Below are positions 1-64,000 of a stretch of DNA of 64,000 nt, in pieces. This stretch comes from Thomasclavelia spiroformis DSM 1552. Its GTDB lineage: Bacteria > Bacillota_I > Bacilli_A > Erysipelotrichales > Coprobacillaceae. Every line of letters starts with the position of its first letter. Position 1 is the first letter of the stretch. A program made the position numbers and the translations under genes. Location of the stretch: positions 2,243,596 through 2,307,595 of the forward strand of contig NZ_CP102275.1 of assembly GCF_025149465.1 (NCBI RefSeq), in the 5' to 3' direction. The notes under the pieces were generated by a model, which was not told the origin of the DNA, made no database searches, and saw nothing but the letters and a program-made list of their open reading frames with translations.

Positions 1-794
1 CTAACGGGCGCTCATACACACATTTATGCATTAGTGATAACTCGCGTTATCTTTTTGCCGCAAACTATCAGGTTGGTTCTACGGCTTCATATTTATTAGA
101 AAACGGGCATATTAAAGAAAAGATTGGTGCAATTCATCATATTGGATTAGGACCTGATTTACTTAAAAGACAGACCGGGCCTCATTGTCATTATGTTGGA
201 ATTAGTCCTGATAAAGAGTTTGTTTATGCTGTTGATTTAGGAGCAGATAAAGTAATTATGTACAAATATCACGATGGTAAATTAGAAGAAGATAGTAATC
301 ATAATTTAAATGTCGTTCCAGGTTCAGGTCCACGACAAATGATTTTCTCTAACGATGGTCGCTTTGCTTATTTATTAAATGAAATTTCTAATAATATTAT
401 GGTGTTTAAATATACTGATAAATATCTTAATTTAATTCAAGTATTACATATTACACCTCGTCATTTTCATGGCTTTTCTAGCGCTAGTGCAATTCGTCTA
501 AGCAAATCCGGTAAACATTTATTCGTTTCTAATCGCGGTCATGATAGTATTGCTTTATATCGTGTAAACCAAGAAACTGGAAAAATCACTTTGTTATACA
601 TGGTTCATACTGGTAAAACACCTAGAGATTTTAATTTCATTAGTTCTAAATATTTGATTGTTGGAGCACAAGATGATGATGAAATTGAATTATTTAAATT
701 TAATGAGGAAAAAGAAGAATTAATACGAACTGCAATTACTTTAGTTATTCCTTCACCAGTATGCATTGCTGTTAAAGAGAAAAAAGAAAAATGA
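1..794 (+). CDS. Lactonase-family beta-propeller protein (6-phosphogluconolactonase type), 5' truncated
   Basis: The reading frame is open from base 3 without a start codon, so the gene begins before the window and about 263 C-terminal residues are visible. Repeating blade motifs of the form SPD..FVYAVDLG, SNDGRFAYLLNE and SKSGKHLFVSNRG are typical of the seven-bladed lactonase fold (YbhE/Pgl type). Members of this family hydrolyse 6-phosphogluconolactone or related sugar lactones in the cytoplasm, but many paralogues have no proven substrate. The segment GPHCHYVGISPD matches a conserved region of the family. A short hairpin terminator follows the stop, so it probably ends its transcription unit. 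Fold call strong; exact substrate uncertain. Confidence 0.85.
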   Translation, partial: NGRSYTHLCISDNSRYLFAANYQVGSTASYLLENGHIKEKIGAIHHIGLGPDLLKRQTGPHCHYVGISPDKEFVYAVDLGADKVIMYKYHDGKLEEDSNHNLNVVPGSGPRQMIFSNDGRFAYLLNEISNNIMVFKYTDKYLNLIQVLHITPRHFHGFSSASAIRLSKSGKHLFVSNRGHDSIALYRVNQETGKITLLYMVHTGKTPRDFNFISSKYLIVGAQDDDEIELFKFNEEKEELIRTAITLVIPSPVCIAVKEKKEK

Positions 795-806
795 GGTATA
801 AAATAA

Positions 807-830
807 AGGGAGATACTCTCCCTATTATTA
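807..830 (+). terminator. Rho-independent terminator after the lactonase gene
   Basis: A 6-7 bp stem (AGGGAGA / TCTCCCT) with a three-base loop is followed by an AT-rich tail, 13 bases after the stop codon. Confidence 0.6.
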
Positions 831-955
831 TTTATCATGTAAATAAAGGTAAATCTATTATTTGTGATAGTGCCGCAATAAATTGAATTGAACCAGTTAT
901 GGAAATGAAAACTTCCAGTGGTGATACTAATTTATTAGTATTTTTTAATAAAATA

Positions 956-984
956 TTTGCAAAAATTATTTCAAAAAGTATACT
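956..984 (+). promoter_or_regulatory. Probable sigma-A promoter of the AraC-type gene
   Basis: TTTGCA (956-961) and TATACT (979-984) are separated by 17 bases and lie about 45 bases upstream of the chosen start codon. Prediction from sequence only. Confidence 0.4.
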
Positions 985-1030
985 ATATATATGTATTTTA
1001 GTTATATATAATTATACATGGAGGCTTTCT

Positions 1031-2197
1031 ATGATTAATAAGACATCAAGTATTGAATTTAAAAAATATGGATCAACCTATGAAGAACATATGTCAGTTA
1101 AAGATAATAATTTAATATGTAGAAAATTAAATACATCTGGGAGAATTATTAGTCACATGTATTGTTTTTCTTGCCCGGTATATATTGAATTAACAGAAGG
1201 AATTGCTTCAATTTTAATTGGTAATAGTCTAGAACCGGATAAATTAGAAACTTTTGCAATTCATCACTATTTAAAAATTGATGCAAATAAATATTTTAAT
1301 ATTATTCCACTATCTCAAGAAATTGAAAGTTATTTAATAACTCCCGCAAATTATAATCTAAGAACTGAATTTTTAAATCCACCATATGTTTATAAACCAA
1401 TTGTTTCCAAACTACAAATCGAAGAAATTCTAGGTTATTATTATGTAATTAAAAGTCCTAATTATCGTTTTAAAGGAGAAGCTCATAAACATTATGAATT
1501 AACATATGTTGATCACGGTAGTCTGGACACAACTGTAGAAGGAACAACGTATACTTTAAATAGTTATGATTTAATGTTATATGGGCCAAATCAATTTCAT
1601 ACTCAACAAATTACTAAAAATAAATCTTGTTCATATTTAACAGTAATATTTAATATGGATATTATTGATGATGATGCTATTTTAAATCGCATATTTCATT
1701 GTGATAATGAGCTGCATAACATTTTTAATAAATTTGTCAAAGCAAGTTCAAATTCATTGCCTTATTCAAAAACATTAATGCTTTGTTATTTACAAGAAAT
1801 TATTATTTTACTCACACAATATGATTCATCGGGCGAAACAAAGCATATATCAACAGGTCCTATGCAACATTTTCAAGATGGCCTATTGCAAGAAATTCTA
1901 GATTATATGAATTCAATGATTACAGAACCTTTAACGATTGAAGAAATATGTCATAAATTTTCAATTTCACGTTCTTCTTTACAAACATTATTTAGAAATA
2001 ACTTAGAAATTTCTCCAAAAAATTATATGGTTCAAATAAAATTAAAAAAGAGTAAAGAGCTTATTCGCGAAAACAAATATACAATTAGTGAAATTGCTTT
2101 TATGCTAGGATTTAGTTCAATTCATTATTTTTCTAGAACATTTAAACAACATTTCAATCTTACTCCTAGTGAATATGCAAAAAAATTATATAAATAA
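1031..2197 (+). CDS. AraC-family transcriptional regulator (cupin sensor plus HTH_18)
   Basis: 388 residues with the usual architecture. There is an N-terminal region without a clear family, a cupin-like ligand-sensing segment around the motif AHKHYELTYVDHG, and a C-terminal double helix-turn-helix of about 100 residues (from LTIEEICHKFSISRSSLQ to the end, with the conserved SEIAFMLGFSSIHYFSRTFK and LTPSEYAKK). AraC proteins of this type usually activate nearby sugar-use genes. The start at 1031 is chosen because GGAGG stands 6 bases before it; the frame runs open further upstream to 899 but without a ribosome site and through the probable promoter. No target operon is adjacent on the same strand, so the ligand is unknown. 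Confidence 0.88.
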   Translation: MINKTSSIEFKKYGSTYEEHMSVKDNNLICRKLNTSGRIISHMYCFSCPVYIELTEGIASILIGNSLEPDKLETFAIHHYLKIDANKYFNIIPLSQEIESYLITPANYNLRTEFLNPPYVYKPIVSKLQIEEILGYYYVIKSPNYRFKGEAHKHYELTYVDHGSLDTTVEGTTYTLNSYDLMLYGPNQFHTQQITKNKSCSYLTVIFNMDIIDDDAILNRIFHCDNELHNIFNKFVKASSNSLPYSKTLMLCYLQEIIILLTQYDSSGETKHISTGPMQHFQDGLLQEILDYMNSMITEPLTIEEICHKFSISRSSLQTLFRNNLEISPKNYMVQIKLKKSKELIRENKYTISEIAFMLGFSSIHYFSRTFKQHFNLTPSEYAKKLYK

Positions 2198-2374
2198 AAT
2201 CACTTTTTAAAGAGGGAGTTATCTTTTTTCTTTTATAATTACATTCATCTTACTTTATAAATTCCATTAATTATTTTTTGTAATAAAAATATTAGTTAAA
2301 ATTAAATAAGCACTAAGAATTAAAATCTTTCTCCCCTTTCACAACACCGTGCATAGAGTTCCCTACACGGCATT
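2198..2374. other. Non-coding stretch including the probable post-ORF part of a group II intron remnant
   Basis: No gene is visible. On the minus strand, directly after the end of the reverse transcriptase remnant, 2330-2374 contains GCCGTGTAGGGAACTCTATG and a following CACGGTGTTGTG block. This resembles the hairpin that follows the maturase ORF in many group II introns. The rest is AT-rich and featureless. Confidence 0.4.
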
Positions 2375-2755
2375 TCATAAGTTTATAAAATTGTAATAAT
2401 CTAGCGCACTTATAAATCCATATCTTTTCAATCTTTCATTTGTAAGTGTTCTAGAGAGTATGAAGCTATTGGCTATGTGCCAATAGCTTTTTCTTGTGTT
2501 TGCCAATTCCCATGCCTTTCTTTTGTTGATACCTAACTTTTGTAAATTTCTATATTACGTTCTAACCAATTTCCATCTTTTCCAATATATCATTCGTATC
2601 CTTCTTCTCATTCACGAGTTTACTTCTTTTAAATATTTTCTCATGTTGGTTATCCTATAATAATTTACCCATCCTGTAATATATTCTTTTAATTCTTTGG
2701 CTAATTCCTTACTTGATATTGAACATTTCTTTTTGGTTAAAACCCATAACCATTA
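2375..2755 (-). pseudogene. ltrA: Remnant of a group II intron reverse transcriptase/maturase (C-terminal part)
   Basis: Reading the minus strand gives about 120 residues that match the C-terminal maturase/HNH-proximal end of bacterial group II intron proteins. Recognisable pieces are GWVNYYRITNM, MRRRIRMIYWKRWK, KLGINKRKAWELANTRKSYW, IANSFILSRTLTNERLKR and LDYYNFIN followed by a stop. The frame is broken by two in-frame stops, one TGA exactly where family members have Trp before the MRRRIR block and one TAA before YRNLQKLG. No reverse transcriptase catalytic core (YADD) is present in the window. This is therefore a dead, 5'-truncated fragment. It abuts a broken IS21-type gene, suggesting repeated insertion at this spot. 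Confidence 0.8.
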
Positions 2756-2823
2756 TCACTGAATTAGAGTTCAAATATTAATGTTAGCATTTACTATTGT
2801 CTGTTGAATTACCTTATTCGTCA

Positions 2824-3331
2824 CCGTTCTTTAGGAACACCGCCGATTTCTTCGAATGCCTGAGCTAAAAATATTAATAAATTATCAGTTGTAGGCTTTA
2901 ATATTAACTGTCTGTAATTGTATCTCAACCAGAATCAGTTTCAAAACATTCGATAAAAGAACTGGTTCTGTTATTTTTAAATTTACTATTGAGTTCTTCA
3001 TTATTCTTAATGTATCTGAAAAATGTCGAACGTGTACAGGTGATAGTATGTTCACGTTTCATAAAATAATAAATATGATCAATACAATCAAAATTTCTCT
3101 GTTCATCACACAAATATCTGTATATAAGATCTTTATAATCATCTAAATATCTTTTTCTGTTTCTTGTTTTTTAGGTGTGATACCATTTAACCTTCTGCTT
3201 AGTGTTTTTCGGCAACAGCTTAATTCTCTTGCAAGTTTAGAAACATTCAATTTAATTTCTCCTTCCTTATAGGCTCTGCTTAACATAAAAGCCTGATCTA
3301 AATTATTTATTTTAATAACTGCTGTATTCAA
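2824..3331 (-). pseudogene. istA: Remnant of an IS21-family transposase gene (istA N-terminal half)
   Basis: Three minus-strand frames join into one IstA-like protein. The first, 3331-3143, has an HTH (NVSKLARELSCCRKTLSRRL) from a TTG start with a GGGAGTG ribosome site. The second, from about 3170 to 2925, contains RKRYLDDYKDLIYRYLCDEQ, DHIYYFMKREHTITCTRSTF and FETDSG. The third, about 2905-2824, reads LAQAFEEIGGVPKER, where IstA proteins have the stretch before the second catalytic Asp. The first shift falls in a run of six A residues, so programmed slippage cannot be excluded. The later shifts, the stops and the loss of everything after GGVPKER mark it as dead. No istB is present. Confidence 0.7.
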
Positions 3332-3369
3332 TATAATTCACTCCCTTACAGGAAAGAATTATATCAAAA

Positions 3370-3427
3370 AAGATTACCTTGATTGATTTAAAGTGTAACT
3401 CTTATATGCAACAATTTGGGTAATCTT
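3370..3427. repeat. 9-bp inverted repeat near the start of the istA remnant
   Basis: AAGATTACC (3370-3378) and GGTAATCTT (3419-3427) are exact inverted copies 40 bases apart, just upstream of istA. IS21-type ends carry internal repeats for transposase binding, so this may be part of the old element end. The boundary itself is not identifiable. Confidence 0.4.
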
Positions 3428-3513
3428 ATTTTATATCTTCAGCTAGTGGTTGGTAGTACGAATCCCCACAGTGGACTTTTACCACCTAGTTTTATACCTT
3501 GCGTGGCACACAA

Positions 3514-3566
3514 AAAAGCTGTTGACTAATTTCAACAGCTTTTGACTGTATTAATACAGTCTTTTT
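3514..3566. terminator. Two back-to-back perfect hairpins with a T-tract
   Basis: A 12-bp stem (AAAAGCTGTTGA / TCAACAGCTTTT, 3514-3543) is followed at once by the palindrome GACTGTATTAATACAGTC (3544-3561) and TTTTT. The first can terminate in both directions, the second on the plus strand. No intact gene lies upstream on the plus strand, so they may belong to the decayed mobile-element region. The interval 3567-3745 holds no gene. Confidence 0.5.
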
Positions 3567-3745
3567 ACTAAGGACATGGGGAGATGTCTTTAAATATTAT
3601 AAATATTTGGGAAAATATCTTTTATGTAGTCATTTAGGAGAAAGGAATAAAATATATCTTGACTACGATTATTAGTATAGGAAATAAATAACGCTATAAT
3701 TATTGATAATTTTAGGACTTTATCTATTTATTTCGTTAAATTATG

Positions 3746-4507
3746 TTATTGATAATTTAATACAATTTTATTATTTTGATACTCAATTATATTAAAATCA
3801 TAATCATATAGTTGTTTTAGAGATTTACTTGTTATTACTTCATTTGGTTTTCCTTGAAATAACATTCTGCCATCTTTCATCGCTATTATTTCATCACTAT
3901 AATTAATTGCTTGGTTAATATCATGATGAACCATGATAATTGTCATTTGATAATCAATATTTATCTTTTTAATCAAATTAAGTATTTCTATTTGGTATTT
4001 TACATCTAAATAAGTCGTTGGTTCATCTAACAATAAAATAGGTGTTTTTTGAGCTAATGCCATTGCAAACCAAACCCGTTGTTGTTGTCCACCAGATAAA
4101 TTAATTAACGGAATGTGTGCATATTCTTTTAACTTAGTAATTTCTAATGCGTGTTCAATGATTTTATAATCATCACTGCTAAGGCTTTGATGATAATTTA
4201 AATATGGTAGACGTCCATATCCAACAATTGTTTTTACATCCAAATCTCCTTGAATATTATTTTTTTGATGAACCATAGCTACTTTTTTAGCAAAATCTTT
4301 ATTTCTATAATCCCAAATATTCTTGTTATCTAATATAATTTTACCTTCACTAGCCTTATAAATACGACTTAATAACATTAATAAAGTAGATTTGCCACTA
4401 CCATTGGGTCCAATAATAGATGTGATTTTATGTTTCTTAAAACTAATTGATAAATTATTTATTAGCGGTTTATTTTGATATCCAAATTTTATATTTTTAA
4501 CTTCCAT
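3746..4507 (-). CDS. ABC transporter ATP-binding protein for heme/iron-siderophore uptake (FecE/FepC type)
   Basis: 253 residues with all ATPase motifs: Walker A GPNGSGKST, Q-loop MVHQKN, signature LSGGQQQR, Walker B ILLLDEP and the switch His in IMVHHD. The order and spacing match the FecE/BtuD group that powers uptake of iron chelates, heme or cobalamin. It is the last gene of the heme operon and its start overlaps the permease gene by 11 bases, which indicates translational coupling. It should sit on the cytoplasmic face as a dimer beneath the FecCD permease. Substrate is inferred from the Shp/NEAT/IsdE-like neighbours. Confidence 0.9.
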   Translation of the reverse strand: MEVKNIKFGYQNKPLINNLSISFKKHKITSIIGPNGSGKSTLLMLLSRIYKASEGKIILDNKNIWDYRNKDFAKKVAMVHQKNNIQGDLDVKTIVGYGRLPYLNYHQSLSSDDYKIIEHALEITKLKEYAHIPLINLSGGQQQRVWFAMALAQKTPILLLDEPTTYLDVKYQIEILNLIKKINIDYQMTIIMVHHDINQAINYSDEIIAMKDGRMLFQGKPNEVITSKSLKQLYDYDFNIIEYQNNKIVLNYQ

Positions 4508-5480
4508 TTACATCAACGCTCCGTTTCAATAAAACAATAAATAATGGACCTCCTACTATCGCCATAATTATTGCTGATGAAATTTCATATGGTGCCATGA
4601 TAACTCTACCAAGAGTATCGGCACTTAATAATGTAATTGCTCCTAGTAATATACAAATAGGAATTAAATACTTATGGTCGTTTCCTATTAATAATCTCGA
4701 AATATGCGGTACTAAAAGTCCAATAAAGCCAATGACTCCTACAACAACTACACTTATACTGCACAATAATACTGCAAGTAAAGATAAACCAAAACGATAC
4801 AAATTAACATTGATTCCAAGTGAAATTAATGTTCGTTCCTCTAAACTAAACAAATTACAAGCTTTAGCCATCAATAATGTAATAAGCATAATTGGTAATA
4901 AATAAAGTACCAAAATCTTAACATCATTCCATGTATATAAAGAAATCGTACCAGTTGCACTACTAGCAATAGAAGAACTAGAACTTTGAATCAAAGTAAT
5001 TAATGCGCTAATAGTATAATTAATTGCTACACCTATTAAAATAATTCGTGTTGTTTTAAAACCAGCTTTCCATGATAAACTATAAATCAAGGTAAATGTT
5101 ATAATACCACCTAAAAATGATAAAATTGGTGTTATAGCATAAAATTGTGGCAAAAATATTCCTACTATTACACTTACTAAACTTGCACCATTAGAAATAC
5201 CAATTATCCCAGGATCAGCTAAAGGATTTTTTAAAACAACTTGAAATAATAAACCTGATAAAGCCAAAGCTCCACCAACTAACATTGCAATTATAATTCG
5301 AGGAAAACGAATATTATAAACACTTGCCACATCTACATCATATTCCACAAATAATCCTTTAAATAATTGAACCATTGATACTTTAATACTTCCTAAATTT
5401 ATTGCAATAAAAAAACCAAAAAATAAAATCACCATTAACATAATCATAAATATTTTAGGATGTTTTTTAATTTGTTCCAT
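4497..5480 (-). CDS. isdF: FecCD-family permease of the heme ABC transporter (IsdF-like)
   Basis: 327 residues, strongly hydrophobic, with about nine or ten membrane segments. FecCD-family motifs are present: GGALALSGLLFQVVLKNPLA near residue 70, DPGIIGISNGA after it, and GFIGLLVPHISRLLIGNDHK in the cytoplasmic loop that meets the ATPase. It forms the channel that passes the ligand delivered by the lipoprotein upstream. Its start overlaps the lipoprotein gene by 14 bases with GAAGGAATT as ribosome site. The isdF name rests on context; a siderophore permease would look alike. Confidence 0.87.
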   Translation of the reverse strand: MEQIKKHPKIFMIMLMVILFFGFFIAINLGSIKVSMVQLFKGLFVEYDVDVASVYNIRFPRIIIAMLVGGALALSGLLFQVVLKNPLADPGIIGISNGASLVSVIVGIFLPQFYAITPILSFLGGIITFTLIYSLSWKAGFKTTRIILIGVAINYTISALITLIQSSSSSIASSATGTISLYTWNDVKILVLYLLPIMLITLLMAKACNLFSLEERTLISLGINVNLYRFGLSLLAVLLCSISVVVVGVIGFIGLLVPHISRLLIGNDHKYLIPICILLGAITLLSADTLGRVIMAPYEISSAIIMAIVGGPLFIVLLKRSVDVNGS

Positions 5481-6357
5481 ATAAAATTCCTTCTAATACT
5501 TCTAATCCCTTTTGATAATTAAAATTAGCACTCATACCAAAATAATTATTATCCAAATCATAAACTTTATTATTTTGAACCGCACTAAACTTACTCCAAA
5601 TTTCATTTTCTTGAAATTCTTTTTTAAAACTTTCTATTACTTGCTCAGGCATTGCATGACTAGTTCTTAAAATAATATCTGGATTTTGCTGTAACATATC
5701 CTCTACATTAACATTAATAAAATCCTGCCCATTTCCATCACCATAAATATTTGTTCCACCCGCTAATTTAACTAAATCACCAACATAACTAGATTCACTA
5801 GCAACAACATAACTACCGCCTGGAAGCCCCATCAAAATCAATATTCTTGGACTAGCATTATTTTGATATTTATCACGAAAAGAAATCATATAATTAACAA
5901 AATCATTCACCATTTTTTCTGCCTGTTTTTCTTTATTTAAAAGTACCCCTAATTCTTCAATACCCTTAAACATTCCAGAAACACTTTTTAAATTTAAAAA
6001 TGATGAACTGATTCCAATTTTTTCGTATTTACTAGATAAATCACTCTCTAACGAATTAGGACTTAAAATCACATCAGGTTTCAATGTTGATAACATTTCA
6101 ACATCTGGTGCCATTGCTGTACCTAATTCAGTTGCTTTTTTATAACGTTTAGGAACTGAGTATGCTTCAGTTGTAGGAATTCCTACAACTTGACTAGCCG
6201 GTACATCTAATTCCTTCAGAATTTCTGTTACTGCCACTGAAGTTGCAACAATTTTTAACTCTTGGTTACTACTAGTTTTTCCACTTTGATCAACACAACC
6301 TATCATCATAGCAGCTATTACGATTATAAAAATACTATTTTTTAACCTTTTTAACAT
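5467..6357 (-). CDS. isdE: Heme ABC transporter substrate-binding lipoprotein (IsdE-like)
   Basis: 296 residues with a lipoprotein signal (MLKRLKNSIFIIVIAAMMIG followed by the acylated Cys 21) and a class III periplasmic-binding fold (TroA/FepB type). Segments such as IVATSVAVTEILKELDVP, GIPTTEAYSVPKRYKKATELG and VEMLSTLKPDVILSPNS match the IsdE subgroup of heme receptors rather than ferric hydroxamate receptors. It would take heme from the Shp-like and NEAT-like surface proteins encoded just upstream and pass it to the permease. The gene overlaps the Shp-like gene by 23 bases; GGAGGG precedes the ATG. Heme specificity is inferred from similarity and context. Confidence 0.87.
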   Translation of the reverse strand: MLKRLKNSIFIIVIAAMMIGCVDQSGKTSSNQELKIVATSVAVTEILKELDVPASQVVGIPTTEAYSVPKRYKKATELGTAMAPDVEMLSTLKPDVILSPNSLESDLSSKYEKIGISSSFLNLKSVSGMFKGIEELGVLLNKEKQAEKMVNDFVNYMISFRDKYQNNASPRILILMGLPGGSYVVASESSYVGDLVKLAGGTNIYGDGNGQDFINVNVEDMLQQNPDIILRTSHAMPEQVIESFKKEFQENEIWSKFSAVQNNKVYDLDNNYFGMSANFNYQKGLEVLEGILYGTN

Positions 6358-7237
6358 AAAATATCCCTCCTGCTATGATAATTAATATCATGATTCCTCC
6401 AATAATTAATCCAAAATTATTAGTACTATTTTTAGTACTACTAGCTATATTTTTTAAATTTTCAACTGTTAATTTTTTATCAGTATTTACTTTTCCATTA
6501 CTATCAATAATGTAATTTGATAATCCTTTAATGTCTTGTAACAAACTTTCTTTTGTTATTGTTCCTACAGTTGTTACTGGAACTTGTTCACTAGTATTTT
6601 CTTTTGATTGTTGTTCGTTTGTATTTTCATTAGTTTTGTTTTCATTTATATTAGTTGTATTTGAATTATAATTATTAGTTGAACTAGTTGTAGAATTAGT
6701 TTGCGAATTAGTAACCGTTGGTATCATTTGACTATTATAAACACCTGTCCCCGAGATTATAGAACCTGTATCCAATTTTATGAAAAATTGAACATCTCTA
6801 CCCATTGGGTTTACATACATCATTGGACTAATATATACATCCAATGAATTTACTTGAATTCGATAATGGTCAACAGTATCACCATTTGCATAACTACTTC
6901 CCGTTTTTGTAGCACTAACATTACTAAAAGCACCACTGTTATTCATTATTTTAAATTTCACATTTGAAATATTTGAAGCTAATCCAATCCCTATTGTTAT
7001 ATAATATTTACTATTTATTTGTTCCAATAAAAGATTACTTTCAACAATATTATTAACCATACTTTCACCTAGGGTTATATTGGTTCCACCATCTTCAGTT
7101 TGACCAGTTAGAGGATTAACATAAGATGTGGAGCGACCTATTAGATACGCTCCATCATCTAAGGCAAAAGTAGGTTTATAACTAGTTACTACTAATAAAA
7201 TAGCAACTAGAGTTAAAATCACTTTTTTTATTTGCAT
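6335..7237 (-). CDS. Shp-like membrane-anchored heme-binding protein
   Basis: 300 residues: signal peptide (cleavage near FALDDG), a Shp-type heme-binding domain of about 150 residues, a Ser/Thr/Asn-rich linker, and a C-terminal membrane segment ending in VKKVKK. Matches to streptococcal Shp include YVNPLTGQTEDGGTN near the start, GESMVNN and MYVNPMGRDVQFF. In streptococcal Shp two Met residues hold the heme iron; Met in GESMV and Met in NPMGR stand at the likely equivalent positions. The protein would relay heme from the NEAT-like wall protein to IsdE. The start overlaps the upstream gene by 10 bases. Confidence 0.8.
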   Translation of the reverse strand: MQIKKVILTLVAILLVVTSYKPTFALDDGAYLIGRSTSYVNPLTGQTEDGGTNITLGESMVNNIVESNLLLEQINSKYYITIGIGLASNISNVKFKIMNNSGAFSNVSATKTGSSYANGDTVDHYRIQVNSLDVYISPMMYVNPMGRDVQFFIKLDTGSIISGTGVYNSQMIPTVTNSQTNSTTSSTNNYNSNTTNINENKTNENTNEQQSKENTSEQVPVTTVGTITKESLLQDIKGLSNYIIDSNGKVNTDKKLTVENLKNIASSTKNSTNNFGLIIGGIMILIIIAGGIFYVKKVKK

Positions 7238-8754
7238 AATTTTTTTCTTACAATATATCTAATTGCAATAAATGATGAAATTAATAATCCTCCCATTAAC
7301 CCCACATTTACATTATCACCAGTTTTTACAGATGAAATAGCATTTTTATCTGTTGTGGCAGTTACATTATCATTAGATGTAACTGGTGATGTATTAATAT
7401 CTGTTTTTGAACTATCATCTGTTTGTGGTACTTCTGGATTATCCGTAGATTCTGATATAAATTTTAACGTTGAATAATCTACTTTAAGTCGTGCTGCTAT
7501 ATCACTATTTCCCATGATTGCTACATGTGGATTTACTACTACATCTATTAGTTCATCTTCATTTGGTAATGTAAATGACCACATATTTGGATTACCATTA
7601 CTTTCTTTGTTTACTATTGTAGCTGGATTTGATTTATAATCACCGCTTATTGAACCAATATATAATTCTTGTAAACTTGCTTTAATTGTTCCTAATGTCA
7701 TTTCTTTTGTTGTTATATACATTGTTGCTATTCCATCTTTTACTACCACTGTTGCTGTTTTATCTATTGCATCTGCTGCCATTGATGGTTGATCTTTACT
7801 AGCATTCCATAAATCTACTTCTACACTATATGTTCCATCTTGAGTGAATTTACTTGGTGTTTCTGGTTCAATTAACGTTGGGTTATCTAATCCTAAAGAT
7901 AATCTTGCTGATGATCCTCTTTGACTACCCATGTAATAAAACTTAACATTTGTCAATTTAGTATTTTTGTCTAATGTAAATTGTAATTCAGTTACATTTC
8001 CATCACTATCTCTAGCTGTAATATCTACAGCTTTATAAGTGCCATCTGACAACTGATATTCCATGTTATCAATATATGCTGTTTGTCCCATCATACTTAC
8101 AAATCCCATTTGTAAAGTAACTAATAATTTATTATTAGTTGCCTCTACAGTTGCCCCTTTAACCGCTTGGGCAGCCATAGATTGTTCATCTTTATCAGCT
8201 TTTAAAACATCACTATCTACTTGATAAATTCCATCTTCTAAAGTATATTCTGGTACTGGATCTGGAGTAGGTACAACAATATCAGTAGTACTAAATGCAA
8301 TATATGCATCTACTGTCATCATCATTGCATCAACATACATTTCAATATATACCCCACTGCTATCAATAGCAACAGGTATTTTTACTTTCTCTACTTGTTG
8401 GTTTCCATTACTATCATTACGATAAGTTAAAATAATTGCATCATATTTTGAAGAACTTGTATCTGATTCATAATATTTGATATTTGAAGCATTTCCCTTT
8501 AAACCCATTAAACTTAATGTTTTAAATTCAGCAATCAAATACCATTTACCTTCTTCTACAGATAAAATTCCATTTTCTACTAACGCGCCCGAAGCCATTG
8601 AATCATTAGCTATATTACTTGCATTTTTTAATTTTACAGGAACTGAATACGATCCATCTGGTAAAACTTCTTTGGCATTAATATTTTTTAATTGATTAAT
8701 TTGTATACCAAAGGCCATCATTAGTACAAGTACTATTTTTAATATTTTTTTCAT
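7228..8754 (-). CDS. Wall-anchored protein with three NEAT-like heme-binding domains
   Basis: 508 residues: signal peptide, three repeats of about 120 residues starting LPDGSYSVPVKL, LEDGIYQVDSDV and TQDGTYSVEVDLW, an acidic Ser/Thr linker, and a sorting signal (VKTGD, hydrophobic stretch, RKKLCK). Each repeat has the NEAT-style opening DG.Y.V and an SMA block (NDSMASGA, EQSMAAQA, QPSMAADA). The usual YxxxY ligand motif near the end of the NEAT domain is absent in all three; Met residues lie close by. It is the first gene of the operon, with AAAGGAGG before the ATG and two DtxR-type palindromes upstream. NEAT assignment is by pattern and context. Confidence 0.75.
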   Translation of the reverse strand: MKKILKIVLVLMMAFGIQINQLKNINAKEVLPDGSYSVPVKLKNASNIANDSMASGALVENGILSVEEGKWYLIAEFKTLSLMGLKGNASNIKYYESDTSSSKYDAIILTYRNDSNGNQQVEKVKIPVAIDSSGVYIEMYVDAMMMTVDAYIAFSTTDIVVPTPDPVPEYTLEDGIYQVDSDVLKADKDEQSMAAQAVKGATVEATNNKLLVTLQMGFVSMMGQTAYIDNMEYQLSDGTYKAVDITARDSDGNVTELQFTLDKNTKLTNVKFYYMGSQRGSSARLSLGLDNPTLIEPETPSKFTQDGTYSVEVDLWNASKDQPSMAADAIDKTATVVVKDGIATMYITTKEMTLGTIKASLQELYIGSISGDYKSNPATIVNKESNGNPNMWSFTLPNEDELIDVVVNPHVAIMGNSDIAARLKVDYSTLKFISESTDNPEVPQTDDSSKTDINTSPVTSNDNVTATTDKNAISSVKTGDNVNVGLMGGLLISSFIAIRYIVRKKLCK

Positions 8755-8771
8755 TTTCTTCCTCCTTTAAT

Positions 8772-8793
8772 GTTAGTTTAGCCTAACTAAACA
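8772..8793. promoter_or_regulatory. DtxR/MntR-type operator palindrome 1 before the heme operon
   Basis: TTAGTTTAGCCTAACTAA is a near-perfect palindrome with half sites TTAGTT / AACTAA, close to the DtxR-family consensus TTAGGTTAGNCTAACCTAA. It lies between the promoter and the ribosome site of the NEAT-like gene, where a bound repressor would block elongation or initiation. Confidence 0.65.
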
Positions 8794-8805
8794 GCTAAAA
8801 ATAAT

Positions 8806-8824
8806 AGTTAGCTAACCCTAACCA
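8806..8824. promoter_or_regulatory. Second DtxR-type operator (GTTAGCTAAC core)
   Basis: GTTAGCTAAC (8807-8816) is an exact 10-bp palindrome, followed by CCTAAC, giving overlapping GTTAG/CTAAC half sites. It lies 13 bases from the first palindrome and about 9 bases downstream of the predicted -10 box, near the start of transcription. Confidence 0.55.
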
Positions 8825-8832
8825 CATGAATT

Positions 8833-8860
8833 ATTTTACATATTTAAAATTAAAAAACAA
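8833..8860 (-). promoter_or_regulatory. Promoter of the heme-uptake operon
   Basis: On the minus strand TTGTTT (8860-8855) and TAAAAT (8838-8833) are 16 bases apart, upstream of both palindromes. Confidence 0.5.
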
Positions 8861-8953
8861 GTAATATTTTTGTTTCATGACTGAAAATAACCTATTAAAT
8901 TACGTTGATTATATAAATAAAAGAATATTTTTTTATGTTTCATTGGTGAAACA

Positions 8954-9766
8954 TTATTTTAGAATAATATTCAAAACAGCACAACTTTCAGGCATATGAA
9001 TAATCCCAACATTAGCCCTAACTTTTATTTTAATACTTGTTTGTAAGATTCTTTCTTCTTTACAATAGTGAAATTTTAATCTATCAATAGGAATAATATA
9101 GCTATTTTTTATATTTTGGCTACTAATAAATTCTTGATCAAGCATATATTTTAATGATTCAACTTGACCTTTTAAAATTATATTCCCTAACAAAGATTCA
9201 TGTTCAATTTCTTTTGGAAATAAGATTAAATTTCCTTTTCCATTATTAATTTCTAATATGCCCGGATGCACAAAACCATCATTAGCCATTGATATTTCAA
9301 GCTTATTTAGCTTATAGATAGTAAAAGCAAATTGATATTTTCCATCTTCTAAATTAACAGTTAACATATCTCCACTAATACTTTTTATTTTATCAATTTT
9401 TTCAAATAATTTTTTCTTATATAAATCACTAATTAAATTATAACGAGTTTTATTTGATAGTACTAAAACTAACGTTAAAGCTTCCTGGTATGCTTCTTCA
9501 TCACTCAAATTTGAAATATTTTTTAACCATAATTTAATTTCTGCAATATCTTTAAAATAATTTTTTGCCAGTTTTTCCCCTTTGGTAGATAATATTCCTT
9601 TCCCTTTTTGAATTATTAAATTTTCATGATAAAAAATATTTAAAACTCGACTAAATGTTGACTTAGAAACTCCAAATTCTTCAGCCAATCTTGTAACTGT
9701 ACAATTAGTTTCTTTTTGTTTATATAAAAATAATAGATATGCTAATTTTTCTTTTGTTATTTCCAT
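8954..9766 (-). CDS. DtxR/MarR-like winged-helix regulator with an uncharacterised C-terminal domain
   Basis: 270 residues. Residues 1-75 form a winged helix (LAYLLFLYKQ, VTRLAEEFGVSKSTFSRVLN, LIIQKGKGILSTKGEKLA) with the layout of MntR/DtxR-type regulators, where LSTKGEKLA closes the wing. Residues 75-130 resemble the helical dimerisation region but lack the full set of His/Glu/Asp metal ligands I would expect in MntR. The last 140 residues, mainly beta-strand, are not recognised. It lies just upstream of the heme operon on the same strand, whose promoter carries DtxR-type palindromes, so control of heme or iron uptake is the best guess. Ribosome site AGGAGG before the ATG. Ligand unknown. 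Confidence 0.7.
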   Translation of the reverse strand: MEITKEKLAYLLFLYKQKETNCTVTRLAEEFGVSKSTFSRVLNIFYHENLIIQKGKGILSTKGEKLAKNYFKDIAEIKLWLKNISNLSDEEAYQEALTLVLVLSNKTRYNLISDLYKKKLFEKIDKIKSISGDMLTVNLEDGKYQFAFTIYKLNKLEISMANDGFVHPGILEINNGKGNLILFPKEIEHESLLGNIILKGQVESLKYMLDQEFISSQNIKNSYIIPIDRLKFHYCKEERILQTSIKIKVRANVGIIHMPESCAVLNIILK

Positions 9767-9843
9767 ATTTCCTCCTATCGCTTAACAAAGTTATATTCAT
9801 CTAACATATTATCATTTTTTAATTAATAATTAAATAGAAGCAT

Positions 9844-9878
9844 AAAAAAAGATCAACTTAATTAAACTTAAGTTGATC
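9844..9878 (-). terminator. Terminator of the aldolase gene
   Basis: On the minus strand an 11-bp stem (GATCAACTTAA / TTAAGTTGATC) is followed by seven T residues, just after the aldolase stop codon. It separates the aldolase from the regulator downstream. Confidence 0.85.
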
Positions 9879-9885
9879 AAATATA

Positions 9886-10734
9886 CTATGCTTTATTTAC
9901 ACTTCCAACAACATGCATTTTAGACATTACATATTTTTTAACCTCTTCACGTCCAACACTGCAATATTTTTTTGGATCAATAGCATCAGGATTTTTATCT
10001 AAATATTCTTTTACTCCTTTTGAAAAAGCAATTCTCAAATCAGTTGCATAATTAACTTTACAAATACCACGTTTTACACACTCACTTACCGTTTCATCCG
10101 GAACACCAGAAGTACCATGTAATACTAATGGAACTGAAACAACTTCTTTGATTTCACTAAGACGATCTAAATCTAACTTAGGTTCTCCTTTGTAAACCCC
10201 ATGAGCTGTTCCAATAGCAACAGCTAAAGAACCAACTCCTGTTCTTTCTACAAATTCTTTTGCTTCTAATGGATCTGTATATCCTCCATCTCCACCATCT
10301 AAATCATCTTCTTTTCCGCCAACTTTTCCTAATTCGGCTTCAACGCTAACTTTTGAAGGATTACAAGCATCAACTACCGCTTTTGTTAATTTAATGTTAT
10401 CTTCAAATGATTCATGTGATCCATCAATCATAATAGATGTATAACCTACTCTTAATGCTTGCATTGCAAGTTCAAAACTATTTCCATGATCTAAATGAAT
10501 TGCAACAGGAACACTTGCATTCTGCGCAGCTACTTTTGCATTTGCATAAAAATACTCTAAACTTGCATATTTTACAGTTGAAGGTGTAGTTTGCATAATT
10601 ACTGGAGATTTCAATTCTTCAGCTGCAGCTACTACAGCCATAACCATTTCCATGTTTTCGACATTGAATGCTCCAATTGCATATTTGTTTTTTTGTGCAT
10701 CTAATAAAATCTCTTTTGTTGTAACTAATGGCAT
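9886..10734 (-). CDS. fba: Class II fructose-/tagatose-bisphosphate aldolase
   Basis: 282 residues of a complete class II aldolase. Zinc and catalytic motifs are visible: HLDHGNSFE, VEAELGKVGGKEDD, AIGTAHGVYKGEP, LHGTSGVPD and VNYATDLR. The enzyme cleaves a ketose 1,6-bisphosphate to DHAP and glyceraldehyde 3-phosphate. Length (282) and the KVGGKEDD loop resemble both housekeeping FbaA of Firmicutes and GatY/KbaY. It is transcribed divergently from gatZ/kbaZ, the partner of the tagatose enzyme, so GatY is a real possibility. The start at 10734 (MPLVTTKE) is chosen for its AAGAGGAAT ribosome site and family length; an open extension upstream adds 25 unlike residues. Confidence 0.9.
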   Translation of the reverse strand: MPLVTTKEILLDAQKNKYAIGAFNVENMEMVMAVVAAAEELKSPVIMQTTPSTVKYASLEYFYANAKVAAQNASVPVAIHLDHGNSFELAMQALRVGYTSIMIDGSHESFEDNIKLTKAVVDACNPSKVSVEAELGKVGGKEDDLDGGDGGYTDPLEAKEFVERTGVGSLAVAIGTAHGVYKGEPKLDLDRLSEIKEVVSVPLVLHGTSGVPDETVSECVKRGICKVNYATDLRIAFSKGVKEYLDKNPDAIDPKKYCSVGREEVKKYVMSKMHVVGSVNKA

Positions 10735-10879
10735 ATTAATTCCTCTTTTCTTATCAATTCTTGATACGATTATAACATATTTTTTTAATTTGTATATTAT
10801 TTTGTTCAATATTTATATTATTTAAAATATATGTAAAAAGTGCAAATTAATTCTTAACAATTCTAAATACTATTTTATA

Positions 10880-10912
10880 TATAATTGCTATGATATCCTC
10901 GAAAGGAGATTA
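10880..10912 (+). promoter_or_regulatory. -10 box and strong ribosome site for gatZ
   Basis: TATAAT (10880-10885) and GAAAGGAG (10901-10908) precede the ATG at 10918. No good -35 box is seen at 17 bases; TTAACA lies 20 bases upstream. Confidence 0.4.
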
Positions 10913-10917
10913 GAAAC

Positions 10918-12240
10918 ATGAATAATAATCCATTAAAAAAACTCGTAACTCTTCAAAAAGAAGGTAAAGCAGTAGGTATTTATTCAGCATGTAGTGCTAA
11001 TAAATATGTAATTGAGGCAACATTAAAACGTGGTAAACAAGATAATTCTTGTGTTTTAATTGAAAGTACTGCAAATCAATGTGATCAAAATGGTGGTTAT
11101 ACAGGTATGACACCATTAGATTTTAAAAACTTTGTATTAGAAATTGCTGATAAAGTTGGTTTTGACAAAAATAAGTTATTTTTAGGGGGAGATCACTTAG
11201 GACCTCTTACTTGGACTCATCTTAATGAAAAAGAAGCAATGGAAAATGCAACAGAATTAATTAAACATTATGTAGGAGCTGGTTTTACAAAAATTCATAT
11301 TGATACAAGTATGAAAGTAAACGATGATGATCCAGATACTCGTTTAAGCGATGAAACTATCGCTAAACGTGGTGCTTATTTAGCAAAAGTTGCGCAAGAT
11401 ACTTATGCTGAATTATTAAAAAAAGATCCAGAAGCAATTGCTCCAATTTATATTGTTGGTAGTGAAGTACCAATTCCTGGAGGAGCTGTTGGTAGTGAGG
11501 ATAATGGTGTTGAAGTAACTAAAGTTGAAGATTTTAAGGCAACTGTTGCAACATTTGAAAAAGCATTTTTAGATAATGATTTAAAAGATGCTTGGGGTAA
11601 TGTTATTGCTGTTGTAGTACAACCTGGTGTAGAAGAAAAAGATTCTGGATGTACTGAATATGATCGTGAAAAAGCTAAAGAATTAATGGCTTCTATTAAA
11701 GAATATCCTAATTTAATCTTTGAAGGTCACTCTACTGATTATCAAACAAAAATTAAATTAAAAGAATTAGTAGAAGATGGTGTTGGTATTTTAAAAGTAG
11801 GTCCAGGCTTAACTTTCGCAATGCGTGAAGCTTTATTTGCATTAGCTCATATCGAAGAAGAATTATTATATGGTAGAGATGTTAAAACTAGTAATCTAAT
11901 TGAAACATTAGATAAAGCAATGTTAAATGATGATAAATATTGGAAAAAACATTATCAAGGAACTGATTTAGAAATTCGTTTAAAACGTAAATATTCTTTC
12001 TCAGATAGATGCCGTTATTACATGCCATTACCAGAAGTAAATGATGCAATTAATACATTAATTGATAATTTAAATACATATGGTATACCTTTAAATCTTT
12101 TAAGTCAATTTATGCCTATTCAATATACAAAGGTACGTGAAGGTAAACTTGATAATAATCCAGAAGCATTAATTATTGATCGTATCATTAATACTATTGA
12201 TGAATATTTGTATGCAACAAATCAAAGTGAATTGTATTAA
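10918..12240 (+). CDS. gatZ: Tagatose-bisphosphate aldolase non-catalytic subunit (GatZ/KbaZ)
   Basis: 440 residues matching the GatZ/KbaZ family along the whole length: IYSACSANKYVIEATL near the start, LLFLGGDHLGPLTW-type segment (FLGGDHLGPLTWTHLN), IHIDTSMKVNDDD, YIVGSEVPIPGGA and VVVQPGVEEKD. The subunit itself does not cleave sugar but is required for activity or stability of the GatY/KbaY catalytic subunit, which makes DHAP and glyceraldehyde 3-phosphate from tagatose 1,6-bisphosphate. It lies next to a class II aldolase and in a cluster with nagA, agaS and PTS genes, so its role here is the last step of N-acetylgalactosamine or galactosamine catabolism. A bidirectional terminator follows. 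Confidence 0.9.
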   Translation: MNNNPLKKLVTLQKEGKAVGIYSACSANKYVIEATLKRGKQDNSCVLIESTANQCDQNGGYTGMTPLDFKNFVLEIADKVGFDKNKLFLGGDHLGPLTWTHLNEKEAMENATELIKHYVGAGFTKIHIDTSMKVNDDDPDTRLSDETIAKRGAYLAKVAQDTYAELLKKDPEAIAPIYIVGSEVPIPGGAVGSEDNGVEVTKVEDFKATVATFEKAFLDNDLKDAWGNVIAVVVQPGVEEKDSGCTEYDREKAKELMASIKEYPNLIFEGHSTDYQTKIKLKELVEDGVGILKVGPGLTFAMREALFALAHIEEELLYGRDVKTSNLIETLDKAMLNDDKYWKKHYQGTDLEIRLKRKYSFSDRCRYYMPLPEVNDAINTLIDNLNTYGIPLNLLSQFMPIQYTKVREGKLDNNPEALIIDRIINTIDEYLYATNQSELY

Positions 12241-12256
12241 TTTATAATAGTGAAAT

Positions 12257-12291
12257 AAAAAGTTATAACAAACTAATTGTTATAACTTTTT
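12257..12291. terminator. Terminator after gatZ
   Basis: A 15-bp perfect stem (AAAAAGTTATAACAA / TTGTTATAACTTTTT) with A and T tracts on the two arms, so it can act in both directions. Confidence 0.8.
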
Positions 12292-12301
12292 ATTATAAAA
12301 A

Positions 12302-12333
12302 AACTGATATATCAACATGTAAATATATCAGTT
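12302..12333 (-). terminator. Terminator of the nagA unit
   Basis: An 11-bp inverted repeat (AACTGATATAT / ATATATCAGTT) lies just after the end of the minus-strand membrane-protein gene; on the minus strand a T-rich tract follows. Confidence 0.6.
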
Positions 12334-12355
12334 CTATATTTGTTTTAACTAAATA

Positions 12356-12901
12356 TTATTTCATTTTTATACATGCAATAACATTTACAATTACACAATA
12401 CATTGCCATAATACTTAAAAGTATACTAACTAATAAAATAGCAATATCTGCTTTCATAGTTATAGCGTTTAAAATAACCAAAATAGCAAATGCTAAGTAT
12501 AAAATTATTCTTAGGATTGCTTTTTTAATATCTTTAGATTCGATAATTGATTTCAACATCGTTTGTCGTTTTTCACGATTAAACTTAGTTGTCTGTCTTA
12601 AACTACGTAAAAATTTAAATCTGAATAATATTTCTGCCAATAAATAAATAGCAATACCAGTAATTACTACTTCTTTCCAACTTGGAAAATACTCAGAAAA
12701 TAAGATCATTATCATTAAAATTAATACAAAACGATTTTTATATACAAAGAATTTTCCTTCAACTTTTTTATCAATAATATATCCACACTTACTAATTGGA
12801 TCATAATAAACAGTTTGTCCTTGGCGATCTAAATAAATATTTCTTCCTGAAATATTATTACTCTTTTTATCTACTTTCTTTTGTTTATTTTGTGCCATCA
12901 A
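12356..12901 (-). CDS. Uncharacterised membrane protein with four transmembrane segments
   Basis: 181 residues that I do not recognise. The N-terminal 55 residues are hydrophilic and Lys/Asn-rich, with the segment GRNIYLDRQGQTVYYDPISK that looks like a small soluble module. Four membrane segments follow, beginning near NRFVLILMIMILF, EVVITGIAIYLLA, AILRIILYLAFAILVI and AILLVSILLSIMAMYC. The basic loop between segments 2 and 3 (RQTTKFNREKRQTM) points to the cytoplasm. It overlaps the end of nagA by 17 bases, so it is translated from the same message, but no role in amino-sugar use can be read from it. Confidence 0.7.
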   Translation of the reverse strand: MMAQNKQKKVDKKSNNISGRNIYLDRQGQTVYYDPISKCGYIIDKKVEGKFFVYKNRFVLILMIMILFSEYFPSWKEVVITGIAIYLLAEILFRFKFLRSLRQTTKFNREKRQTMLKSIIESKDIKKAILRIILYLAFAILVILNAITMKADIAILLVSILLSIMAMYCVIVNVIACIKMK

Positions 12902-14036
12902 TCATTTCTTTTCCTTTACAATATGTTTGAATTACTTCGTAATCTCTATCTAAAACAACTAAATCTCCATCATATCCAACACCGATTGCACCTTTATGAT
13001 CATCAACTTTTAAACATCTTGCTGGATTAATTGTACATGAATTAATTGCTGTATTTACTGGAACCAAAGCCTCTTCAATTAAAATTTTCAAACCTTGATT
13101 TAATTTTAATGTAGAACCAGCTAAACCACCTGTACTAGTTAAATGTGCACTTCCATCAGGATAAATTTCAATTTCATTTCCACCAAAAATAAATTTAGAG
13201 CCAACTGGTGATCCCTTTGCCATTAATGCATCAGATACCATAATACTATAGTTTGGTCCTTTAGAAGTGAAATAATTGTTTAGCGCTGCTAATGTAGAGT
13301 GATTTCCATCACAAATAATTTCACCATACATATTTCTGATTCTATATGCACCACCTACTAATCCGTTAGCACGATGATTAAATGCAGTCATTCCATTATA
13401 AACATGTGTCATTGAACGTGCTCCATAAGCATATGCCCTAACTGCTTGTTCATAAGTAGCAGCTGAATGTCCAATACTTACAACTACTCCATTTTCCGCA
13501 CAATATCTAGTAAGTGCAAAATCTTCATCTGTTTCAGTAGCCATAGTAATATATTTAATTAAACCATTAGCTGCTTTTTGATATTTTTTGAATTGTTCAA
13601 TTGTAGGTTTAACAATATGTTGTTCTGGTTGCGCTCCTTTATATACCATATCAAGATATGGACCTTCAAAGTGAATACCTAGTACTTCTGCACCTTCATA
13701 TCCTTTTTCTACAACTTTAGCAACATTTGCTACTGCATTAGTTAATACTTCCTCACTTTGAGTAATTGTTGTAGGAAGTAATGCAGTAACCCCTTCATTA
13801 ACAATATTTCTAAGCCAATATCTTAAACCATCTTCTTTAGCATCATTTGTATCAAAACCATAAGCTCCGTGACAATGAATATCAATAAATCCTGGTAATA
13901 CTCTATTATCACCATAATCTTTATCTACTTCTTTTTCATCATAATCATAAATTCCAACAATTTTACCATCAACAATTTCAATTTGTCCTGCAACAAATTG
14001 ATCTGCTAACCAAATTTTTTTACTTTGAATAATCAT
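12885..14036 (-). CDS. nagA: N-acetylglucosamine-6-phosphate deacetylase (NagA/AgaA)
   Basis: 383 residues, full length for the family. Metal and catalytic motifs of the amidohydrolase fold are present: GFIDIHCHGAYGFDTND, GIHFEGPYLD (metal-ligand Glu), VSIGHSAAT and MTHVYNGM (metal-ligand His), and VSDALMAKG (catalytic Asp). It removes the acetyl group from GlcNAc-6-P or GalNAc-6-P in the cytoplasm. Being beside agaS, gatZ and an Aga-type PTS, the GalNAc-6-P reaction (AgaA) is the likely one here, though NagA enzymes often accept both. Starts are divergent from agaS with about 235 bases between. Confidence 0.93.
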   Translation of the reverse strand: MIIQSKKIWLADQFVAGQIEIVDGKIVGIYDYDEKEVDKDYGDNRVLPGFIDIHCHGAYGFDTNDAKEDGLRYWLRNIVNEGVTALLPTTITQSEEVLTNAVANVAKVVEKGYEGAEVLGIHFEGPYLDMVYKGAQPEQHIVKPTIEQFKKYQKAANGLIKYITMATETDEDFALTRYCAENGVVVSIGHSAATYEQAVRAYAYGARSMTHVYNGMTAFNHRANGLVGGAYRIRNMYGEIICDGNHSTLAALNNYFTSKGPNYSIMVSDALMAKGSPVGSKFIFGGNEIEIYPDGSAHLTSTGGLAGSTLKLNQGLKILIEEALVPVNTAINSCTINPARCLKVDDHKGAIGVGYDGDLVVLDRDYEVIQTYCKGKEMIDGTK

Positions 14037-14204
14037 TCTATTTGCCTCCTGTTTAATTTTTGAAGTTATATCTTCAATTTCTTTTTCTTACCATACACAT
14101 TATATCATGTTATTGCAAACATTATGTATAATTTTTAATATAAATGGTAGACATTTTAATATTTATAATTTTCAACAAACTAATTATCACTTTTAGTTAA
14201 GGTA

Positions 14205-14232
14205 TTGTTTATTTAAATTTGCTTGTTATAAT
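14205..14232 (+). promoter_or_regulatory. Promoter of the agaS operon
   Basis: TTGTTT (14205-14210) and TATAAT (14227-14232) are 16 bases apart. AAAAGGAGAAG lies just before the agaS ATG at 14274. Confidence 0.6.
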
Positions 14233-14273
14233 GTGACTGTAATAATATAAAAAGAAGAAAAAGGAGAAGAAAG

Positions 14274-15461
14274 ATGACAAAAACTATTTTTGATATTAAT
14301 GAAGCTCAAATGAGTGAAACAAAGAGTACATATACTCTAACTGAAATTTATCAACAACCTGTTACATGGAAAAAAACTTGTCAACAAATTGCTGAATTAA
14401 AAGATGAATTAAAAGCATTTATTAATCAAGTAACTGCCCAAGATGATTACGATATCATTTTAACTGGAGCTGGAACAAGTGAATTTGTAGGAAATACATT
14501 ATTTTCTTATTTAAACAAAAAATTAAATTATAAAGTAAAATCATACGGAACAACTGATTTAGTTGCAACACCTGAAAATTATTTATCAAGAACTAAACCA
14601 ACATTATTAATTAGTTTTGGTAGATCAGGTAATTCTCCAGAATCTATCGGTGCTATTGATGTTGCTGAAGAAGTTTGTGACAATTTATATCATTTATTTG
14701 TAACATGCAATAAAGATGGTGCTTTATCAAAAAGAGCAAACAACAATGATCATTGTTTTGCAATCAATTTAACAGATGAAACTCATGACCAATCATTTGC
14801 AATGACTTCAAGTTTTTCTAATATGTATTTGGCAACATATTTATGCTTTAACTTAGATAACCTTGATGAAGCTATTAGTGATGTAGAAAAAATTATTGCT
14901 GCTGGACAAAATTTCTTAGACAATCAATATAGTATTGCTAAAGAAATTGTTGATAGCTATGATTTCAAACGTATTGTATATTTAGGAAGCAATGCGTTGA
15001 AAGGAATTTCTCAAGAATCAGCATTAAAAATGTTAGAATTAACAGCTGGTGAAGTTGTAACAATGTATGATACTCCTTTAGGATTTAGACATGGACCTAA
15101 ATCAATTGTTGATGACGATACATTAACAGTAATTTATATCAGCGATAATGCATATTCTCGTCAATATGAAGTTGATCTAATCAAAGAAATGAGCGGTCAA
15201 AGAAAAGGTAATAAAATCGTTGCTGTAATGAATGGAAAATGTGATGAAATTAAAGAATTAGTTGATTATGTTGTAGAATTTGACATTGACGGAAAATTTG
15301 ATAATATATTACTTGGTTTTGATTACATCATCTTAGCTCAAACTGTTGCTGTATTAAAATCATTAGCAATGGGTAAAACACCTGATAACCCTTGTCCAAC
15401 TGGAGAAGTAAATCGTGTTGTAAAAGGTGTAACATTATACCCATATAGTAAAGGAGAATAG
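14274..15461 (+). CDS. agaS: AgaS-type galactosamine-6-phosphate deaminase/isomerase (SIS domains)
   Basis: 395 residues with two SIS (sugar isomerase) domains. The first has ILTGAGTSEFVGN and LLISFGRSGNSPES; the second has VYLGSNALKGISQESALKMLELTAGEV and DTPLGFRHGPKSIVDDDTL, the block typical of AgaS and GlmS-like isomerases. In the Aga pathway AgaS converts galactosamine 6-phosphate to tagatose 6-phosphate and ammonia. The order agaS - PTS IIA - yajC-like is one operon: 5 bases separate agaS from the IIA gene and 3 bases follow to the yajC-like gene. Cytoplasmic. Confident call from family and neighbours. Confidence 0.9.
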   Translation: MTKTIFDINEAQMSETKSTYTLTEIYQQPVTWKKTCQQIAELKDELKAFINQVTAQDDYDIILTGAGTSEFVGNTLFSYLNKKLNYKVKSYGTTDLVATPENYLSRTKPTLLISFGRSGNSPESIGAIDVAEEVCDNLYHLFVTCNKDGALSKRANNNDHCFAINLTDETHDQSFAMTSSFSNMYLATYLCFNLDNLDEAISDVEKIIAAGQNFLDNQYSIAKEIVDSYDFKRIVYLGSNALKGISQESALKMLELTAGEVVTMYDTPLGFRHGPKSIVDDDTLTVIYISDNAYSRQYEVDLIKEMSGQRKGNKIVAVMNGKCDEIKELVDYVVEFDIDGKFDNILLGFDYIILAQTVAVLKSLAMGKTPDNPCPTGEVNRVVKGVTLYPYSKGE

Positions 15462-15466
15462 AAAAT

Positions 15467-15901
15467 ATGTTAGGATTAATTGTAACTGGACATGGAAACT
15501 TTGCAAGTGGCTTACAATCTTCATTAAGATTGATTGCTGGGGACAAAGAAAATATGTGCTTTGTTGATTTTGAAGAAAAAGATAGCGTTGAAGATTTAAC
15601 AGCTAAATTATCTACAGCTATCGATTCTTTATCAAATGCAGATGGAATTTTATTCTTATGTGACTTAACTGGCGGTTCACCATTTAAGACTTCTGTAGAA
15701 TTGTCTGTAAAAGATGATAAACCAATGGAAGTTATTGGTGGTGCAAATTTACCAATGATTATTGAATTATCAATGGCAAAAGATTTTATTGACTCATTGG
15801 AAACATTAACAAATATGGGACTTTCTACTGGTAAAGACAGCATTGTTAAATTCACTTTTACTGCTCATAAAGAAGAAGCAGAAGATGAGGATGGAATTTA
15901 A
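15467..15901 (+). CDS. agaF: PTS mannose-family EIIA component (AgaF-like)
   Basis: 144 residues. The N-terminus MLGLIVTGHGNFASGL holds the phosphorylated His 9, and DGILFLCDLTGGSPF is the family's second signature. EIIA takes phosphate from HPr and passes it to EIIB of the same system. The matching EIIB, EIIC and EIID genes are not in this operon but in an opposing one about 2 kb further on (17.8-20.0 kb). Gene context indicates N-acetylgalactosamine, galactosamine or a related hexosamine. Confidence 0.9.
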   Translation: MLGLIVTGHGNFASGLQSSLRLIAGDKENMCFVDFEEKDSVEDLTAKLSTAIDSLSNADGILFLCDLTGGSPFKTSVELSVKDDKPMEVIGGANLPMIIELSMAKDFIDSLETLTNMGLSTGKDSIVKFTFTAHKEEAEDEDGI

Positions 15902-15904
15902 AAA

Positions 15905-16189
15905 ATGAATTGGGAAGTCATTTTATGGACTTGTATCACTGTAGGTGTTTTACTTGCTGCAACTGGAATTATAATTATGATAATTTCAGCTCGCAACATG
16001 AAAAAACGTCGTCAAGAAGTAAGTGATGTTCATACTGCATTAAAAGTTGGAAGTAAAATACTTTTTGCAGGTGGTTTATATGGTCGTGTTATGAAAATAA
16101 ATAACGATGAGACAATTGATGTAGAAATTAGTAAAGGTGTTATAGTAAAAGCATCTAGATATAGTATACAAAACATTGAAAAGAAATAA
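15905..16189 (+). CDS. YajC-family small membrane protein inside the PTS operon
   Basis: 94 residues: one N-terminal membrane segment (about residues 7-27) and a cytoplasmic YajC domain with VGSKILFAGGLYGRV followed by DVEISKGVIVKASRYSIQNI. YajC is the auxiliary Sec-translocase subunit, yet this copy sits directly after a PTS EIIA gene, 3 bases away. YajC-like genes are also known beside mannose-family PTS genes in streptococcal hyaluronan and glycosaminoglycan clusters, so this is probably a PTS-associated paralogue rather than the housekeeping protein. Its biochemical role there is unknown. Confidence 0.82.
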   Translation: MNWEVILWTCITVGVLLAATGIIIMIISARNMKKRRQEVSDVHTALKVGSKILFAGGLYGRVMKINNDETIDVEISKGVIVKASRYSIQNIEKK

Positions 16190-16321
16190 TTAAAAAGTCT
16201 CGTAAAATCTCATAAATTAAATATCTAAAATTTATTTAAGTTTAAATTTTATTTCACTATAATTATTATCTTTATTTTTAATATTATCATGAATTCTTAA
16301 ATAATCTCAAAAAACTATTAA

Positions 16322-16370
16322 AAAGAGGGTATAACGTCCAAATTTCTTAGGCGTTATACCCTTTCTCTTT
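16322..16370. terminator. Bidirectional terminator between the agaS operon and the HAD gene
   Basis: Arms AGAGGGTATAACG (from 16324) and CGTTATACCCTTTCT (from 16352) form a long stem between two convergent genes. The stretch 16190-16321 before it holds no gene. Confidence 0.8.
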
Positions 16371-17022
16371 ACAAATACTTTTCACATTCAAATTCAGTAA
16401 AATCATTAATACAACAATCAGCTCCATAGCTAATTAAATCATTAAAATTATTTCCTATCCCAACTACCATTCCTGCACTAACTTCTTTAGCAAAACCTAT
16501 TCCAGATTTACTATCTTCAAAAATAATACACTCATTGATATCAACATCAATTAATTTTGCAGCTTTATTAAACATACTTATTTTATTATTATGACTTCCA
16601 TCATCATAAACAATTTTATTAAGATCAAACCACCTATTTAAATTAAAGGTCTTTACAAAAAAATCAATATTTTCTTTTATTGAAGCACTTGCAATTGTAA
16701 AAGGAATATTATGCTCTTTTAAATAATTAAATAGCTCGATTGCACCATTTACTAAATGTAGTTTATCTGGATTTTCTAAACAAATATCTCTATATATTGC
16801 TTCTTTACGCTTAGAATAGCTAATAATATCTTCGTCACTAATGTTTTTATTAATACAGTGTAAAATATCTCGATTATTTTTTCCATGCATCTTAACTCGC
16901 AAATCATCGTCTAAATCACTACCTGTTAACTCTTTAACCATTCTTTGCCATGCAGTATTATGAAATGGCGTATCATAAAACAAGGTTCCATTAAAATCAA
17001 AAATTACTCCTTTAAATTTCAT
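16369..17022 (-). CDS. HAD-superfamily hydrolase, beta-phosphoglucomutase-like, with DFN in motif I
   Basis: 217 residues of subfamily IA: motif I FDFNGTLFYD, cap domain, motif II TIASAS, Lys in the region before motif IV, and motif IV IIFEDSKSGIGFAKE. The nucleophile Asp 9 is present, but the second Asp of the usual DxD is Asn. The second Asp normally acts as general acid/base in phosphatases and mutases, so substrate or activity may differ. It lies one base downstream of the TPR-like gene and therefore shares its message. Substrate cannot be told. Confidence 0.8.
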   Translation of the reverse strand: MKFKGVIFDFNGTLFYDTPFHNTAWQRMVKELTGSDLDDDLRVKMHGKNNRDILHCINKNISDEDIISYSKRKEAIYRDICLENPDKLHLVNGAIELFNYLKEHNIPFTIASASIKENIDFFVKTFNLNRWFDLNKIVYDDGSHNNKISMFNKAAKLIDVDINECIIFEDSKSGIGFAKEVSAGMVVGIGNNFNDLISYGADCCINDFTEFECEKYL

Positions 17023-17023
17023 T

Positions 17024-17695
17024 TTATTCCTCCACCATTATTATATTTCTTTCTAATTCAGCAATTTTCTTTTTTGCTAAGGCAACATATTTTTCATTTG
17101 GACTAAAACATACAATGCAATCTCTAAAATATGTAAACGCATGTTTTAAATCACCAATGCGTTCATATTGAATTGCAATCATGTATAAAATAACACCTAA
17201 AGAAAAACCATAAAACTTTTTAGAATCAATTTGGTTATCCATTTCTTCTATTAAATCATTACGTTTATTAATCATAACTTCATAAGCTTGTTGATTATAT
17301 TTTATGAAATTTTCATCAGAATATTTTTTTAACTCATTTAAAATTAAATCTGTGTATTTTTTATTCTCTTTCAAAATAAAGGTATGATAATATAATAATA
17401 AAAATGATTTCTTATCCTCAGGATTTTTATATTCAGTACTGATAATATGTTCAAGCATTTCGTCAAATTTATCAACATTTTTATCTAAATAATATGCTTT
17501 TGCTTTATATAGATCACAAGTATAATCTCCTAAAAATCTTCTTGCAAGCGACATATCACTTAATGTTACAGTAAGCGCATAATCTTTTTTATTAATTGAC
17601 TTATCTAAATTATTAAGCAAAAATTTCTTTATTATTTGAAAGATAAAAAAGCCAATAAATAACATAAAAATAATTGCCATAGTAATTGAATTCAT
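17024..17695 (-). CDS. Membrane-anchored helical (TPR-like) protein, function unknown
   Basis: 223 residues. One N-terminal membrane segment (residues 3-22) is followed by a helical domain in which IQYERIGDLKHAFTYFRDCI and the flanking helices look like a tetratricopeptide repeat. I do not recognise a family. The gene follows the terminator of the PTS IID gene and precedes the HAD gene by one base, so the two are co-transcribed. Start chosen at the ATG with AAGGAG a few bases before it. Confidence 0.65.
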   Translation of the reverse strand: MNSITMAIIFMLFIGFFIFQIIKKFLLNNLDKSINKKDYALTVTLSDMSLARRFLGDYTCDLYKAKAYYLDKNVDKFDEMLEHIISTEYKNPEDKKSFLLLYYHTFILKENKKYTDLILNELKKYSDENFIKYNQQAYEVMINKRNDLIEEMDNQIDSKKFYGFSLGVILYMIAIQYERIGDLKHAFTYFRDCIVCFSPNEKYVALAKKKIAELERNIIMVEE

Positions 17696-17714
17696 CTTAT
17701 TAAATCACTCCTTA

Positions 17715-17757
17715 TAAAAACAAAGGGCTACGATCCAATAAGAACCATAACCCCTTA
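17715..17757 (-). terminator. Terminator of the PTS IIBCD operon
   Basis: On the minus strand a 15-bp stem with several G-U pairs (AAGGGGTTATGGTTC / GGATCGTAGCCCTTT) is followed by a T-rich tract, 26 bases after the IID stop codon. Confidence 0.7.
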
Positions 17758-17782
17758 ATTTGTTATTTAAAACATCAGATTT

Positions 17783-18697
17783 TTATTCTGCTGTTTCAGT
17801 AGGATATTCATACCATTCAACAAGTGGAGTATATCCTCCAGGAATAGTATTACCTTCAGCATCCATAGCTTTAGAATCACCAGTAAAGATACCGAATGCA
17901 CATCCAACAATACCAACAACAAGAATTAATAAGATACATTTAACTGGAGTCCATCCTTTTTTAATTAAAGCATAAAGACCTAATGTAATTAATAATGGTA
18001 ATAATTTTGGTAAAATACCATCTAATAATCCTTGAATATTGATTGCAGGATCTCCTACATATAAACGTAAAGTTGTATTACCATAGTTAGCAATTAAACC
18101 ACCAACAACGAAAATACCTAATATACTTGCTGCACGAGTAAATTCTTTTGCATTAGAAGTAAGCATAGTAACTGCTTTTGTTCCTAATCCATAAGACCAG
18201 TGCATTAACCACCAACGAATTACAAATTGGAATACGTTGAAAATTAATAAGAATAAAATTGCTCCAATGAATGAACCATCCATTGCAATATTAGCAGTTA
18301 ACCCTGCAGTGATTGGTACTAAAGTTAACCAGAATAATGCATCACCGATACCACCTAATGGACCAGCTGCAGAAATACGTACTGAACGAATTGTGCTTGT
18401 ATCAGCTTTATTTTGTTCAAGTGATAGTACAATCCCCATAACAAATGTTACTAAGAATGGGTGAGTATTTAAGAAGTCTAAGTTATGAGCCATTGACGCC
18501 TTTAAATCTTCTTTATTTGTATGAATTTTTTGAAGACCAGGTAACATTCCCCATAACCAACCACATGCTTGCATTCTTTCATAGTTGAATGATGCTTGTA
18601 AGAAACATGACATCCAAACCATTTTGTTTAGAGTCTTTTTATCCAACGTAGGAGCTGGTGTTAAATCTTGATATTTTTCAGGGATATTATATGCCAT
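17783..18697 (-). CDS. agaD: PTS mannose/sorbose-family EIID component
   Basis: About 304 residues of the ManZ/AgaD family: MVWMSCFLQASFNYERMQACGW at the start, LSLEQNKADTSTIRSVRISAAGPLGGIGDALFW in the middle, and several C-terminal membrane helices. EIID with EIIC forms the membrane channel of mannose-family PTS transporters. The GTG three codons upstream lies too close to GGAGG, so the ATG at 18697 (MAYNIPEK) with GGAGGTGAG before it is preferred; it overlaps the IIC gene by 11 bases. Specificity (GalNAc or a related amino sugar) is inferred from nagA, agaS and gatZ nearby. Confidence 0.9.
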   Translation of the reverse strand: MAYNIPEKYQDLTPAPTLDKKTLNKMVWMSCFLQASFNYERMQACGWLWGMLPGLQKIHTNKEDLKASMAHNLDFLNTHPFLVTFVMGIVLSLEQNKADTSTIRSVRISAAGPLGGIGDALFWLTLVPITAGLTANIAMDGSFIGAILFLLIFNVFQFVIRWWLMHWSYGLGTKAVTMLTSNAKEFTRAASILGIFVVGGLIANYGNTTLRLYVGDPAINIQGLLDGILPKLLPLLITLGLYALIKKGWTPVKCILLILVVGIVGCAFGIFTGDSKAMDAEGNTIPGGYTPLVEWYEYPTETAE

Positions 18698-19508
18698 CAG
18701 ACTCACCTCCTGTATTTGTACCTACATTTGATTTAATTTTTGTATGAATTAAGAAATCGTAAATAGCGATTGCTGCACCAACAAAAGCACATAATAACAA
18801 TGTTGCACCAGAAGTTGATGGATTTGCACTACAAATTACTGACATAGCGAAACCTGCAAGTAAGAATCCCCACATTTCTCCTGACATCATAACTTTCATC
18901 AAGATAGCGAATCCTACGAATTTCATAGCTCCACCAGCTGCATCTAATCCAGCCATTACCCATGAATAATCATAAGAGAATTCTTTTAAAACATCTCCTA
19001 AAGCAGTTCCACCATATAAACCAGCAACTGCTAAAATACCGAATAATGTACCTAAAATAGCCATTTCAAGTAAGTTAATGTTACGAATACCTTTTACATC
19101 AGCATTAGCTGCACATTCATCAGCTTTAGCCATAAATCCTGATGCAATTGTAAATGTTAAAGTTACAGCATATTGTCCAAATACTGCAAATGGAATAGCT
19201 AACCCCATTGCTGCACCTACACCGTCAGCAGTTGCTTCCATATTTAAAGAAACTGCGAAAACTGTTGCCATAATTCCACCTAAGATAGCATTTGGTGGTT
19301 GAGCACCACCGATTGGCATACTACCAATTTGAATTAATTGGTATGCCCCACCAACTACAACACCTAATTGGAAATCACCTAGGATTGCTCCAATGATAGG
19401 ACAAGTCACAATTGGTTGATACAATGATTCCAAGAAACTGAATTGGTCAATACCCATAATAAATGCAACGATAAAAACCAATAACGCTTGGATAATGTTT
19501 ACATCCAT
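18687..19508 (-). CDS. agaC: PTS mannose/sorbose-family EIIC component
   Basis: 273 residues, hydrophobic, with ManY/AgaW signatures: QFSFLESLYQPIVTCPIIGA, GDFQLGVVVGGAYQLIQIG and PIGGAQPPNAILGG. It is the sugar-translocating subunit that works with IID. It lies between the IIB and IID genes; the EIIA for the system is presumably the one in the agaS operon at 15.5 kb. Gene context suggests N-acetylgalactosamine. Confidence 0.9.
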   Translation of the reverse strand: MDVNIIQALLVFIVAFIMGIDQFSFLESLYQPIVTCPIIGAILGDFQLGVVVGGAYQLIQIGSMPIGGAQPPNAILGGIMATVFAVSLNMEATADGVGAAMGLAIPFAVFGQYAVTLTFTIASGFMAKADECAANADVKGIRNINLLEMAILGTLFGILAVAGLYGGTALGDVLKEFSYDYSWVMAGLDAAGGAMKFVGFAILMKVMMSGEMWGFLLAGFAMSVICSANPSTSGATLLLCAFVGAAIAIYDFLIHTKIKSNVGTNTGGESDGI

Positions 19509-19550
19509 GTTTTTTCTCCTTTCACTTATCTGTTTAAACAGATCCCTTTC

Positions 19551-20027
19551 CTATTTAAATAATTTGTCGATGCTTTCTGCAGGTGTGTCTGGAACACGTT
19601 TAATTTCCAATTCCACTCCTAAATCCATCAACTTTTTAAAGGCTGCTACATCTTCATCATTTACCGCAACAGATGTAGCTACTTGACGTTTACCTTCAGC
19701 CATGTGCATATTACCAATATTTACTTTTTTGATTGGTACTCCACCTTCAACTAATTTTAAAACGTCATGAGGGTTATCACAAATGATAAAAATCATTTGG
19801 CGATCAGCTGCCTTATGAATCGTATTGATTGTTTTTTCAATTGTCCAATAGCGTGTTTGAGCATAACTTGGTGCTGCCATGTCCATTAACCCTTGTCTAA
19901 AAGTGTCAGTTGCAACTTTATCGTTGGCAACTAATAATAAATTTGCACCAACAACCCCAGACCATTGAGTGGCTACTTGACCATGAATCAAACGTTCATC
20001 GATTCTTGTTAGAACTATATTAGGCAT
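19551..20027 (-). CDS. agaB: PTS mannose/sorbose-family EIIB component
   Basis: 158 residues: MPNIVLTRIDERLIHGQVATQW contains the phosphorylated His 15 in the conserved IDERLIHGQV block, with LLVANDKVA and KKVNIGNMHMAEGKRQV further on. EIIB accepts phosphate from EIIA and transfers it to the incoming sugar. First gene of the IIB-IIC-IID operon. The ATG at 20027 is preferred because GGGAGGAAT lies before it and family members begin with this sequence; an upstream in-frame ATG adds six residues. Confidence 0.9.
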   Translation of the reverse strand: MPNIVLTRIDERLIHGQVATQWSGVVGANLLLVANDKVATDTFRQGLMDMAAPSYAQTRYWTIEKTINTIHKAADRQMIFIICDNPHDVLKLVEGGVPIKKVNIGNMHMAEGKRQVATSVAVNDEDVAAFKKLMDLGVELEIKRVPDTPAESIDKLFK

Positions 20028-20045
20028 ATAAATTCCTCCCTTCAC

Positions 20046-20728
20046 TTGACCTAATTGTAAGCCCTTTAATCTTACACCATTTATTTTAGCAATATATAAC
20101 CTTATAGTCTTTATACTTTTTATTCATGTTTTTATCATTTTAAGCAATTAAATTTGTTTAAAATCTTAAAATCATGTAATAATCGTATTTTTAATAAATT
20201 CTATTTGTAAAAAACTAGTTTATATATTGCTAATCATAGTAATAATAATTATTGAGCATACCTCACCAACAATTTAATTATAATCTTTTTTTGAATAATG
20301 TATAATAAAATTTGCATTTTTTTTAAAAAACTACTATTTTTAGCATATTAGTAATTTTAATTTACTGATATGCTAATTAGTTCACCGGCTAAATCGTAAT
20401 TACATAACATTTATATTATGTTATATTTCTTTTATTCCATATTTTCTAAATATTAATATTACTTTATATAGTATTAATCGACCAAATATAATAATATATC
20501 TATTTTTTGCTAAAAAGTACAAATTTTGTTAATTTATACAAAATAATTATTTACAAATATTTTACTGTTCATATTAAATTTATAATTAGATAATATAATA
20601 TTCCGTTAAATAAAATCTGATTATATTAATTTTAGGCTAGTCATCTAAAATGAAATCATATATAATAATCATGTTTTCAATGAGGTGACATATAAGTGAA
20701 AATAATATGAAGAAAGGAACTATAATTG
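20046..20728. other. Non-coding AT-rich region between the PTS operon and queT
   Basis: No gene is visible. It must contain the divergent promoters of the PTS and queT genes. It holds one conspicuous hairpin (20340-20376). I looked for a preQ1 riboswitch before queT and did not find a convincing one. Confidence 0.5.
20340..20376. repeat. 15-bp inverted repeat in the PTS-queT intergenic region
   Basis: TTAGCATATTAGTAA and TTACTGATATGCTAA pair over 15 positions with one mismatch around a 7-base loop. No T-tract follows, so it is not a typical terminator. An operator or RNA element is possible. Confidence 0.4.
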
Positions 20729-21208
20729 ATGAAAAAAAATATTTCAGCAAGAATGATTGTTATTAATGCTATGGTCGCGGGAATATATGCCATACTTACA
20801 TTAGCAATCTCACCTATTGCATATTCACAAATTCAATTTAGGTTATCTGAAATTATTGTTTTCTTAGCCTTCTACAATAAAAATTACATACCTGGATTAA
20901 CTATCGGATGTGTTATTGCTAATATGTTTTCACCATTTGGAATGTTAGACATTATATTTGGAACAATTAGTACAATACTTGTATGTTTGGCTATGTATAA
21001 AGTAAATAATAAATATTTAGCAGCATTTATTGGCGCAATAATTACAGGCATAATAATAGGTGGAGAATTATGGTATACTTACCAAATACCTTATCTAATT
21101 AATGCATTGTATGTTGCTACCGGTGAGTTATTTGTATTAATAATTGGTTCTTTAATATTTAATATATTAGAACATAATGAACGGTTTATCAATTTATTTA
21201 TGAAATAA
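20729..21208 (+). CDS. queT: QueT-family transporter component for a queuosine precursor (ECF S component)
   Basis: 159 residues with five or six membrane helices and QueT hallmarks: INAMVAGIYAILTLAISPIAYSQIQFRLSE near the start and PGLTIGCVIANMFSPFG. QueT is the substrate-binding S subunit of an ECF-type transporter for the queuosine precursor preQ0/preQ1; the energising module is encoded elsewhere. The ATG at 20729 with GAAAGGAAC upstream is preferred to the TTG one codon earlier. Single gene with its own terminator. Confidence 0.87.
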   Translation: MKKNISARMIVINAMVAGIYAILTLAISPIAYSQIQFRLSEIIVFLAFYNKNYIPGLTIGCVIANMFSPFGMLDIIFGTISTILVCLAMYKVNNKYLAAFIGAIITGIIIGGELWYTYQIPYLINALYVATGELFVLIIGSLIFNILEHNERFINLFMK

Positions 21209-21239
21209 TAAAAGCAGATAGAAATTCTATCTGCTTTTA
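21209..21239 (+). terminator. Terminator of queT
   Basis: A perfect 15-bp stem (TAAAAGCAGATAGAA / TTCTATCTGCTTTTA) directly after the stop codon. Confidence 0.85.
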
Positions 21240-21353
21240 TTTCAAAAATATCTTAACCTCTACTCTATATCATAGATAAAAATAAAAAGGAAGAATTAAA
21301 ATTGTTGATAATTTCAAAATTTTAATTCTTCCATTATTTTACTTACTTATATA

Positions 21354-24300
21354 TTATTTAATTCCAGCATGATATTCTTGTAAAGATTTAACTTCATGAC
21401 TACCATGAATTTTCATTTCCATAATACCTTCTAATGAAGCTTTTGCAGCTGCAATATTAGTCATATATGGTATTTTCATTTTAATTGCTGATTTACGAAT
21501 ATAACTATCATCATGAACACTTTGTTTACCATTTGGAGTATTAATAATTAATGCTAATTCTCCATTTGTAAGAGCATCTGTTATATTTGGTCTTCCTTCA
21601 TGAATTTTTTTAATTTTTTCAACTGGTACACCATTTTCTTTAATTAATTCATATGTTTTACCAGTTGCAACAATTGTAAATCCAGCATCATAATATCCTT
21701 GTGCTAATTCAACAACTTCAGGTTTATCTAAATCGCTAACGCTAATTAATACTTTACCTTCTGTTGGCAAAATAGTTTTCGCACCTTCTTCAGCTTTATA
21801 TAAAGCTGCACCATATGAACTAGCAAGTCCTAAAACTTCTCCTGTTGAACGCATTTCAGGTCCTAAAATTGGATCTACTTCTGGGAACATATTAAATGGG
21901 AATACAGCTTGTTTAACTCCAATATGTGGTATTTTCTTTTCTTTTAAATTTGGCACTGGTGAAGGACGTCCAGTTAATTCTTTAGTAATAATATCAGTAG
22001 CAATCTTAACCATATTAATATTACATACTTTAGATACTAAAGGAACTGTTCTAGATGCTCTTGGATTAGCTTCTAATACATATACTTTATTATCTGCAAT
22101 TGCATATTGCATGTTCATTAAACCACGAACATTCATTTCTTTTGCAATTTTTTTAGTATATTCTTTAATTGTTTCCAAATGACGAATAGAAATATGTTTA
22201 GATGGTAAGATACATGCTGAATCTCCAGAATGAATGCCCGCTAATTCGATATGTTCCATAACTGCAGGAACAAATACATTCTCACCATCACTAATAGCAT
22301 CAGCTTCACATTCCATAGCATTATTTAAGAAACGGTCAATTAAAATCGGACGATCAGGTGTTACCCCTACTGCTGCTTTCATATATTGTTTAAGACTTTC
22401 ATCATCATAAACAACTTCCATTCCACGTCCACCTAATACATATGAAGGTCTTACCATTAATGGATACCCTATTCTTTTAGCAATATTTAATGCTTCTTCT
22501 ACATCAACTGCCATTCCTGATTCAGGCATAGGAATTTCTAATTTTTCCATCATTTCATTGAATAAATCACGATCTTCTGCCATATCAATTGTCTCAGGTG
22601 TTGTACCTAAGATATTAACTCCATTTTCTTTTAATTGAGCCGCTAAATTTAATGGTGTTTGTCCACCAAATTGAGCAATTACACCTACTGGTTTTTCTTT
22701 TTCATGAATACTTAAAACATCTTCTAAAGTTAATGGTTCAAAATATAATTTATCAGAAGTATCATAATCAGTAGAAACAGTTTCTGGATTACAATTTACA
22801 ATAATTGTTTCAAATCCTAATTTCTTTAATGCTAATGCTGCATGTACACAGCAATAATCAAATTCAATCCCTTGACCAATTCTATTTGGTCCACCGCCTA
22901 AAATCATAATTTTCTTTTTATCATGATGGATATCACTATTATCTTGTGCATTATAAGTAGAATAATAATATGAATTATTTTCTGTACCACTTACATGAAC
23001 TGGTTCCCAAGCTTGATTAATTCCATTATTCAATCTTTCTTCCCTAATTGTCTTTTCTTCAACACCTAAAATTTGACTTAAATATTTATCAGAAAATCCA
23101 TTTTGTTTAGCTTGTTTTAATATATCTACTGGTAATTCTTTACCTTTATATGATTTAATATTTTCTTCTTCTTCAACTAATTCTTTCATTTGTTCGATGA
23201 AATAATGTTTAATTTGTGTTAACTCATAAATTTCGTCAACAGTAGCACCTTTTCTCAATGCTTCGTACATAATAAATTGTCTTTCGCTAGTAGGAGTTGC
23301 TAACATATGTAATAATTCTTCTTTTGATAATTCATTAAAGTTTTTAGCATATCCTAATCCGTAACGCCCAATTTCTAATGAGCGAATAGCTTTTTGAAAA
23401 GCCTCTTTATATGTTTTACCGATACTCATAACTTCTCCAACAGCTTTCATTTGAGTACCAAGTTTATCTTCTGCTCCTTTAAACTTTTCAAAAGCCCAAC
23501 GAGCAAACTTAATTACTACATAATCACCATCTGGTACATATTTATCTAGAGTTCCATATTTACCGCAAGGAATATCTTCCATTGTTAAACCTGCTGCCAA
23601 CATTGCCGATACTAACGCAATTGGAAAACCTGTTGCTTTTGAGGCTAATGCTGATGAACGAGAAGTTCTAGGATTAATTTCAATAACAACGATACGATCA
23701 CTTACTGGATCATGAGCAAACTGAACATTAGTTCCACCAATAACACCAATAGACTCAACAATTCTAAATGCTTGATCTTTTAAACGATCTTGTACTTCTT
23801 GGCTAATTGTCAACATCGGCGCACTACAAAATGAATCACCTGTGTGAACACCTAATGGATCGATATTTTCAATAAAGCAAACTGTAATCATATTGTTATT
23901 AGCATCACGAACAACTTCAACTTCTAACTCTTCCCAACCTAAAATTGATTCTTCAATCAAACATTGATTAACTAAACTAGCTTGTAATCCACGAGAAACA
24001 ATTGTTTTTAATTCTTCAACATTATAAACAAGTCCTCCTCCGGCACCTCCCATAGTATAAGCAGGGCGTACAACTACTGGATATCCTAATTTATCTGCAA
24101 TTGCTAAAGCTTCTTCAACAGTTTCAGCAACTTCACTTCTAGCCATTTCAATCCCTAATTCATTCATTGCTTTCTTGAACTCTAAACGATCTTCACCACG
24201 TTCAATCGCATCAACATGCACACCTAATACTTCTACATTATATTTATCTAAAATTCCTGCTTGATTTAATTCAGAACATAAATTTAATGCAGATTGACCT

Positions 24301-24572
24301 CCTAAATTTGGTAAAAGTGCATCTGGTCTTTCTTTTTCAATAATTTGTGTTAATCTTTTTAGATTTAATGGTTCAATATAAGTAACATCAGCAGTTTCAG
24401 GGTCAGTCATGATAGTTGCTGGATTAGAATTAACCAATACAATTTCATACCCTAAATTCTTTAAAGCTTTACATGCTTGAGTTCCTGAATAATCAAACTC
24501 ACAAGCTTGACCAATAACAATTGGTCCAGAACCAATTACTAATACCTTATTAATATCTTCTCTTTTTGGCAT
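21354..24572 (-). CDS. carB: Carbamoyl-phosphate synthase large subunit
   Basis: 1072 residues, the full family length. Two homologous ATP-grasp halves are seen, each with a biotin-carboxylase-like N-domain (VLVIGSGPIVIGQACEFDYS and IMILGGGPNRIGQGIEFDYC), followed by the oligomerisation region and a C-terminal MGS-like regulatory domain. It makes carbamoyl phosphate for pyrimidine and arginine synthesis using ammonia channelled from CarA glutaminase. No carA or other pyr/arg gene is nearby, so the partner must be elsewhere. It is preceded by a promoter, a translated 31-residue leader and an intrinsic terminator, which suggests attenuation control. Confidence 0.96.
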   Translation of the reverse strand: MPKREDINKVLVIGSGPIVIGQACEFDYSGTQACKALKNLGYEIVLVNSNPATIMTDPETADVTYIEPLNLKRLTQIIEKERPDALLPNLGGQSALNLCSELNQAGILDKYNVEVLGVHVDAIERGEDRLEFKKAMNELGIEMARSEVAETVEEALAIADKLGYPVVVRPAYTMGGAGGGLVYNVEELKTIVSRGLQASLVNQCLIEESILGWEELEVEVVRDANNNMITVCFIENIDPLGVHTGDSFCSAPMLTISQEVQDRLKDQAFRIVESIGVIGGTNVQFAHDPVSDRIVVIEINPRTSRSSALASKATGFPIALVSAMLAAGLTMEDIPCGKYGTLDKYVPDGDYVVIKFARWAFEKFKGAEDKLGTQMKAVGEVMSIGKTYKEAFQKAIRSLEIGRYGLGYAKNFNELSKEELLHMLATPTSERQFIMYEALRKGATVDEIYELTQIKHYFIEQMKELVEEEENIKSYKGKELPVDILKQAKQNGFSDKYLSQILGVEEKTIREERLNNGINQAWEPVHVSGTENNSYYYSTYNAQDNSDIHHDKKKIMILGGGPNRIGQGIEFDYCCVHAALALKKLGFETIIVNCNPETVSTDYDTSDKLYFEPLTLEDVLSIHEKEKPVGVIAQFGGQTPLNLAAQLKENGVNILGTTPETIDMAEDRDLFNEMMEKLEIPMPESGMAVDVEEALNIAKRIGYPLMVRPSYVLGGRGMEVVYDDESLKQYMKAAVGVTPDRPILIDRFLNNAMECEADAISDGENVFVPAVMEHIELAGIHSGDSACILPSKHISIRHLETIKEYTKKIAKEMNVRGLMNMQYAIADNKVYVLEANPRASRTVPLVSKVCNINMVKIATDIITKELTGRPSPVPNLKEKKIPHIGVKQAVFPFNMFPEVDPILGPEMRSTGEVLGLASSYGAALYKAEEGAKTILPTEGKVLISVSDLDKPEVVELAQGYYDAGFTIVATGKTYELIKENGVPVEKIKKIHEGRPNITDALTNGELALIINTPNGKQSVHDDSYIRKSAIKMKIPYMTNIAAAKASLEGIMEMKIHGSHEVKSLQEYHAGIK

Positions 24573-24594
24573 AATATCCCTCCATTTATATTTC

Positions 24595-24624
24595 TTAAAA
24601 AAAACATATCAATTATGATATGTT
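24595..24624 (-). terminator. Intrinsic terminator/attenuator hairpin in the carB leader
   Basis: On the minus strand AACATATCA / TGATATGTT (9 bp, 4-base loop) is followed by eight T residues. It stands between the carB promoter and carB, about 30 bases before the carB ATG. The stop codon of the leader ORF falls in its loop, so a translating ribosome would cover the 5' arm. Confidence 0.75.
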
Positions 24625-24708
24625 ACAAAAAATAGAACTATAAAAGAAATAAAAACGATTAAAAAAATTATTGATATTTTTTTCAATAATAATACTTTTT
24701 AACATCAT
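24613..24708 (-). CDS. 31-residue leader peptide upstream of carB
   Basis: ATG ATG with CGAAAGGAGAG correctly placed upstream, then 31 codons rich in Phe, Ile, Asn, Ser and Tyr (starting MMLKSIIIEKNINNFF) and a TAA inside the loop of the terminator hairpin. It lies right after a near-consensus promoter and before carB. The strong ribosome site and the overlap of its last codons with the hairpin favour a regulatory leader ORF. It contains one Arg codon and no run of any single amino acid that would name the sensed signal. Could also be a small stand-alone peptide. Confidence 0.5.
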   Translation of the reverse strand: MMLKSIIIEKNINNFFNRFYFFYSSIFCNIS

Positions 24709-24738
24709 TATCTCTCCTTTCGTTCATTTATCTATAGT

Positions 24739-24767
24739 ATTATACATAATTAGACTATTTAATTCAA
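24739..24767 (-). promoter_or_regulatory. Near-consensus promoter of the carB leader
   Basis: On the minus strand TTGAAT (24767-24762) and TATAAT (24744-24739) are 17 bases apart. Confidence 0.75.
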
Positions 24768-24845
24768 TAGTTTTATTTGTAATTAAAAAATAAATGTAAA
24801 GATTAAAAAAATTCTCATTGGATAAACTAAAATTAAGGTGATCCA

Positions 24846-25313
24846 ATGAAAAATTTAACAAATAGTAACATAGTCAAAGAAATTATTGAAAACGTTAAAG
24901 ATGATATGCAAAATGAAGAAATCATTCATCTTGTTCTTGAAAAACAAATTTCACATTATGACCACCAAAATATTACTCGAGGACAAAAAATTGCTGATAA
25001 TATTGCTAAATTTGGTGGCAGTTGGTATTTCATTATAACCTTTGTCATTTTATTAATTAGTTGGATGATTTATAATCAATTTTCTAAAAATAGTTTAGAC
25101 CCCTATCCTTTTATACTATTAAATTTGATCCTTTCTTGTTTATCTGCTCTTCAAGCGCCTATTATTATGATGTCACAAAATCGCCAAGAACAAATTGATC
25201 GACAAAGAAATGAAAATGACTATAAAGTAAATCTAAAAACAGAAATTATTATTCAAGACCTTCATAATAAATTAGATATAATATTAGAAGAATTAGAAAA
25301 AATAAATAATTAA
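24846..25313 (+). CDS. DUF1003 membrane protein
   Basis: 155 residues with the DUF1003 core: RGQKIADNIAKFGGSWYFIITFVIL, the first membrane helix, then DPYPFILLNLILSCLSALQAPIIMMSQNRQ with the second helix, and a charged C-terminal helix (NDYKVNLKTEIIIQDLHNKL) that may form a coiled coil. The family is widespread and membrane-bound, but no activity is established. AAGGTGATCC supplies the ribosome site. It is followed by the GH25 gene 45 bases on, probably co-transcribed. Confidence 0.88.
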   Translation: MKNLTNSNIVKEIIENVKDDMQNEEIIHLVLEKQISHYDHQNITRGQKIADNIAKFGGSWYFIITFVILLISWMIYNQFSKNSLDPYPFILLNLILSCLSALQAPIIMMSQNRQEQIDRQRNENDYKVNLKTEIIIQDLHNKLDIILEELEKINN

Positions 25314-25358
25314 TTGTAAAATTATGCTAAAATGATAAAAAAGAAAGGAAGATTTTAT

Positions 25359-26207
25359 ATGAAATACAAATTTTTCTATTTTTTATCATTAAGCATCATA
25401 ATATTTTCTTGTTCGCTTTATTATAAACAATATTTACCTAACTATTTGAATCACAGTATTGTAATGTTATTAGTTATCATGTTTTTTTATTTATTTATTT
25501 TTTTAAATAAACATAAACGAAAATTGACCAAAATAATTTCGTTAGTATTATCAATTTGCTTATTTTTCTTTTCTTTTGCAATTTTCAGTCACAATGATAA
25601 ATTATCTACAGATGGTAAATATATTGGAATTGATATATCCAAATGGAACAAAGAAGTAAATTTACAATTAGCTAGCCAAGAAATAGACTATGTAATTATT
25701 CGCTGTGGTTATACTTCTTTAAGTGACGGTAAAAAAACTAAAGAAGATCCATATTTTAAACAAAATTTAAAACAATGTGAAGAATTATCTATTCCTTATG
25801 GAATTTATTACTATTCACTTGCTAGGGATGAAAACCAAGCAAAAAAGGAAGCTAATTTTGTAACTAATCTATTAAATAATAAAATTCCCCCTCTAGGTGT
25901 ATTTCTTGATTTAGAAGATGAGAAATTTCAGGGTGATTTAACAAATAATGAATTAACTACAGTAGCTACAACTTTTTTAGAAAATATTCCTAATCAAAAT
26001 AAAAAAGGTATTTATGCAAATCATCATTGGTGGTCTACTAAACTTACAGATCCACAATTAGATAAATACATAAAATGGAAAGCTCGTTATAATGATAAAC
26101 CAACATTAGAAGAAGAATATGCTATTTTACAATATAGTCAAACCGGTAGTATTAAAGGAATTATTGGCAATGTCGATTTAAATATTGTTGCTAATAAATA
26201 TTGGTAG
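25359..26207 (+). CDS. Membrane-anchored GH25 lysozyme (muramidase)
   Basis: 282 residues. Three hydrophobic segments fill residues 1-75, then a GH25 domain begins at KYIGIDISKWNKEVN, with YVIIRCGYTS, YGIYYYSLA and the acidic active-site strand GVFLDLEDEKF. It would cut the MurNAc-GlcNAc bond of peptidoglycan outside the membrane. It is shorter than secreted phage-type lysozymes with wall-binding repeats, and stays anchored. The ATG at 25359 is chosen for AAGAAAGGAAG upstream. A strong terminator follows. Confidence 0.88.
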   Translation: MKYKFFYFLSLSIIIFSCSLYYKQYLPNYLNHSIVMLLVIMFFYLFIFLNKHKRKLTKIISLVLSICLFFFSFAIFSHNDKLSTDGKYIGIDISKWNKEVNLQLASQEIDYVIIRCGYTSLSDGKKTKEDPYFKQNLKQCEELSIPYGIYYYSLARDENQAKKEANFVTNLLNNKIPPLGVFLDLEDEKFQGDLTNNELTTVATTFLENIPNQNKKGIYANHHWWSTKLTDPQLDKYIKWKARYNDKPTLEEEYAILQYSQTGSIKGIIGNVDLNIVANKYW

Positions 26208-26219
26208 TATATTTAGTAT

Positions 26220-26252
26220 AAAACCACTGTATCGTTTTGATGCAGTGGTTTT
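26220..26252. terminator. Bidirectional terminator between GH25 and ilvA
   Basis: AAAACCACTG / CAGTGGTTTT, extended by ATC/GAT, between two convergent genes. Confidence 0.85.
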
Positions 26253-26255
26253 ATA

Positions 26256-27458
26256 TTAGTTAATTTTTATAATATTATATCCTAATTTAGCAAATTCATC
26301 AATAATTGTTTGAATATGTGAATTTCCATTTGTTTCCACAGTAACTCTTAATTCTACTTCTGAAAAACGAGCAAAGTTTTTAAATTGATTATGATCAACA
26401 GCAATAACATTAGCATTACACTGATTTAATACTTTTGATACTAATTCCAATTGTCCAGGCTTATCTGGTAATTGTACTGAAAAAGTAAATATTCTTCCTC
26501 TAGAAATTAACCCCTTATTAATCATAGAAGAAATCGTTAACACATCAATATTTCCGCCACTAACTAGAGAAACAACCTTTTTATTTTTTTCATATAATTT
26601 CTTTAATCCAGCTAAAGATAAAATACCTGAGCCTTCAGCTACTAATTTATGTTTTTCAACTAATAAAAGAAAAGCATCCATTAATTCATAGTCATTAACT
26701 GTAATAATTCCATCAACATATTTTTTAATATATTCAAAAGTTTTACTACCAATAGTTTTAACAGCCGTTCCATCAGCAATCGTATTAGCTTCTGCTAAAG
26801 TAACCACCTGATCTTCATGAATTGCTGCAAGTGCACTAGCTGCTCCCTCTGGTTCAACACCATAGATTTTTACATTTGGATTAATTTGTTTTGCTGCACA
26901 AGCAATTCCTGCAATTAAACCACCGCCACCAATTGGTACTAATATTACATCAGTATCAGGTAACTCTTCTAAAATTTCTAATGCAATAGTTCCTTGTCCT
27001 TCAATAATATCTTCATCATCAAAGGGATGAATAAATGTATATCCCTCTTTTTTTTGAAGTTCTACAGCTTTTGCGTATGCTTCATCATAAACTTCTCCAT
27101 GTAAAACAACTTTAGCTCCATGAGCTTTTGTTGCTTCTACCTTTATTAGCGGTGTATGTGCAGGCATACAAATAGTTGCTTTAACTCCTAATTTTTTAGC
27201 CGCATAAGCTACCCCCTGAGCATGATTTCCTGCTGAAGAAGCAATCAAACCTTTCATTTTAGCATCATCATCTAATTTAATAATTTTATTATATGCCCCA
27301 CGAATTTTAAAAGCTCCTGTTTTTTGTAAGTTTTCTGGTTTTATATAAACATCATTCCCACATTCATTTGAAAATGCCTCACTGTGAATTAATCTTGTTT
27401 CATCAATTACCTCATCAACTCTTTTTTTTGCAGCTTTAAAATCTTCTAATTTTAACAT
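26256..27458 (-). CDS. ilvA: Threonine ammonia-lyase (threonine dehydratase)
   Basis: 400 residues: a PLP-dependent fold type II catalytic domain with the Lys in NLQKTGAFKIRGAYNK, the Gly-rich phosphate loop VPIGGGGLIAGIA, and a C-terminal ACT domain (TFSVQLPDKPGQLELVSKVL) of the short, TdcB/YgxH-like form. It deaminates threonine to 2-oxobutanoate and ammonia. Because no isoleucine genes are near, the role may be catabolic. AAGGGGG lies before the ATG. A single ACT domain suggests allosteric control. Confidence 0.93.
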   Translation of the reverse strand: MLKLEDFKAAKKRVDEVIDETRLIHSEAFSNECGNDVYIKPENLQKTGAFKIRGAYNKIIKLDDDAKMKGLIASSAGNHAQGVAYAAKKLGVKATICMPAHTPLIKVEATKAHGAKVVLHGEVYDEAYAKAVELQKKEGYTFIHPFDDEDIIEGQGTIALEILEELPDTDVILVPIGGGGLIAGIACAAKQINPNVKIYGVEPEGAASALAAIHEDQVVTLAEANTIADGTAVKTIGSKTFEYIKKYVDGIITVNDYELMDAFLLLVEKHKLVAEGSGILSLAGLKKLYEKNKKVVSLVSGGNIDVLTISSMINKGLISRGRIFTFSVQLPDKPGQLELVSKVLNQCNANVIAVDHNQFKNFARFSEVELRVTVETNGNSHIQTIIDEFAKLGYNIIKIN

Positions 27459-27501
27459 TTTATAATACCCCCTTAATAAAAAACATTATAGCATTTATAA
27501 T

Positions 27502-27543
27502 AAAAAAATAAAATAAGACAAATTAATTGATCTGTCCTATTTT
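27502..27543 (-). terminator. Terminator of the HAD-DUF4250 operon
   Basis: On the minus strand AAAATAGGACA / TGTCTTATTTT (11 bp with one G-U pair) is followed by a T-rich tract and overlaps the stop of the DUF4250 gene. Confidence 0.7.
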
Positions 27544-27716
27544 GCTTTTATTTGATTATTATTTTCATCAAAAAAATATCCATTTCTATCTAAACGTGTC
27601 ATAAACTCATTTAAATTTATATCATTTATCTCTAACAAATGCTCTAAAGACATATCATCATCGCGCAATTTAGTGTTTAAAAAACTAACTAACATATTAA
27701 TATCATTTGGTAACAC
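27537..27716 (-). CDS. DUF4250 small protein (59 residues)
   Basis: A GTG-started gene of 59 residues. It begins at the last base of the upstream HAD stop codon (TAGTG), with GGGTGAG 6-7 bases before. The opening LPNDINMLVSFLNTKLRDDDMSLEHLL and the later LNEFMTRLDRNGYFFDENNNQ match the DUF4250 family pattern (LPxDxxxLLSxxNTKLRD). No function is known for the family. Overlap by one base with the phosphatase gene indicates translational coupling. Confidence 0.75.
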   Translation of the reverse strand: MLPNDINMLVSFLNTKLRDDDMSLEHLLEINDINLNEFMTRLDRNGYFFDENNNQIKAK

Positions 27717-28534
27717 TATATCTCACCCTTTTCACTTAATATTTTTAAACATTCATATATACCTTCTTCATCATTAGATAAAGTAACATAATCAGCATAT
27801 TTTTTTACATCATCAACCGAATTTGCCATTGCTACTCCTAAACCAGCAAATTTAATCATTGTTAAATCATTATAACCATCACCAAAACAAATTACTTCAT
27901 CTTGTTTAATTCCAAGATGTTCAATTAATCTTTGCAAAGAAGCAGCTTTATCAATATTTTTTCCCATTACTTCAATAAAGAATGGTGTTGATCGATAAAT
28001 ACTTAAAGTATCTTCAAACGGAACTTTAAAATCATCCAATATACTTTCAACATAATCAGGTTTTCCTGTTAATAATACTTTATTTACAGAAAAATTAACT
28101 GTCTTTTTAAAATCATCTATGTGCTTAATTGGCATATGGTTTATATCACTTTCAATAAGTACATATTCATCATAATCATCTTCTGTAAGAATTAATTCAT
28201 CAGTATAAGTCATTGCTGCTAAATTAAATTCTTTAGCACGATCATAAACATTATGAGCAATACTTGCATCATATACATTTTGATAAATAATTTTCTTATT
28301 TTGATAATTGATTACTTTAGCGCCATTAAATGATAATAAATATCCTCCAAGTTTATCTAACTTTAATTCATTTGCCTCATTATACATACCTGCAGTTGGC
28401 CTTCCAGATGCTAAAACAATTACAATTCCTTTCTTAGCCAATTCTTGAAGTATAGTTTTAGTTTTAAGCAAAATTTGCTTTTTACTACTTTTTAAAGTTC
28501 CATCTAAATCTAATGCAATTAATTTATAAGTCAT
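27716..28534 (-). CDS. Cof-type HAD-IIB phosphatase
   Basis: 272 residues: motif I ALDLDGTLKSS, motif II VLASGRP, Lys in the cap region, and motif III/IV VICFGDGYNDLTMIKFAGLGVAMANS. Members dephosphorylate sugar phosphates or flavin and cofactor phosphates. The ATG at 28534 with GAGAGGTAG ahead is preferred to the one five codons earlier. Co-translated with the DUF4250 gene. One of three Cof-type genes in the window; substrate unknown. Confidence 0.9.
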   Translation of the reverse strand: MTYKLIALDLDGTLKSSKKQILLKTKTILQELAKKGIVIVLASGRPTAGMYNEANELKLDKLGGYLLSFNGAKVINYQNKKIIYQNVYDASIAHNVYDRAKEFNLAAMTYTDELILTEDDYDEYVLIESDINHMPIKHIDDFKKTVNFSVNKVLLTGKPDYVESILDDFKVPFEDTLSIYRSTPFFIEVMGKNIDKAASLQRLIEHLGIKQDEVICFGDGYNDLTMIKFAGLGVAMANSVDDVKKYADYVTLSNDEEGIYECLKILSEKGEI

Positions 28535-28669
28535 ATTTCTACCTCTCAATCAACAACAAGTTTATTAAAAGATAGTTATTTTGTCAAATATATTTAACAT
28601 ATTTATTCTACCCAACTATTAATTAAAAAAACATTCAAATAAAAATAAATTATATACCATTTTTATAAA

Positions 28670-29251
28670 TTAATTGAATAAATTTTTACATATAATCAGC
28701 ATTGTCATTGCTAAAAATCCACCAATTAAACCACCCAAATGGCCAAATTTAGAAATACGATTATTTAATAAAGTAAAAGCCAGGTTAATAACTATAATAT
28801 ACATATATGACTGTAATATTGTATAAAAGCCACCGCCAACAAAAAAACCTAAAGCTATCATTGCTCCTAAATATCCATAGAAAATACCACTTGCCCCTAA
28901 AGTTATCGTATTATACGCACTTATAAATTTTTTACTTTGATAATAGCATGCTCCACTAGAAGCAAGACAGCTAATTAGAACTAAATATATATATTGCCAT
29001 GTTCCTAAAAGTGGTTCAAAAAATTTTCCACCTAAATAATAAATACAATAAATATTCATAAAAATATGAATTAAATCAACATGTACAAAATTAGCCGTTA
29101 AAAAACGCCAATATTCTTTTTTTACCTCTATTCTTGGCATATAAAAAGCCCCATATTTAATAGCTAAAGAAATTTTATCATCACTTTTATCTACAAAATT
29201 TATAATTATAAATATAATTATTGAAATGATTATAATCAAATTTGTTACCAT
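28670..29251 (-). CDS. Rhomboid-family intramembrane serine protease
   Basis: 193 residues with six membrane segments. The rhomboid core is visible: ANFVHVDLIHIFMNIYCIYYLG in helix 2 (HxxxN motif), LGASGIFYGYLGAM with the catalytic Ser of GASG, and KFGHLGGLIGGFLAM with the catalytic His. Rhomboids cut membrane proteins inside the bilayer. It lies 8 bases downstream of the Ig-like anchored protein gene, with which it forms an operon; the anchored protein could be a substrate, but nothing proves it. Confidence 0.9.
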   Translation of the reverse strand: MVTNLIIIISIIIFIIINFVDKSDDKISLAIKYGAFYMPRIEVKKEYWRFLTANFVHVDLIHIFMNIYCIYYLGGKFFEPLLGTWQYIYLVLISCLASSGACYYQSKKFISAYNTITLGASGIFYGYLGAMIALGFFVGGGFYTILQSYMYIIVINLAFTLLNNRISKFGHLGGLIGGFLAMTMLIICKNLFN

Positions 29252-29259
29252 ATAACACC

Positions 29260-30051
29260 TTACCCTCTAGATTTAATAACTTTTACTCTTCTAGTCCTTT
29301 GTAACGTATGACCTTTGTCATTAGTTATAGAATATATGACTTCATATTCACCAACCTCATCAGTATTAACATTATTCTTTAAAATTTTAATATCCTTTGT
29401 AATGTTATTACCACTACCATCAGTTGCTTCAACTCCTTCTAAAGCATCAAAATCACTACCTTTTAAAATTTCAATATTATCAATTCCGGTCAAAGTAGGA
29501 TTATTTCCATTTTGGCCAGCAACAATTTTTACCCTTAGTGTCGCAGACTGATTACCAAATTTATCTTCAACAATAATATTTTCTACATATGATCCTTTTG
29601 TATCAAATATTTTATATGCTTCTTTATCATCATCCTCACCTTTAAAGTAAGCTTTATATTCTGAGTTATCTTCAACTTCTTCAATTAGATCAATCGCATA
29701 AATTTTTGTATTTAATTTCACATTAAATGTAACCGCCTTTAATGTAGCAACAGGTTTAGTAGTATCAACAATTTTTATATAGAATGGATATTCTACACCT
29801 AAGTATACTGCAGAAACCTTATATTTACCTACTTCATTTTTTAATTGTGAAAAATTTAATACAACTTGCGACAAAATTGTTTCATTAGCATTTATATAAT
29901 CTTGTGGTGCAGTAGATATTTCACTTCCATATTCGTATATAAAAGTATCCCGTTTGATTGTCAAAGGTGTGATATTAAATGAACAAACAATCAAAACTGT
30001 ATTAATTAAAGTAAAAAACACTAGTACAATTGCAATTATTCGATTTTTCAT
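29260..30051 (-). CDS. Membrane-anchored protein with Ig-like (DUF5011-type) domains
   Basis: 263 residues. An N-terminal signal anchor (residues 4-27) is followed by two or three Ig-like beta-sandwich repeats with VDTTKPVATLKAV, IIVEDKFGNQSATLRVKIVAG and YEVIYSITNDKGHTLQRTRRVKV. The pattern DxxxP... followed by YxVxYxxxDxxGN is typical of DUF5011/HYR surface repeats. Extracytoplasmic and structural or binding in nature; no enzyme domain is present. First gene of the operon with the rhomboid protease. Confidence 0.75.
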   Translation of the reverse strand: MKNRIIAIVLVFFTLINTVLIVCSFNITPLTIKRDTFIYEYGSEISTAPQDYINANETILSQVVLNFSQLKNEVGKYKVSAVYLGVEYPFYIKIVDTTKPVATLKAVTFNVKLNTKIYAIDLIEEVEDNSEYKAYFKGEDDDKEAYKIFDTKGSYVENIIVEDKFGNQSATLRVKIVAGQNGNNPTLTGIDNIEILKGSDFDALEGVEATDGSGNNITKDIKILKNNVNTDEVGEYEVIYSITNDKGHTLQRTRRVKVIKSRG

Positions 30052-30206
30052 ATCATCACCTCCCTATGATCAATTATAACATTTATATAACCAAAATGCT
30101 TCTATTATGCTAATCAATGCTTACGAACTATATTATGCCTATTGACTATAAAAATCAATCACATTTAAATAAAAACATTAATTTTTATTATTTATTTTAC
30201 TATTAC

Positions 30207-30232
30207 AAAAAAGAACAGCTTAAAACTGTTCT
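30207..30232 (-). terminator. Terminator of the ispF-gltX operon
   Basis: On the minus strand AGAACAG / CTGTTCT with a TTTTAAG loop followed by T residues; the 5' arm overlaps the last codons of gltX. Confidence 0.75.
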
Positions 30233-31659
30233 AGTCTTGACAATACTTTTTCTTTACCTAATAAGCAGATTGAACTTGCTAAATCAGGCCCATGCATAAT
30301 ACCTGTAGTTGCAATTCGTAAAGGCATATATAACATTTTACCTTTAACTTTAGCCTCTTTTTGTGTTGCTTTTATACAAGCTTGTATATTTTCTTTACTA
30401 AAATCACTTAACCCTAATAACTGCTCCTTAAACACCTTTAATGTATTAGGAATACTTTCATCTTTCATAAATTCCTTAGCTTCATCATCTAAGTTCAACT
30501 CATCATTAAAAAACAAATCAACTAATTTAACAATTTCTTTACCATAAGATAATTGATCATGATAAGTTGCAACCAACATATTAATCCATTCATCATTTTT
30601 ATCAGATAAATCATAAGCTTCTTTTAAATACGGTAAACATAAAGCTACAATATCTTCTAATGATCTTTCTTTAATATATCGATTATTTACCCATGTTAAT
30701 TTATCTTTATCAAACATAGATGGTGACTTTGATAATCTCTTTTCACTAAATTCCTTAATTAGTTCTTCTTTAGTAAAAATTTCTTGTTCCCCTTCAGGAG
30801 ACCACCCTAATAATGCCATAAAGTTAAACATTGCATCTGGTAAATATCCCTCTTCTTTATATTGAGAAACAAATTGCATAATACTTTCATCACGTTTTGA
30901 TAATTTTTTTCTTTGTTCATTAACGATCAATGTCATATGTCCATATGTTGGTGCAGTCCATCCAAACATATCATAAATCATTAATTGTTTCGGTGTATTA
31001 CTTAAATGTTCTTCACCTCTAAATACATGTGTAATATCCATTGTATGATCATCTATAACAACTGCATAATTATAAGTTGGTATACCATTTGCTTTAACTA
31101 AAACCCAATCACCTATATCATCAGATTCAAATGAAACATGTCCACGAATCATATCATCGAATTCATAAGTCTTTCCAGTAGGAACTTTAATCCTAATAGT
31201 ATATGGAATACCAGCAGCTTCTTTTTTAGCTACTTCTTCTGGTGATAAATCTCGACATTTGCGGTTATACATCGGTGCAATTCCAGCATTTACTTGGCGA
31301 TCATGTTCAGCTTCTAATTCTTCAGGTGTACAAAAACATTTATATGCTAATCCACGATCTAGTAATTCTTGCGTATATTTACGATAAATATCTAATCGCT
31401 CCATTTGTCGATATGGTGCGTATTCATCTTTAGGATTTAATGGTGACTCATCAGGAACAATTCCAAGCCATGCTAAATTATCTAATTGGTTAGCTTCACC
31501 ACCTTCAATATTTCTTTCTATATCAGTATCTTCTAATCTAAAAATAAAATCACCATCATAATGTTTTGCAAATAAATAATTAAATAATGCTGTTCTAGCT
31601 CCACCTATATGTAAATGACCAGTAGGACTAGGAGCATATCTTACTCTTACTTTTTTCAT
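30220..31659 (-). CDS. gltX: Glutamyl-tRNA synthetase
   Basis: 479 residues, complete class I synthetase: [22 protein letters not shown] carries the HIGH motif and KLSKRDES the KMSKS motif; the anticodon-binding region follows. It charges tRNA-Glu and, in many Firmicutes without GlnRS, also tRNA-Gln. It is separated by one base from ispF upstream, so the two are co-transcribed. Confidence 0.96.
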
Positions 31660-31660
31660 T

Positions 31661-32143
31661 TTAAATTCCTTTCTTTTTCAACATAACTACACATTGAGAT
31701 ACGGCTCCCTCTTCATTACCGATAAAACCAAGTTTTTCTCCACGTGTTGCTTTAATATTAATATTAGCAATATCACATTTTAAAACTTCACTAATATTTT
31801 CTTTCATTTTCTGGATATATGGTGCCATTTTAGGTTTTTCAATCAAAATAATTGCATCAAGATTACTTATTTCATATCCTCGTTCATCCATAATTTCATA
31901 TGTCTTTTCTAACAATACTAATGAACTAATTCCTCGATATCGTTCATCCGTATCACTAAAATGCTTGCCTATATCACCCAAACCTAAAGCTCCAATAATA
32001 CTTTCAATAATTGAATGACATAAAACATCAGCATCACTATGGCCAAGTAATCCTAACTCATGATTTATTTCTACACCACCTAAAATTAACTTTCTTCCAG
32101 AGACTAACTGGTGAATATCAATCGATTGTCCAATTCGATACAT
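31661..32143 (-). CDS. ispF: 2-C-methyl-D-erythritol 2,4-cyclodiphosphate synthase
   Basis: 160 residues, full length. Motifs [35 protein letters not shown] contain the zinc ligands Asp and His, and [17 protein letters not shown] closes the active site. It makes the cyclodiphosphate in the methylerythritol phosphate isoprenoid pathway. Gene order ispF-gltX is common in Firmicutes. No ispD is fused or adjacent. Confidence 0.95.
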
Positions 32144-32486
32144 CCTATCACCCCTTCACGCCATATTTTAGCACAATCATAATCTATATTCTAGATAATT
32201 TTAGAAGTAACTATCACAATTATATGTAAGATAAATTATTAAACTCTTTATCTGATTTTTCATTAATAAATTTAACATATTATATTATTATAAATATTGT
32301 GTTTTTTATCAATCAAATATCTCATTTTTATCTAATTTATAATACAACACAAAAAATATTTAAACTAATTCTACGATATATCAATACTATTTTTAATAAA
32401 ATATATCATTTATATACACAGTAATTAAATATAAAAATTTTCATTATATAATATAATTACTCTTTAGACAACAAACAACTATTGTA
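32144..32486. other. Non-coding AT-rich stretch downstream of the small RNA pair
   Basis: No open frame with a ribosome site and no structured element stands out. It must carry the promoter of ispF-gltX. Confidence 0.5.
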
Positions 32487-32565
32487 AAAAAATAAAAGAA
32501 GGCGTGGGGAACACCTTCTTAAATGTATAGGTCATTCTTGGGGAAGAAGGGGGTGACCTATACTC
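32487..32565 (-). ncRNA. Candidate small RNA B: C-rich-loop hairpin plus terminator
   Basis: On the minus strand a -10-like GATAAT (32577-32572) is followed by a 10-bp stem GTATAGGTCA / TGACCTATAC. Its 19-base loop is C-rich, with CCCCC and TTCCCC. A second hairpin (AAGAAG / CTTCTT with an inner GTG/CAC) follows, with TTCCCC in its loop and a T-rich tail. No ORF fits. The layout repeats that of candidate A 160 bases upstream. C-rich loops in Gram-positive small RNAs (RsaE, LhrC, csRNA types) pair with ribosome sites. Predicted from sequence only. Confidence 0.5.
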
Positions 32566-32596
32566 TATTATATTATCTTGTCTTGACGACATGTGT

Positions 32597-32602
32597 TATA
32601 AT
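32597..32602 (+). promoter_or_regulatory. Possible extended -10 promoter on the plus strand
   Basis: TGTTATAAT (32594-32602) is an extended -10 box. A transcript from it would run about 70 bases and end at the bidirectional terminator at 32651-32680, without coding anything. Confidence 0.25.
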
Positions 32603-32648
32603 ATACAAGAAATGTGAACACTTTATGAACTTTTAGAAAAAAATGTAC

Positions 32649-32723
32649 AAAAAAAGAAACAATTGCTTGTTTCTTTTTTTGTGTGTATAGATGATTATAT
32701 GGGAGAGGGGTCATCTATACACA
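32649..32723 (-). ncRNA. Candidate small RNA A: C-rich-loop hairpin plus terminator
   Basis: On the minus strand a -10-like CATAAT (32734-32729) precedes a 13-bp perfect stem (TGTGTATAGATGA / TCATCTATACACA). Its 16-base loop contains CCCCTCTCCC. Then comes a 12-bp hairpin (AAAAAGAAACAA / TTGTTTCTTTTT) with a T7 tail, which can end transcription in both directions. Same architecture as candidate B. The start of the stem coincides with the expected transcription start. Predicted from sequence only. Confidence 0.5.
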
Positions 32724-32739
32724 TTAGTATTATGTCTTT

Positions 32740-33432
32740 TCCACTATACAACTATAATACGGTTATTATTGTACTTGATTTCAATTTATTTGTCAATTAA
32801 TTACAAAATATTTTATATAATTTTCTGATTAAATATAATAATTTACTGAATATTCATGGTTCTATTAACAATATTACACCGCATTATTATCTTATTATTA
32901 ACTAAAAATTATAATAAAAAAGATCAATAAATTCTAAAATATAATAGATTATATTCATAATAATTATACTAAATACTTTCTACTATCACTTATACTCTTA
33001 ATTAAAGTTTTGCTTATATTAAAACGTATTAAGATACTAATTTTGTATTTCTATACAATTACCAAAAGCATATGCATTGTCATTAATTACAACATTAATC
33101 AATTAGTTAAATGACATATCTATCAAAATTAAAATAAATTACTACCTGTAAAGATAATAATATTATGACTATTCATTTAAATATTTCTTAACTTTTTAAA
33201 TGAACTTTTCATCAATATAAATATAACATTATGCTATATTTATACCGTAAGATTTATCATAAAAAATTAATGACTTTGATAGCATAAATATTTTTATTTA
33301 AACTTATTATTAAAACAAGATTCTTTATATAACTAAGATAAAAATATTATTAAATAAAAAAATTTACTATAAAAATAAATACTATATACAAGAAAATACA
33401 AAAGTATGTATTCATGTATAAGAAGAAGAAAC
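32740..33432. other. Non-coding AT-rich region upstream of the small RNAs
   Basis: About 690 bases with no convincing open frame, hairpin with T-tract, or repeat. It lies downstream of the rRNA operon terminator. Confidence 0.5.
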
Positions 33433-33462
33433 AAAAAAAGATACCGGAGAAGGTACCGGTAT
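33433..33462 (-). terminator. Terminator of the rRNA operon
   Basis: On the minus strand ATACCGG / CCGGTAT with an 8-base loop followed by seven T residues, about 35 bases after 5S rRNA. Confidence 0.85.
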
Positions 33463-33498
33463 ATGATGAAGAATATATGATCCCAAAATAAAAAAAGA

Positions 33499-33607
33499 AC
33501 CGGCAGCTTGCTATTGTCGCACCGCAGTACTATCGTCGCCGTTATGATGCTTAACTTCTGTGTTCGGTATGGGTACAGGTGTGTCCATCATGCTATCGCT
33601 ACCAGAT
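33499..33607 (-). rRNA. rrf: 5S ribosomal RNA
   Basis: The minus strand has the conserved core CCCATACCGAACACAGAAG followed by TTAAGC. The 5' end (TCTGGTAGC) pairs with the 3' end (GCTGCCGG) to form helix I. Ends are estimated to within a few bases. It is the last gene of the operon. Confidence 0.93.
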
Positions 33608-33681
33608 CTTCTCTTTTAAGCAATTCCTTTCGAGAATCACTCAAAACCGGACAATAGCTCCTATTGCTTCTTCTTCTCTCT

Positions 33682-36598
<2,917 letters not shown>

Positions 36599-36819
36599 GT
36601 GTCTTGATCACTATTTCCTTCTTACTGACTGTTTCAGTGTTGAATTCTCTTAGTTTTCTTTCGACTTTCTCTAGAAAGACCTCAATAATTTTCTTATCTC
36701 GATCTCTTTCTTTCGCAATTTGTCTATTATCCAGTTTTCAATGATCTCTGAGCTTCTCTCTTCTTCGAGTTTCACTCAAAACTAAACAGAATCTTCTCCA
36801 CACTTCCTCTTCTCCTTAG
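36599..36819 (-). other. 16S-23S internal transcribed spacer without tRNA genes
   Basis: About 220 bases. I see no cloverleaf or GTTCGANTC-type T-loop, so neither tRNA-Ile nor tRNA-Ala is encoded here. The stretch CATTGAAAACTGGATAATAG and its neighbours are typical processing and anti-terminator sequence of Firmicutes spacers. Confidence 0.7.
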
Positions 36820-38346
<1,527 letters not shown>

Positions 38347-38471
38347 TTTTATCTCTCTCAGACAATTTCCTGTCTGTTTAGCTCTTCTTTTTTTCTCTTT
38401 GACGTGTGTTCTTTAATTCTGTTTAGTTTTCAATGATCTCTCTTATCGGCCTCTCTTTTGCCGACTTTCTT

Positions 38472-38500
38472 ATCTTACACTCTTTTTTGACTTTAGTCAA
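38472..38500 (-). promoter_or_regulatory. rRNA promoter P2
   Basis: On the minus strand TTGACT (38500-38495) and TAAGAT (38477-38472) are 17 bases apart, about 125 bases before 16S. Confidence 0.75.
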
Positions 38501-38555
38501 TATCTTTTTCCATCTTTTTCTAAAGCCTCTTTCCTCTTCTCTCGAGTGCTCACTT

Positions 38556-38584
38556 AATTTACCATATTCCTTTGCCTTTGTAAA
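38556..38584 (-). promoter_or_regulatory. rRNA promoter P1
   Basis: On the minus strand TTTACA (38584-38579) and TAAATT (38561-38556) are 17 bases apart. A-rich tracts just upstream (around 38585-38630) look like an UP element. Confidence 0.65.
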
Positions 38585-38654
38585 GCTTTTTTTGCCTTTT
38601 TTTATCTTTTTTTGTTTTTCTCCACTTTCCTCTGCTCTCCTTCTCTAAAATATA

Positions 38655-38681
38655 AGAGACAATTCGCTATGAATTGTCTCT
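38655..38681 (-). terminator. Terminator of adhE
   Basis: An 11-bp perfect stem (AGAGACAATTC / GAATTGTCTCT), 20 bases after the adhE stop codon. It insulates adhE from the rRNA promoters. Confidence 0.85.
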
Positions 38682-38699
38682 CTATATATTTAATTATAA

Positions 38700-41348
38700 T
38701 TATTTATCAAATTTATTTTTGTAATCCCAAGTAGTTCTTAAGATAGCTTCCATATCATGTACCATTGGCATTCTTGGGTTAGCTGGTGTACATTGATCTT
38801 CATATGCATTCATTGCCATTCTGTGAATTGCTGCATCCCATTCTTTTTTATCGATTCCTTGAGATTCGAAGTTAGATGCTAAACCAACTTTGTGGCATAA
38901 CTCTTCACAGGCATCAGCAAACATTTGAACACCTTCTGCTGGAGTTTTTGGTTTTAATCCGATTAATTGTGCTAATTCCATATATTTAACATCTGCTTTA
39001 TAGTTTTCAATTTTTGGCCAGATGTTTAATTTAGTAGGAATAGTTCCGTTATATTTAATAACGTGTGGTAATAAGATACCATTTGTACGTCCATGTGGTA
39101 CGTGGAATTCTCCTCCGATCTTATGTGCTAATGAATGGTTCATACCTAAGAACGCATTAGCAAATGCCATACCTGCAATACTTGCTGCATTATGCATTTT
39201 TTCTCTTGCAATTGGAGTTCCTTTTGTAACTGATTCTTCTAAATAATCAAATACTAATTTAACTGCCTGTTTAGCCCATCCATCAGTAAAATCAGATGCT
39301 AAAATAGATACATAAGCTTCAACTGCATGTGTTAACACATCGATACCTGTATCTGCCGCAATAGAAGCAGGCATTGTCATAGCAAGTTCTGGATCTACGA
39401 TAGCTACAGTTGGTGTTAATGCATAGTCAGTTAATGGATATTTTTTATTTGCTCTTTTATCAGTGATAACCGCAAATGGAGTAACTTCTGAACCTGTTCC
39501 TGAAGTTGTTGGGATACAGATTAATCTAGCTTTTTTACCTAATTCCGGGAATTTGAAAGCACGTTTTCTAATATCCATGAATTTTTGTTTAATATCATCA
39601 AAATTAACTTCTGGATGTTCATACATTAACCACATTACTTTAGCTGCATCCATTGAAGAACCTCCACCTAATGCAATAATTACATCTGGTTCAAAGTTTC
39701 TCATTAATTCAACACCTTTTTCTACAGTGTCAATACTTGGATCTGGTTCAACATCGAAGAATAATTCTAAATCAACTTTATTTCTTCTTCTTCTAATTAC
39801 ATCTTCAATTTTTTCAACATAACCAAGATTATACATTCCTCTATCTGTAACAATCATGGCTTTGTCCATTTCTTTCATATCTCTTAGATATTTAATTGAA
39901 TTTCTTTCAAAATAAATTTTTGGAGGAAGTTTAACCCATTGCATATTGTTATTACGTCTCCCTATTCTCTTAATATTGATTAAGTTTATAGCACTTACGT
40001 TATTAGATACAGAGTTATGTCCGTAAGAACCACAACCTAATGTTAATGATGGAATAAATGCGTTGTAAACTGAACCGATACCACCGAATGTAGATGGAGC
40101 ATTTTCGATGATACGAATAGCTTTACATGCATGTCCGAATCTCTTAGATAATTCATGATCTTCAGTATGGATAGCAGCTGAGTGCCCTAAACCGTTGAAT
40201 TCAACCATTTGAGTAGATTTTAAGATACCATCTTCTGTACTGCTAGCTTTTAAAATCGCTAATACTGGAGATAATTTTTCTCTTGTTAATGGTTCATTTG
40301 GTCCTACTTCAGCACATTCAGCACAAATAATTTGTGTATCTTCAGGTACTTTAATTCCTGCTTGTTCAGCAATCCATGTTGCAGGTTTACCAACTACATT
40401 TGGATTTAATTTAGCAGCATTTACATTATCAGAATATGCAGCAGCACCAAACATAAATTGTTCTAATTTAGCTTTTTCATCTTTATTTACAAAGTAAACT
40501 TTAAATCTCTTAATTTCTTTCATGAAATCATCATAAATTTCATGATCAACAATTGCAGCTTGTTCAGAAGCACAAATCATACCGTTATCGAATGATTTAG
40601 ATAATACAATATCATTTACCGCTCTTGGTAATACACATGTTTTTTCTACATACGCAGGAACGTTACCAGCACCAACACCTAATGCAGGTTTTCCACAAGA
40701 ATATGCTGCACTTACCATTGCGTTACCACCTGTTGCTAAAATTGTTGCAACACCTGGATGTTTCATTAATGCAGTAGTTGCATACATAGATTTCATATCT
40801 AACCATTGGATACAATCTTCTGGTGCACCTGCTGCAACTGCAGCATCTCTAATAACTACAGCAGCCATTACAGAACATGCATGTGCACTTGGGTGGAATG
40901 AGAAAATAATTGGATTTCTTGTTTTTAAACAAATTAATGATTTAAAAATTACTGTTGAAGTTGGATTAGTTGTTGGAACAATACCACAAACAACACCTAC
41001 TGGTTCAGCAATTTCAGTAATCCCTAAAAGAGGATCTTCATTAATAATACCTACAGTTTTTAAATGACGTAAATTACTTGTTACATATTCACAAGCAAAT
41101 AAGTTTTTAACTGCTTTATCTTCAAATACACCACGACCTGTTTCATTAATAGCCGCTTCTGCTAAAGTACCATGAGCATCTAATCCAGCTACAGAACATT
41201 TAGCTACGATGTAATCTACTTGTTCTTGAGTAAATTCTTCAAATTTTGATAAAGCTACTTGAGCTTTTGAAACTAGTTGATCAACATAAGCATCAATTTC
41301 TTCGTTAGTTGGTTCAACCACTTTGTTAACAGCTTTTTTTTCTGCCAT
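38700..41348 (-). CDS. adhE: Bifunctional acetaldehyde-CoA/alcohol dehydrogenase
   Basis: 882 residues. Residues 1-450 are a CoA-acylating aldehyde dehydrogenase (catalytic Cys in DNGMICASEQAAIVD), and residues 460-882 are an iron-dependent alcohol dehydrogenase (GGGSSMDAAKVMW, AITGTGSEV-type PTTSGTGSEVTPFAVI, and iron-ligand His residues in GMNHSLAHKIGGEFHVPHGRTN). It reduces acetyl-CoA to ethanol with two NADH and forms spirosomes in other bacteria. A Rex-type operator and a cre-like site lie upstream, which fits redox and carbon control. Single gene with its own terminator. Confidence 0.97.
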   Translation of the reverse strand: MAEKKAVNKVVEPTNEEIDAYVDQLVSKAQVALSKFEEFTQEQVDYIVAKCSVAGLDAHGTLAEAAINETGRGVFEDKAVKNLFACEYVTSNLRHLKTVGIINEDPLLGITEIAEPVGVVCGIVPTTNPTSTVIFKSLICLKTRNPIIFSFHPSAHACSVMAAVVIRDAAVAAGAPEDCIQWLDMKSMYATTALMKHPGVATILATGGNAMVSAAYSCGKPALGVGAGNVPAYVEKTCVLPRAVNDIVLSKSFDNGMICASEQAAIVDHEIYDDFMKEIKRFKVYFVNKDEKAKLEQFMFGAAAYSDNVNAAKLNPNVVGKPATWIAEQAGIKVPEDTQIICAECAEVGPNEPLTREKLSPVLAILKASSTEDGILKSTQMVEFNGLGHSAAIHTEDHELSKRFGHACKAIRIIENAPSTFGGIGSVYNAFIPSLTLGCGSYGHNSVSNNVSAINLINIKRIGRRNNNMQWVKLPPKIYFERNSIKYLRDMKEMDKAMIVTDRGMYNLGYVEKIEDVIRRRRNKVDLELFFDVEPDPSIDTVEKGVELMRNFEPDVIIALGGGSSMDAAKVMWLMYEHPEVNFDDIKQKFMDIRKRAFKFPELGKKARLICIPTTSGTGSEVTPFAVITDKRANKKYPLTDYALTPTVAIVDPELAMTMPASIAADTGIDVLTHAVEAYVSILASDFTDGWAKQAVKLVFDYLEESVTKGTPIAREKMHNAASIAGMAFANAFLGMNHSLAHKIGGEFHVPHGRTNGILLPHVIKYNGTIPTKLNIWPKIENYKADVKYMELAQLIGLKPKTPAEGVQMFADACEELCHKVGLASNFESQGIDKKEWDAAIHRMAMNAYEDQCTPANPRMPMVHDMEAILRTTWDYKNKFDK

Positions 41349-41397
41349 TATTTTTTCCTCCGATTCATTATGAAATATTTAATTTGTTTCCATTGAT

Positions 41398-41426
41398 AGT
41401 GTACCCCAATTTTACAAAAAAGACAA
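41398..41426 (-). promoter_or_regulatory. Promoter of adhE
   Basis: On the minus strand TTGTCT (41426-41421) and TACACT (41403-41398) are 17 bases apart, about 50 bases before the ATG. Confidence 0.6.
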
Positions 41427-41432
41427 GTAATA

Positions 41433-41450
41433 TTGTGCATTTTTTCACAA
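41433..41450. promoter_or_regulatory. Rex operator upstream of adhE
   Basis: TTGTGCATTTTTTCACAA matches the Rex consensus TTGTGAANNNNTTCACAA at all but one fixed position. It touches the -35 region of the adhE promoter. Rex lets go of DNA when NADH rises, so ethanol formation would be induced under reducing conditions. Confidence 0.8.
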
Positions 41451-41470
41451 TGAAAACACTATATTTTTAA

Positions 41471-41484
41471 TGAAAACGCTATCA
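41471..41484. promoter_or_regulatory. cre-like site upstream of adhE
   Basis: TGAAAACGCTATCA fits the CcpA site consensus TGNAANCGNNNNCA. It lies upstream of the Rex box and promoter, a position more usual for activation than for roadblock repression. Confidence 0.5.
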
Positions 41485-41527
41485 GTGTTTTTTGGTGTTA
41501 ATTAAAAAATCCAAAGCCAAAATAGCT

Positions 41528-42217
41528 TTAGATATCTCGGTTTGTTATTATCACCTTAACCCCTTCATCAGCTAAAAAATCCTTAATTTCAAAATCATTA
41601 ACAGTCCAAGTATTAACGTCTATTCCTCTTTTAAGATAATCGTTTATTTCTTTTTCATTTAAAAAAACATATTTTGGATGAGCAGCATTAAATTTATATT
41701 TAAAAACCAGTTCTTTATTTTTTATATAATCATCTTCAAATAAATATCCTAAATATATATTTTTATCAATTTCTCTTAATGTTAATAAACTTTCTAAACA
41801 AAAAGAAGAAAATATTACACGATTCAACATCCCTTTTGATTTAACTAAATTATATGTCATCTTTTCAATATTAGAATAACGGATTTTATTTGTTTTAATT
41901 TCAAGATTCAAAATTGTTTCTCTATTTTTACAATAGTCTAACAACTCTTCTAATAATGGTATTTTCTCTTTATACTCTTTAAAGTGATAATTAAAATTGT
42001 ATTTACACAACTCATCATATGTTAAATCCTTAACATACCCCTTACCATTAGATGTTCTATTTATTTTCTCATCATGTATCAATACCAAACGATTATCTTT
42101 AGTTAGATGTACATCTGTCTCTATTCCATCAAAATTACCTTCAATAGCTTCGACAAATGCTATCATTGTGTTTTCAGGATACTTTTCACTATACCCTCTA
42201 TGCGCCAATTTAATCAT
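41528..42217 (-). CDS. Glycerophosphodiester phosphodiesterase
   Basis: 229 residues of the GDPD family: IKLAHRGYSEKYPENTMIAF with the catalytic His and Glu, DGIETDVHLTKDNRLVLIHDE with the metal-binding Glu/Asp and second His, and the closing VNTWTVND. It hydrolyses glycerophosphodiesters to glycerol 3-phosphate and an alcohol; with no signal peptide it acts in the cytoplasm. It overlaps the exchanger gene by 4 bases, so they were one operon. Confidence 0.92.
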   Translation of the reverse strand: MIKLAHRGYSEKYPENTMIAFVEAIEGNFDGIETDVHLTKDNRLVLIHDEKINRTSNGKGYVKDLTYDELCKYNFNYHFKEYKEKIPLLEELLDYCKNRETILNLEIKTNKIRYSNIEKMTYNLVKSKGMLNRVIFSSFCLESLLTLREIDKNIYLGYLFEDDYIKNKELVFKYKFNAAHPKYVFLNEKEINDYLKRGIDVNTWTVNDFEIKDFLADEGVKVIITNRDI

Positions 42218-43172
42218 AAACTTCTCCTATAATATAATAAACTCACAAAATAAATCACATAACTAATCAACATAATAACTGCACCAACTCTTTTTAAATA
42301 AAAATCTTTACCTATAAATATATACAACAAAAATAACGCACCTATTGCAACCATACCATCAATAATAAAACTATTTTTAAAAACAAGTGCTTCTGGACAA
42401 ACTAATGCCGTAGTTCCCAAAACAAATAAAATATTAAATATATTACTTCCAACAATGTTGCCAACAGCCAAATCACATTTACCTTTCAAAGAAGCTGTTA
42501 CTGAAGTAACTAATTCAGGTAATGATGTCCCGAATGCAATAACAGTAAGTCCAATTAACCTTTGACTAACATTCATCTCTGTAGCAATATATACAGCAGC
42601 ATCAATCGTTAAATTACTACCAAAAATAATGGCTGTTATCCCTAAAATAATTACTAAAATCAAGCGAAACAAAGTATCTTGCACTCTAACTTTTTCAATT
42701 TCACTGACAGCTACATTTTCTCCTCTTTTAGCCAACTGATACAAATAACACAAAAACACAAAAAATAAAACCCATAAGATAATACCATCTAAAAAATCAA
42801 GCTTCTCACCTAATTTACCTAAAATTATTAAAAGCAAAGTAATCAACATAACAAACGGAATTTCATACCGATATGTATTACAATTCACTTTTAAACATTT
42901 TACACATCCAGAAATCCCAAGTATTACTAATACATTTATAACATTACTACCAATTATATTTCCAATCGCTAAATCGGCATCTCCATTCATTCCTGAAATA
43001 ATTGATATTGCTGCTTCAGGTGCACTAGTACCAAAAGCCACAACAGTAAGCCCAATTACAATTGGTGGTATATTCATTTTTGATGATAATTTAGATGCCC
43101 CTCAACAAATACATCAGCCCCTTTAATTAATAAAACAAACCCTACAATCAAACAAATAACTTGTATCAACAT
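42214..43172 (-). pseudogene. Na+/Ca2+ exchanger (CaCA/YrbG type), frameshifted near its 5' end
   Basis: The two alpha repeats of the family are intact: VIGLTVVAFGTSAPEAAISI with GNIIGSNVINVLVILG, and LIGLTVIAFGTSLPELVTSV with GNIVGSNIFNILFVLG. The family-typical first helix MLIQVICLIVGFVLLIKGAD and the following VFVEG are encoded just upstream in another frame, starting at 43172. A run of four C at 43098-43101 (five would restore VEGASKLSSKMN) breaks the frame. Hence a 1-base deletion or a sequence error. The IS110 element begins shortly upstream, and the ribosome site of the first part is weak. An intact protein from an internal start at 43077 would lack helix 1. Confidence 0.8.
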
Positions 43173-43189
43173 ATCTTTATTATATTTTT

Positions 43190-43487
43190 TCCTGGTATAT
43201 TGAAGTTACTCATACAAAGAGTAATAAATCTAATATACCAATTCTCCTTTCTACCTGAATTATTTGGTATCACTTCAGGTTGTGTTAAAATGTGTAATTG
43301 TGAATGTGGATTTGTATTTTTTTCCTTATTGCTTTGACTTTTCAGAAAGGATCTTACCACTTCTTTGTATCGCATTTATTATTAGTTGTATGAGTCTTTT
43401 GAATTCTGAACACACCAGGTTTTTGATACCTTTGAAGTGGATCTGATTTCACAATCACAAATCATCTTAAGAAAGGAATTGATAATT
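43190..43487 (+). ncRNA. Candidate bridge RNA region of the IS110 element
   Basis: The non-coding left end has a bipartite stem: TGGTATATT / AATATACCA (43193-43240) closing an asymmetric internal loop and an inner stem GTTACTC / GAGTAAT. A second hairpin ACCTGAA / TTCAGGT (43253-43280) and a long-range match CCACTTC (about 43351) / GAAGTGG (about 43434) follow. In characterised IS110-group elements the 5' non-coding end encodes a bridge RNA whose internal loops specify target and donor DNA. Position and folding fit; loop-to-DNA matches are not established here. Confidence 0.45.
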
Positions 43488-44648
43488 ATGAAACTTGTTG
43501 GAATTGACATTGCCAAATATAAACATGCCGCTTTTATCATGGATGCTTCTACTGGCGAATCTTTATGTGATCCTTTTTTATTCAAAAACAATAAAGATGG
43601 ATTTCAAAAATTTTATGACGAACTTAATAAATACACACAAGATGAACTTTTAATCGGTATGGAAGATACCGGACACTATAACTTTGCCATTGAAAGCTGC
43701 TTATTGGCTAAAGGTTATAAAGTTGCTTTAATCAATCCTATTACCACTAAGAACCTTAGAAAAGCTTCTTTAAAAACTGTTAAAAGCGATAAAGAAGATG
43801 CTATTTTAATTACCAAAGCTCTCCTAGATAAAGATTACTATCGCATCATCTCTATTCAAGATGAGAAATTAAAGGAGGCCAAAGAATTAACGCGCTATCG
43901 TACACAATTGACAATTGAAATGAATCGTAAGAAGAATATTCTTCAAAGACATATTGATATTGTTTTTCCTGAATTTAATACATTATTTAATAATGAATAC
44001 ACCATTACATATTTAAATATTTTAAGAAAATATGGTGATGCCTATACCATTGCACATACAGATATTCGTTCTTTAAGAAAATGTTTTAAATACTGTAATA
44101 TCTTCTCAGCAGAAGACTTAAAAGAATTAGCTTCTAATTCTGTGGGTATTCATGATGTTTCTATTTCTTTTATCATTCAATCGGTTATTTCCAGTATTGA
44201 TTTAATAAACTCTCAAATTGAAGAATTAGATAAAAAAATAGAAGAACTCGCCATCACACAAGATTCTTCTATCACATCAATACCAGGAATATCAATTATT
44301 ACTGGTACTTCTATTTTAGCTGAACTTGGTGATATAAGTAAATACTCAAATGCAGGAAAATTAATTAAATTTGCAGGTGTGAATCCATATATCAGTGAAT
44401 CTGGCGAATTTTCAGCTGATAAAACAGCCATAACCAAGAAAGGTTCTAAATATCTAAGGGCAACACTTTATCGAGTCATCATACCTGTAATACGCCACAA
44501 CCCTGCATTTAATAACTACTATCATTTAAAACGAAGTCAAGGTAAAGGACATCTTTGCGCTTTAGGTCATTGTGTAAGAAAACTTTTAAGAATCATTTAT
44601 CATCTTGAAATAAATCATATTACTTTTGATATAAATTCTCTTAAATAA
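43488..44648 (+). CDS. IS110-family transposase (DEDD recombinase)
   Basis: 386 residues and apparently intact. The N-terminal RuvC-like DEDD domain has MKLVGIDIAKYKHAAF (Asp), LIGMEDTGHY (Glu) and VKSDKEDAILITKAL (Asp pair). A coiled-coil stretch follows, then the C-terminal Tnp_IS116/IS110 domain with SITSIPGISIITGTSILAELGDI, KFAGVNP and a Ser-containing ESGEFSADKTAITKKGSKYLR. The ATG at 43488 has AAGAAAGGAATTG upstream; the in-frame extension to 43437 lies in the folded leader. It catalyses RNA-guided recombination in family members studied. Confidence 0.93.
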   Translation: MKLVGIDIAKYKHAAFIMDASTGESLCDPFLFKNNKDGFQKFYDELNKYTQDELLIGMEDTGHYNFAIESCLLAKGYKVALINPITTKNLRKASLKTVKSDKEDAILITKALLDKDYYRIISIQDEKLKEAKELTRYRTQLTIEMNRKKNILQRHIDIVFPEFNTLFNNEYTITYLNILRKYGDAYTIAHTDIRSLRKCFKYCNIFSAEDLKELASNSVGIHDVSISFIIQSVISSIDLINSQIEELDKKIEELAITQDSSITSIPGISIITGTSILAELGDISKYSNAGKLIKFAGVNPYISESGEFSADKTAITKKGSKYLRATLYRVIIPVIRHNPAFNNYYHLKRSQGKGHLCALGHCVRKLLRIIYHLEINHITFDINSLK

Positions 44649-44896
44649 TCAAAATATTTATCGAACTAAATTCTATTAAAATAAGCTATTTTTACGATAG
44701 TTCTTTTTAACATTTTTTCATTCACAATTTCAAAGATCAAATACTATATTTTCAAGTAATTTATTTTCATACTATTTCATAATCTACTACTTGACTTTAA
44801 TATAGTTGTCTTTCTTTGAATTTTATCAAAGCATATAATTAAAATAAGAATTTTTTATTACACCACCAATTATCAAAAAAATTTACAATGTATAAA
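44649..44896. other. AT-rich non-coding region, including the right end of the IS110 element
   Basis: No gene or clear repeat. The right end of the element lies somewhere in its first part. Confidence 0.4.
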
Positions 44897-44913
44897 AGCA
44901 GCAAAAAGCTGCT
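44894..44913 (-). terminator. Terminator of the HAD gene
   Basis: On the minus strand AGCAGC / GCTGCT with a T5 loop and a T-rich tail, overlapping the HAD stop codon. Confidence 0.65.
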
Positions 44914-45703
44914 ATAATAAATCAAATTTTTTTAACGCTTTTACAATACCATCATTTTCAATTCGATCAGTTTCATAATCAGCAGCTGCTTTTGCTTCAA
45001 TAACAGCATTTCCCATAGCTACTCCTAAACCTACCATTTCTAACATTTCAATATCATTTCTACCATCTCCAAAAGCAATAGTATTACTAATATCTTTATT
45101 CAATCTTTTTACAAGCTCACAAATTCCTACCGCTTTCGAAACACCTCGCAAAGTTAAATCGAAAGAACAATCATTTTGATGTCTTTGAATATCAAAATAA
45201 GGGTCCAATGCATCTACCATAACAGGAATATCAACAGCATCATTAACAACTATCATTCCTATATAGGTTTCTATTTCATCAGGATTAAATTGGTCAATAA
45301 TTGTTTCTAACTTCATTCCCCATTTTTTACAAAATTCAAGATGTTTTTTATCATTACTATCACGAACATAAATATTATCATTACCTTCAAAGTAATAATT
45401 AAAGCCATACTTATCACAGAGTTTCATTGTCGCTATAATCGCCTCACTTGGTACAATTGCTTTATATATAGGTTGATTCAAATATTCAACGTAACCACCA
45501 TTACAAGTTACATACCCACTAAAAGGATAGTTCATTACTTCATCAACAATAAAACATTTACAACGTCCAGTTGCCAAAAAAACATCATGCCCATTTTCTT
45601 TTAATTTATCTAGTGCTTCCTTTACATTATCACTAATCGAATAAATACCTAGATTACAATCAATTAATGTTCCATCAATATCAAAAAACAATAGTTTACT
45701 CAT
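44912..45703 (-). CDS. Cof-type HAD-IIB phosphatase
   Basis: 263 residues: motif I LLFFDIDGTLIDC, motif II VFLATGRCK, cap domain with YFEGNDNIYVRD, and motif IV TIAFGDGRNDIEMLEMVGLGVAMGNA. Acts on a small phosphorylated metabolite in the cytoplasm; the substrate cannot be told. The ATG at 45703 follows AGGAGGTATGTT, so the upstream in-frame start at 45730 is rejected. It closely resembles the phosphatase at 57.1 kb in layout. Confidence 0.9.
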   Translation of the reverse strand: MSKLLFFDIDGTLIDCNLGIYSISDNVKEALDKLKENGHDVFLATGRCKCFIVDEVMNYPFSGYVTCNGGYVEYLNQPIYKAIVPSEAIIATMKLCDKYGFNYYFEGNDNIYVRDSNDKKHLEFCKKWGMKLETIIDQFNPDEIETYIGMIVVNDAVDIPVMVDALDPYFDIQRHQNDCSFDLTLRGVSKAVGICELVKRLNKDISNTIAFGDGRNDIEMLEMVGLGVAMGNAVIEAKAAADYETDRIENDGIVKALKKFDLL

Positions 45704-45754
45704 AACATACCTCCTAATGCATACATCCATAATTGTAACATATCTTGCTATAAT

Positions 45755-46228
45755 TTACTGATATATATCAATTATTTCACCACACGCTATCATCTTACCA
45801 GCATTTCCAGAAGGTTGACTAGTCAAATCATCTTTTTTTTCATGAATAATTATTGTTCTTCCTATAATATCATTAACAGTAAATTTGTTTATATATACCG
45901 CCATCCACGCCATTCCATCTTTTGAAAATAACGGTGGTAAATCTCCATTATGATACGGATGTAAACATTCATTCATATTAAAATGTCCCCCTGCATCACT
46001 AAAAGGATTATCTTTAGTTCCCATACATTTCTTACCTTCATGAATGTGTAAACCATGTATTCCTTGATTACAATCTGTGTTCGATAATCCGTTAGCTTCT
46101 ATAACCAACACACATCCAGTTTCATATCCATAAACCAATAACAAACCATTTATTCCTGATCCTTTAATAACTGCATAAGCATCAGGATTCCCTTTACATA
46201 ACATATCAATTATTTTATACGTTTCCAT
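45755..46228 (-). CDS. sodC: Cu-Zn superoxide dismutase family protein, without signal peptide
   Basis: 157 residues with the SodC core: IHGLHIHEGKKC (two Cu His), DAGGHFNMNECLHPYHNGDLPPL (bridging His, Zn His and Asp) and TIIIHEKKDDLTSQPSGNAGKMIACG (last Cu His and the Cys pair). All metal ligands appear present. The Arg that guides superoxide in canonical enzymes (GNAGPRLACG) is replaced by Met in GNAGKMIACG. There is no export signal, unusual for this family, which is mostly exported. The ATG at 46228 has GGAGGAAG just before it. It may act as a cytosolic dismutase or have another metal role. Confidence 0.85.
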   Translation of the reverse strand: METYKIIDMLCKGNPDAYAVIKGSGINGLLLVYGYETGCVLVIEANGLSNTDCNQGIHGLHIHEGKKCMGTKDNPFSDAGGHFNMNECLHPYHNGDLPPLFSKDGMAWMAVYINKFTVNDIIGRTIIIHEKKDDLTSQPSGNAGKMIACGEIIDIYQ

Positions 46229-46279
46229 ATCTTCCTCCACTTAATATATATGAAGGACCTCAGTTAACTATACATATAA

Positions 46280-46310
46280 AAATACTCCATTATTAAATAA
46301 TGGAGTATTT
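46280..46310 (-). terminator. Terminator of the NlpC/P60 gene
   Basis: AAATACTCCATTATT / AATAATGGAGTATTT form a near-perfect hairpin with A and T tracts, 23 bases after the minus-strand stop. Confidence 0.8.
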
Positions 46311-46332
46311 TATAAATCAATATTTTAAATCC

Positions 46333-47748
46333 TTATAGATATCTTCTTGCGCAAACATAGTTTTTATGAAGCGCAGATATTTTAACTACATCTCCTGTTT
46401 GAGGTGAATGAATCATCTTACCATCACCAACATAAATACCTACATGAGTAATTCTACCTGTTCCTGAGCCAAAAAACACTAAATCTCCAGGTTGTAAATT
46501 ACTTCTATCAACCGCTACTCCGCCTTGAGATTGAGCCTGAGCAGTTCTTGATAGAGAAATCCCATGTTGACGATATACCCAAGATGTAAATCCAGAGCAA
46601 TCAAATGAATTTGGACCAGTTGCTCCCCATTTATATGGTGAACCTAGTTTAGTATATGCAGTTTCCAAAATTTTTGTTCCTGGCGTATATACTTTTACAC
46701 TCAATGATGCTACAGATTTATTACCAGCCGCATCCAAAACACTAAACTCTACGGATTTATTACCAGTAGTATTAGTATCAATGTTTCCTACCGAAACGTC
46801 AGCCGTAACATCTCCGTCCTTATTATCAATTGCAGAAACCAGATACATTCGAGGATCGAAAGCATCTCCTTTTGCTACTTCAACTTCATTACTACTTAGA
46901 TTTATTTTAGGACCACTTATATCCTTTACATTGAAATTCAATGTAGAAACAACTTCATTTTTAGCATCGTCTTTTGTACTGACTTTAATAGTTTGTGTTT
47001 CTCCTTCTTTTCTTGTGTCAACACTACCAATTATAGTATTAGTAACAGATCCCATATCATCACTAGCAACTAAATAATTTTCTAATTTAAATTCACTAGC
47101 ATAATCAATAATGATATTTTCTCCTTCTAATAACGTAACACTTGGCGGTGTTAAATCCGATACAGCAAATTCAAACGTCTTTTCAGTAACATTACCAGAA
47201 GAATCAGTTACCGATAAAGTTATATCTTGGATACCAGGTTTTGATGCATCTAGTGCTTTATCAGTTTCAATAAAAGGTGAAACATCTCCATCTACATTAT
47301 CAATGGCACTAACATAGTTAGAAACGTCATTACTTCCATTAATAGGAACTTGTACTACATATCCTTTATCTACACCTACAACTTTAAATTCAGGTGCTTT
47401 ATCATCAACTACTTCAACTAAAATTTCCTTAGTAGCAATATTTGATGAACTATCACTTGCACTAACAAGTACCTCATAAGTTCCTAACTGTTTAGTATTT
47501 ACATTCTCTGCTTTAATATCAACTATCAAATCATCTCTTTCATCCTGATTATCTGTAATATTAATAGCATTTAAATCAAATTTTTCTCCATATGAAACCT
47601 CAACTCGATTAGAAACAATTTCCGGTGCTTCTTTATCTACTGCGGCATATCCTACTAACATAAATACTGCAACCCCAACAATAGGGATAAACATTGCTTT
47701 ACGTTTGATAATATTTTCATTAATAAAATTATCCGTTTTTATCTTCAT
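46333..47748 (-). CDS. Ig-like-repeat wall hydrolase with C-terminal NlpC/P60 peptidase
   Basis: 471 residues: an N-terminal signal anchor (IPIVGVAVFMLVGYAAV), four Ig-like DUF5011-type repeats of about 75 residues, and an NlpC/P60 domain of about 110 residues. The repeats share DxxAPEF/PxVTL starts and VxxxDxxGNxxxxxxxFxV ends. The peptidase has the catalytic Cys in NSFDCSGFTSWVY, His in RITHVGIYVG and a polar third residue in KMIHSPQTG. It would cleave peptide stems of peptidoglycan, between D-Glu and the next residue in related enzymes. The repeats act as spacer or wall-binding modules. Similar Ig modules occur in the protein at 29.3 kb. Confidence 0.88.
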   Translation of the reverse strand: MKIKTDNFINENIIKRKAMFIPIVGVAVFMLVGYAAVDKEAPEIVSNRVEVSYGEKFDLNAINITDNQDERDDLIVDIKAENVNTKQLGTYEVLVSASDSSSNIATKEILVEVVDDKAPEFKVVGVDKGYVVQVPINGSNDVSNYVSAIDNVDGDVSPFIETDKALDASKPGIQDITLSVTDSSGNVTEKTFEFAVSDLTPPSVTLLEGENIIIDYASEFKLENYLVASDDMGSVTNTIIGSVDTRKEGETQTIKVSTKDDAKNEVVSTLNFNVKDISGPKINLSSNEVEVAKGDAFDPRMYLVSAIDNKDGDVTADVSVGNIDTNTTGNKSVEFSVLDAAGNKSVASLSVKVYTPGTKILETAYTKLGSPYKWGATGPNSFDCSGFTSWVYRQHGISLSRTAQAQSQGGVAVDRSNLQPGDLVFFGSGTGRITHVGIYVGDGKMIHSPQTGDVVKISALHKNYVCARRYL

Positions 47749-47780
47749 TAACTCACTTCCTATCTAAAACGTACTATTAG

Positions 47781-47809
47781 ATTATAACACTTTTTTTAGA
47801 TAAATGCAA
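47781..47809 (-). promoter_or_regulatory. Promoter of the NlpC/P60 gene
   Basis: On the minus strand TTGCAT (47809-47804) and TATAAT (47786-47781) are 17 bases apart. Confidence 0.7.
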
Positions 47810-47958
47810 ATTCGCTTGATTTAAGCAATAAAATTTAAATTATCAAAAAAATAATTTAATATATAAAACATTAAAAATCTATTTTCTACGTTTTTTACCC
47901 TATAAACACATTTTTACCAATTTATATTTAAATAACCCTATAATATAAAAATACTCAG

Positions 47959-47983
47959 AAAAAGAAGTAGCCTAAACTACTTC
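47959..47983 (-). terminator. Terminator of the GH84 gene
   Basis: On the minus strand GAAGTAG / CTACTTC with a short loop followed by TTTTT, 11 bases after the stop codon. Confidence 0.75.
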
Positions 47984-47993
47984 CTTAAATACA

Positions 47994-50900
47994 TTAATCT
48001 TCTTTTTTTCTAAGAACTTTAGCTCCTGCAATACTTAATAGTGCTAATCCTGCTGATGTTCCTAACATATTAACATCATCACCTGTTTTTACACTTGCAG
48101 TTGTATCACCATTATTTACTGGTGTACTTACTGTGTTATCAGTTGTTACTATTTGTAATCCGGCAATTGCTTTTTCTAATGTAACTTTTGCATTGTCTAC
48201 TTCTTCTTGTGTTGCATTTGGATTTTCATATACTGCTTTTGCTTCATTTAATGCTTTTGTTAATCCATCAAATGTTGCTTTTGTATAATTTACTCCGTTT
48301 AATCCATTTGCTTGATTGATTAAGTCTTCTAATAAGCTCTTATCTGGAATTAATCTTAAGTTCAAGAATGCTGTTACTAATTCACTGTATGCTGTATTTA
48401 CTTCTTCTTGCATTGCATTTTCATCATCATATACTGCTATAGCTTCATTTAATTCTGTTTCAAATGCTGTCCATGTAGCTTCTGTATATTTAGCAGCTTC
48501 TAATCCTGTAACTTTATCGATAAATGCTTTTAATGCTGTTTTATCTCCTTTTACAAAGTCTAACATATGCATTGCACTTGCAAGTCTGTCAAATGCATTA
48601 TTTACTTCAACTTGTGAAGCACTAGCATCATTGTATACTGCATTAGCTTCATCTCTTGCTACTTTGAACTCATCAGCTACTGCTGGAATTAATTTAGCTA
48701 AATCTTCATCAGTAATTGCATTTGCTAAGTCTACTGCAATCTTTAATGCTGTTTTGTCAGTTTCTACCGCAGTTCTTTGAGTTGCAACAATTTCATAAAT
48801 TATTGGTAATGGTTTAGTACTATCAAACTCCAATTTAACTTCAGTAATTCTTCCATCTACTGGTAATGTAACAACTTGATTATCTAATATACCAACTTCT
48901 CTCCATGTACCATTAATATCTTTCACGCTAACTTTAGCTTCACTTATATTATTTGGATCTTGAACAACGATTAAATCAGCTACGTTGTTAATACGTGACA
49001 TTTGATAAGTTAAATAATCTCCATCTTCGATACCTGTTGGAGCAAAAGCAGTTGTTATATCTTGGTCACAAACTTTAGCATGAAGACCATCTGTATTAGA
49101 ATCAGTAAGTTTAACTACATGATTCCCCATATCACCTACAGTTTGATTATATTCTACTTCAAATAATTGCACCCATACATCTTGTGATCCAGTTACAACA
49201 TATCTTACATATCTTGCTTCTTTACCATTAGCATTTAAACTTGATACTTTATTAGCACCAACATTTTCATATTCTAGTGCTCCTACATCTCTCCATTCAT
49301 TACCATCAACAGAAATTTGTACTTTACCATTTTTAATATAATCACCACTAGCAAAATAGGCAGTTATATCATATAAAGGCATTGCTGCACCAAAATCAAT
49401 TTGAATGTATTGTCCTACACTTGGATTAGCATTATTCCAAAATTTAGTTTCTCTATTACTATCAATAATATTAGAAATATTATATGTTTGATAAGTTCCC
49501 ATATTTGTACTTGCTGAAGCTTCAGTAGCATAAATAGGATTAATTTGAAGTGCATCAATAGTAACATCAATTGGCGCATTAGTATTATTTACTAATCTTA
49601 CATAAGTTGTAGAAACTTTTGTACTCATAGAAATACCATTATCTTTACTAACTTCCGCTTTTTGCCAATCTAATCCATTAATTGAATATTCTAAATCTAA
49701 ATCAGCTAAATTTGCACCTGTAACACTAATTTGTGATACATTGCGTGCTTGAGGTAAAATTACCCCTAAATATTCCCCATTATTTAATGTTGCGTTAACA
49801 CCTTCAAGAATGAAATTACCATCAGTAACTGTTACTTCTTTACTTTCTAATCCATCAACATTAGTAATCATTTCAGCTACAGTTTGAGGGAATAATAATT
49901 CTCCTATTTTTTCATTAGCCGTATCAATTACAGTTCTAACAATCGGTTTTAAACTATGTGTACCTACTTCAACAACAACATTACGTTCACCTGCATCTTC
50001 TAAACGATTTACAGTATAATTACTCATTGCATCATAAGATTCTTGAGCAACACTAACGCGAGCTAAAGCTAAAGCACTATCTCCATCTTCAATTGCAATA
50101 AGTGCTTGCATTGAATTAATTCCTGCTATTGCTAATTCTCTATAAGCCCCAACAAATGGATTAATTTCTGTCTGTAACGCTTCATTTCCTACATCTTTTA
50201 ATTTATCACAATCAGCCAAAATAACTTCAAATTCCTCAAGCAATACTTGTGCTGCTTCTTTAATATTAGTTCCACTACTTAACGCAACTTTTAAAGCATT
50301 AACTTTTTCATCAAGATATGCTGATTCATCCATTTGAATACCATCATTTAAATAACTAATATTTGAAGCAAAACGTTCAAATTCTTCCGCAATTTCAGGA
50401 ACTAATTCTTTTATTGAACGATGCCAACTTTCCATATAATCATATGCATCAGTATTCCATGTATAATCTGCAATACTAAATAAAGAAACTTTTGAAGCTT
50501 CAGCTTGATTCATTGGATTTGAGAAAAATGAATTAACATTATTTAGATCAGTACTTAAACTATTCATAGGTCCCATTAATAATTTACCATCACAATAATC
50601 ATTTACTGGATAGTTCCACCAAACCGCAAAGTCTTTATCAGAACCTATTTGTTGTTTTGGCCATTCATAAATATCTCTAGAAATATTTGACATTGTTCCA
50701 GAACCAGTCCACATTACTTCAACATCATCATGTAACGTTTCAACAAATGGTTTTAGATATCCTGTCATACTTGGACCCCAAGCAGCACAATATCTAGTTC
50801 CTACTGTAATCAACGGTTTTACATCACCTTTTACTTTTACAAATTCATCATCGATACGATTAATGAAATTAGCTTGAGCTGTTCCATTTTGATTATTAGA

Positions 50901-51815
50901 AATATCATCAAATAATACTCCAAATTGACGAACACCCAGTTCATATAGTTGCTCTAATTTATTTAATGCCGCTTGGAAATCTTCTTCACTATATAAATTA
51001 ATATGATCTCCTGGGTGAATTGTCCAACAGAAATTAAAGTTACTATTCTTTCCAGCTTCCGCTAATTCAGCAATTTGAGCAGCTTCTTTTTCTGGATACA
51101 ATTCTCTCCATTGAGCTCTATGATAAGGATCATCTTTTGGCGCATAAATATATGTATTCATCTTATATTTACCAGTATCACTCATTAAGCTCATTCTTTC
51201 TTCATGAGTCCATGGAATACCATAAAAACCTTCAATAAATCCACGGAATTCAATTTCAGGATAATCACTTACTACAATTTCTGCAAATTTATTATCAATA
51301 CTTTGATCTAAAATTTGTCCAAGAGTGATAACTCCATAATATGCCCCATCAACATCTGCACCAACAATAGTAATTTCACCTTTACTATTTTCATCATCAC
51401 TAGCAGTTAAAATATAACCTTCTTTTTGACTTAAGGCACTATCTTCACTAGCACACTCATCACAATGATCTTTAGATGAAGAAACTAAAATATTAGCTTT
51501 GTTTTCATCAATTTCTTGTCCAATAACATAAGAAATCCCATTATCTTTCAAGATTTTTTCTAATGCTGGTAAGGTTGCAGTTTCTTGTTCCCCATGTACT
51601 ACAACATTAACTTCACCTTCTAAACTCATCCCCACATCTGACAAGTAAGAAACGCTTTGTGGTTTTGGATAAATATCTGCTGTCACATTTTCAGTAGCAT
51701 TACTTACATTAGAAAGTGCTAAAATTTGACTTGGATTGGTTGCAATTAATGAAAAAACAAATGTTGCAGCCAAACCACTTTTCAATACTTTACTTGTTTT
51801 TCTTTTTACTTTCAT
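47994..51815 (-). CDS. Wall-anchored GH84 beta-N-acetylhexosaminidase with CBM32 and FIVAR modules
   Basis: 1273 residues from the chosen start. Order: signal peptide; GH20b-like N-domain; GH84 catalytic barrel with FRGFIEGFYGIPWTHEERM and the catalytic Asp pair in FGVLFDDI near residue 303; helical domain; F5/8 type C (CBM32) modules; three FIVAR repeats (for example KATFDGLTKALNEAKAVYEN); sorting signal VKTGD, hydrophobic segment and RKKED. GH84 enzymes such as NagJ release terminal beta-GlcNAc (or GalNAc) from mucins and glycoproteins. The start at 51815 is preferred for GGAGAT before the ATG; an ATG four codons upstream is nearly overlapped by GAGGA. Control appears to be by antitermination. 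Confidence 0.93.
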   Translation of the reverse strand: MKVKRKTSKVLKSGLAATFVFSLIATNPSQILALSNVSNATENVTADIYPKPQSVSYLSDVGMSLEGEVNVVVHGEQETATLPALEKILKDNGISYVIGQEIDENKANILVSSSKDHCDECASEDSALSQKEGYILTASDDENSKGEITIVGADVDGAYYGVITLGQILDQSIDNKFAEIVVSDYPEIEFRGFIEGFYGIPWTHEERMSLMSDTGKYKMNTYIYAPKDDPYHRAQWRELYPEKEAAQIAELAEAGKNSNFNFCWTIHPGDHINLYSEEDFQAALNKLEQLYELGVRQFGVLFDDISNNQNGTAQANFINRIDDEFVKVKGDVKPLITVGTRYCAAWGPSMTGYLKPFVETLHDDVEVMWTGSGTMSNISRDIYEWPKQQIGSDKDFAVWWNYPVNDYCDGKLLMGPMNSLSTDLNNVNSFFSNPMNQAEASKVSLFSIADYTWNTDAYDYMESWHRSIKELVPEIAEEFERFASNISYLNDGIQMDESAYLDEKVNALKVALSSGTNIKEAAQVLLEEFEVILADCDKLKDVGNEALQTEINPFVGAYRELAIAGINSMQALIAIEDGDSALALARVSVAQESYDAMSNYTVNRLEDAGERNVVVEVGTHSLKPIVRTVIDTANEKIGELLFPQTVAEMITNVDGLESKEVTVTDGNFILEGVNATLNNGEYLGVILPQARNVSQISVTGANLADLDLEYSINGLDWQKAEVSKDNGISMSTKVSTTYVRLVNNTNAPIDVTIDALQINPIYATEASASTNMGTYQTYNISNIIDSNRETKFWNNANPSVGQYIQIDFGAAMPLYDITAYFASGDYIKNGKVQISVDGNEWRDVGALEYENVGANKVSSLNANGKEARYVRYVVTGSQDVWVQLFEVEYNQTVGDMGNHVVKLTDSNTDGLHAKVCDQDITTAFAPTGIEDGDYLTYQMSRINNVADLIVVQDPNNISEAKVSVKDINGTWREVGILDNQVVTLPVDGRITEVKLEFDSTKPLPIIYEIVATQRTAVETDKTALKIAVDLANAITDEDLAKLIPAVADEFKVARDEANAVYNDASASQVEVNNAFDRLASAMHMLDFVKGDKTALKAFIDKVTGLEAAKYTEATWTAFETELNEAIAVYDDENAMQEEVNTAYSELVTAFLNLRLIPDKSLLEDLINQANGLNGVNYTKATFDGLTKALNEAKAVYENPNATQEEVDNAKVTLEKAIAGLQIVTTDNTVSTPVNNGDTTASVKTGDDVNMLGTSAGLALLSIAGAKVLRKKED

Positions 51816-51895
51816 TTTTATCTCCATTCCTCACATCTTTTATAGTTGTATTTTATTATCTATTTCCCTATTTCTATAACTGTATATGAAAAACT

Positions 51896-51934
51896 TTATA
51901 TATCAAAACATATATTTACTTTCAATATACTCAT
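51896..51934 (-). CDS. Possible 12-codon leader ORF before GH84
   Basis: GAAAGGAG is followed 5 bases later by ATG and twelve codons (MSILKVNICFDI) ending in TAA. The ribosome site is strong, but the peptide is tiny and resembles no family. It lies in the leader between the RAT/terminator and the GH84 gene. Confidence 0.25.
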   Translation of the reverse strand: MSILKVNICFDI

Positions 51935-51972
51935 CACTTCTCCTTTCTTTAAATATTTTAGATTGTTAAAAC

Positions 51973-52024
51973 AAAAAAGACCACAGTAAAATATACTTAA
52001 ACATAGTATAATTCTTGCGGTCTT
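51973..52024 (-). terminator. Leader terminator before GH84, overlapped by the antiterminator target
   Basis: On the minus strand AAGACCGCA pairs with TGTGGTCTT across a long arm that also contains TATACT / AGTATA, and is followed by a T-run. Its 5' arm shares AAGACC with the RAT element. Confidence 0.75.
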
Positions 52025-52045
52025 GCCTATTTAAAGTAACAATCC
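52019..52045 (-). promoter_or_regulatory. RAT: target of a BglG/LicT-family antiterminator
   Basis: On the minus strand GGATTGTTACT and AGGCAAGACC flank a 6-base loop, matching the ribonucleic antiterminator consensus GGATTGTTACTGC...GCAGGCAAAACC of LicT/SacY systems. The 3' end overlaps the terminator stem, as required. PRD regulators of this type are set by PTS phosphorylation. No such regulator gene lies in the window. Confidence 0.75.
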
Positions 52046-52064
52046 TATTATCTTCCTATTCAAT

Positions 52065-52093
52065 ATTCTATCACTTTAATTATATAACATCAA
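52065..52093 (-). promoter_or_regulatory. Promoter of the GH84 leader
   Basis: On the minus strand TTGATG (52093-52088) and TAGAAT (52070-52065) are 17 bases apart, with the RAT starting about 14 bases after the expected transcription start. Confidence 0.55.
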
Positions 52094-52110
52094 CTATATT
52101 TTAAAATTAA

Positions 52111-52140
52111 AACAATGTCACATAAATATGAGACATTGTT
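52111..52140 (-). terminator. Terminator of nusG
   Basis: AACAATGTC / GACATTGTT with a 12-base loop, a few bases after the nusG stop. Confidence 0.65.
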
Positions 52141-52143
52141 ATT

Positions 52144-52701
52144 TTAGATATCAACTTTTTTCAATTGTGTTAATTCAATATCAACTTGTGTTAAATTCCC
52201 TAAAAAATCAACTAATACTTTTGCAATTTCTTTTTCAGTATCAATACTCTCTACTTTACCTCTTTTACCAACAAAAGGTCCATCAATAACATCGACCTCA
52301 TCGCCTTCTTGAAAGTCCACTTCAACTTTAGTACTACTTAACCCCATCTTTTCTAAGATTGGATCTAACTCACTTTTTTGAAGAGGGAACGGTTTTGCTC
52401 CACCACCAGAAGATCCAATGAATCCAGTAACTCCAGATGTATTACGAACTACATACCACGCTTCATCAGTCATAATCATCTCTACTAAAACATAACCCGG
52501 AAACATATTTTTAGTTTTAGTGATTTTTTTACCATCTTTAATTTCAGTCTCTACATGTTCAGGAATAACAATTTGAAATAAAACATCCTGTAATCCCATT
52601 GATTCAATACGCTTTTCCAAGTTTTCTTTGACTTTATTTTCATGACCTGAATATGTATTAACTACATACCATTGTCTTCCTTCATCATTCATTCCAGTCA
52701 T
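52144..52701 (-). CDS. nusG: Transcription elongation factor NusG
   Basis: 185 residues: NGN domain (WYVVNTYSGHENKVKENLEKR, KMFPGYVLVEM-type FPGYVLVEMIMTDEAWYVVRNT) and KOW domain (EGDEVDVIDGPFVGKRGKVESID). It binds RNA polymerase and modulates pausing and termination. Preceded by secE and rpmG as in most bacteria. The first ATG with GGGGAT is used; an internal ATG three codons later is possible. Confidence 0.95.
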   Translation of the reverse strand: MTGMNDEGRQWYVVNTYSGHENKVKENLEKRIESMGLQDVLFQIVIPEHVETEIKDGKKITKTKNMFPGYVLVEMIMTDEAWYVVRNTSGVTGFIGSSGGGAKPFPLQKSELDPILEKMGLSSTKVEVDFQEGDEVDVIDGPFVGKRGKVESIDTEKEIAKVLVDFLGNLTQVDIELTQLKKVDI

Positions 52702-52702
52702 A

Positions 52703-52891
52703 TTAATTTATCCCCAACGCTTTAAAAATAAGAGCAATTACTGCATCACCTGCAAAAAAGTATAATCCCAAAACAAAACAAAACAATAATACAATCGCAG
52801 AGTTTTGTGCTAATTGTTTTTTACTCAACCAACTAATTCTTTTAATTTCACTTCTAATTCCTTTTAAACTAAACCAATCTCTAAATTTCAC
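52703..52891 (-). CDS. secE: Preprotein translocase subunit SecE
   Basis: 62 residues: amphipathic first part GIRSEIKRISWLSKKQL, then one membrane helix (SAIVLLFCFVLGLYFFAGDAVI). This is the short SecE form of Gram-positive bacteria. The start is the GTG at 52891, seven bases after AGGAGG; the longer open frame upstream merely runs through the end of rpmG in another reading. One base separates it from nusG. Confidence 0.92.
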   Translation of the reverse strand: MKFRDWFSLKGIRSEIKRISWLSKKQLAQNSAIVLLFCFVLGLYFFAGDAVIALIFKALGIN

Positions 52892-52902
52892 ATCAATACC
52901 TC

Positions 52903-53052
52903 CTACTTCGTTTCTTTGTGCAAAGTATGTTTTCCGCATTTTTTACAATATTTTTTTAATTCAAGCCTTTCAACATTCACTCGTTTATTTTTGGTAATTG
53001 TATAATTCCTAGATAAACATTCACTACATACTAAAATTACTTTTTGTTTCAT
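52903..53052 (-). CDS. rpmG: Ribosomal protein bL33
   Basis: 49 residues: [40 protein letters not shown] and KHTLHKETK. Two CxxC pairs make the zinc ribbon (the C+ form). It was found from the minus strand between sigH and secE, its usual place. Confidence 0.95.
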
Positions 53053-53100
53053 ATAATCAGCTCATTTCTATGCTATTATAATTTATCATAAATACATCAA

Positions 53101-53718
53101 CTAGTCAAACAATTTTAGTTTTGACATCTTCTTTCGAATACGATAATTAGCATTATATATTTTTTTAATATCAATTTTCAACATTTTTGCAATTTCGATA
53201 TTTTTATAACCTAGGGTTCGCTCTTTAGCTATAAATTGTTCTAGAACCGAAAAATTTTCTATCATAAATTCTTCTAATAATTCTTTTTGTTCCTTACTTT
53301 CAATACATACATCAGGTTGATACTGACATTTACTGTCCCGCACAACTTCAATATTAGCAATATTATTATTATCTCCACAATAACCATCTAATGAAAAATA
53401 TGTATTTTTTATTTTCCTTAAACCTTTTTTCTTTTCATTTACAATAATCGTACTAATTGCTCGATGCATGATTAATGACATATAGCTTTTCACTAAGCCA
53501 CCCTTATCAGGACGATATCCATCTAAATTTCTAAAAACCAAAATCACTATTTCTTGAATACAATCTTCACGTTCATTATAAAAAATCCCGCTATAAAAAT
53601 AATACATCGGCAACATCAATTCAGCTTTCCAATAACAATACTTAATTAATAAGGCTTTGGCAATTGGATTGTTCTGTCGATACAAATAATACAATTCCTC
53701 CACATTGTAACCGTCCAC
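53101..53718 (-). CDS. sigH: Sigma-70 family sigma factor, SigH-like by position
   Basis: 205 residues. Region 2 is present with YNEREDCIQEIVILVFRNLDGYRPDKGG; region 4 HTH is KNIEIAKMLKIDIKKIYNANYRIRKKM. The sequence is diverged from Bacillus SigH, but its place between rlmB and rpmG is that of sigH in Firmicutes. In spore-formers SigH opens the sporulation programme. GTG start with GAAAGGAGG before it. An ECF-like or competence sigma factor would be the alternative. Confidence 0.78.
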   Translation of the reverse strand: MDGYNVEELYYLYRQNNPIAKALLIKYCYWKAELMLPMYYFYSGIFYNEREDCIQEIVILVFRNLDGYRPDKGGLVKSYMSLIMHRAISTIIVNEKKKGLRKIKNTYFSLDGYCGDNNNIANIEVVRDSKCQYQPDVCIESKEQKELLEEFMIENFSVLEQFIAKERTLGYKNIEIAKMLKIDIKKIYNANYRIRKKMSKLKLFD

Positions 53719-53736
53719 GGTTACCTCCTTTCTGCT

Positions 53737-54462
53737 TTATAAAGGATTACGAGAATTGTACACTTGATATAAAATAACGGCTGTAGCAACAGATGCATTT
53801 AATGAAGTAACATGACCCATCATAGGTAAAACAACATTAAAATCACATGTTTTTTTAACAAGCCTTGAAATTCCAAAACCTTCAGAACCAATCACAATTA
53901 CAAGGGGCATATTATAATCAATTTGACGATAATCTTGCGCATTATCAAGATCGCAGCCAACTACCCAAAAAGAATGCTTCTTTAAATCCTCCAGTGTTCT
54001 TGTAAGATTTGTAACTTGAGCAACTTTAACATGATCAATGGCTCCGGTTGAAACTTTTGCTACAGTTCCATTTAATCCCACACTACGATTTTTACCAATA
54101 ATTACACCATCAACTCCAATTGCATCACACGTTCTTAGTATAGCGCCTAAATTATGAGGATCTTCTAAACCATCAAGCATTAATAATAATGGCATTTTTC
54201 CACTTGGAATACTAGCAAGTATTTCATCAACACTATAATATCGATACTCCTCAACCTCTGCCATAACTCCCTGATGCCTAACATTCCCTAACTTCTTGAT
54301 AAATTCAGACTTATCGATTATTTTAATACGAATTTTCTTTTTTTTACATAGTTCTATTATCCTATTGTCTTTTATACTGTCTTGGATATATACAGTATAT
54401 ATGCTCTTTTCTCCTTTTAAAGCTTCTAATATTGTGTTTTTACCATATATATATTGTTTCAT
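53737..54462 (-). CDS. rlmB: 23S rRNA 2'-O-ribose methyltransferase RlmB (SpoU family)
   Basis: 241 residues: N-terminal substrate-binding domain (YGKNTILEALKGEKSIYTVYI) and the knotted SPOUT domain with GLEDPHNLGAILRTCDAIGVDGV, VIGSEGFGISRLVKKTCD and PMMGHVTSLNASVATAVILYQ. It methylates a guanosine in 23S rRNA. The ATG at 54462 (MKQYIYGKN) after AGGTGG is used rather than the GTG three codons earlier. Confidence 0.92.
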   Translation of the reverse strand: MKQYIYGKNTILEALKGEKSIYTVYIQDSIKDNRIIELCKKKKIRIKIIDKSEFIKKLGNVRHQGVMAEVEEYRYYSVDEILASIPSGKMPLLLMLDGLEDPHNLGAILRTCDAIGVDGVIIGKNRSVGLNGTVAKVSTGAIDHVKVAQVTNLTRTLEDLKKHSFWVVGCDLDNAQDYRQIDYNMPLVIVIGSEGFGISRLVKKTCDFNVVLPMMGHVTSLNASVATAVILYQVYNSRNPL

Positions 54463-54499
54463 ATTTTCCACCTATTTTCGTCTCAAATTTATCTCATGT

Positions 54500-54877
54500 T
54501 TATTTGTCACTTACATATTTCTTATATCTATCAAAAATAATTTTTAAACGTTCATAATCCTTTTGCAAATACAAAGTTCCAATAATAGCTTCAAATCCAG
54601 TAGAATGCATATGCTCAAGACTTTCATTTTTTCCTCCCTTAGTATTACGACCGCGTTTATAAATCCCTACTTCTGTTTCTGTAAAAAAACCTTCTGATAT
54701 CATATCGTGCATAAACCTTGCATGAAAACTTGCTGAAACGTATTTAATTGCTTCTTTTTGAAAATCATTGGGCTTAACTAATTCACTTTCTTTAACCAAA
54801 TAATCTCTAACCATCACTTCAAGAACACTATCACCTAAATACGCTAGTACCCCAGCATTAATTAGTTCTGGTCGCAT
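54500..54877 (-). CDS. mrnC: Mini-ribonuclease III
   Basis: 125 residues with a single RNase III catalytic domain and no dsRNA-binding domain: AGVLAYLGDSVLEVMVRDYL carries the Asp of the active site and LEHMHSTGFEAIIGTLYLQ the closing Glu. It trims 23S rRNA precursors. It overlaps cysS by one base, a conserved arrangement. Confidence 0.95.
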   Translation of the reverse strand: MRPELINAGVLAYLGDSVLEVMVRDYLVKESELVKPNDFQKEAIKYVSASFHARFMHDMISEGFFTETEVGIYKRGRNTKGGKNESLEHMHSTGFEAIIGTLYLQKDYERLKIIFDRYKKYVSDK

Positions 54878-56214
54878 TAAATTATCCCCTTACTAATTAA
54901 TTCACTACGTAATTTATCAGCAACATCAAAGTTTTTAACCTCTTTTGCTTCAAGCCATTTTTTATATAACTCTAATTCATCTAAACTAAGTTGATGTGGT
55001 TGATAAACAAATCCAATTACCGTAACCATTTTCATCAATGTATTATAATTCATTAAAATTGACTCATCATCCTTTTCTTTAACACGCATCAATTGATTCA
55101 AAACTTTAACCTGATTTAAAATTTGAGTTAATGCTAGTGAAGTATTTAAATCATCTTCTAATGCATCAACCATAACATCGACAGTTTCTTTGCAATATTC
55201 ATTTCCATCCAATCCATTAACTTGTAAATACAAAGACACAGTTTTAACAACATTATCAACCTTAGCTACTTCTTTTTTCACATTATTTAAAACCGCATCT
55301 GTTAAATTCAAAGGATTACGATAATGACTAGACAACATAAACCATTTATAAACATTGCATCCTAAATCATTTATCATATCTTTAGCCCAAATAACATTAC
55401 CTAATGACTTAGACATTTTTTGGTTATCAATATTGATCATTTGATTATGCATCCAAGTATGTGCAATTGGATGATGATGACAAGCCATAGATTGCGCAAT
55501 TTCATTTTCATGATGTGGAAATTTTAAATCTTGTCCCCCTCCATGAATATCAATTTTACCATCTTGAAATATATCATTAATCATTACAACACACTCTGTG
55601 TGCCAACCCGGTCTTCCTTTTGACCAAGGGCTATCAAAACGAATTCCTTCATCTGTTTTTTTCCATAATGCAAAATCTGTTGATTCCTCTTTTTTATTAT
55701 TTTCATCAACACGTTCACTTGCTCCAGCAACTAGATCTTCAATCTTAATTCCTGAAAGCTGTCCGTATTCTTCTATTTTCGAAACCCTAAAATAAACATC
55801 CCCATCTACTTCATATGCATATCCAGTTTTTACCAAATCATCAATAAAGCTAATAATAGCCTCCATCGTATTAGTTACTCTAGGTGCATAAGTTGGAAAT
55901 AGTAAATTTAAATCACGTCGAACATCTTCATAAGCTTTAATATATTTGTCAGTAAGTTCTTTTTCACTAATTCCTTCTTGTTTTGCCGCTTTAATAATCT
56001 TATCATCAACATCTGTAAAATTAGAAACAAATATTACTTTATATCCTAAATATTCAAATGTTCTTCTTAAAACATCAAAAACTATCATTGGTCGAGTATT
56101 ACCTATGTGTACATAATTATATACAGTTGGACCACAAACATAAATACTTACTTCTCCATCACGAAGCGGTTTAAATTCTTCTTTTTTGTTTGTAAGAGTA
56201 TTAAATAATCTCAT
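54877..56214 (-). CDS. cysS: Cysteinyl-tRNA synthetase
   Basis: 445 residues: YVCGPTVYNYVHIGNTRPM has the zinc Cys and HIGH motif, HGGGQDLKFPHHENEIAQS more zinc ligands, and MSKSLGNVIW the KMSKS motif. Charges tRNA-Cys. The ATG at 56214 with AAAGGAGGAAATT is used; an upstream in-frame ATG lies inside the T-box terminator and is rejected. Controlled by the T-box upstream. Confidence 0.96.
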   Translation of the reverse strand: MRLFNTLTNKKEEFKPLRDGEVSIYVCGPTVYNYVHIGNTRPMIVFDVLRRTFEYLGYKVIFVSNFTDVDDKIIKAAKQEGISEKELTDKYIKAYEDVRRDLNLLFPTYAPRVTNTMEAIISFIDDLVKTGYAYEVDGDVYFRVSKIEEYGQLSGIKIEDLVAGASERVDENNKKEESTDFALWKKTDEGIRFDSPWSKGRPGWHTECVVMINDIFQDGKIDIHGGGQDLKFPHHENEIAQSMACHHHPIAHTWMHNQMINIDNQKMSKSLGNVIWAKDMINDLGCNVYKWFMLSSHYRNPLNLTDAVLNNVKKEVAKVDNVVKTVSLYLQVNGLDGNEYCKETVDVMVDALEDDLNTSLALTQILNQVKVLNQLMRVKEKDDESILMNYNTLMKMVTVIGFVYQPHQLSLDELELYKKWLEAKEVKNFDVADKLRSELISKGII

Positions 56215-56221
56215 AATTTCC

Positions 56222-56430
56222 TCCTTTATCAAAATACGTCTCAACAAATAAAAAAGCATATTATCATCAGGACACAATGTGCTATTCCACCCGATAATAG
56301 ATGCTTTAAAATTACTATTAACGCTAGTTTACGTTCTTTCTTTTCAAAAGACTCAGACAAGGGCATTTCAACTATCTCCATTTAGCCATTTCCACCATCA
56401 AGCTATCTCTATAAACTTATAATAATTTAC
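56222..56430 (-). promoter_or_regulatory. T-box riboswitch for cysS
   Basis: On the minus strand the leader carries a T-box-like core CGGGTGGAATAGCA (about 56293-56280) and then a strong terminator (GCATCTATTATCGG / CCTGATGATAATATGC with T6, 56304-56249). Stem I-like GATGGTGGAAATGG lies upstream. The bulge UGGA would pair with UCCA at the 3' end of tRNA-Cys, whose discriminator base is U. A TGC Cys codon at 56365-56363 could be the specifier. The usual ACCGCG is changed to ATAGCA. Confidence 0.8.
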
Positions 56431-56491
56431 TCAACTTATCTATAATTTATATATATTACATATCTTAACAAAATATAATTTAAAATACAAC

Positions 56492-57007
56492 TTATTTACC
56501 TGTCGACTTTGAAAAACTTTCTAAATATACTTTCATATCTTTTTTATTAGCATCAAAATCTTCTTTTGCTGCACGATAACCATAAATATAAGTATTATTA
56601 TTACTAAAGTAGACAATTTCCATTGTTTTAATTCCTGTATCTTTATAAGTAAACACATACTCGTAAACACTTAACCCACTATCAAGAACTGGTTTCAATA
56701 CTTCTATTGATGTTGCTCCACTTTCCTCTAGTTCACCAGTATATAACTCATTTTTGTCCTCTACAACATTATCACTATCATCTTTAATAACCTTAAAATA
56801 CAGTGTGTCATTATCCTTAGAAAATTCCACAGTGCTTGCATCCTTAACATTAATTACAAAATCATTAGGATAATGAAAACTAACACCTTGATCTGTACGA
56901 TATTCCTTCCCGGTTTTTTCAAGATTGACCTTTTCACTACGTGCTCCACAAGCAACAACAAGACTTAAACATAAAGTTGTAATAACTATTCCAATTATTT
57001 TTTTCAT
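56492..57007 (-). CDS. Uncharacterised lipoprotein
   Basis: 171 residues: signal peptide with lipobox LVVAC (Cys 20), then a compact domain beginning GKEYRTDQGVSFHYPNDFVI, with alternating strands and YEYVFTYKDTGIKTMEIVYF. The motif of a peptide starting with FHYP and ending in a helix recalls PsbP/MOG1-like or DUF4367-type stress lipoproteins, but I cannot name the family. Outer face of the membrane. Single gene. Confidence 0.7.
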   Translation of the reverse strand: MKKIIGIVITTLCLSLVVACGARSEKVNLEKTGKEYRTDQGVSFHYPNDFVINVKDASTVEFSKDNDTLYFKVIKDDSDNVVEDKNELYTGELEESGATSIEVLKPVLDSGLSVYEYVFTYKDTGIKTMEIVYFSNNNTYIYGYRAAKEDFDANKKDMKVYLESFSKSTGK

Positions 57008-57083
57008 TATAACAACTCCTCTACTTATCTAATTGTACACAACCCTAGCAATTATTACAACCATAATTATTAGACATTTTTTA

Positions 57084-57863
57084 TTAAATCATATTAAAAT
57101 ATTCTAGCGCATAAACAACCCCATCATCATATACACTTTTAGTAACAAAGTCGCTAATCAATTTAACATCTTCATGGCCGTTTTCCATACATACTCCAAT
57201 TCCTACTAAAGATAACATTTCTATATCATTATGCCCATCACCAAAAGCCATTACTTCTTCTGACTTTAATCCATAATATTTCAATATCGCTTTAATTCCC
57301 TCTTGTTTGCCACTATTTTTAGGAATAACATCATAGCCATAATCATACCACTGTGTATACTTACAATTTTTAGTTAAAGACATAATATTTCCCATCTCAT
57401 CAGATGAAACAAATGGATCAATCTGATAAACATCATGTTTTAAAGCTCTACTAATATTTTTAACAGGAGGCGTAGGAGTATTCAAAAATATTTGTGACTT
57501 TATTACAAAATTATCTACTAAATTTACATATAATCCATCTTTTTCTACAAAACAACATGCTAAATTATTTTGTATTATATATTCAACAACACTAGCTATA
57601 TCCTGTTTATCAATAGGATTACTATATATCGTTTCTTTACTATTAAAACAATATCCTCCATTTAACGTTAAATATCCATCAAAAACTAACTGATCATTAA
57701 TTCCTAACTGATCAAGCTCCAAAAAATGCCTTCCCGATGCAATAAACAACTTAATTCCTCGAGCCCTTAACTTTTTTAAAGCTTCTATAACCTTATTACT
57801 AACATACGGTTGCTCACTAGAAATAAGTGTCCCATCAACATCAAAAAAAACCGCCTTTATCAT
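57084..57863 (-). CDS. Cof-type HAD-IIB phosphatase
   Basis: 259 residues: motif I AVFFDVDGTLISSEQ, motif II LFIASGRH, and EVMAFGDGHNDIEMLSLVGIGVCMENG. The ATG at 57863 (MIKAVFFD) is preferred because GGAGGAATTT precedes it. The substrate is unknown. It lies immediately after glgA (36 bases) on the same strand and might be read from the glycogen operon, as its last gene. Confidence 0.9.
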   Translation of the reverse strand: MIKAVFFDVDGTLISSEQPYVSNKVIEALKKLRARGIKLFIASGRHFLELDQLGINDQLVFDGYLTLNGGYCFNSKETIYSNPIDKQDIASVVEYIIQNNLACCFVEKDGLYVNLVDNFVIKSQIFLNTPTPPVKNISRALKHDVYQIDPFVSSDEMGNIMSLTKNCKYTQWYDYGYDVIPKNSGKQEGIKAILKYYGLKSEEVMAFGDGHNDIEMLSLVGIGVCMENGHEDVKLISDFVTKSVYDDGVVYALEYFNMI

Positions 57864-57911
57864 AAATTCCTCCATTTCCTCCTTATAATAGAAAAGACAG
57901 ATTACTCTGTC

Positions 57912-59342
57912 TTATCCAACCAATGAATTAAAAACCTTTAAATAATGATTAGCACTTTCATCCCAATCAAGTTTAGCATTCATTGCTCTAATTACCATTT
58001 GTCGCCATGAATCATGATGATTATCATATACATCTAATGCATAATCAATAATTCTCATCATTTCATGAGCATTATAATTCATGAATCCAAATCCTGTTCC
58101 TTTATTTGCATATTCATTATATGGTTCTACACTATCTTTTAAACCACCTGTTTGGCGAACAATTGGAATTGTTCCATATCTTAAAGCCATCATTTGAGAT
58201 AAACCACAAGGTTCAAATAATGAAGGCATCAAAAACATATCACATCCTGCATAAATACGACAAGATAATCCAAAATCATATTTTAGTTGTAAAGAAACCT
58301 TATCTGGATACTGAGACGCTATTGACTTTAAAGTATCTTCATAAACTTGATCACCTGCACCTAAAATAACAATTTGCACATTTCTATTACACATTTCATT
58401 AAATTGGTTAATAATCAAATCCAAGCCTTTTTGTTTAGTTAATCTAGTAACAATGCCAATTAAAGCAACATCTTTATTTTCAGGTAACCCAACCTCTTTT
58501 TGAAGTGCCAGCTTGTTTACCACCTTATTATCAAATACTGTATCAACATCATAATTCTTTACAATATCTTTATCTGTTTTTGGATTAATCACATCATAAT
58601 CAACCCCATTTAAAATACCATATAAATCATATTTTCGCATTTCTAAAATATTTTGTAATCCTTCTCCATATTCTGGAGTTAAAATTTCTTTTGCATAAGT
58701 TGGAGATACAGTAGTAATAATATCACTATAGAAAATAGCAGCTTTCATCATATTTAAACAACCATCATTACGACAATTACCATTGTAATATAAATAATTA
58801 TCCAACCCAAATAATTCACTTAACAACCTAGGATCTGCTTTTCCCTGAAAAGCAATATTATGAATCGTAAAAACAATTTTAATATTTTCATAATGCTCAT
58901 AATAACAATATCTTTCTTTGTATAACATTGCAATCATTGCTGTTTGCCAATCATGCAAATGTAAAATATCTGGTTGAATATTTAAATGTGAAATTAATTC
59001 AAGTACTGCAAAATCAAAATATGCAAATCTCTCATAATCATCATCATAACCATATAATCCCGGTCTACGAAAATATTGTTCATTATCGATAAAATAAAAC
59101 CTAACACCATCCAATTCATACGTAAAGACACCACAATATACTTTACGCCACCCTACCCAAATATCAAAATTAGTCACATATTCAATTTTATCAGCTAATT
59201 TCATATCTTGATACTTAGGCAAAACAACAATACTTTCAACACCTTTTTTTGCCATTTCTTTTGGCAAAGAACCTAGTACATCAGCTAGCCCTCCCGATTT
59301 AATAAACGGAGTAGCTTCAGATGTCGCAAATAATACTCGCAT
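57912..59342 (-). CDS. glgA: Glycogen synthase (GT5, ADP-glucose dependent)
   Basis: 476 residues: N-terminal KSGGLADVLGSLPKEM binds ADP-glucose, HLHDWQTA and IHNIAFQGKA are GT5 marks, and the C-terminal domain has RLTKQKGLDL and MPSLFEPCGLSQMMALRYGT with the conserved Glu. Elongates alpha-1,4-glucan. It overlaps glgD by one base. No branching enzyme (glgB) or phosphorylase is in the window. Confidence 0.96.
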   Translation of the reverse strand: MRVLFATSEATPFIKSGGLADVLGSLPKEMAKKGVESIVVLPKYQDMKLADKIEYVTNFDIWVGWRKVYCGVFTYELDGVRFYFIDNEQYFRRPGLYGYDDDYERFAYFDFAVLELISHLNIQPDILHLHDWQTAMIAMLYKERYCYYEHYENIKIVFTIHNIAFQGKADPRLLSELFGLDNYLYYNGNCRNDGCLNMMKAAIFYSDIITTVSPTYAKEILTPEYGEGLQNILEMRKYDLYGILNGVDYDVINPKTDKDIVKNYDVDTVFDNKVVNKLALQKEVGLPENKDVALIGIVTRLTKQKGLDLIINQFNEMCNRNVQIVILGAGDQVYEDTLKSIASQYPDKVSLQLKYDFGLSCRIYAGCDMFLMPSLFEPCGLSQMMALRYGTIPIVRQTGGLKDSVEPYNEYANKGTGFGFMNYNAHEMMRIIDYALDVYDNHHDSWRQMVIRAMNAKLDWDESANHYLKVFNSLVG

Positions 59343-60451
59343 TAAACTACATCTCCTTCTTTAATATACAATGGTCTATCATATTCTCCATGTAATTCTA
59401 GTTGACGATGTACTTTAGAACTTTTATCCATAATAACGTTTTCCAAATGAGCTCCTGGATCTACAACCGCTCCAGAAAACAAAATACAATTTCTCACTAT
59501 CGCACCACTACCAATAACAACATCACGTCCAATGATACTATTTTCTACTGTTCCATTTATAATTGCACCATTTGCAACAAATGATCTTTTTACATCAGAT
59601 TGTGTTAAATATTTTGCTGGTGGTGTATCGTTAGTAATTGTATAAATAGGCCAATTACTCTTAAATACAGCTGACGAAATATCTAAATCTAAAAATTCTA
59701 ATGAATATTGATAGTAATGTTCTAATGAATCTATGCAACGAGCATATCCTTTATATTCATAAGTATTAATTTGTTTTTCATCGCATAAATAAGCTAAGAA
59801 ATCTCTTAAATTAAAGAACGAACTAATTTTTTTAGCTTGCTTCATAATTTTCAATAAAGTTTTAGTATTAATAACATACGTTTCAAGTGAAATACTACGA
59901 TCCTTACGACTTCCTTTATTACGTTCAATCTTAGTAACAATTTTATTTTTAACTGTTAGACAGTCACATCCAATATACGCTTCATTAGCATCATGCACTT
60001 TTTTATAAACCATTGTAATTTCGGCCCCAGCTTTTTCATGAGCATCAATTACTTCACTATAATCCATAGTTGTAATAATATGAGCTGGAGCAATAACTAC
60101 ATAATCTGCTCTATTTGCTTCTAAAAAGGCAATATTTTCAATTAAATTGTTAATATCGTGATTATAATTAGGGTTATTGGCATATTTTTCATTATATAAG
60201 AAAGAAACACCCCCAGCTTTAGAGTTAAAATTCCAAGAATTTCCTCCAGCTAAATGTTTAAATAATGAACGCGGTTTTTTTTGAATCAAAACCCCTACAG
60301 CATCAATAGTTGAATTAGACATATTAGATAAAACAAAATCTATTAATGCATAACGTCCTAAAAAACTTACTGACGCTACTGGTCTTTTTTCTGTAAGCCC
60401 CACAAAATCTACATCTGAATGTAAATTTACTAATCCTATTGCTTTTACCAT
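59342..60451 (-). CDS. glgD: Glucose-1-phosphate adenylyltransferase subunit GlgD
   Basis: 369 residues: a nucleotidyltransferase domain followed by left-handed beta-helix repeats (GAIINGTVENSIIGRDVVIG). The GGRG nucleotide-binding loop of GlgC is not conserved, in line with GlgD being a non-catalytic or regulatory partner that raises GlgC activity in Firmicutes. GGGGAGG precedes the ATG. Encoded between glgC and glgA. Confidence 0.93.
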   Translation of the reverse strand: MVKAIGLVNLHSDVDFVGLTEKRPVASVSFLGRYALIDFVLSNMSNSTIDAVGVLIQKKPRSLFKHLAGGNSWNFNSKAGGVSFLYNEKYANNPNYNHDINNLIENIAFLEANRADYVVIAPAHIITTMDYSEVIDAHEKAGAEITMVYKKVHDANEAYIGCDCLTVKNKIVTKIERNKGSRKDRSISLETYVINTKTLLKIMKQAKKISSFFNLRDFLAYLCDEKQINTYEYKGYARCIDSLEHYYQYSLEFLDLDISSAVFKSNWPIYTITNDTPPAKYLTQSDVKRSFVANGAIINGTVENSIIGRDVVIGSGAIVRNCILFSGAVVDPGAHLENVIMDKSSKVHRQLELHGEYDRPLYIKEGDVV

Positions 60452-60468
60452 CTCTATTTCCTCCCCTA

Positions 60469-61590
60469 TTAATTATCACTTACTAATGCAACATTTTTAG
60501 CTTCTTCATTAATCTTACTCTTAGCTCTAATTACAACACCTTCATCAACAATGGCTTTATATACCTCAGCACCTTCTTCAACTAATACTCCTGGCATTAG
60601 CACTGAATCAATTACTTTGGCACCTTCCCCAACATTAACATTATTAAATAGTACCGAACCTTCAACTGTTCCATTTACTAAACAACCTTGTGTAATCAAA
60701 GAATTTTTTACTGTTGCTTTATCTCCAATAATTTGAGGTTTACCTAAAGTGTCTTCAGTATAAATTTTCCAATCCTTTTTAATATTGTAAAGATCAAGTT
60801 CTTTGTCATCTAACAAGTCCATATTAGCTTGCCATAAACTTTCAACAGTTCCAACATCTTTCCAATACCCATTAAACTCATATGCAAACAATTTTTTATT
60901 GTCTTTCAACATATCAGGAATAATATTCATACCAAAATCATGTTTACTATCTTCTTTCTTTGCATCAGCAATCAAATATTTTCGTAATTCTTTATAAGTA
61001 AAAATATAAATTCCCATTGAAGCTAATGTAGATTTAGGATGTTCAGGTTTTTCTTCAAATTCATAAATACTTCCATCTTCATTAGTATTCATAATCCCAA
61101 ATCGACTTGCTTCTTTCATTGATACATTCAACACCGCAATAGTTGCATCAGCCTTACGCTGTTTATGTGCTGTTAACATTTTATCATAATCCATTTTGTA
61201 AATATGGTCACCAGATAAAATCAAAACATATTCTGGATCATATTGATCTAGAAAACTAATATTTTGATAAATGGCATCTGCTGTTCCTGCATACCAAGTA
61301 GCACCAACTTTACCTCTTTCACGTGCTGGTAAAATTGCAGCTAACGATTGTTTTCCATCAAGTCCCCATTTAGTACCGGCACCAACATATGTTCCTAATA
61401 ATACAGATTCATATTGTGTTAATACCCCAACAATATCAATTCCAGAATTAGCACAATTACTTAAAGGAAAATCAATGATTCGATATTTTCCTCCAAAATG
61501 AACTGCCGGTTTAGCTACTTTAGCTGTTAGAGCTTCCAGACGAGTCCCTCTCCCTCCAGCTAAAATCATGGCTACAATCTCTCTTCCCAT
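60469..61590 (-). CDS. glgC: Glucose-1-phosphate adenylyltransferase (ADP-glucose pyrophosphorylase)
   Basis: 373 residues: [17 protein letters not shown] nucleotide loop, [47 protein letters not shown] and a C-terminal beta-helix. Makes ADP-glucose for glycogen. The ATG at 61590 with AAGGAGG before it is used; an in-frame ATG 18 codons upstream covers the leader and a cre-like site. First gene of glgC-glgD-glgA. Confidence 0.96.
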
Positions 61591-61611
61591 TTTAAATACC
61601 TCCTTGTTCGA

Positions 61612-61625
61612 TGTAAGCGCTTCTA
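61612..61625. promoter_or_regulatory. cre-like site before glgC
   Basis: TGTAAGCGCTTCTA fits TGNAANCGNTTNCA except at the last two positions. It lies 22 bases upstream of the glgC ATG, near the expected start of transcription (an AT-rich -10 region is just upstream on the minus strand). CcpA control of glycogen synthesis is inferred. Confidence 0.55.
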
Positions 61626-61797
61626 TATAATATAATTCTATCATAATTAAAAAATAATTTCGAGCTAATTATTGCAAAAAATAATTATATATCTTGTCAC
61701 ATATTATAATTCAAAAAGCTTTTTTTTAAAATATTATTATAAAATATTTATTGTATAAAAATCATGTTGATACATATATATGTATCGAGGTGAAAAA

Positions 61798-62217
61798 ATG
61801 AGTCGTATAGCCTACAATCAAAGAGAAGTAGATTTACTAGCACGCCTTATTAGAGCAGAAGCAGTAGGTGAGGGAGATGAGGGAATGCTACTGGTAGGAA
61901 ATGTTGTAGTAAACAGAGTAGCTGCCCAATGCGATGTTTTTAGAGACGTCACTTCAATTACCGAAGCAATTTATCAAAAAAATGCTTTTGCAGGAGTAGA
62001 AAGTCCATTATTTCAAGGTCCTGCTAATACTAAGGAAAAAGAATTAGCTCAAAAAACTATTGAATATTATCGACGTTCTCCAGCAACATATGCATTATGG
62101 TTTAAAAATCCTGGAACAAACGTTGTTTGCCCAGAAAAATTTTACGGCTATCTTGCAGGACGTTTTAAAAGCCATTGTTTTTATGATCCAGGCGAAGAGT
62201 TAAGATGTGATTTTTAA
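61798..62217 (+). CDS. cwlJ: Spore cortex-lytic enzyme CwlJ/SleB family hydrolase
   Basis: 139 residues of the Hydrolase_2 (SleB/CwlJ) catalytic domain: LLARLIRAEAVGEGDEGMLLVGNVVVNRV with the catalytic Glu, AIYQKNAFAGV, and ending AGRFKSHCFYDP. No signal peptide and no wall-binding domain, as in Bacillus CwlJ, which is deposited in the spore coat and degrades cortex at germination. It is followed by gerQ, the same partner as in Bacillus. AGGTGAAAAA precedes the ATG at 61798. Together they are strong evidence for spore formation. Confidence 0.9.
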   Translation: MSRIAYNQREVDLLARLIRAEAVGEGDEGMLLVGNVVVNRVAAQCDVFRDVTSITEAIYQKNAFAGVESPLFQGPANTKEKELAQKTIEYYRRSPATYALWFKNPGTNVVCPEKFYGYLAGRFKSHCFYDPGEELRCDF

Positions 62218-62251
62218 AATTTATTAGCATATTATTAAAAGGAGCGATAAA

Positions 62252-62587
62252 ATGGATTATTTCGATGATTTAAACCCTTATCTTGTTCGACAACAAGAAA
62301 ATCAAACAGAACCTGAACTACCACCAATTAATCCTGGTGCTGTTGGACAATCATATTTAGGCAATATACTTAAGCTAAATGTTGGTAAACTAGGTAAATT
62401 TTATTTCACTTATAGCGACAGTGAAAAATGGCGTGATAAAAGTTATATTGGAATTGTAGAAGATGTTGGTAGAGACTATATTTTAATTAAAGATCCTAAT
62501 AGTGAAAAACGCTTTTTATTAAGTTTTATTTATTTGCTATGGGTAGAATTTGATGAAGAATTAGATTTTCAATTTTCTTATCGCTAA
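62252..62587 (+). CDS. gerQ: Spore coat protein GerQ
   Basis: 111 residues. The C-terminal 80 residues match GerQ: QSYLGNILKLNVGKLGKFYFTY, GIVEDVGRDYILIKDPNSEKRFLL and YLLWVEFDEEL. Bacillus GerQ is a coat protein needed to localise CwlJ and is cross-linked by transglutaminase. AAAGGAGCG lies before the ATG. In the same operon as cwlJ, 34 bases apart. Confidence 0.88.
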   Translation: MDYFDDLNPYLVRQQENQTEPELPPINPGAVGQSYLGNILKLNVGKLGKFYFTYSDSEKWRDKSYIGIVEDVGRDYILIKDPNSEKRFLLSFIYLLWVEFDEELDFQFSYR

Positions 62588-62600
62588 TTTTTCATTTATA

Positions 62601-62634
62601 AATGTCAAATATTTATATATGGATATTTGACATT
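62601..62634. terminator. Terminator of the cwlJ-gerQ operon
   Basis: AATGTCAAATAT / ATATTTGACATT form a 12-bp stem with T residues after it on the plus strand. A convergent gene follows, and the hairpin can serve both. Confidence 0.8.
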
Positions 62635-62673
62635 TTTATATACTAAAAAGAATTTCACATAATAATGAAATTC

Positions 62674-62948
62674 CTATTTACTTTTCATATATACAATAAA
62701 ATTAAACACTATAACTATACACATTATCACAAATGCTATTTTAGAAATAAATGCTGATGTATCCAACAGCGCACTCCAATCTTGAATACTAACTAAATAA
62801 TTATAATCATAAATTGTACAATACATAGCAAGTAATCCTGACGGTAAATTTAAACACTGTAACAATTTAACTTTTTTGTTTTTAAAATTAATGACATTAA
62901 AGCTAAAACAATAGCAATTATTCCAAAAATTAAAATTATAAAAAACAT
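62674..62948 (-). pseudogene. Small membrane protein gene with an apparent frameshift
   Basis: A good start at 62948 (GAAGGAATT then ATG) opens a frame MFFIILIFGIIAIVLALMSL with a clear membrane helix, which stops after about 32 codons. A second frame, open from upstream, continues with CLNLPSGLLAMYCTIYDYNY and a second membrane helix (FVIMCIVIVFNFIVYMKSK). One lost or gained base near 62855-62870 would join the two into a protein with two membrane segments. No family recognised. Either a recent mutation or a sequence error. Confidence 0.55.
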
Positions 62949-62974
62949 TTTTAAATTCCTTCACTTCCATTAGT

Positions 62975-63430
62975 CTATTTACAATTCTTTTCCATTATAT
63001 AATTACTTAAATAAACATTATTTCGTATCACAACATTTTCCTTTACCACCTCATATCCTCTACTTTCAAAAAAAGGCTTTGCCGTAATAGAAGCATACGT
63101 AATAATCTTACAAGGTTTAACTTTCTTTTCTAATTCAACTAAAATCAAAGTTGCTATTTTCTTTCCTTGATAATCTTTATGAACATATAGTCTATCTAAA
63201 TAACCGGTTTTATCAATATCTCCAAATCCAACTATTATATTATTTTCTAAAGCAACAATAGTATAATTTTTTTTAAATGATTCATCCCATTGCTTTAAAT
63301 CAATATTCCCAGTTGCCCAAGCATCCAATTGTTTTTTTGAATAATCTTTGCTATTAATACTATGAACAGTATCATAAAATAATTGAGCTAAATATTTACA
63401 ATCTGTAGATTTATACTTTCGTATGATCAT
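62975..63430 (-). CDS. GNAT-family N-acetyltransferase
   Basis: 151 residues: IIRKYKSTDCKYLAQLFYDTVHSIN at the start, the acetyl-CoA loop LDRLYVHKDYQGKKIATLIL (R/QxxGxG/A variant) and SITAKPFFESRGYEVVKEN at the end. This resembles the YafP/Acetyltransf_1 group. Substrate unknown. It lies 10 bases downstream of folC on the same strand and is probably co-transcribed. Confidence 0.9.
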   Translation of the reverse strand: MIIRKYKSTDCKYLAQLFYDTVHSINSKDYSKKQLDAWATGNIDLKQWDESFKKNYTIVALENNIIVGFGDIDKTGYLDRLYVHKDYQGKKIATLILVELEKKVKPCKIITYASITAKPFFESRGYEVVKENVVIRNNVYLSNYIMEKNCK

Positions 63431-63440
63431 TTAATTTCTC

Positions 63441-64000
63441 CTATCTTATTTTTGGATTTTCTTTTAGATATTTACGTACTTCACTAATAAAATGTAAAGA
63501 ACCTGTTACAACAATATTTTTATAATTACCAATTAATTTATTTAATATATCTTTATAATTAATATCATCTGAATTTAAGCGTTCGTCATCAAAACTAACT
63601 TGGATCAGTGGATATTCTATCAACAATGCCTTCATTTCACAAACATCTTTATCACTTAAAGCACTAAAAACAATTACAATGTCCTCTAATTTTTGATCTT
63701 TTATTGTTTTTTTCAGTGCTAAAATACCATCAACATTATGTGCTCCATCTAAATAAATACTTCCAAATTTTTCAAACCTTCCAGGCCAATTAAAACAATC
63801 GATTGCTTGTTGGACAAGCTCTTTATCCAAATCAATTAGATAATTACATACATTTATTGCTAAAACTACATTTTTTACTTGATAACTTCCACCTGTTTTT
63901 AACACATATTCATTAGATAAGCAATTAAAAACATATGGATAATTAACCTCTTTAACATCACAAACATACAATTGACTATCATTAGTTTTACATACCTCTT
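63441..64000 (-). CDS. folC: Folylpolyglutamate synthase/dihydrofolate synthase, N-terminus beyond the window
   Basis: About 186 C-terminal residues are visible, and the frame stays open to the window edge. YLDGAHNVDGILALKKTI is the Mur-ligase-like DGAHN motif of FolC, preceded by NWPGRFEKFG, and SALSDKDVCEMKALL follows. The enzyme adds glutamate to folates using ATP. The ATP-binding half lies outside. The next gene on the same strand is the GNAT enzyme. Confidence 0.9.
   Translation of the reverse strand, partial: EVCKTNDSQLYVCDVKEVNYPYVFNCLSNEYVLKTGGSYQVKNVVLAINVCNYLIDLDKELVQQAIDCFNWPGRFEKFGSIYLDGAHNVDGILALKKTIKDQKLEDIVIVFSALSDKDVCEMKALLIEYPLIQVSFDDERLNSDDINYKDILNKLIGNYKNIVVTGSLHFISEVRKYLKENPKIR

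Follow-up and report, generated by a model that had tools for sequence, protein, structure and literature searches.

The streptococcal csRNAs are several related small RNAs per genome that belong to the CiaRH regulon and are thus controlled by one response regulator. They end in terminators and carry C-rich regions directed against Shine-Dalgarno (SD) sequences (PMC3091779). Their promoters have a CiaR direct repeat with an 11-nt period in the -35 position, ten nucleotides before the -10 box, and the RNAs can pair with translation starts (PMC3091779), among them that of comC (PMC4507080). The LhrC RNAs of Listeria (LhrC1-5, LisRK regulon) are likewise multicopy. Their UCCC motifs, situated in a hairpin loop, a single-stranded stretch and the terminator loop, bind GGGAG at the SD of lapB (PMC4132741). 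RsaE/RoxS and other Gram-positive small RNAs with UCCC motifs also have a C-rich loop that is thought to contact SD sequences.

Two units of this kind are found in the window, the whole stretch of 64,000 nucleotides of the Thomasclavelia spiroformis DSM 1552 genome that was analysed. They share with the csRNAs the occurrence of several related, terminator-ended RNAs per genome under what appears to be one response regulator, the direct repeat of 11-nt period in the -35 position of unit B with the -10 box ten nucleotides on, and the C-rich putative anti-SD regions. The genome of the window (G000) has unit B, one RNA of L067 type, one of L064 type and the relQ gene under one box. This box, GTTCAY-N5-RTTCAY, differs from the TTTAAG-N5-TTTAAG of CiaR, so that the repeat GTTCATAAAGTGTTCAC resembles the CiaR repeat in its spacing logic but not in sequence. 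Furthermore, the C-rich motif of the type-1 RNAs described here lies in a stem-loop, whereas that of the csRNAs lies between two stem-loops; the bacterial class is different; and a conserved anti-AUG placement is not established here. The features in common with LhrC1-5 are the multiple copies and the UCCC-type motifs in the hairpin loop and the terminator loop, but the promoter box is different and unit A has one C-rich loop only.

No Rfam family, LhrC and RsaE/RoxS included, matches either unit at the gathering score, and the stem sequences are not similar to those of RsaE/RoxS. The Rfam matches obtained at a low threshold are at chance level and to unrelated families. The sequence-only reading, which knew of no named RNA family covering the units, is thus upheld on this point. 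The likeness that it saw to csRNAs, LhrC and RsaE is borne out by C-rich loops that are of the csRNA/LhrC type and hardly vary, but these RNAs are functional parallels and not relatives. The units are of a known functional kind and lie outside the csRNA and LhrC families.

Structure and conservation of the two units

In each unit an intrinsic terminator follows a C-rich hairpin, and both units are on the minus strand, as are all window features given below. Unit A is a predicted 112-nt small RNA (32649-32760), the 5' end of which is set by promoter spacing and the 3' end by the terminator. Its predicted fold starts with a 7-bp 5' helix, GTATTAT...ATAATAC (32727-32760), and continues with the C-rich hairpin (32685-32720), with the loop CCCCTCTCCC at 32710-32701, and a predicted terminator (32647-32682). 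The C-run occurs in one loop only. Unit B, a predicted 107-nt small RNA (32486-32592), is composed of a 5' mini-hairpin, TGTCgtcaaGACA, a C-rich hairpin (32525-32563) with the loop CCCCCTTCTTCCCC at 32553-32540, and a terminator (32496-32520) with CCCCA in its loop, which is seen both by terminator prediction and in the alignment of relatives. Both the hairpin loop and the terminator loop of unit B hold C-runs, and its single-stranded stretch holds none. The C-rich hairpins match the covariance model with 49.6 bits (A) and 43.9 bits (B). The 5' ends, near 32760 and 32592, are presumed starts derived from promoter spacing. Transcripts of about 75-80 nt with the C-rich hairpin at the transcription start had been expected; the predicted lengths are instead about 112 and 107 nt, and each RNA has an additional 5' hairpin before the C-rich one.

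The predicted RNAs fold with z-scores of -7.6 (A) and -6.6 (B), none of 200 shuffles being equally good, and two terminators are detected in the interval as against 0.1 expected from shuffles. The two hairpin-and-terminator units with C-rich loops proposed for this strand are thus present. The interval that holds them has no open reading frame of 50 or more amino acids. Judged by their sequence, units A and B are small RNA genes, and they are probably separate, trans-acting and duplicates of each other.

The units are adjacent and in the same order in all nine Thomasclavelia genomes, that of the window included, the pair being split over two contigs in one draft. In the window the pair is situated between an rRNA operon, ending in the 5S rRNA gene, and ispF, which is 84-89% identical to the ispF of Thomasclavelia species. 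The DNA between 5S rRNA and ispF (32200-33480) is about 1.3 kb long, AT-rich and gene-free. The location next to the 5S rRNA gene might imply that the units merely terminate or attenuate transcription that reads through from the rRNA operon and have no function of their own. This is very improbable, because in the relatives examined the pair is located elsewhere, downstream of a gene for a membrane protein or an alcohol dehydrogenase and upstream of pyrG, with its sequence kept, and because both units possess a conserved promoter of their own and an additional C-rich hairpin. The retention of sequence in changed surroundings shows that the pair does not belong to an rRNA or ispF transcript. 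The absence of the relatives' neighbours (the membrane gene and pyrG) beside the window pair suggests a rearrangement at the rRNA operon. One further match to the units, in genome G014, was judged to be a chance terminator-like stretch.

Upon aligning 25 distinct C-rich hairpins from several genera, two-sided changes were found at nine of the ten stem pairs, and 93.9% of the cells were paired, compared to 20-45% in slid controls; the hairpins had been chosen for pairing, which favours the percentage paired and not the two-sided changes. The covariation score is 0.487, as against 0.197 for shuffled and at most 0.126 for slid alignments. The earlier statement that the stems differ yet stay paired through compensating changes is therefore confirmed. 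Within the genus alone there are two two-sided pairs in the A hairpin and one in the B hairpin. The loops CCCCTCTCCC and CCCCCTTCTTCCCC are nearly invariant. Similarly, the CCCCA loop of the unit B terminator is constant while its stem changes (AAGAAGGTG/CGCCTTCTT, AAGAGAGTG/CACTCTC, AAGGAAAC/GTTTCC); MAFFT misaligns this stem, so that its pairing is undercounted in the genus alignment. The pairs of the unit A 5' helix and the stem of the unit B mini-hairpin are invariant in the genus, and are thus conserved without covariation support there. Selection for RNA structure in both units is supported by these alignments.

Promoters and the family-wide box

The unit A promoter (32768-32796) has the -35 box TTGACA at 32796-32791 and the -10 box TACAAT at 32773-32768, separated by a 17-nt spacer, with 11 of 12 consensus matches. 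TTGACA-N17-TACAAT is the sole strong promoter of this unit, and there is no GTTCA box. Its position is kept in the relatives within the genus, where it reads TTGACA or TTGACT-N17-TATATT or CATAAT. The CATAAT previously taken for the -10 box of unit A lies about 25-30 nt inside the predicted transcript, in the 3' arm of the 7-bp helix.

The unit B promoter (32598-32630) is formed by the direct repeat GTTCATAAAGTGTTCAC at 32630-32614 and the -10 box TATTAT at 32603-32598. The two GTTCA half-sites, whose 11-base period had been pointed out in the sequence-only reading, are found at 32630-32615 (GTTCA-N6-GTTCA). TATTAT follows 11 nt past the second of them, and the presumed start is just 5' of the mini-hairpin. 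The GATAAT that had been proposed as the -10 box is about 15 nt inside the predicted RNA. Depending on the species, the -10 box is TATTAT, TATCAT, TATATT, TAGTAT or TACTAT, and the direct repeat is kept in the genus alignments, which were built without using the pattern. An 11-bp-period direct repeat over the -35 region at a fixed distance from the -10 box is the OmpR-type arrangement, and the -35 position of unit B is best read as a direct-repeat activator site.

Each of the 41 family genomes scanned has one to five sites of the box GTTCA-N6-RTTCAY-N10-TAnnnT, and the reversed-pattern control is near zero. The -10 sequence TAnnnT formed part of this search pattern; when half-site pairs in the genus loci were found without requiring it, 11 out of 11 had TAnnnT at the identical spacing. 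The repeat upstream of unit B, suggested earlier to be a response-regulator site, is indeed part of a response-regulator-like promoter box common to more than 100 family sites. There are 105 distinct sites, 66 of which open terminator-ended C-rich RNAs and 33 mRNAs. The C-rich RNAs begin within about 10 nt of the box; the start codons of the mRNA type are mostly 20-50 nt downstream. TCCC is present in the first 130 nt at 64 of the 66 sRNA-type and one of the 33 mRNA-type sites, compared to a background of 17.6%; the sRNA class is partly defined by CCC, and the fair count is 65 of 72 non-mRNA sites. Units A and B are best regarded as belonging to a larger, family-wide set of C-rich RNAs sharing one box.

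Four exact box sites are present in the genome of the window, and all four recur across the genus. In addition to unit B, they precede a third RNA (L067, G000:C1:350300), with the hairpin ATGATGGATG-TTTCCCTCTCCCATAAATTG-CATCCATCAT, a fourth RNA (L064, G000:C1:184934), in which CCCCTCCCTTT separates a 5' hairpin from the terminator, and a gene for a relQ-type small alarmone synthetase (L066; RelA_SpoT domain in Pfam; box at G000:C1:2502112-2502144). The relQ gene starts 36 nt past a perfect copy of the box and has orthologs at L161, L164, L168, L170, L173 and L177. Its box may constitute a link between the regulator and (p)ppGpp. The same relQ arrangement is seen in another genus (L126, L128 and L129). 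Other members of the mRNA type encode DUF5685, DUF454 and DUF4230 proteins, an N-acetylmuramoyl-alanine amidase and a small zinc-ribbon membrane protein; the boxed genes of this type lean towards the cell envelope. The DUF5685 gene is conserved behind the box in two genera (L080, L081, L111, L117, L118, L099, L100, L142 and L144).

The covariance-model search of relatives that had been called for detects the C-rich hairpin in 28 of the 41 family genomes, with three units in the genome of the window. Another genus has one homologous unit on its own at L019, which shares the box and the CCCCTCTCCC loop and is located after an ABC-transporter gene pair. Tandem arrangements are also seen apart from the pair in the window. 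Genus g25 (L110, L113, L114 and L116) has tandem pairs of C-rich units, the second copy lacking an exact box. A tandem duplication of the third RNA type, with one box per copy, is found in one Thomasclavelia genome (L167, G006:C1:723871 and 724061), and L084 (G010) is a tandem of two boxed RNAs.

Candidate regulators

The genome of the window encodes 15 OmpR-type DNA-binding domains. Among the regulators compared, reciprocal orthologs in five other genomes of the family are found for PhoB, L186 and L188 only. Orthologs of L186 (G000:C1:1629467-1630135), 72-100% identical, are present in 42 of 43 family genomes (in two pieces in one of them), the exception being a genome of 69% completeness. 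The closest L186-like regulators of the sister family have less than 50% identity, and the box is rare there, being present in 15 of 75 genomes. Two of these boxes lie directly before genes of L186-like regulators. The recognition helix DRTLDTHIKLLRK of these two autoregulated proteins is unlike that of L188, DRVVDDTLRRLRKK, and closer to that of L186, DRTVDVHIKRIRE. L186 is thus the candidate core regulator, and the chances that it reads the box appear about even; L188 is the next candidate.

The HssR repeat of Staphylococcus aureus is GTTCATATT-N2-GTTCATATT, which has the same half-site and period as the box here, and L186 may be similar to HssR. The promoters of hrtAB carry the HssR direct repeat (PMC6305404); among the sites found here, none is before an hrtAB operon.

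It is somewhat less probable that the box is read by L188, encoded beside glmM in the order cdaR-glmM-RR-HK, or by PhoB. Both are core regulators with orthologs in six of the six genomes compared, conservation does not separate L186 from L188, and the relQ and amidase targets would be compatible with an envelope kinase. However, nothing specific points to L188, its recognition helix being further from DRTLDTHIKLLRK than that of L186. The pstS promoter has a repeat different from the box, TTTACA-N5-TTAACA-N5-AATACA, which is of the Bacillus Pho type and makes PhoB unlikely.

No convincing autoregulatory box was found before the 15 OmpR-type regulators of the window's genome, and there is none before the L186 or L188 operon. 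Among the family sites retrieved, tblastn against the regulators of the window's genome likewise revealed no regulator gene at a distance of up to about 1.5 kb from a box. NCBIfam has no name for L186. Against the NCBIfam model of the VanR-ABDEGLN family, another regulator, L179 (G000:C1:1982456-1982680), which has an adjacent kinase, scores over the cut-off. The boxes of the sister family are situated before regulator-kinase genes, HtrA-like proteases and VTC-domain proteins (L223, L224, L236, L238, L226, L231 and L232), with few if any small RNAs at the boxed sites. As the sister-family box is mostly before protein genes, it may serve several regulators.

Mode of action and possible targets

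From the conservation, the structures and the shared box we infer that both units are transcribed, and it is likely that they belong to a response-regulator-controlled set of SD-blocking small RNAs, encoded by separate duplicate genes of which A would be constitutive. Unit A would be made from an ordinary sigma-A promoter. In the promoter of unit B, the place of the -35 region would be taken by a direct repeat that an OmpR-family response regulator binds, and in the window's genome the same box would drive relQ and at least two other C-rich RNAs. Firing of the sensor kinase, for which an envelope or general stress is the most likely signal, would lead the regulator to activate the RNAs. Their exposed C-rich loops, in unit B also the terminator loop, would then pair with G-rich SD regions and block ribosome binding. 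Blocking of the SD is the most likely mode of action because the anatomy of the RNAs matches that of LhrC and the csRNAs.

The almost invariant loops on freely varying stems, and the recurrence of one motif in several RNAs, as in known protein-titrating small RNAs, are also what would be expected if the RNAs, though real and regulated, were chiefly a sponge for an RNA-binding protein preferring C-rich loops. This is improbable, as the loop motifs differ by type (CCCCTCTCCC, CCCCCTTCTTCCCC and CTCCCTTT) and are always complementary to SD cores resembling GGGAG or GGAGG, and as the best-studied C-rich small RNAs of Gram-positive bacteria pair with SDs (PMC4132741).

The generic target pattern GGGAG-N4-11-ATG is too frequent to be useful. 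GGGAGRGG before ATG in the genus yields six listed loci with LytTR or LytTR-like regulators, two of these being one orthologous gene; the genus genes with this motif are otherwise dissimilar. In a partly circular test on three genomes of the genus, GGGAG was found in 6 of 25 LytTR genes vs 4 of 121 (p 0.002), and GGGAGRG in 5 of 25 vs 0 of 121. The LytTR enrichment in four other genera is not significant (4 of 30 vs 7 of 146, p 0.095). LytTR-regulator mRNAs may be targets, as a weak lead. The unusual ribosome sites of these genes, GGGAGAGG or GGGAGAG (L265 at G000:C1:794744, L295, L258, L274 and L251/L261), are complementary to the RNA loops, which the other genera do not reproduce.

No paper joining Erysipelotrichales, small RNAs and response regulators was found among those searched, and the regulon of boxed C-rich RNAs is apparently undescribed. 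It is conceivable, although we regard it as doubtful, that across this family of Erysipelotrichia one core two-component system acts mainly by way of a changing set of C-rich small RNAs, which account for about two thirds of its promoters. In Thomasclavelia this set would have as its counterpart a constitutive sister RNA with the same type of loop, and the RNAs may damp regulators of agr/LytTR-type cell-cell signalling, in parallel to the action of csRNAs on comC. A tandem pair in which one copy would be constitutive and the other regulated, and whose loops are related, offers a clean natural comparison for why look-alike small RNAs are kept. If the proposed regulon is real, the box would be simple enough to predict the whole of it in any genome of the family, and the combination of a response regulator with multicopy C-rich anti-SD RNAs, known in Streptococcus and Listeria, would also occur, separately, in a major gut-bacterial family.
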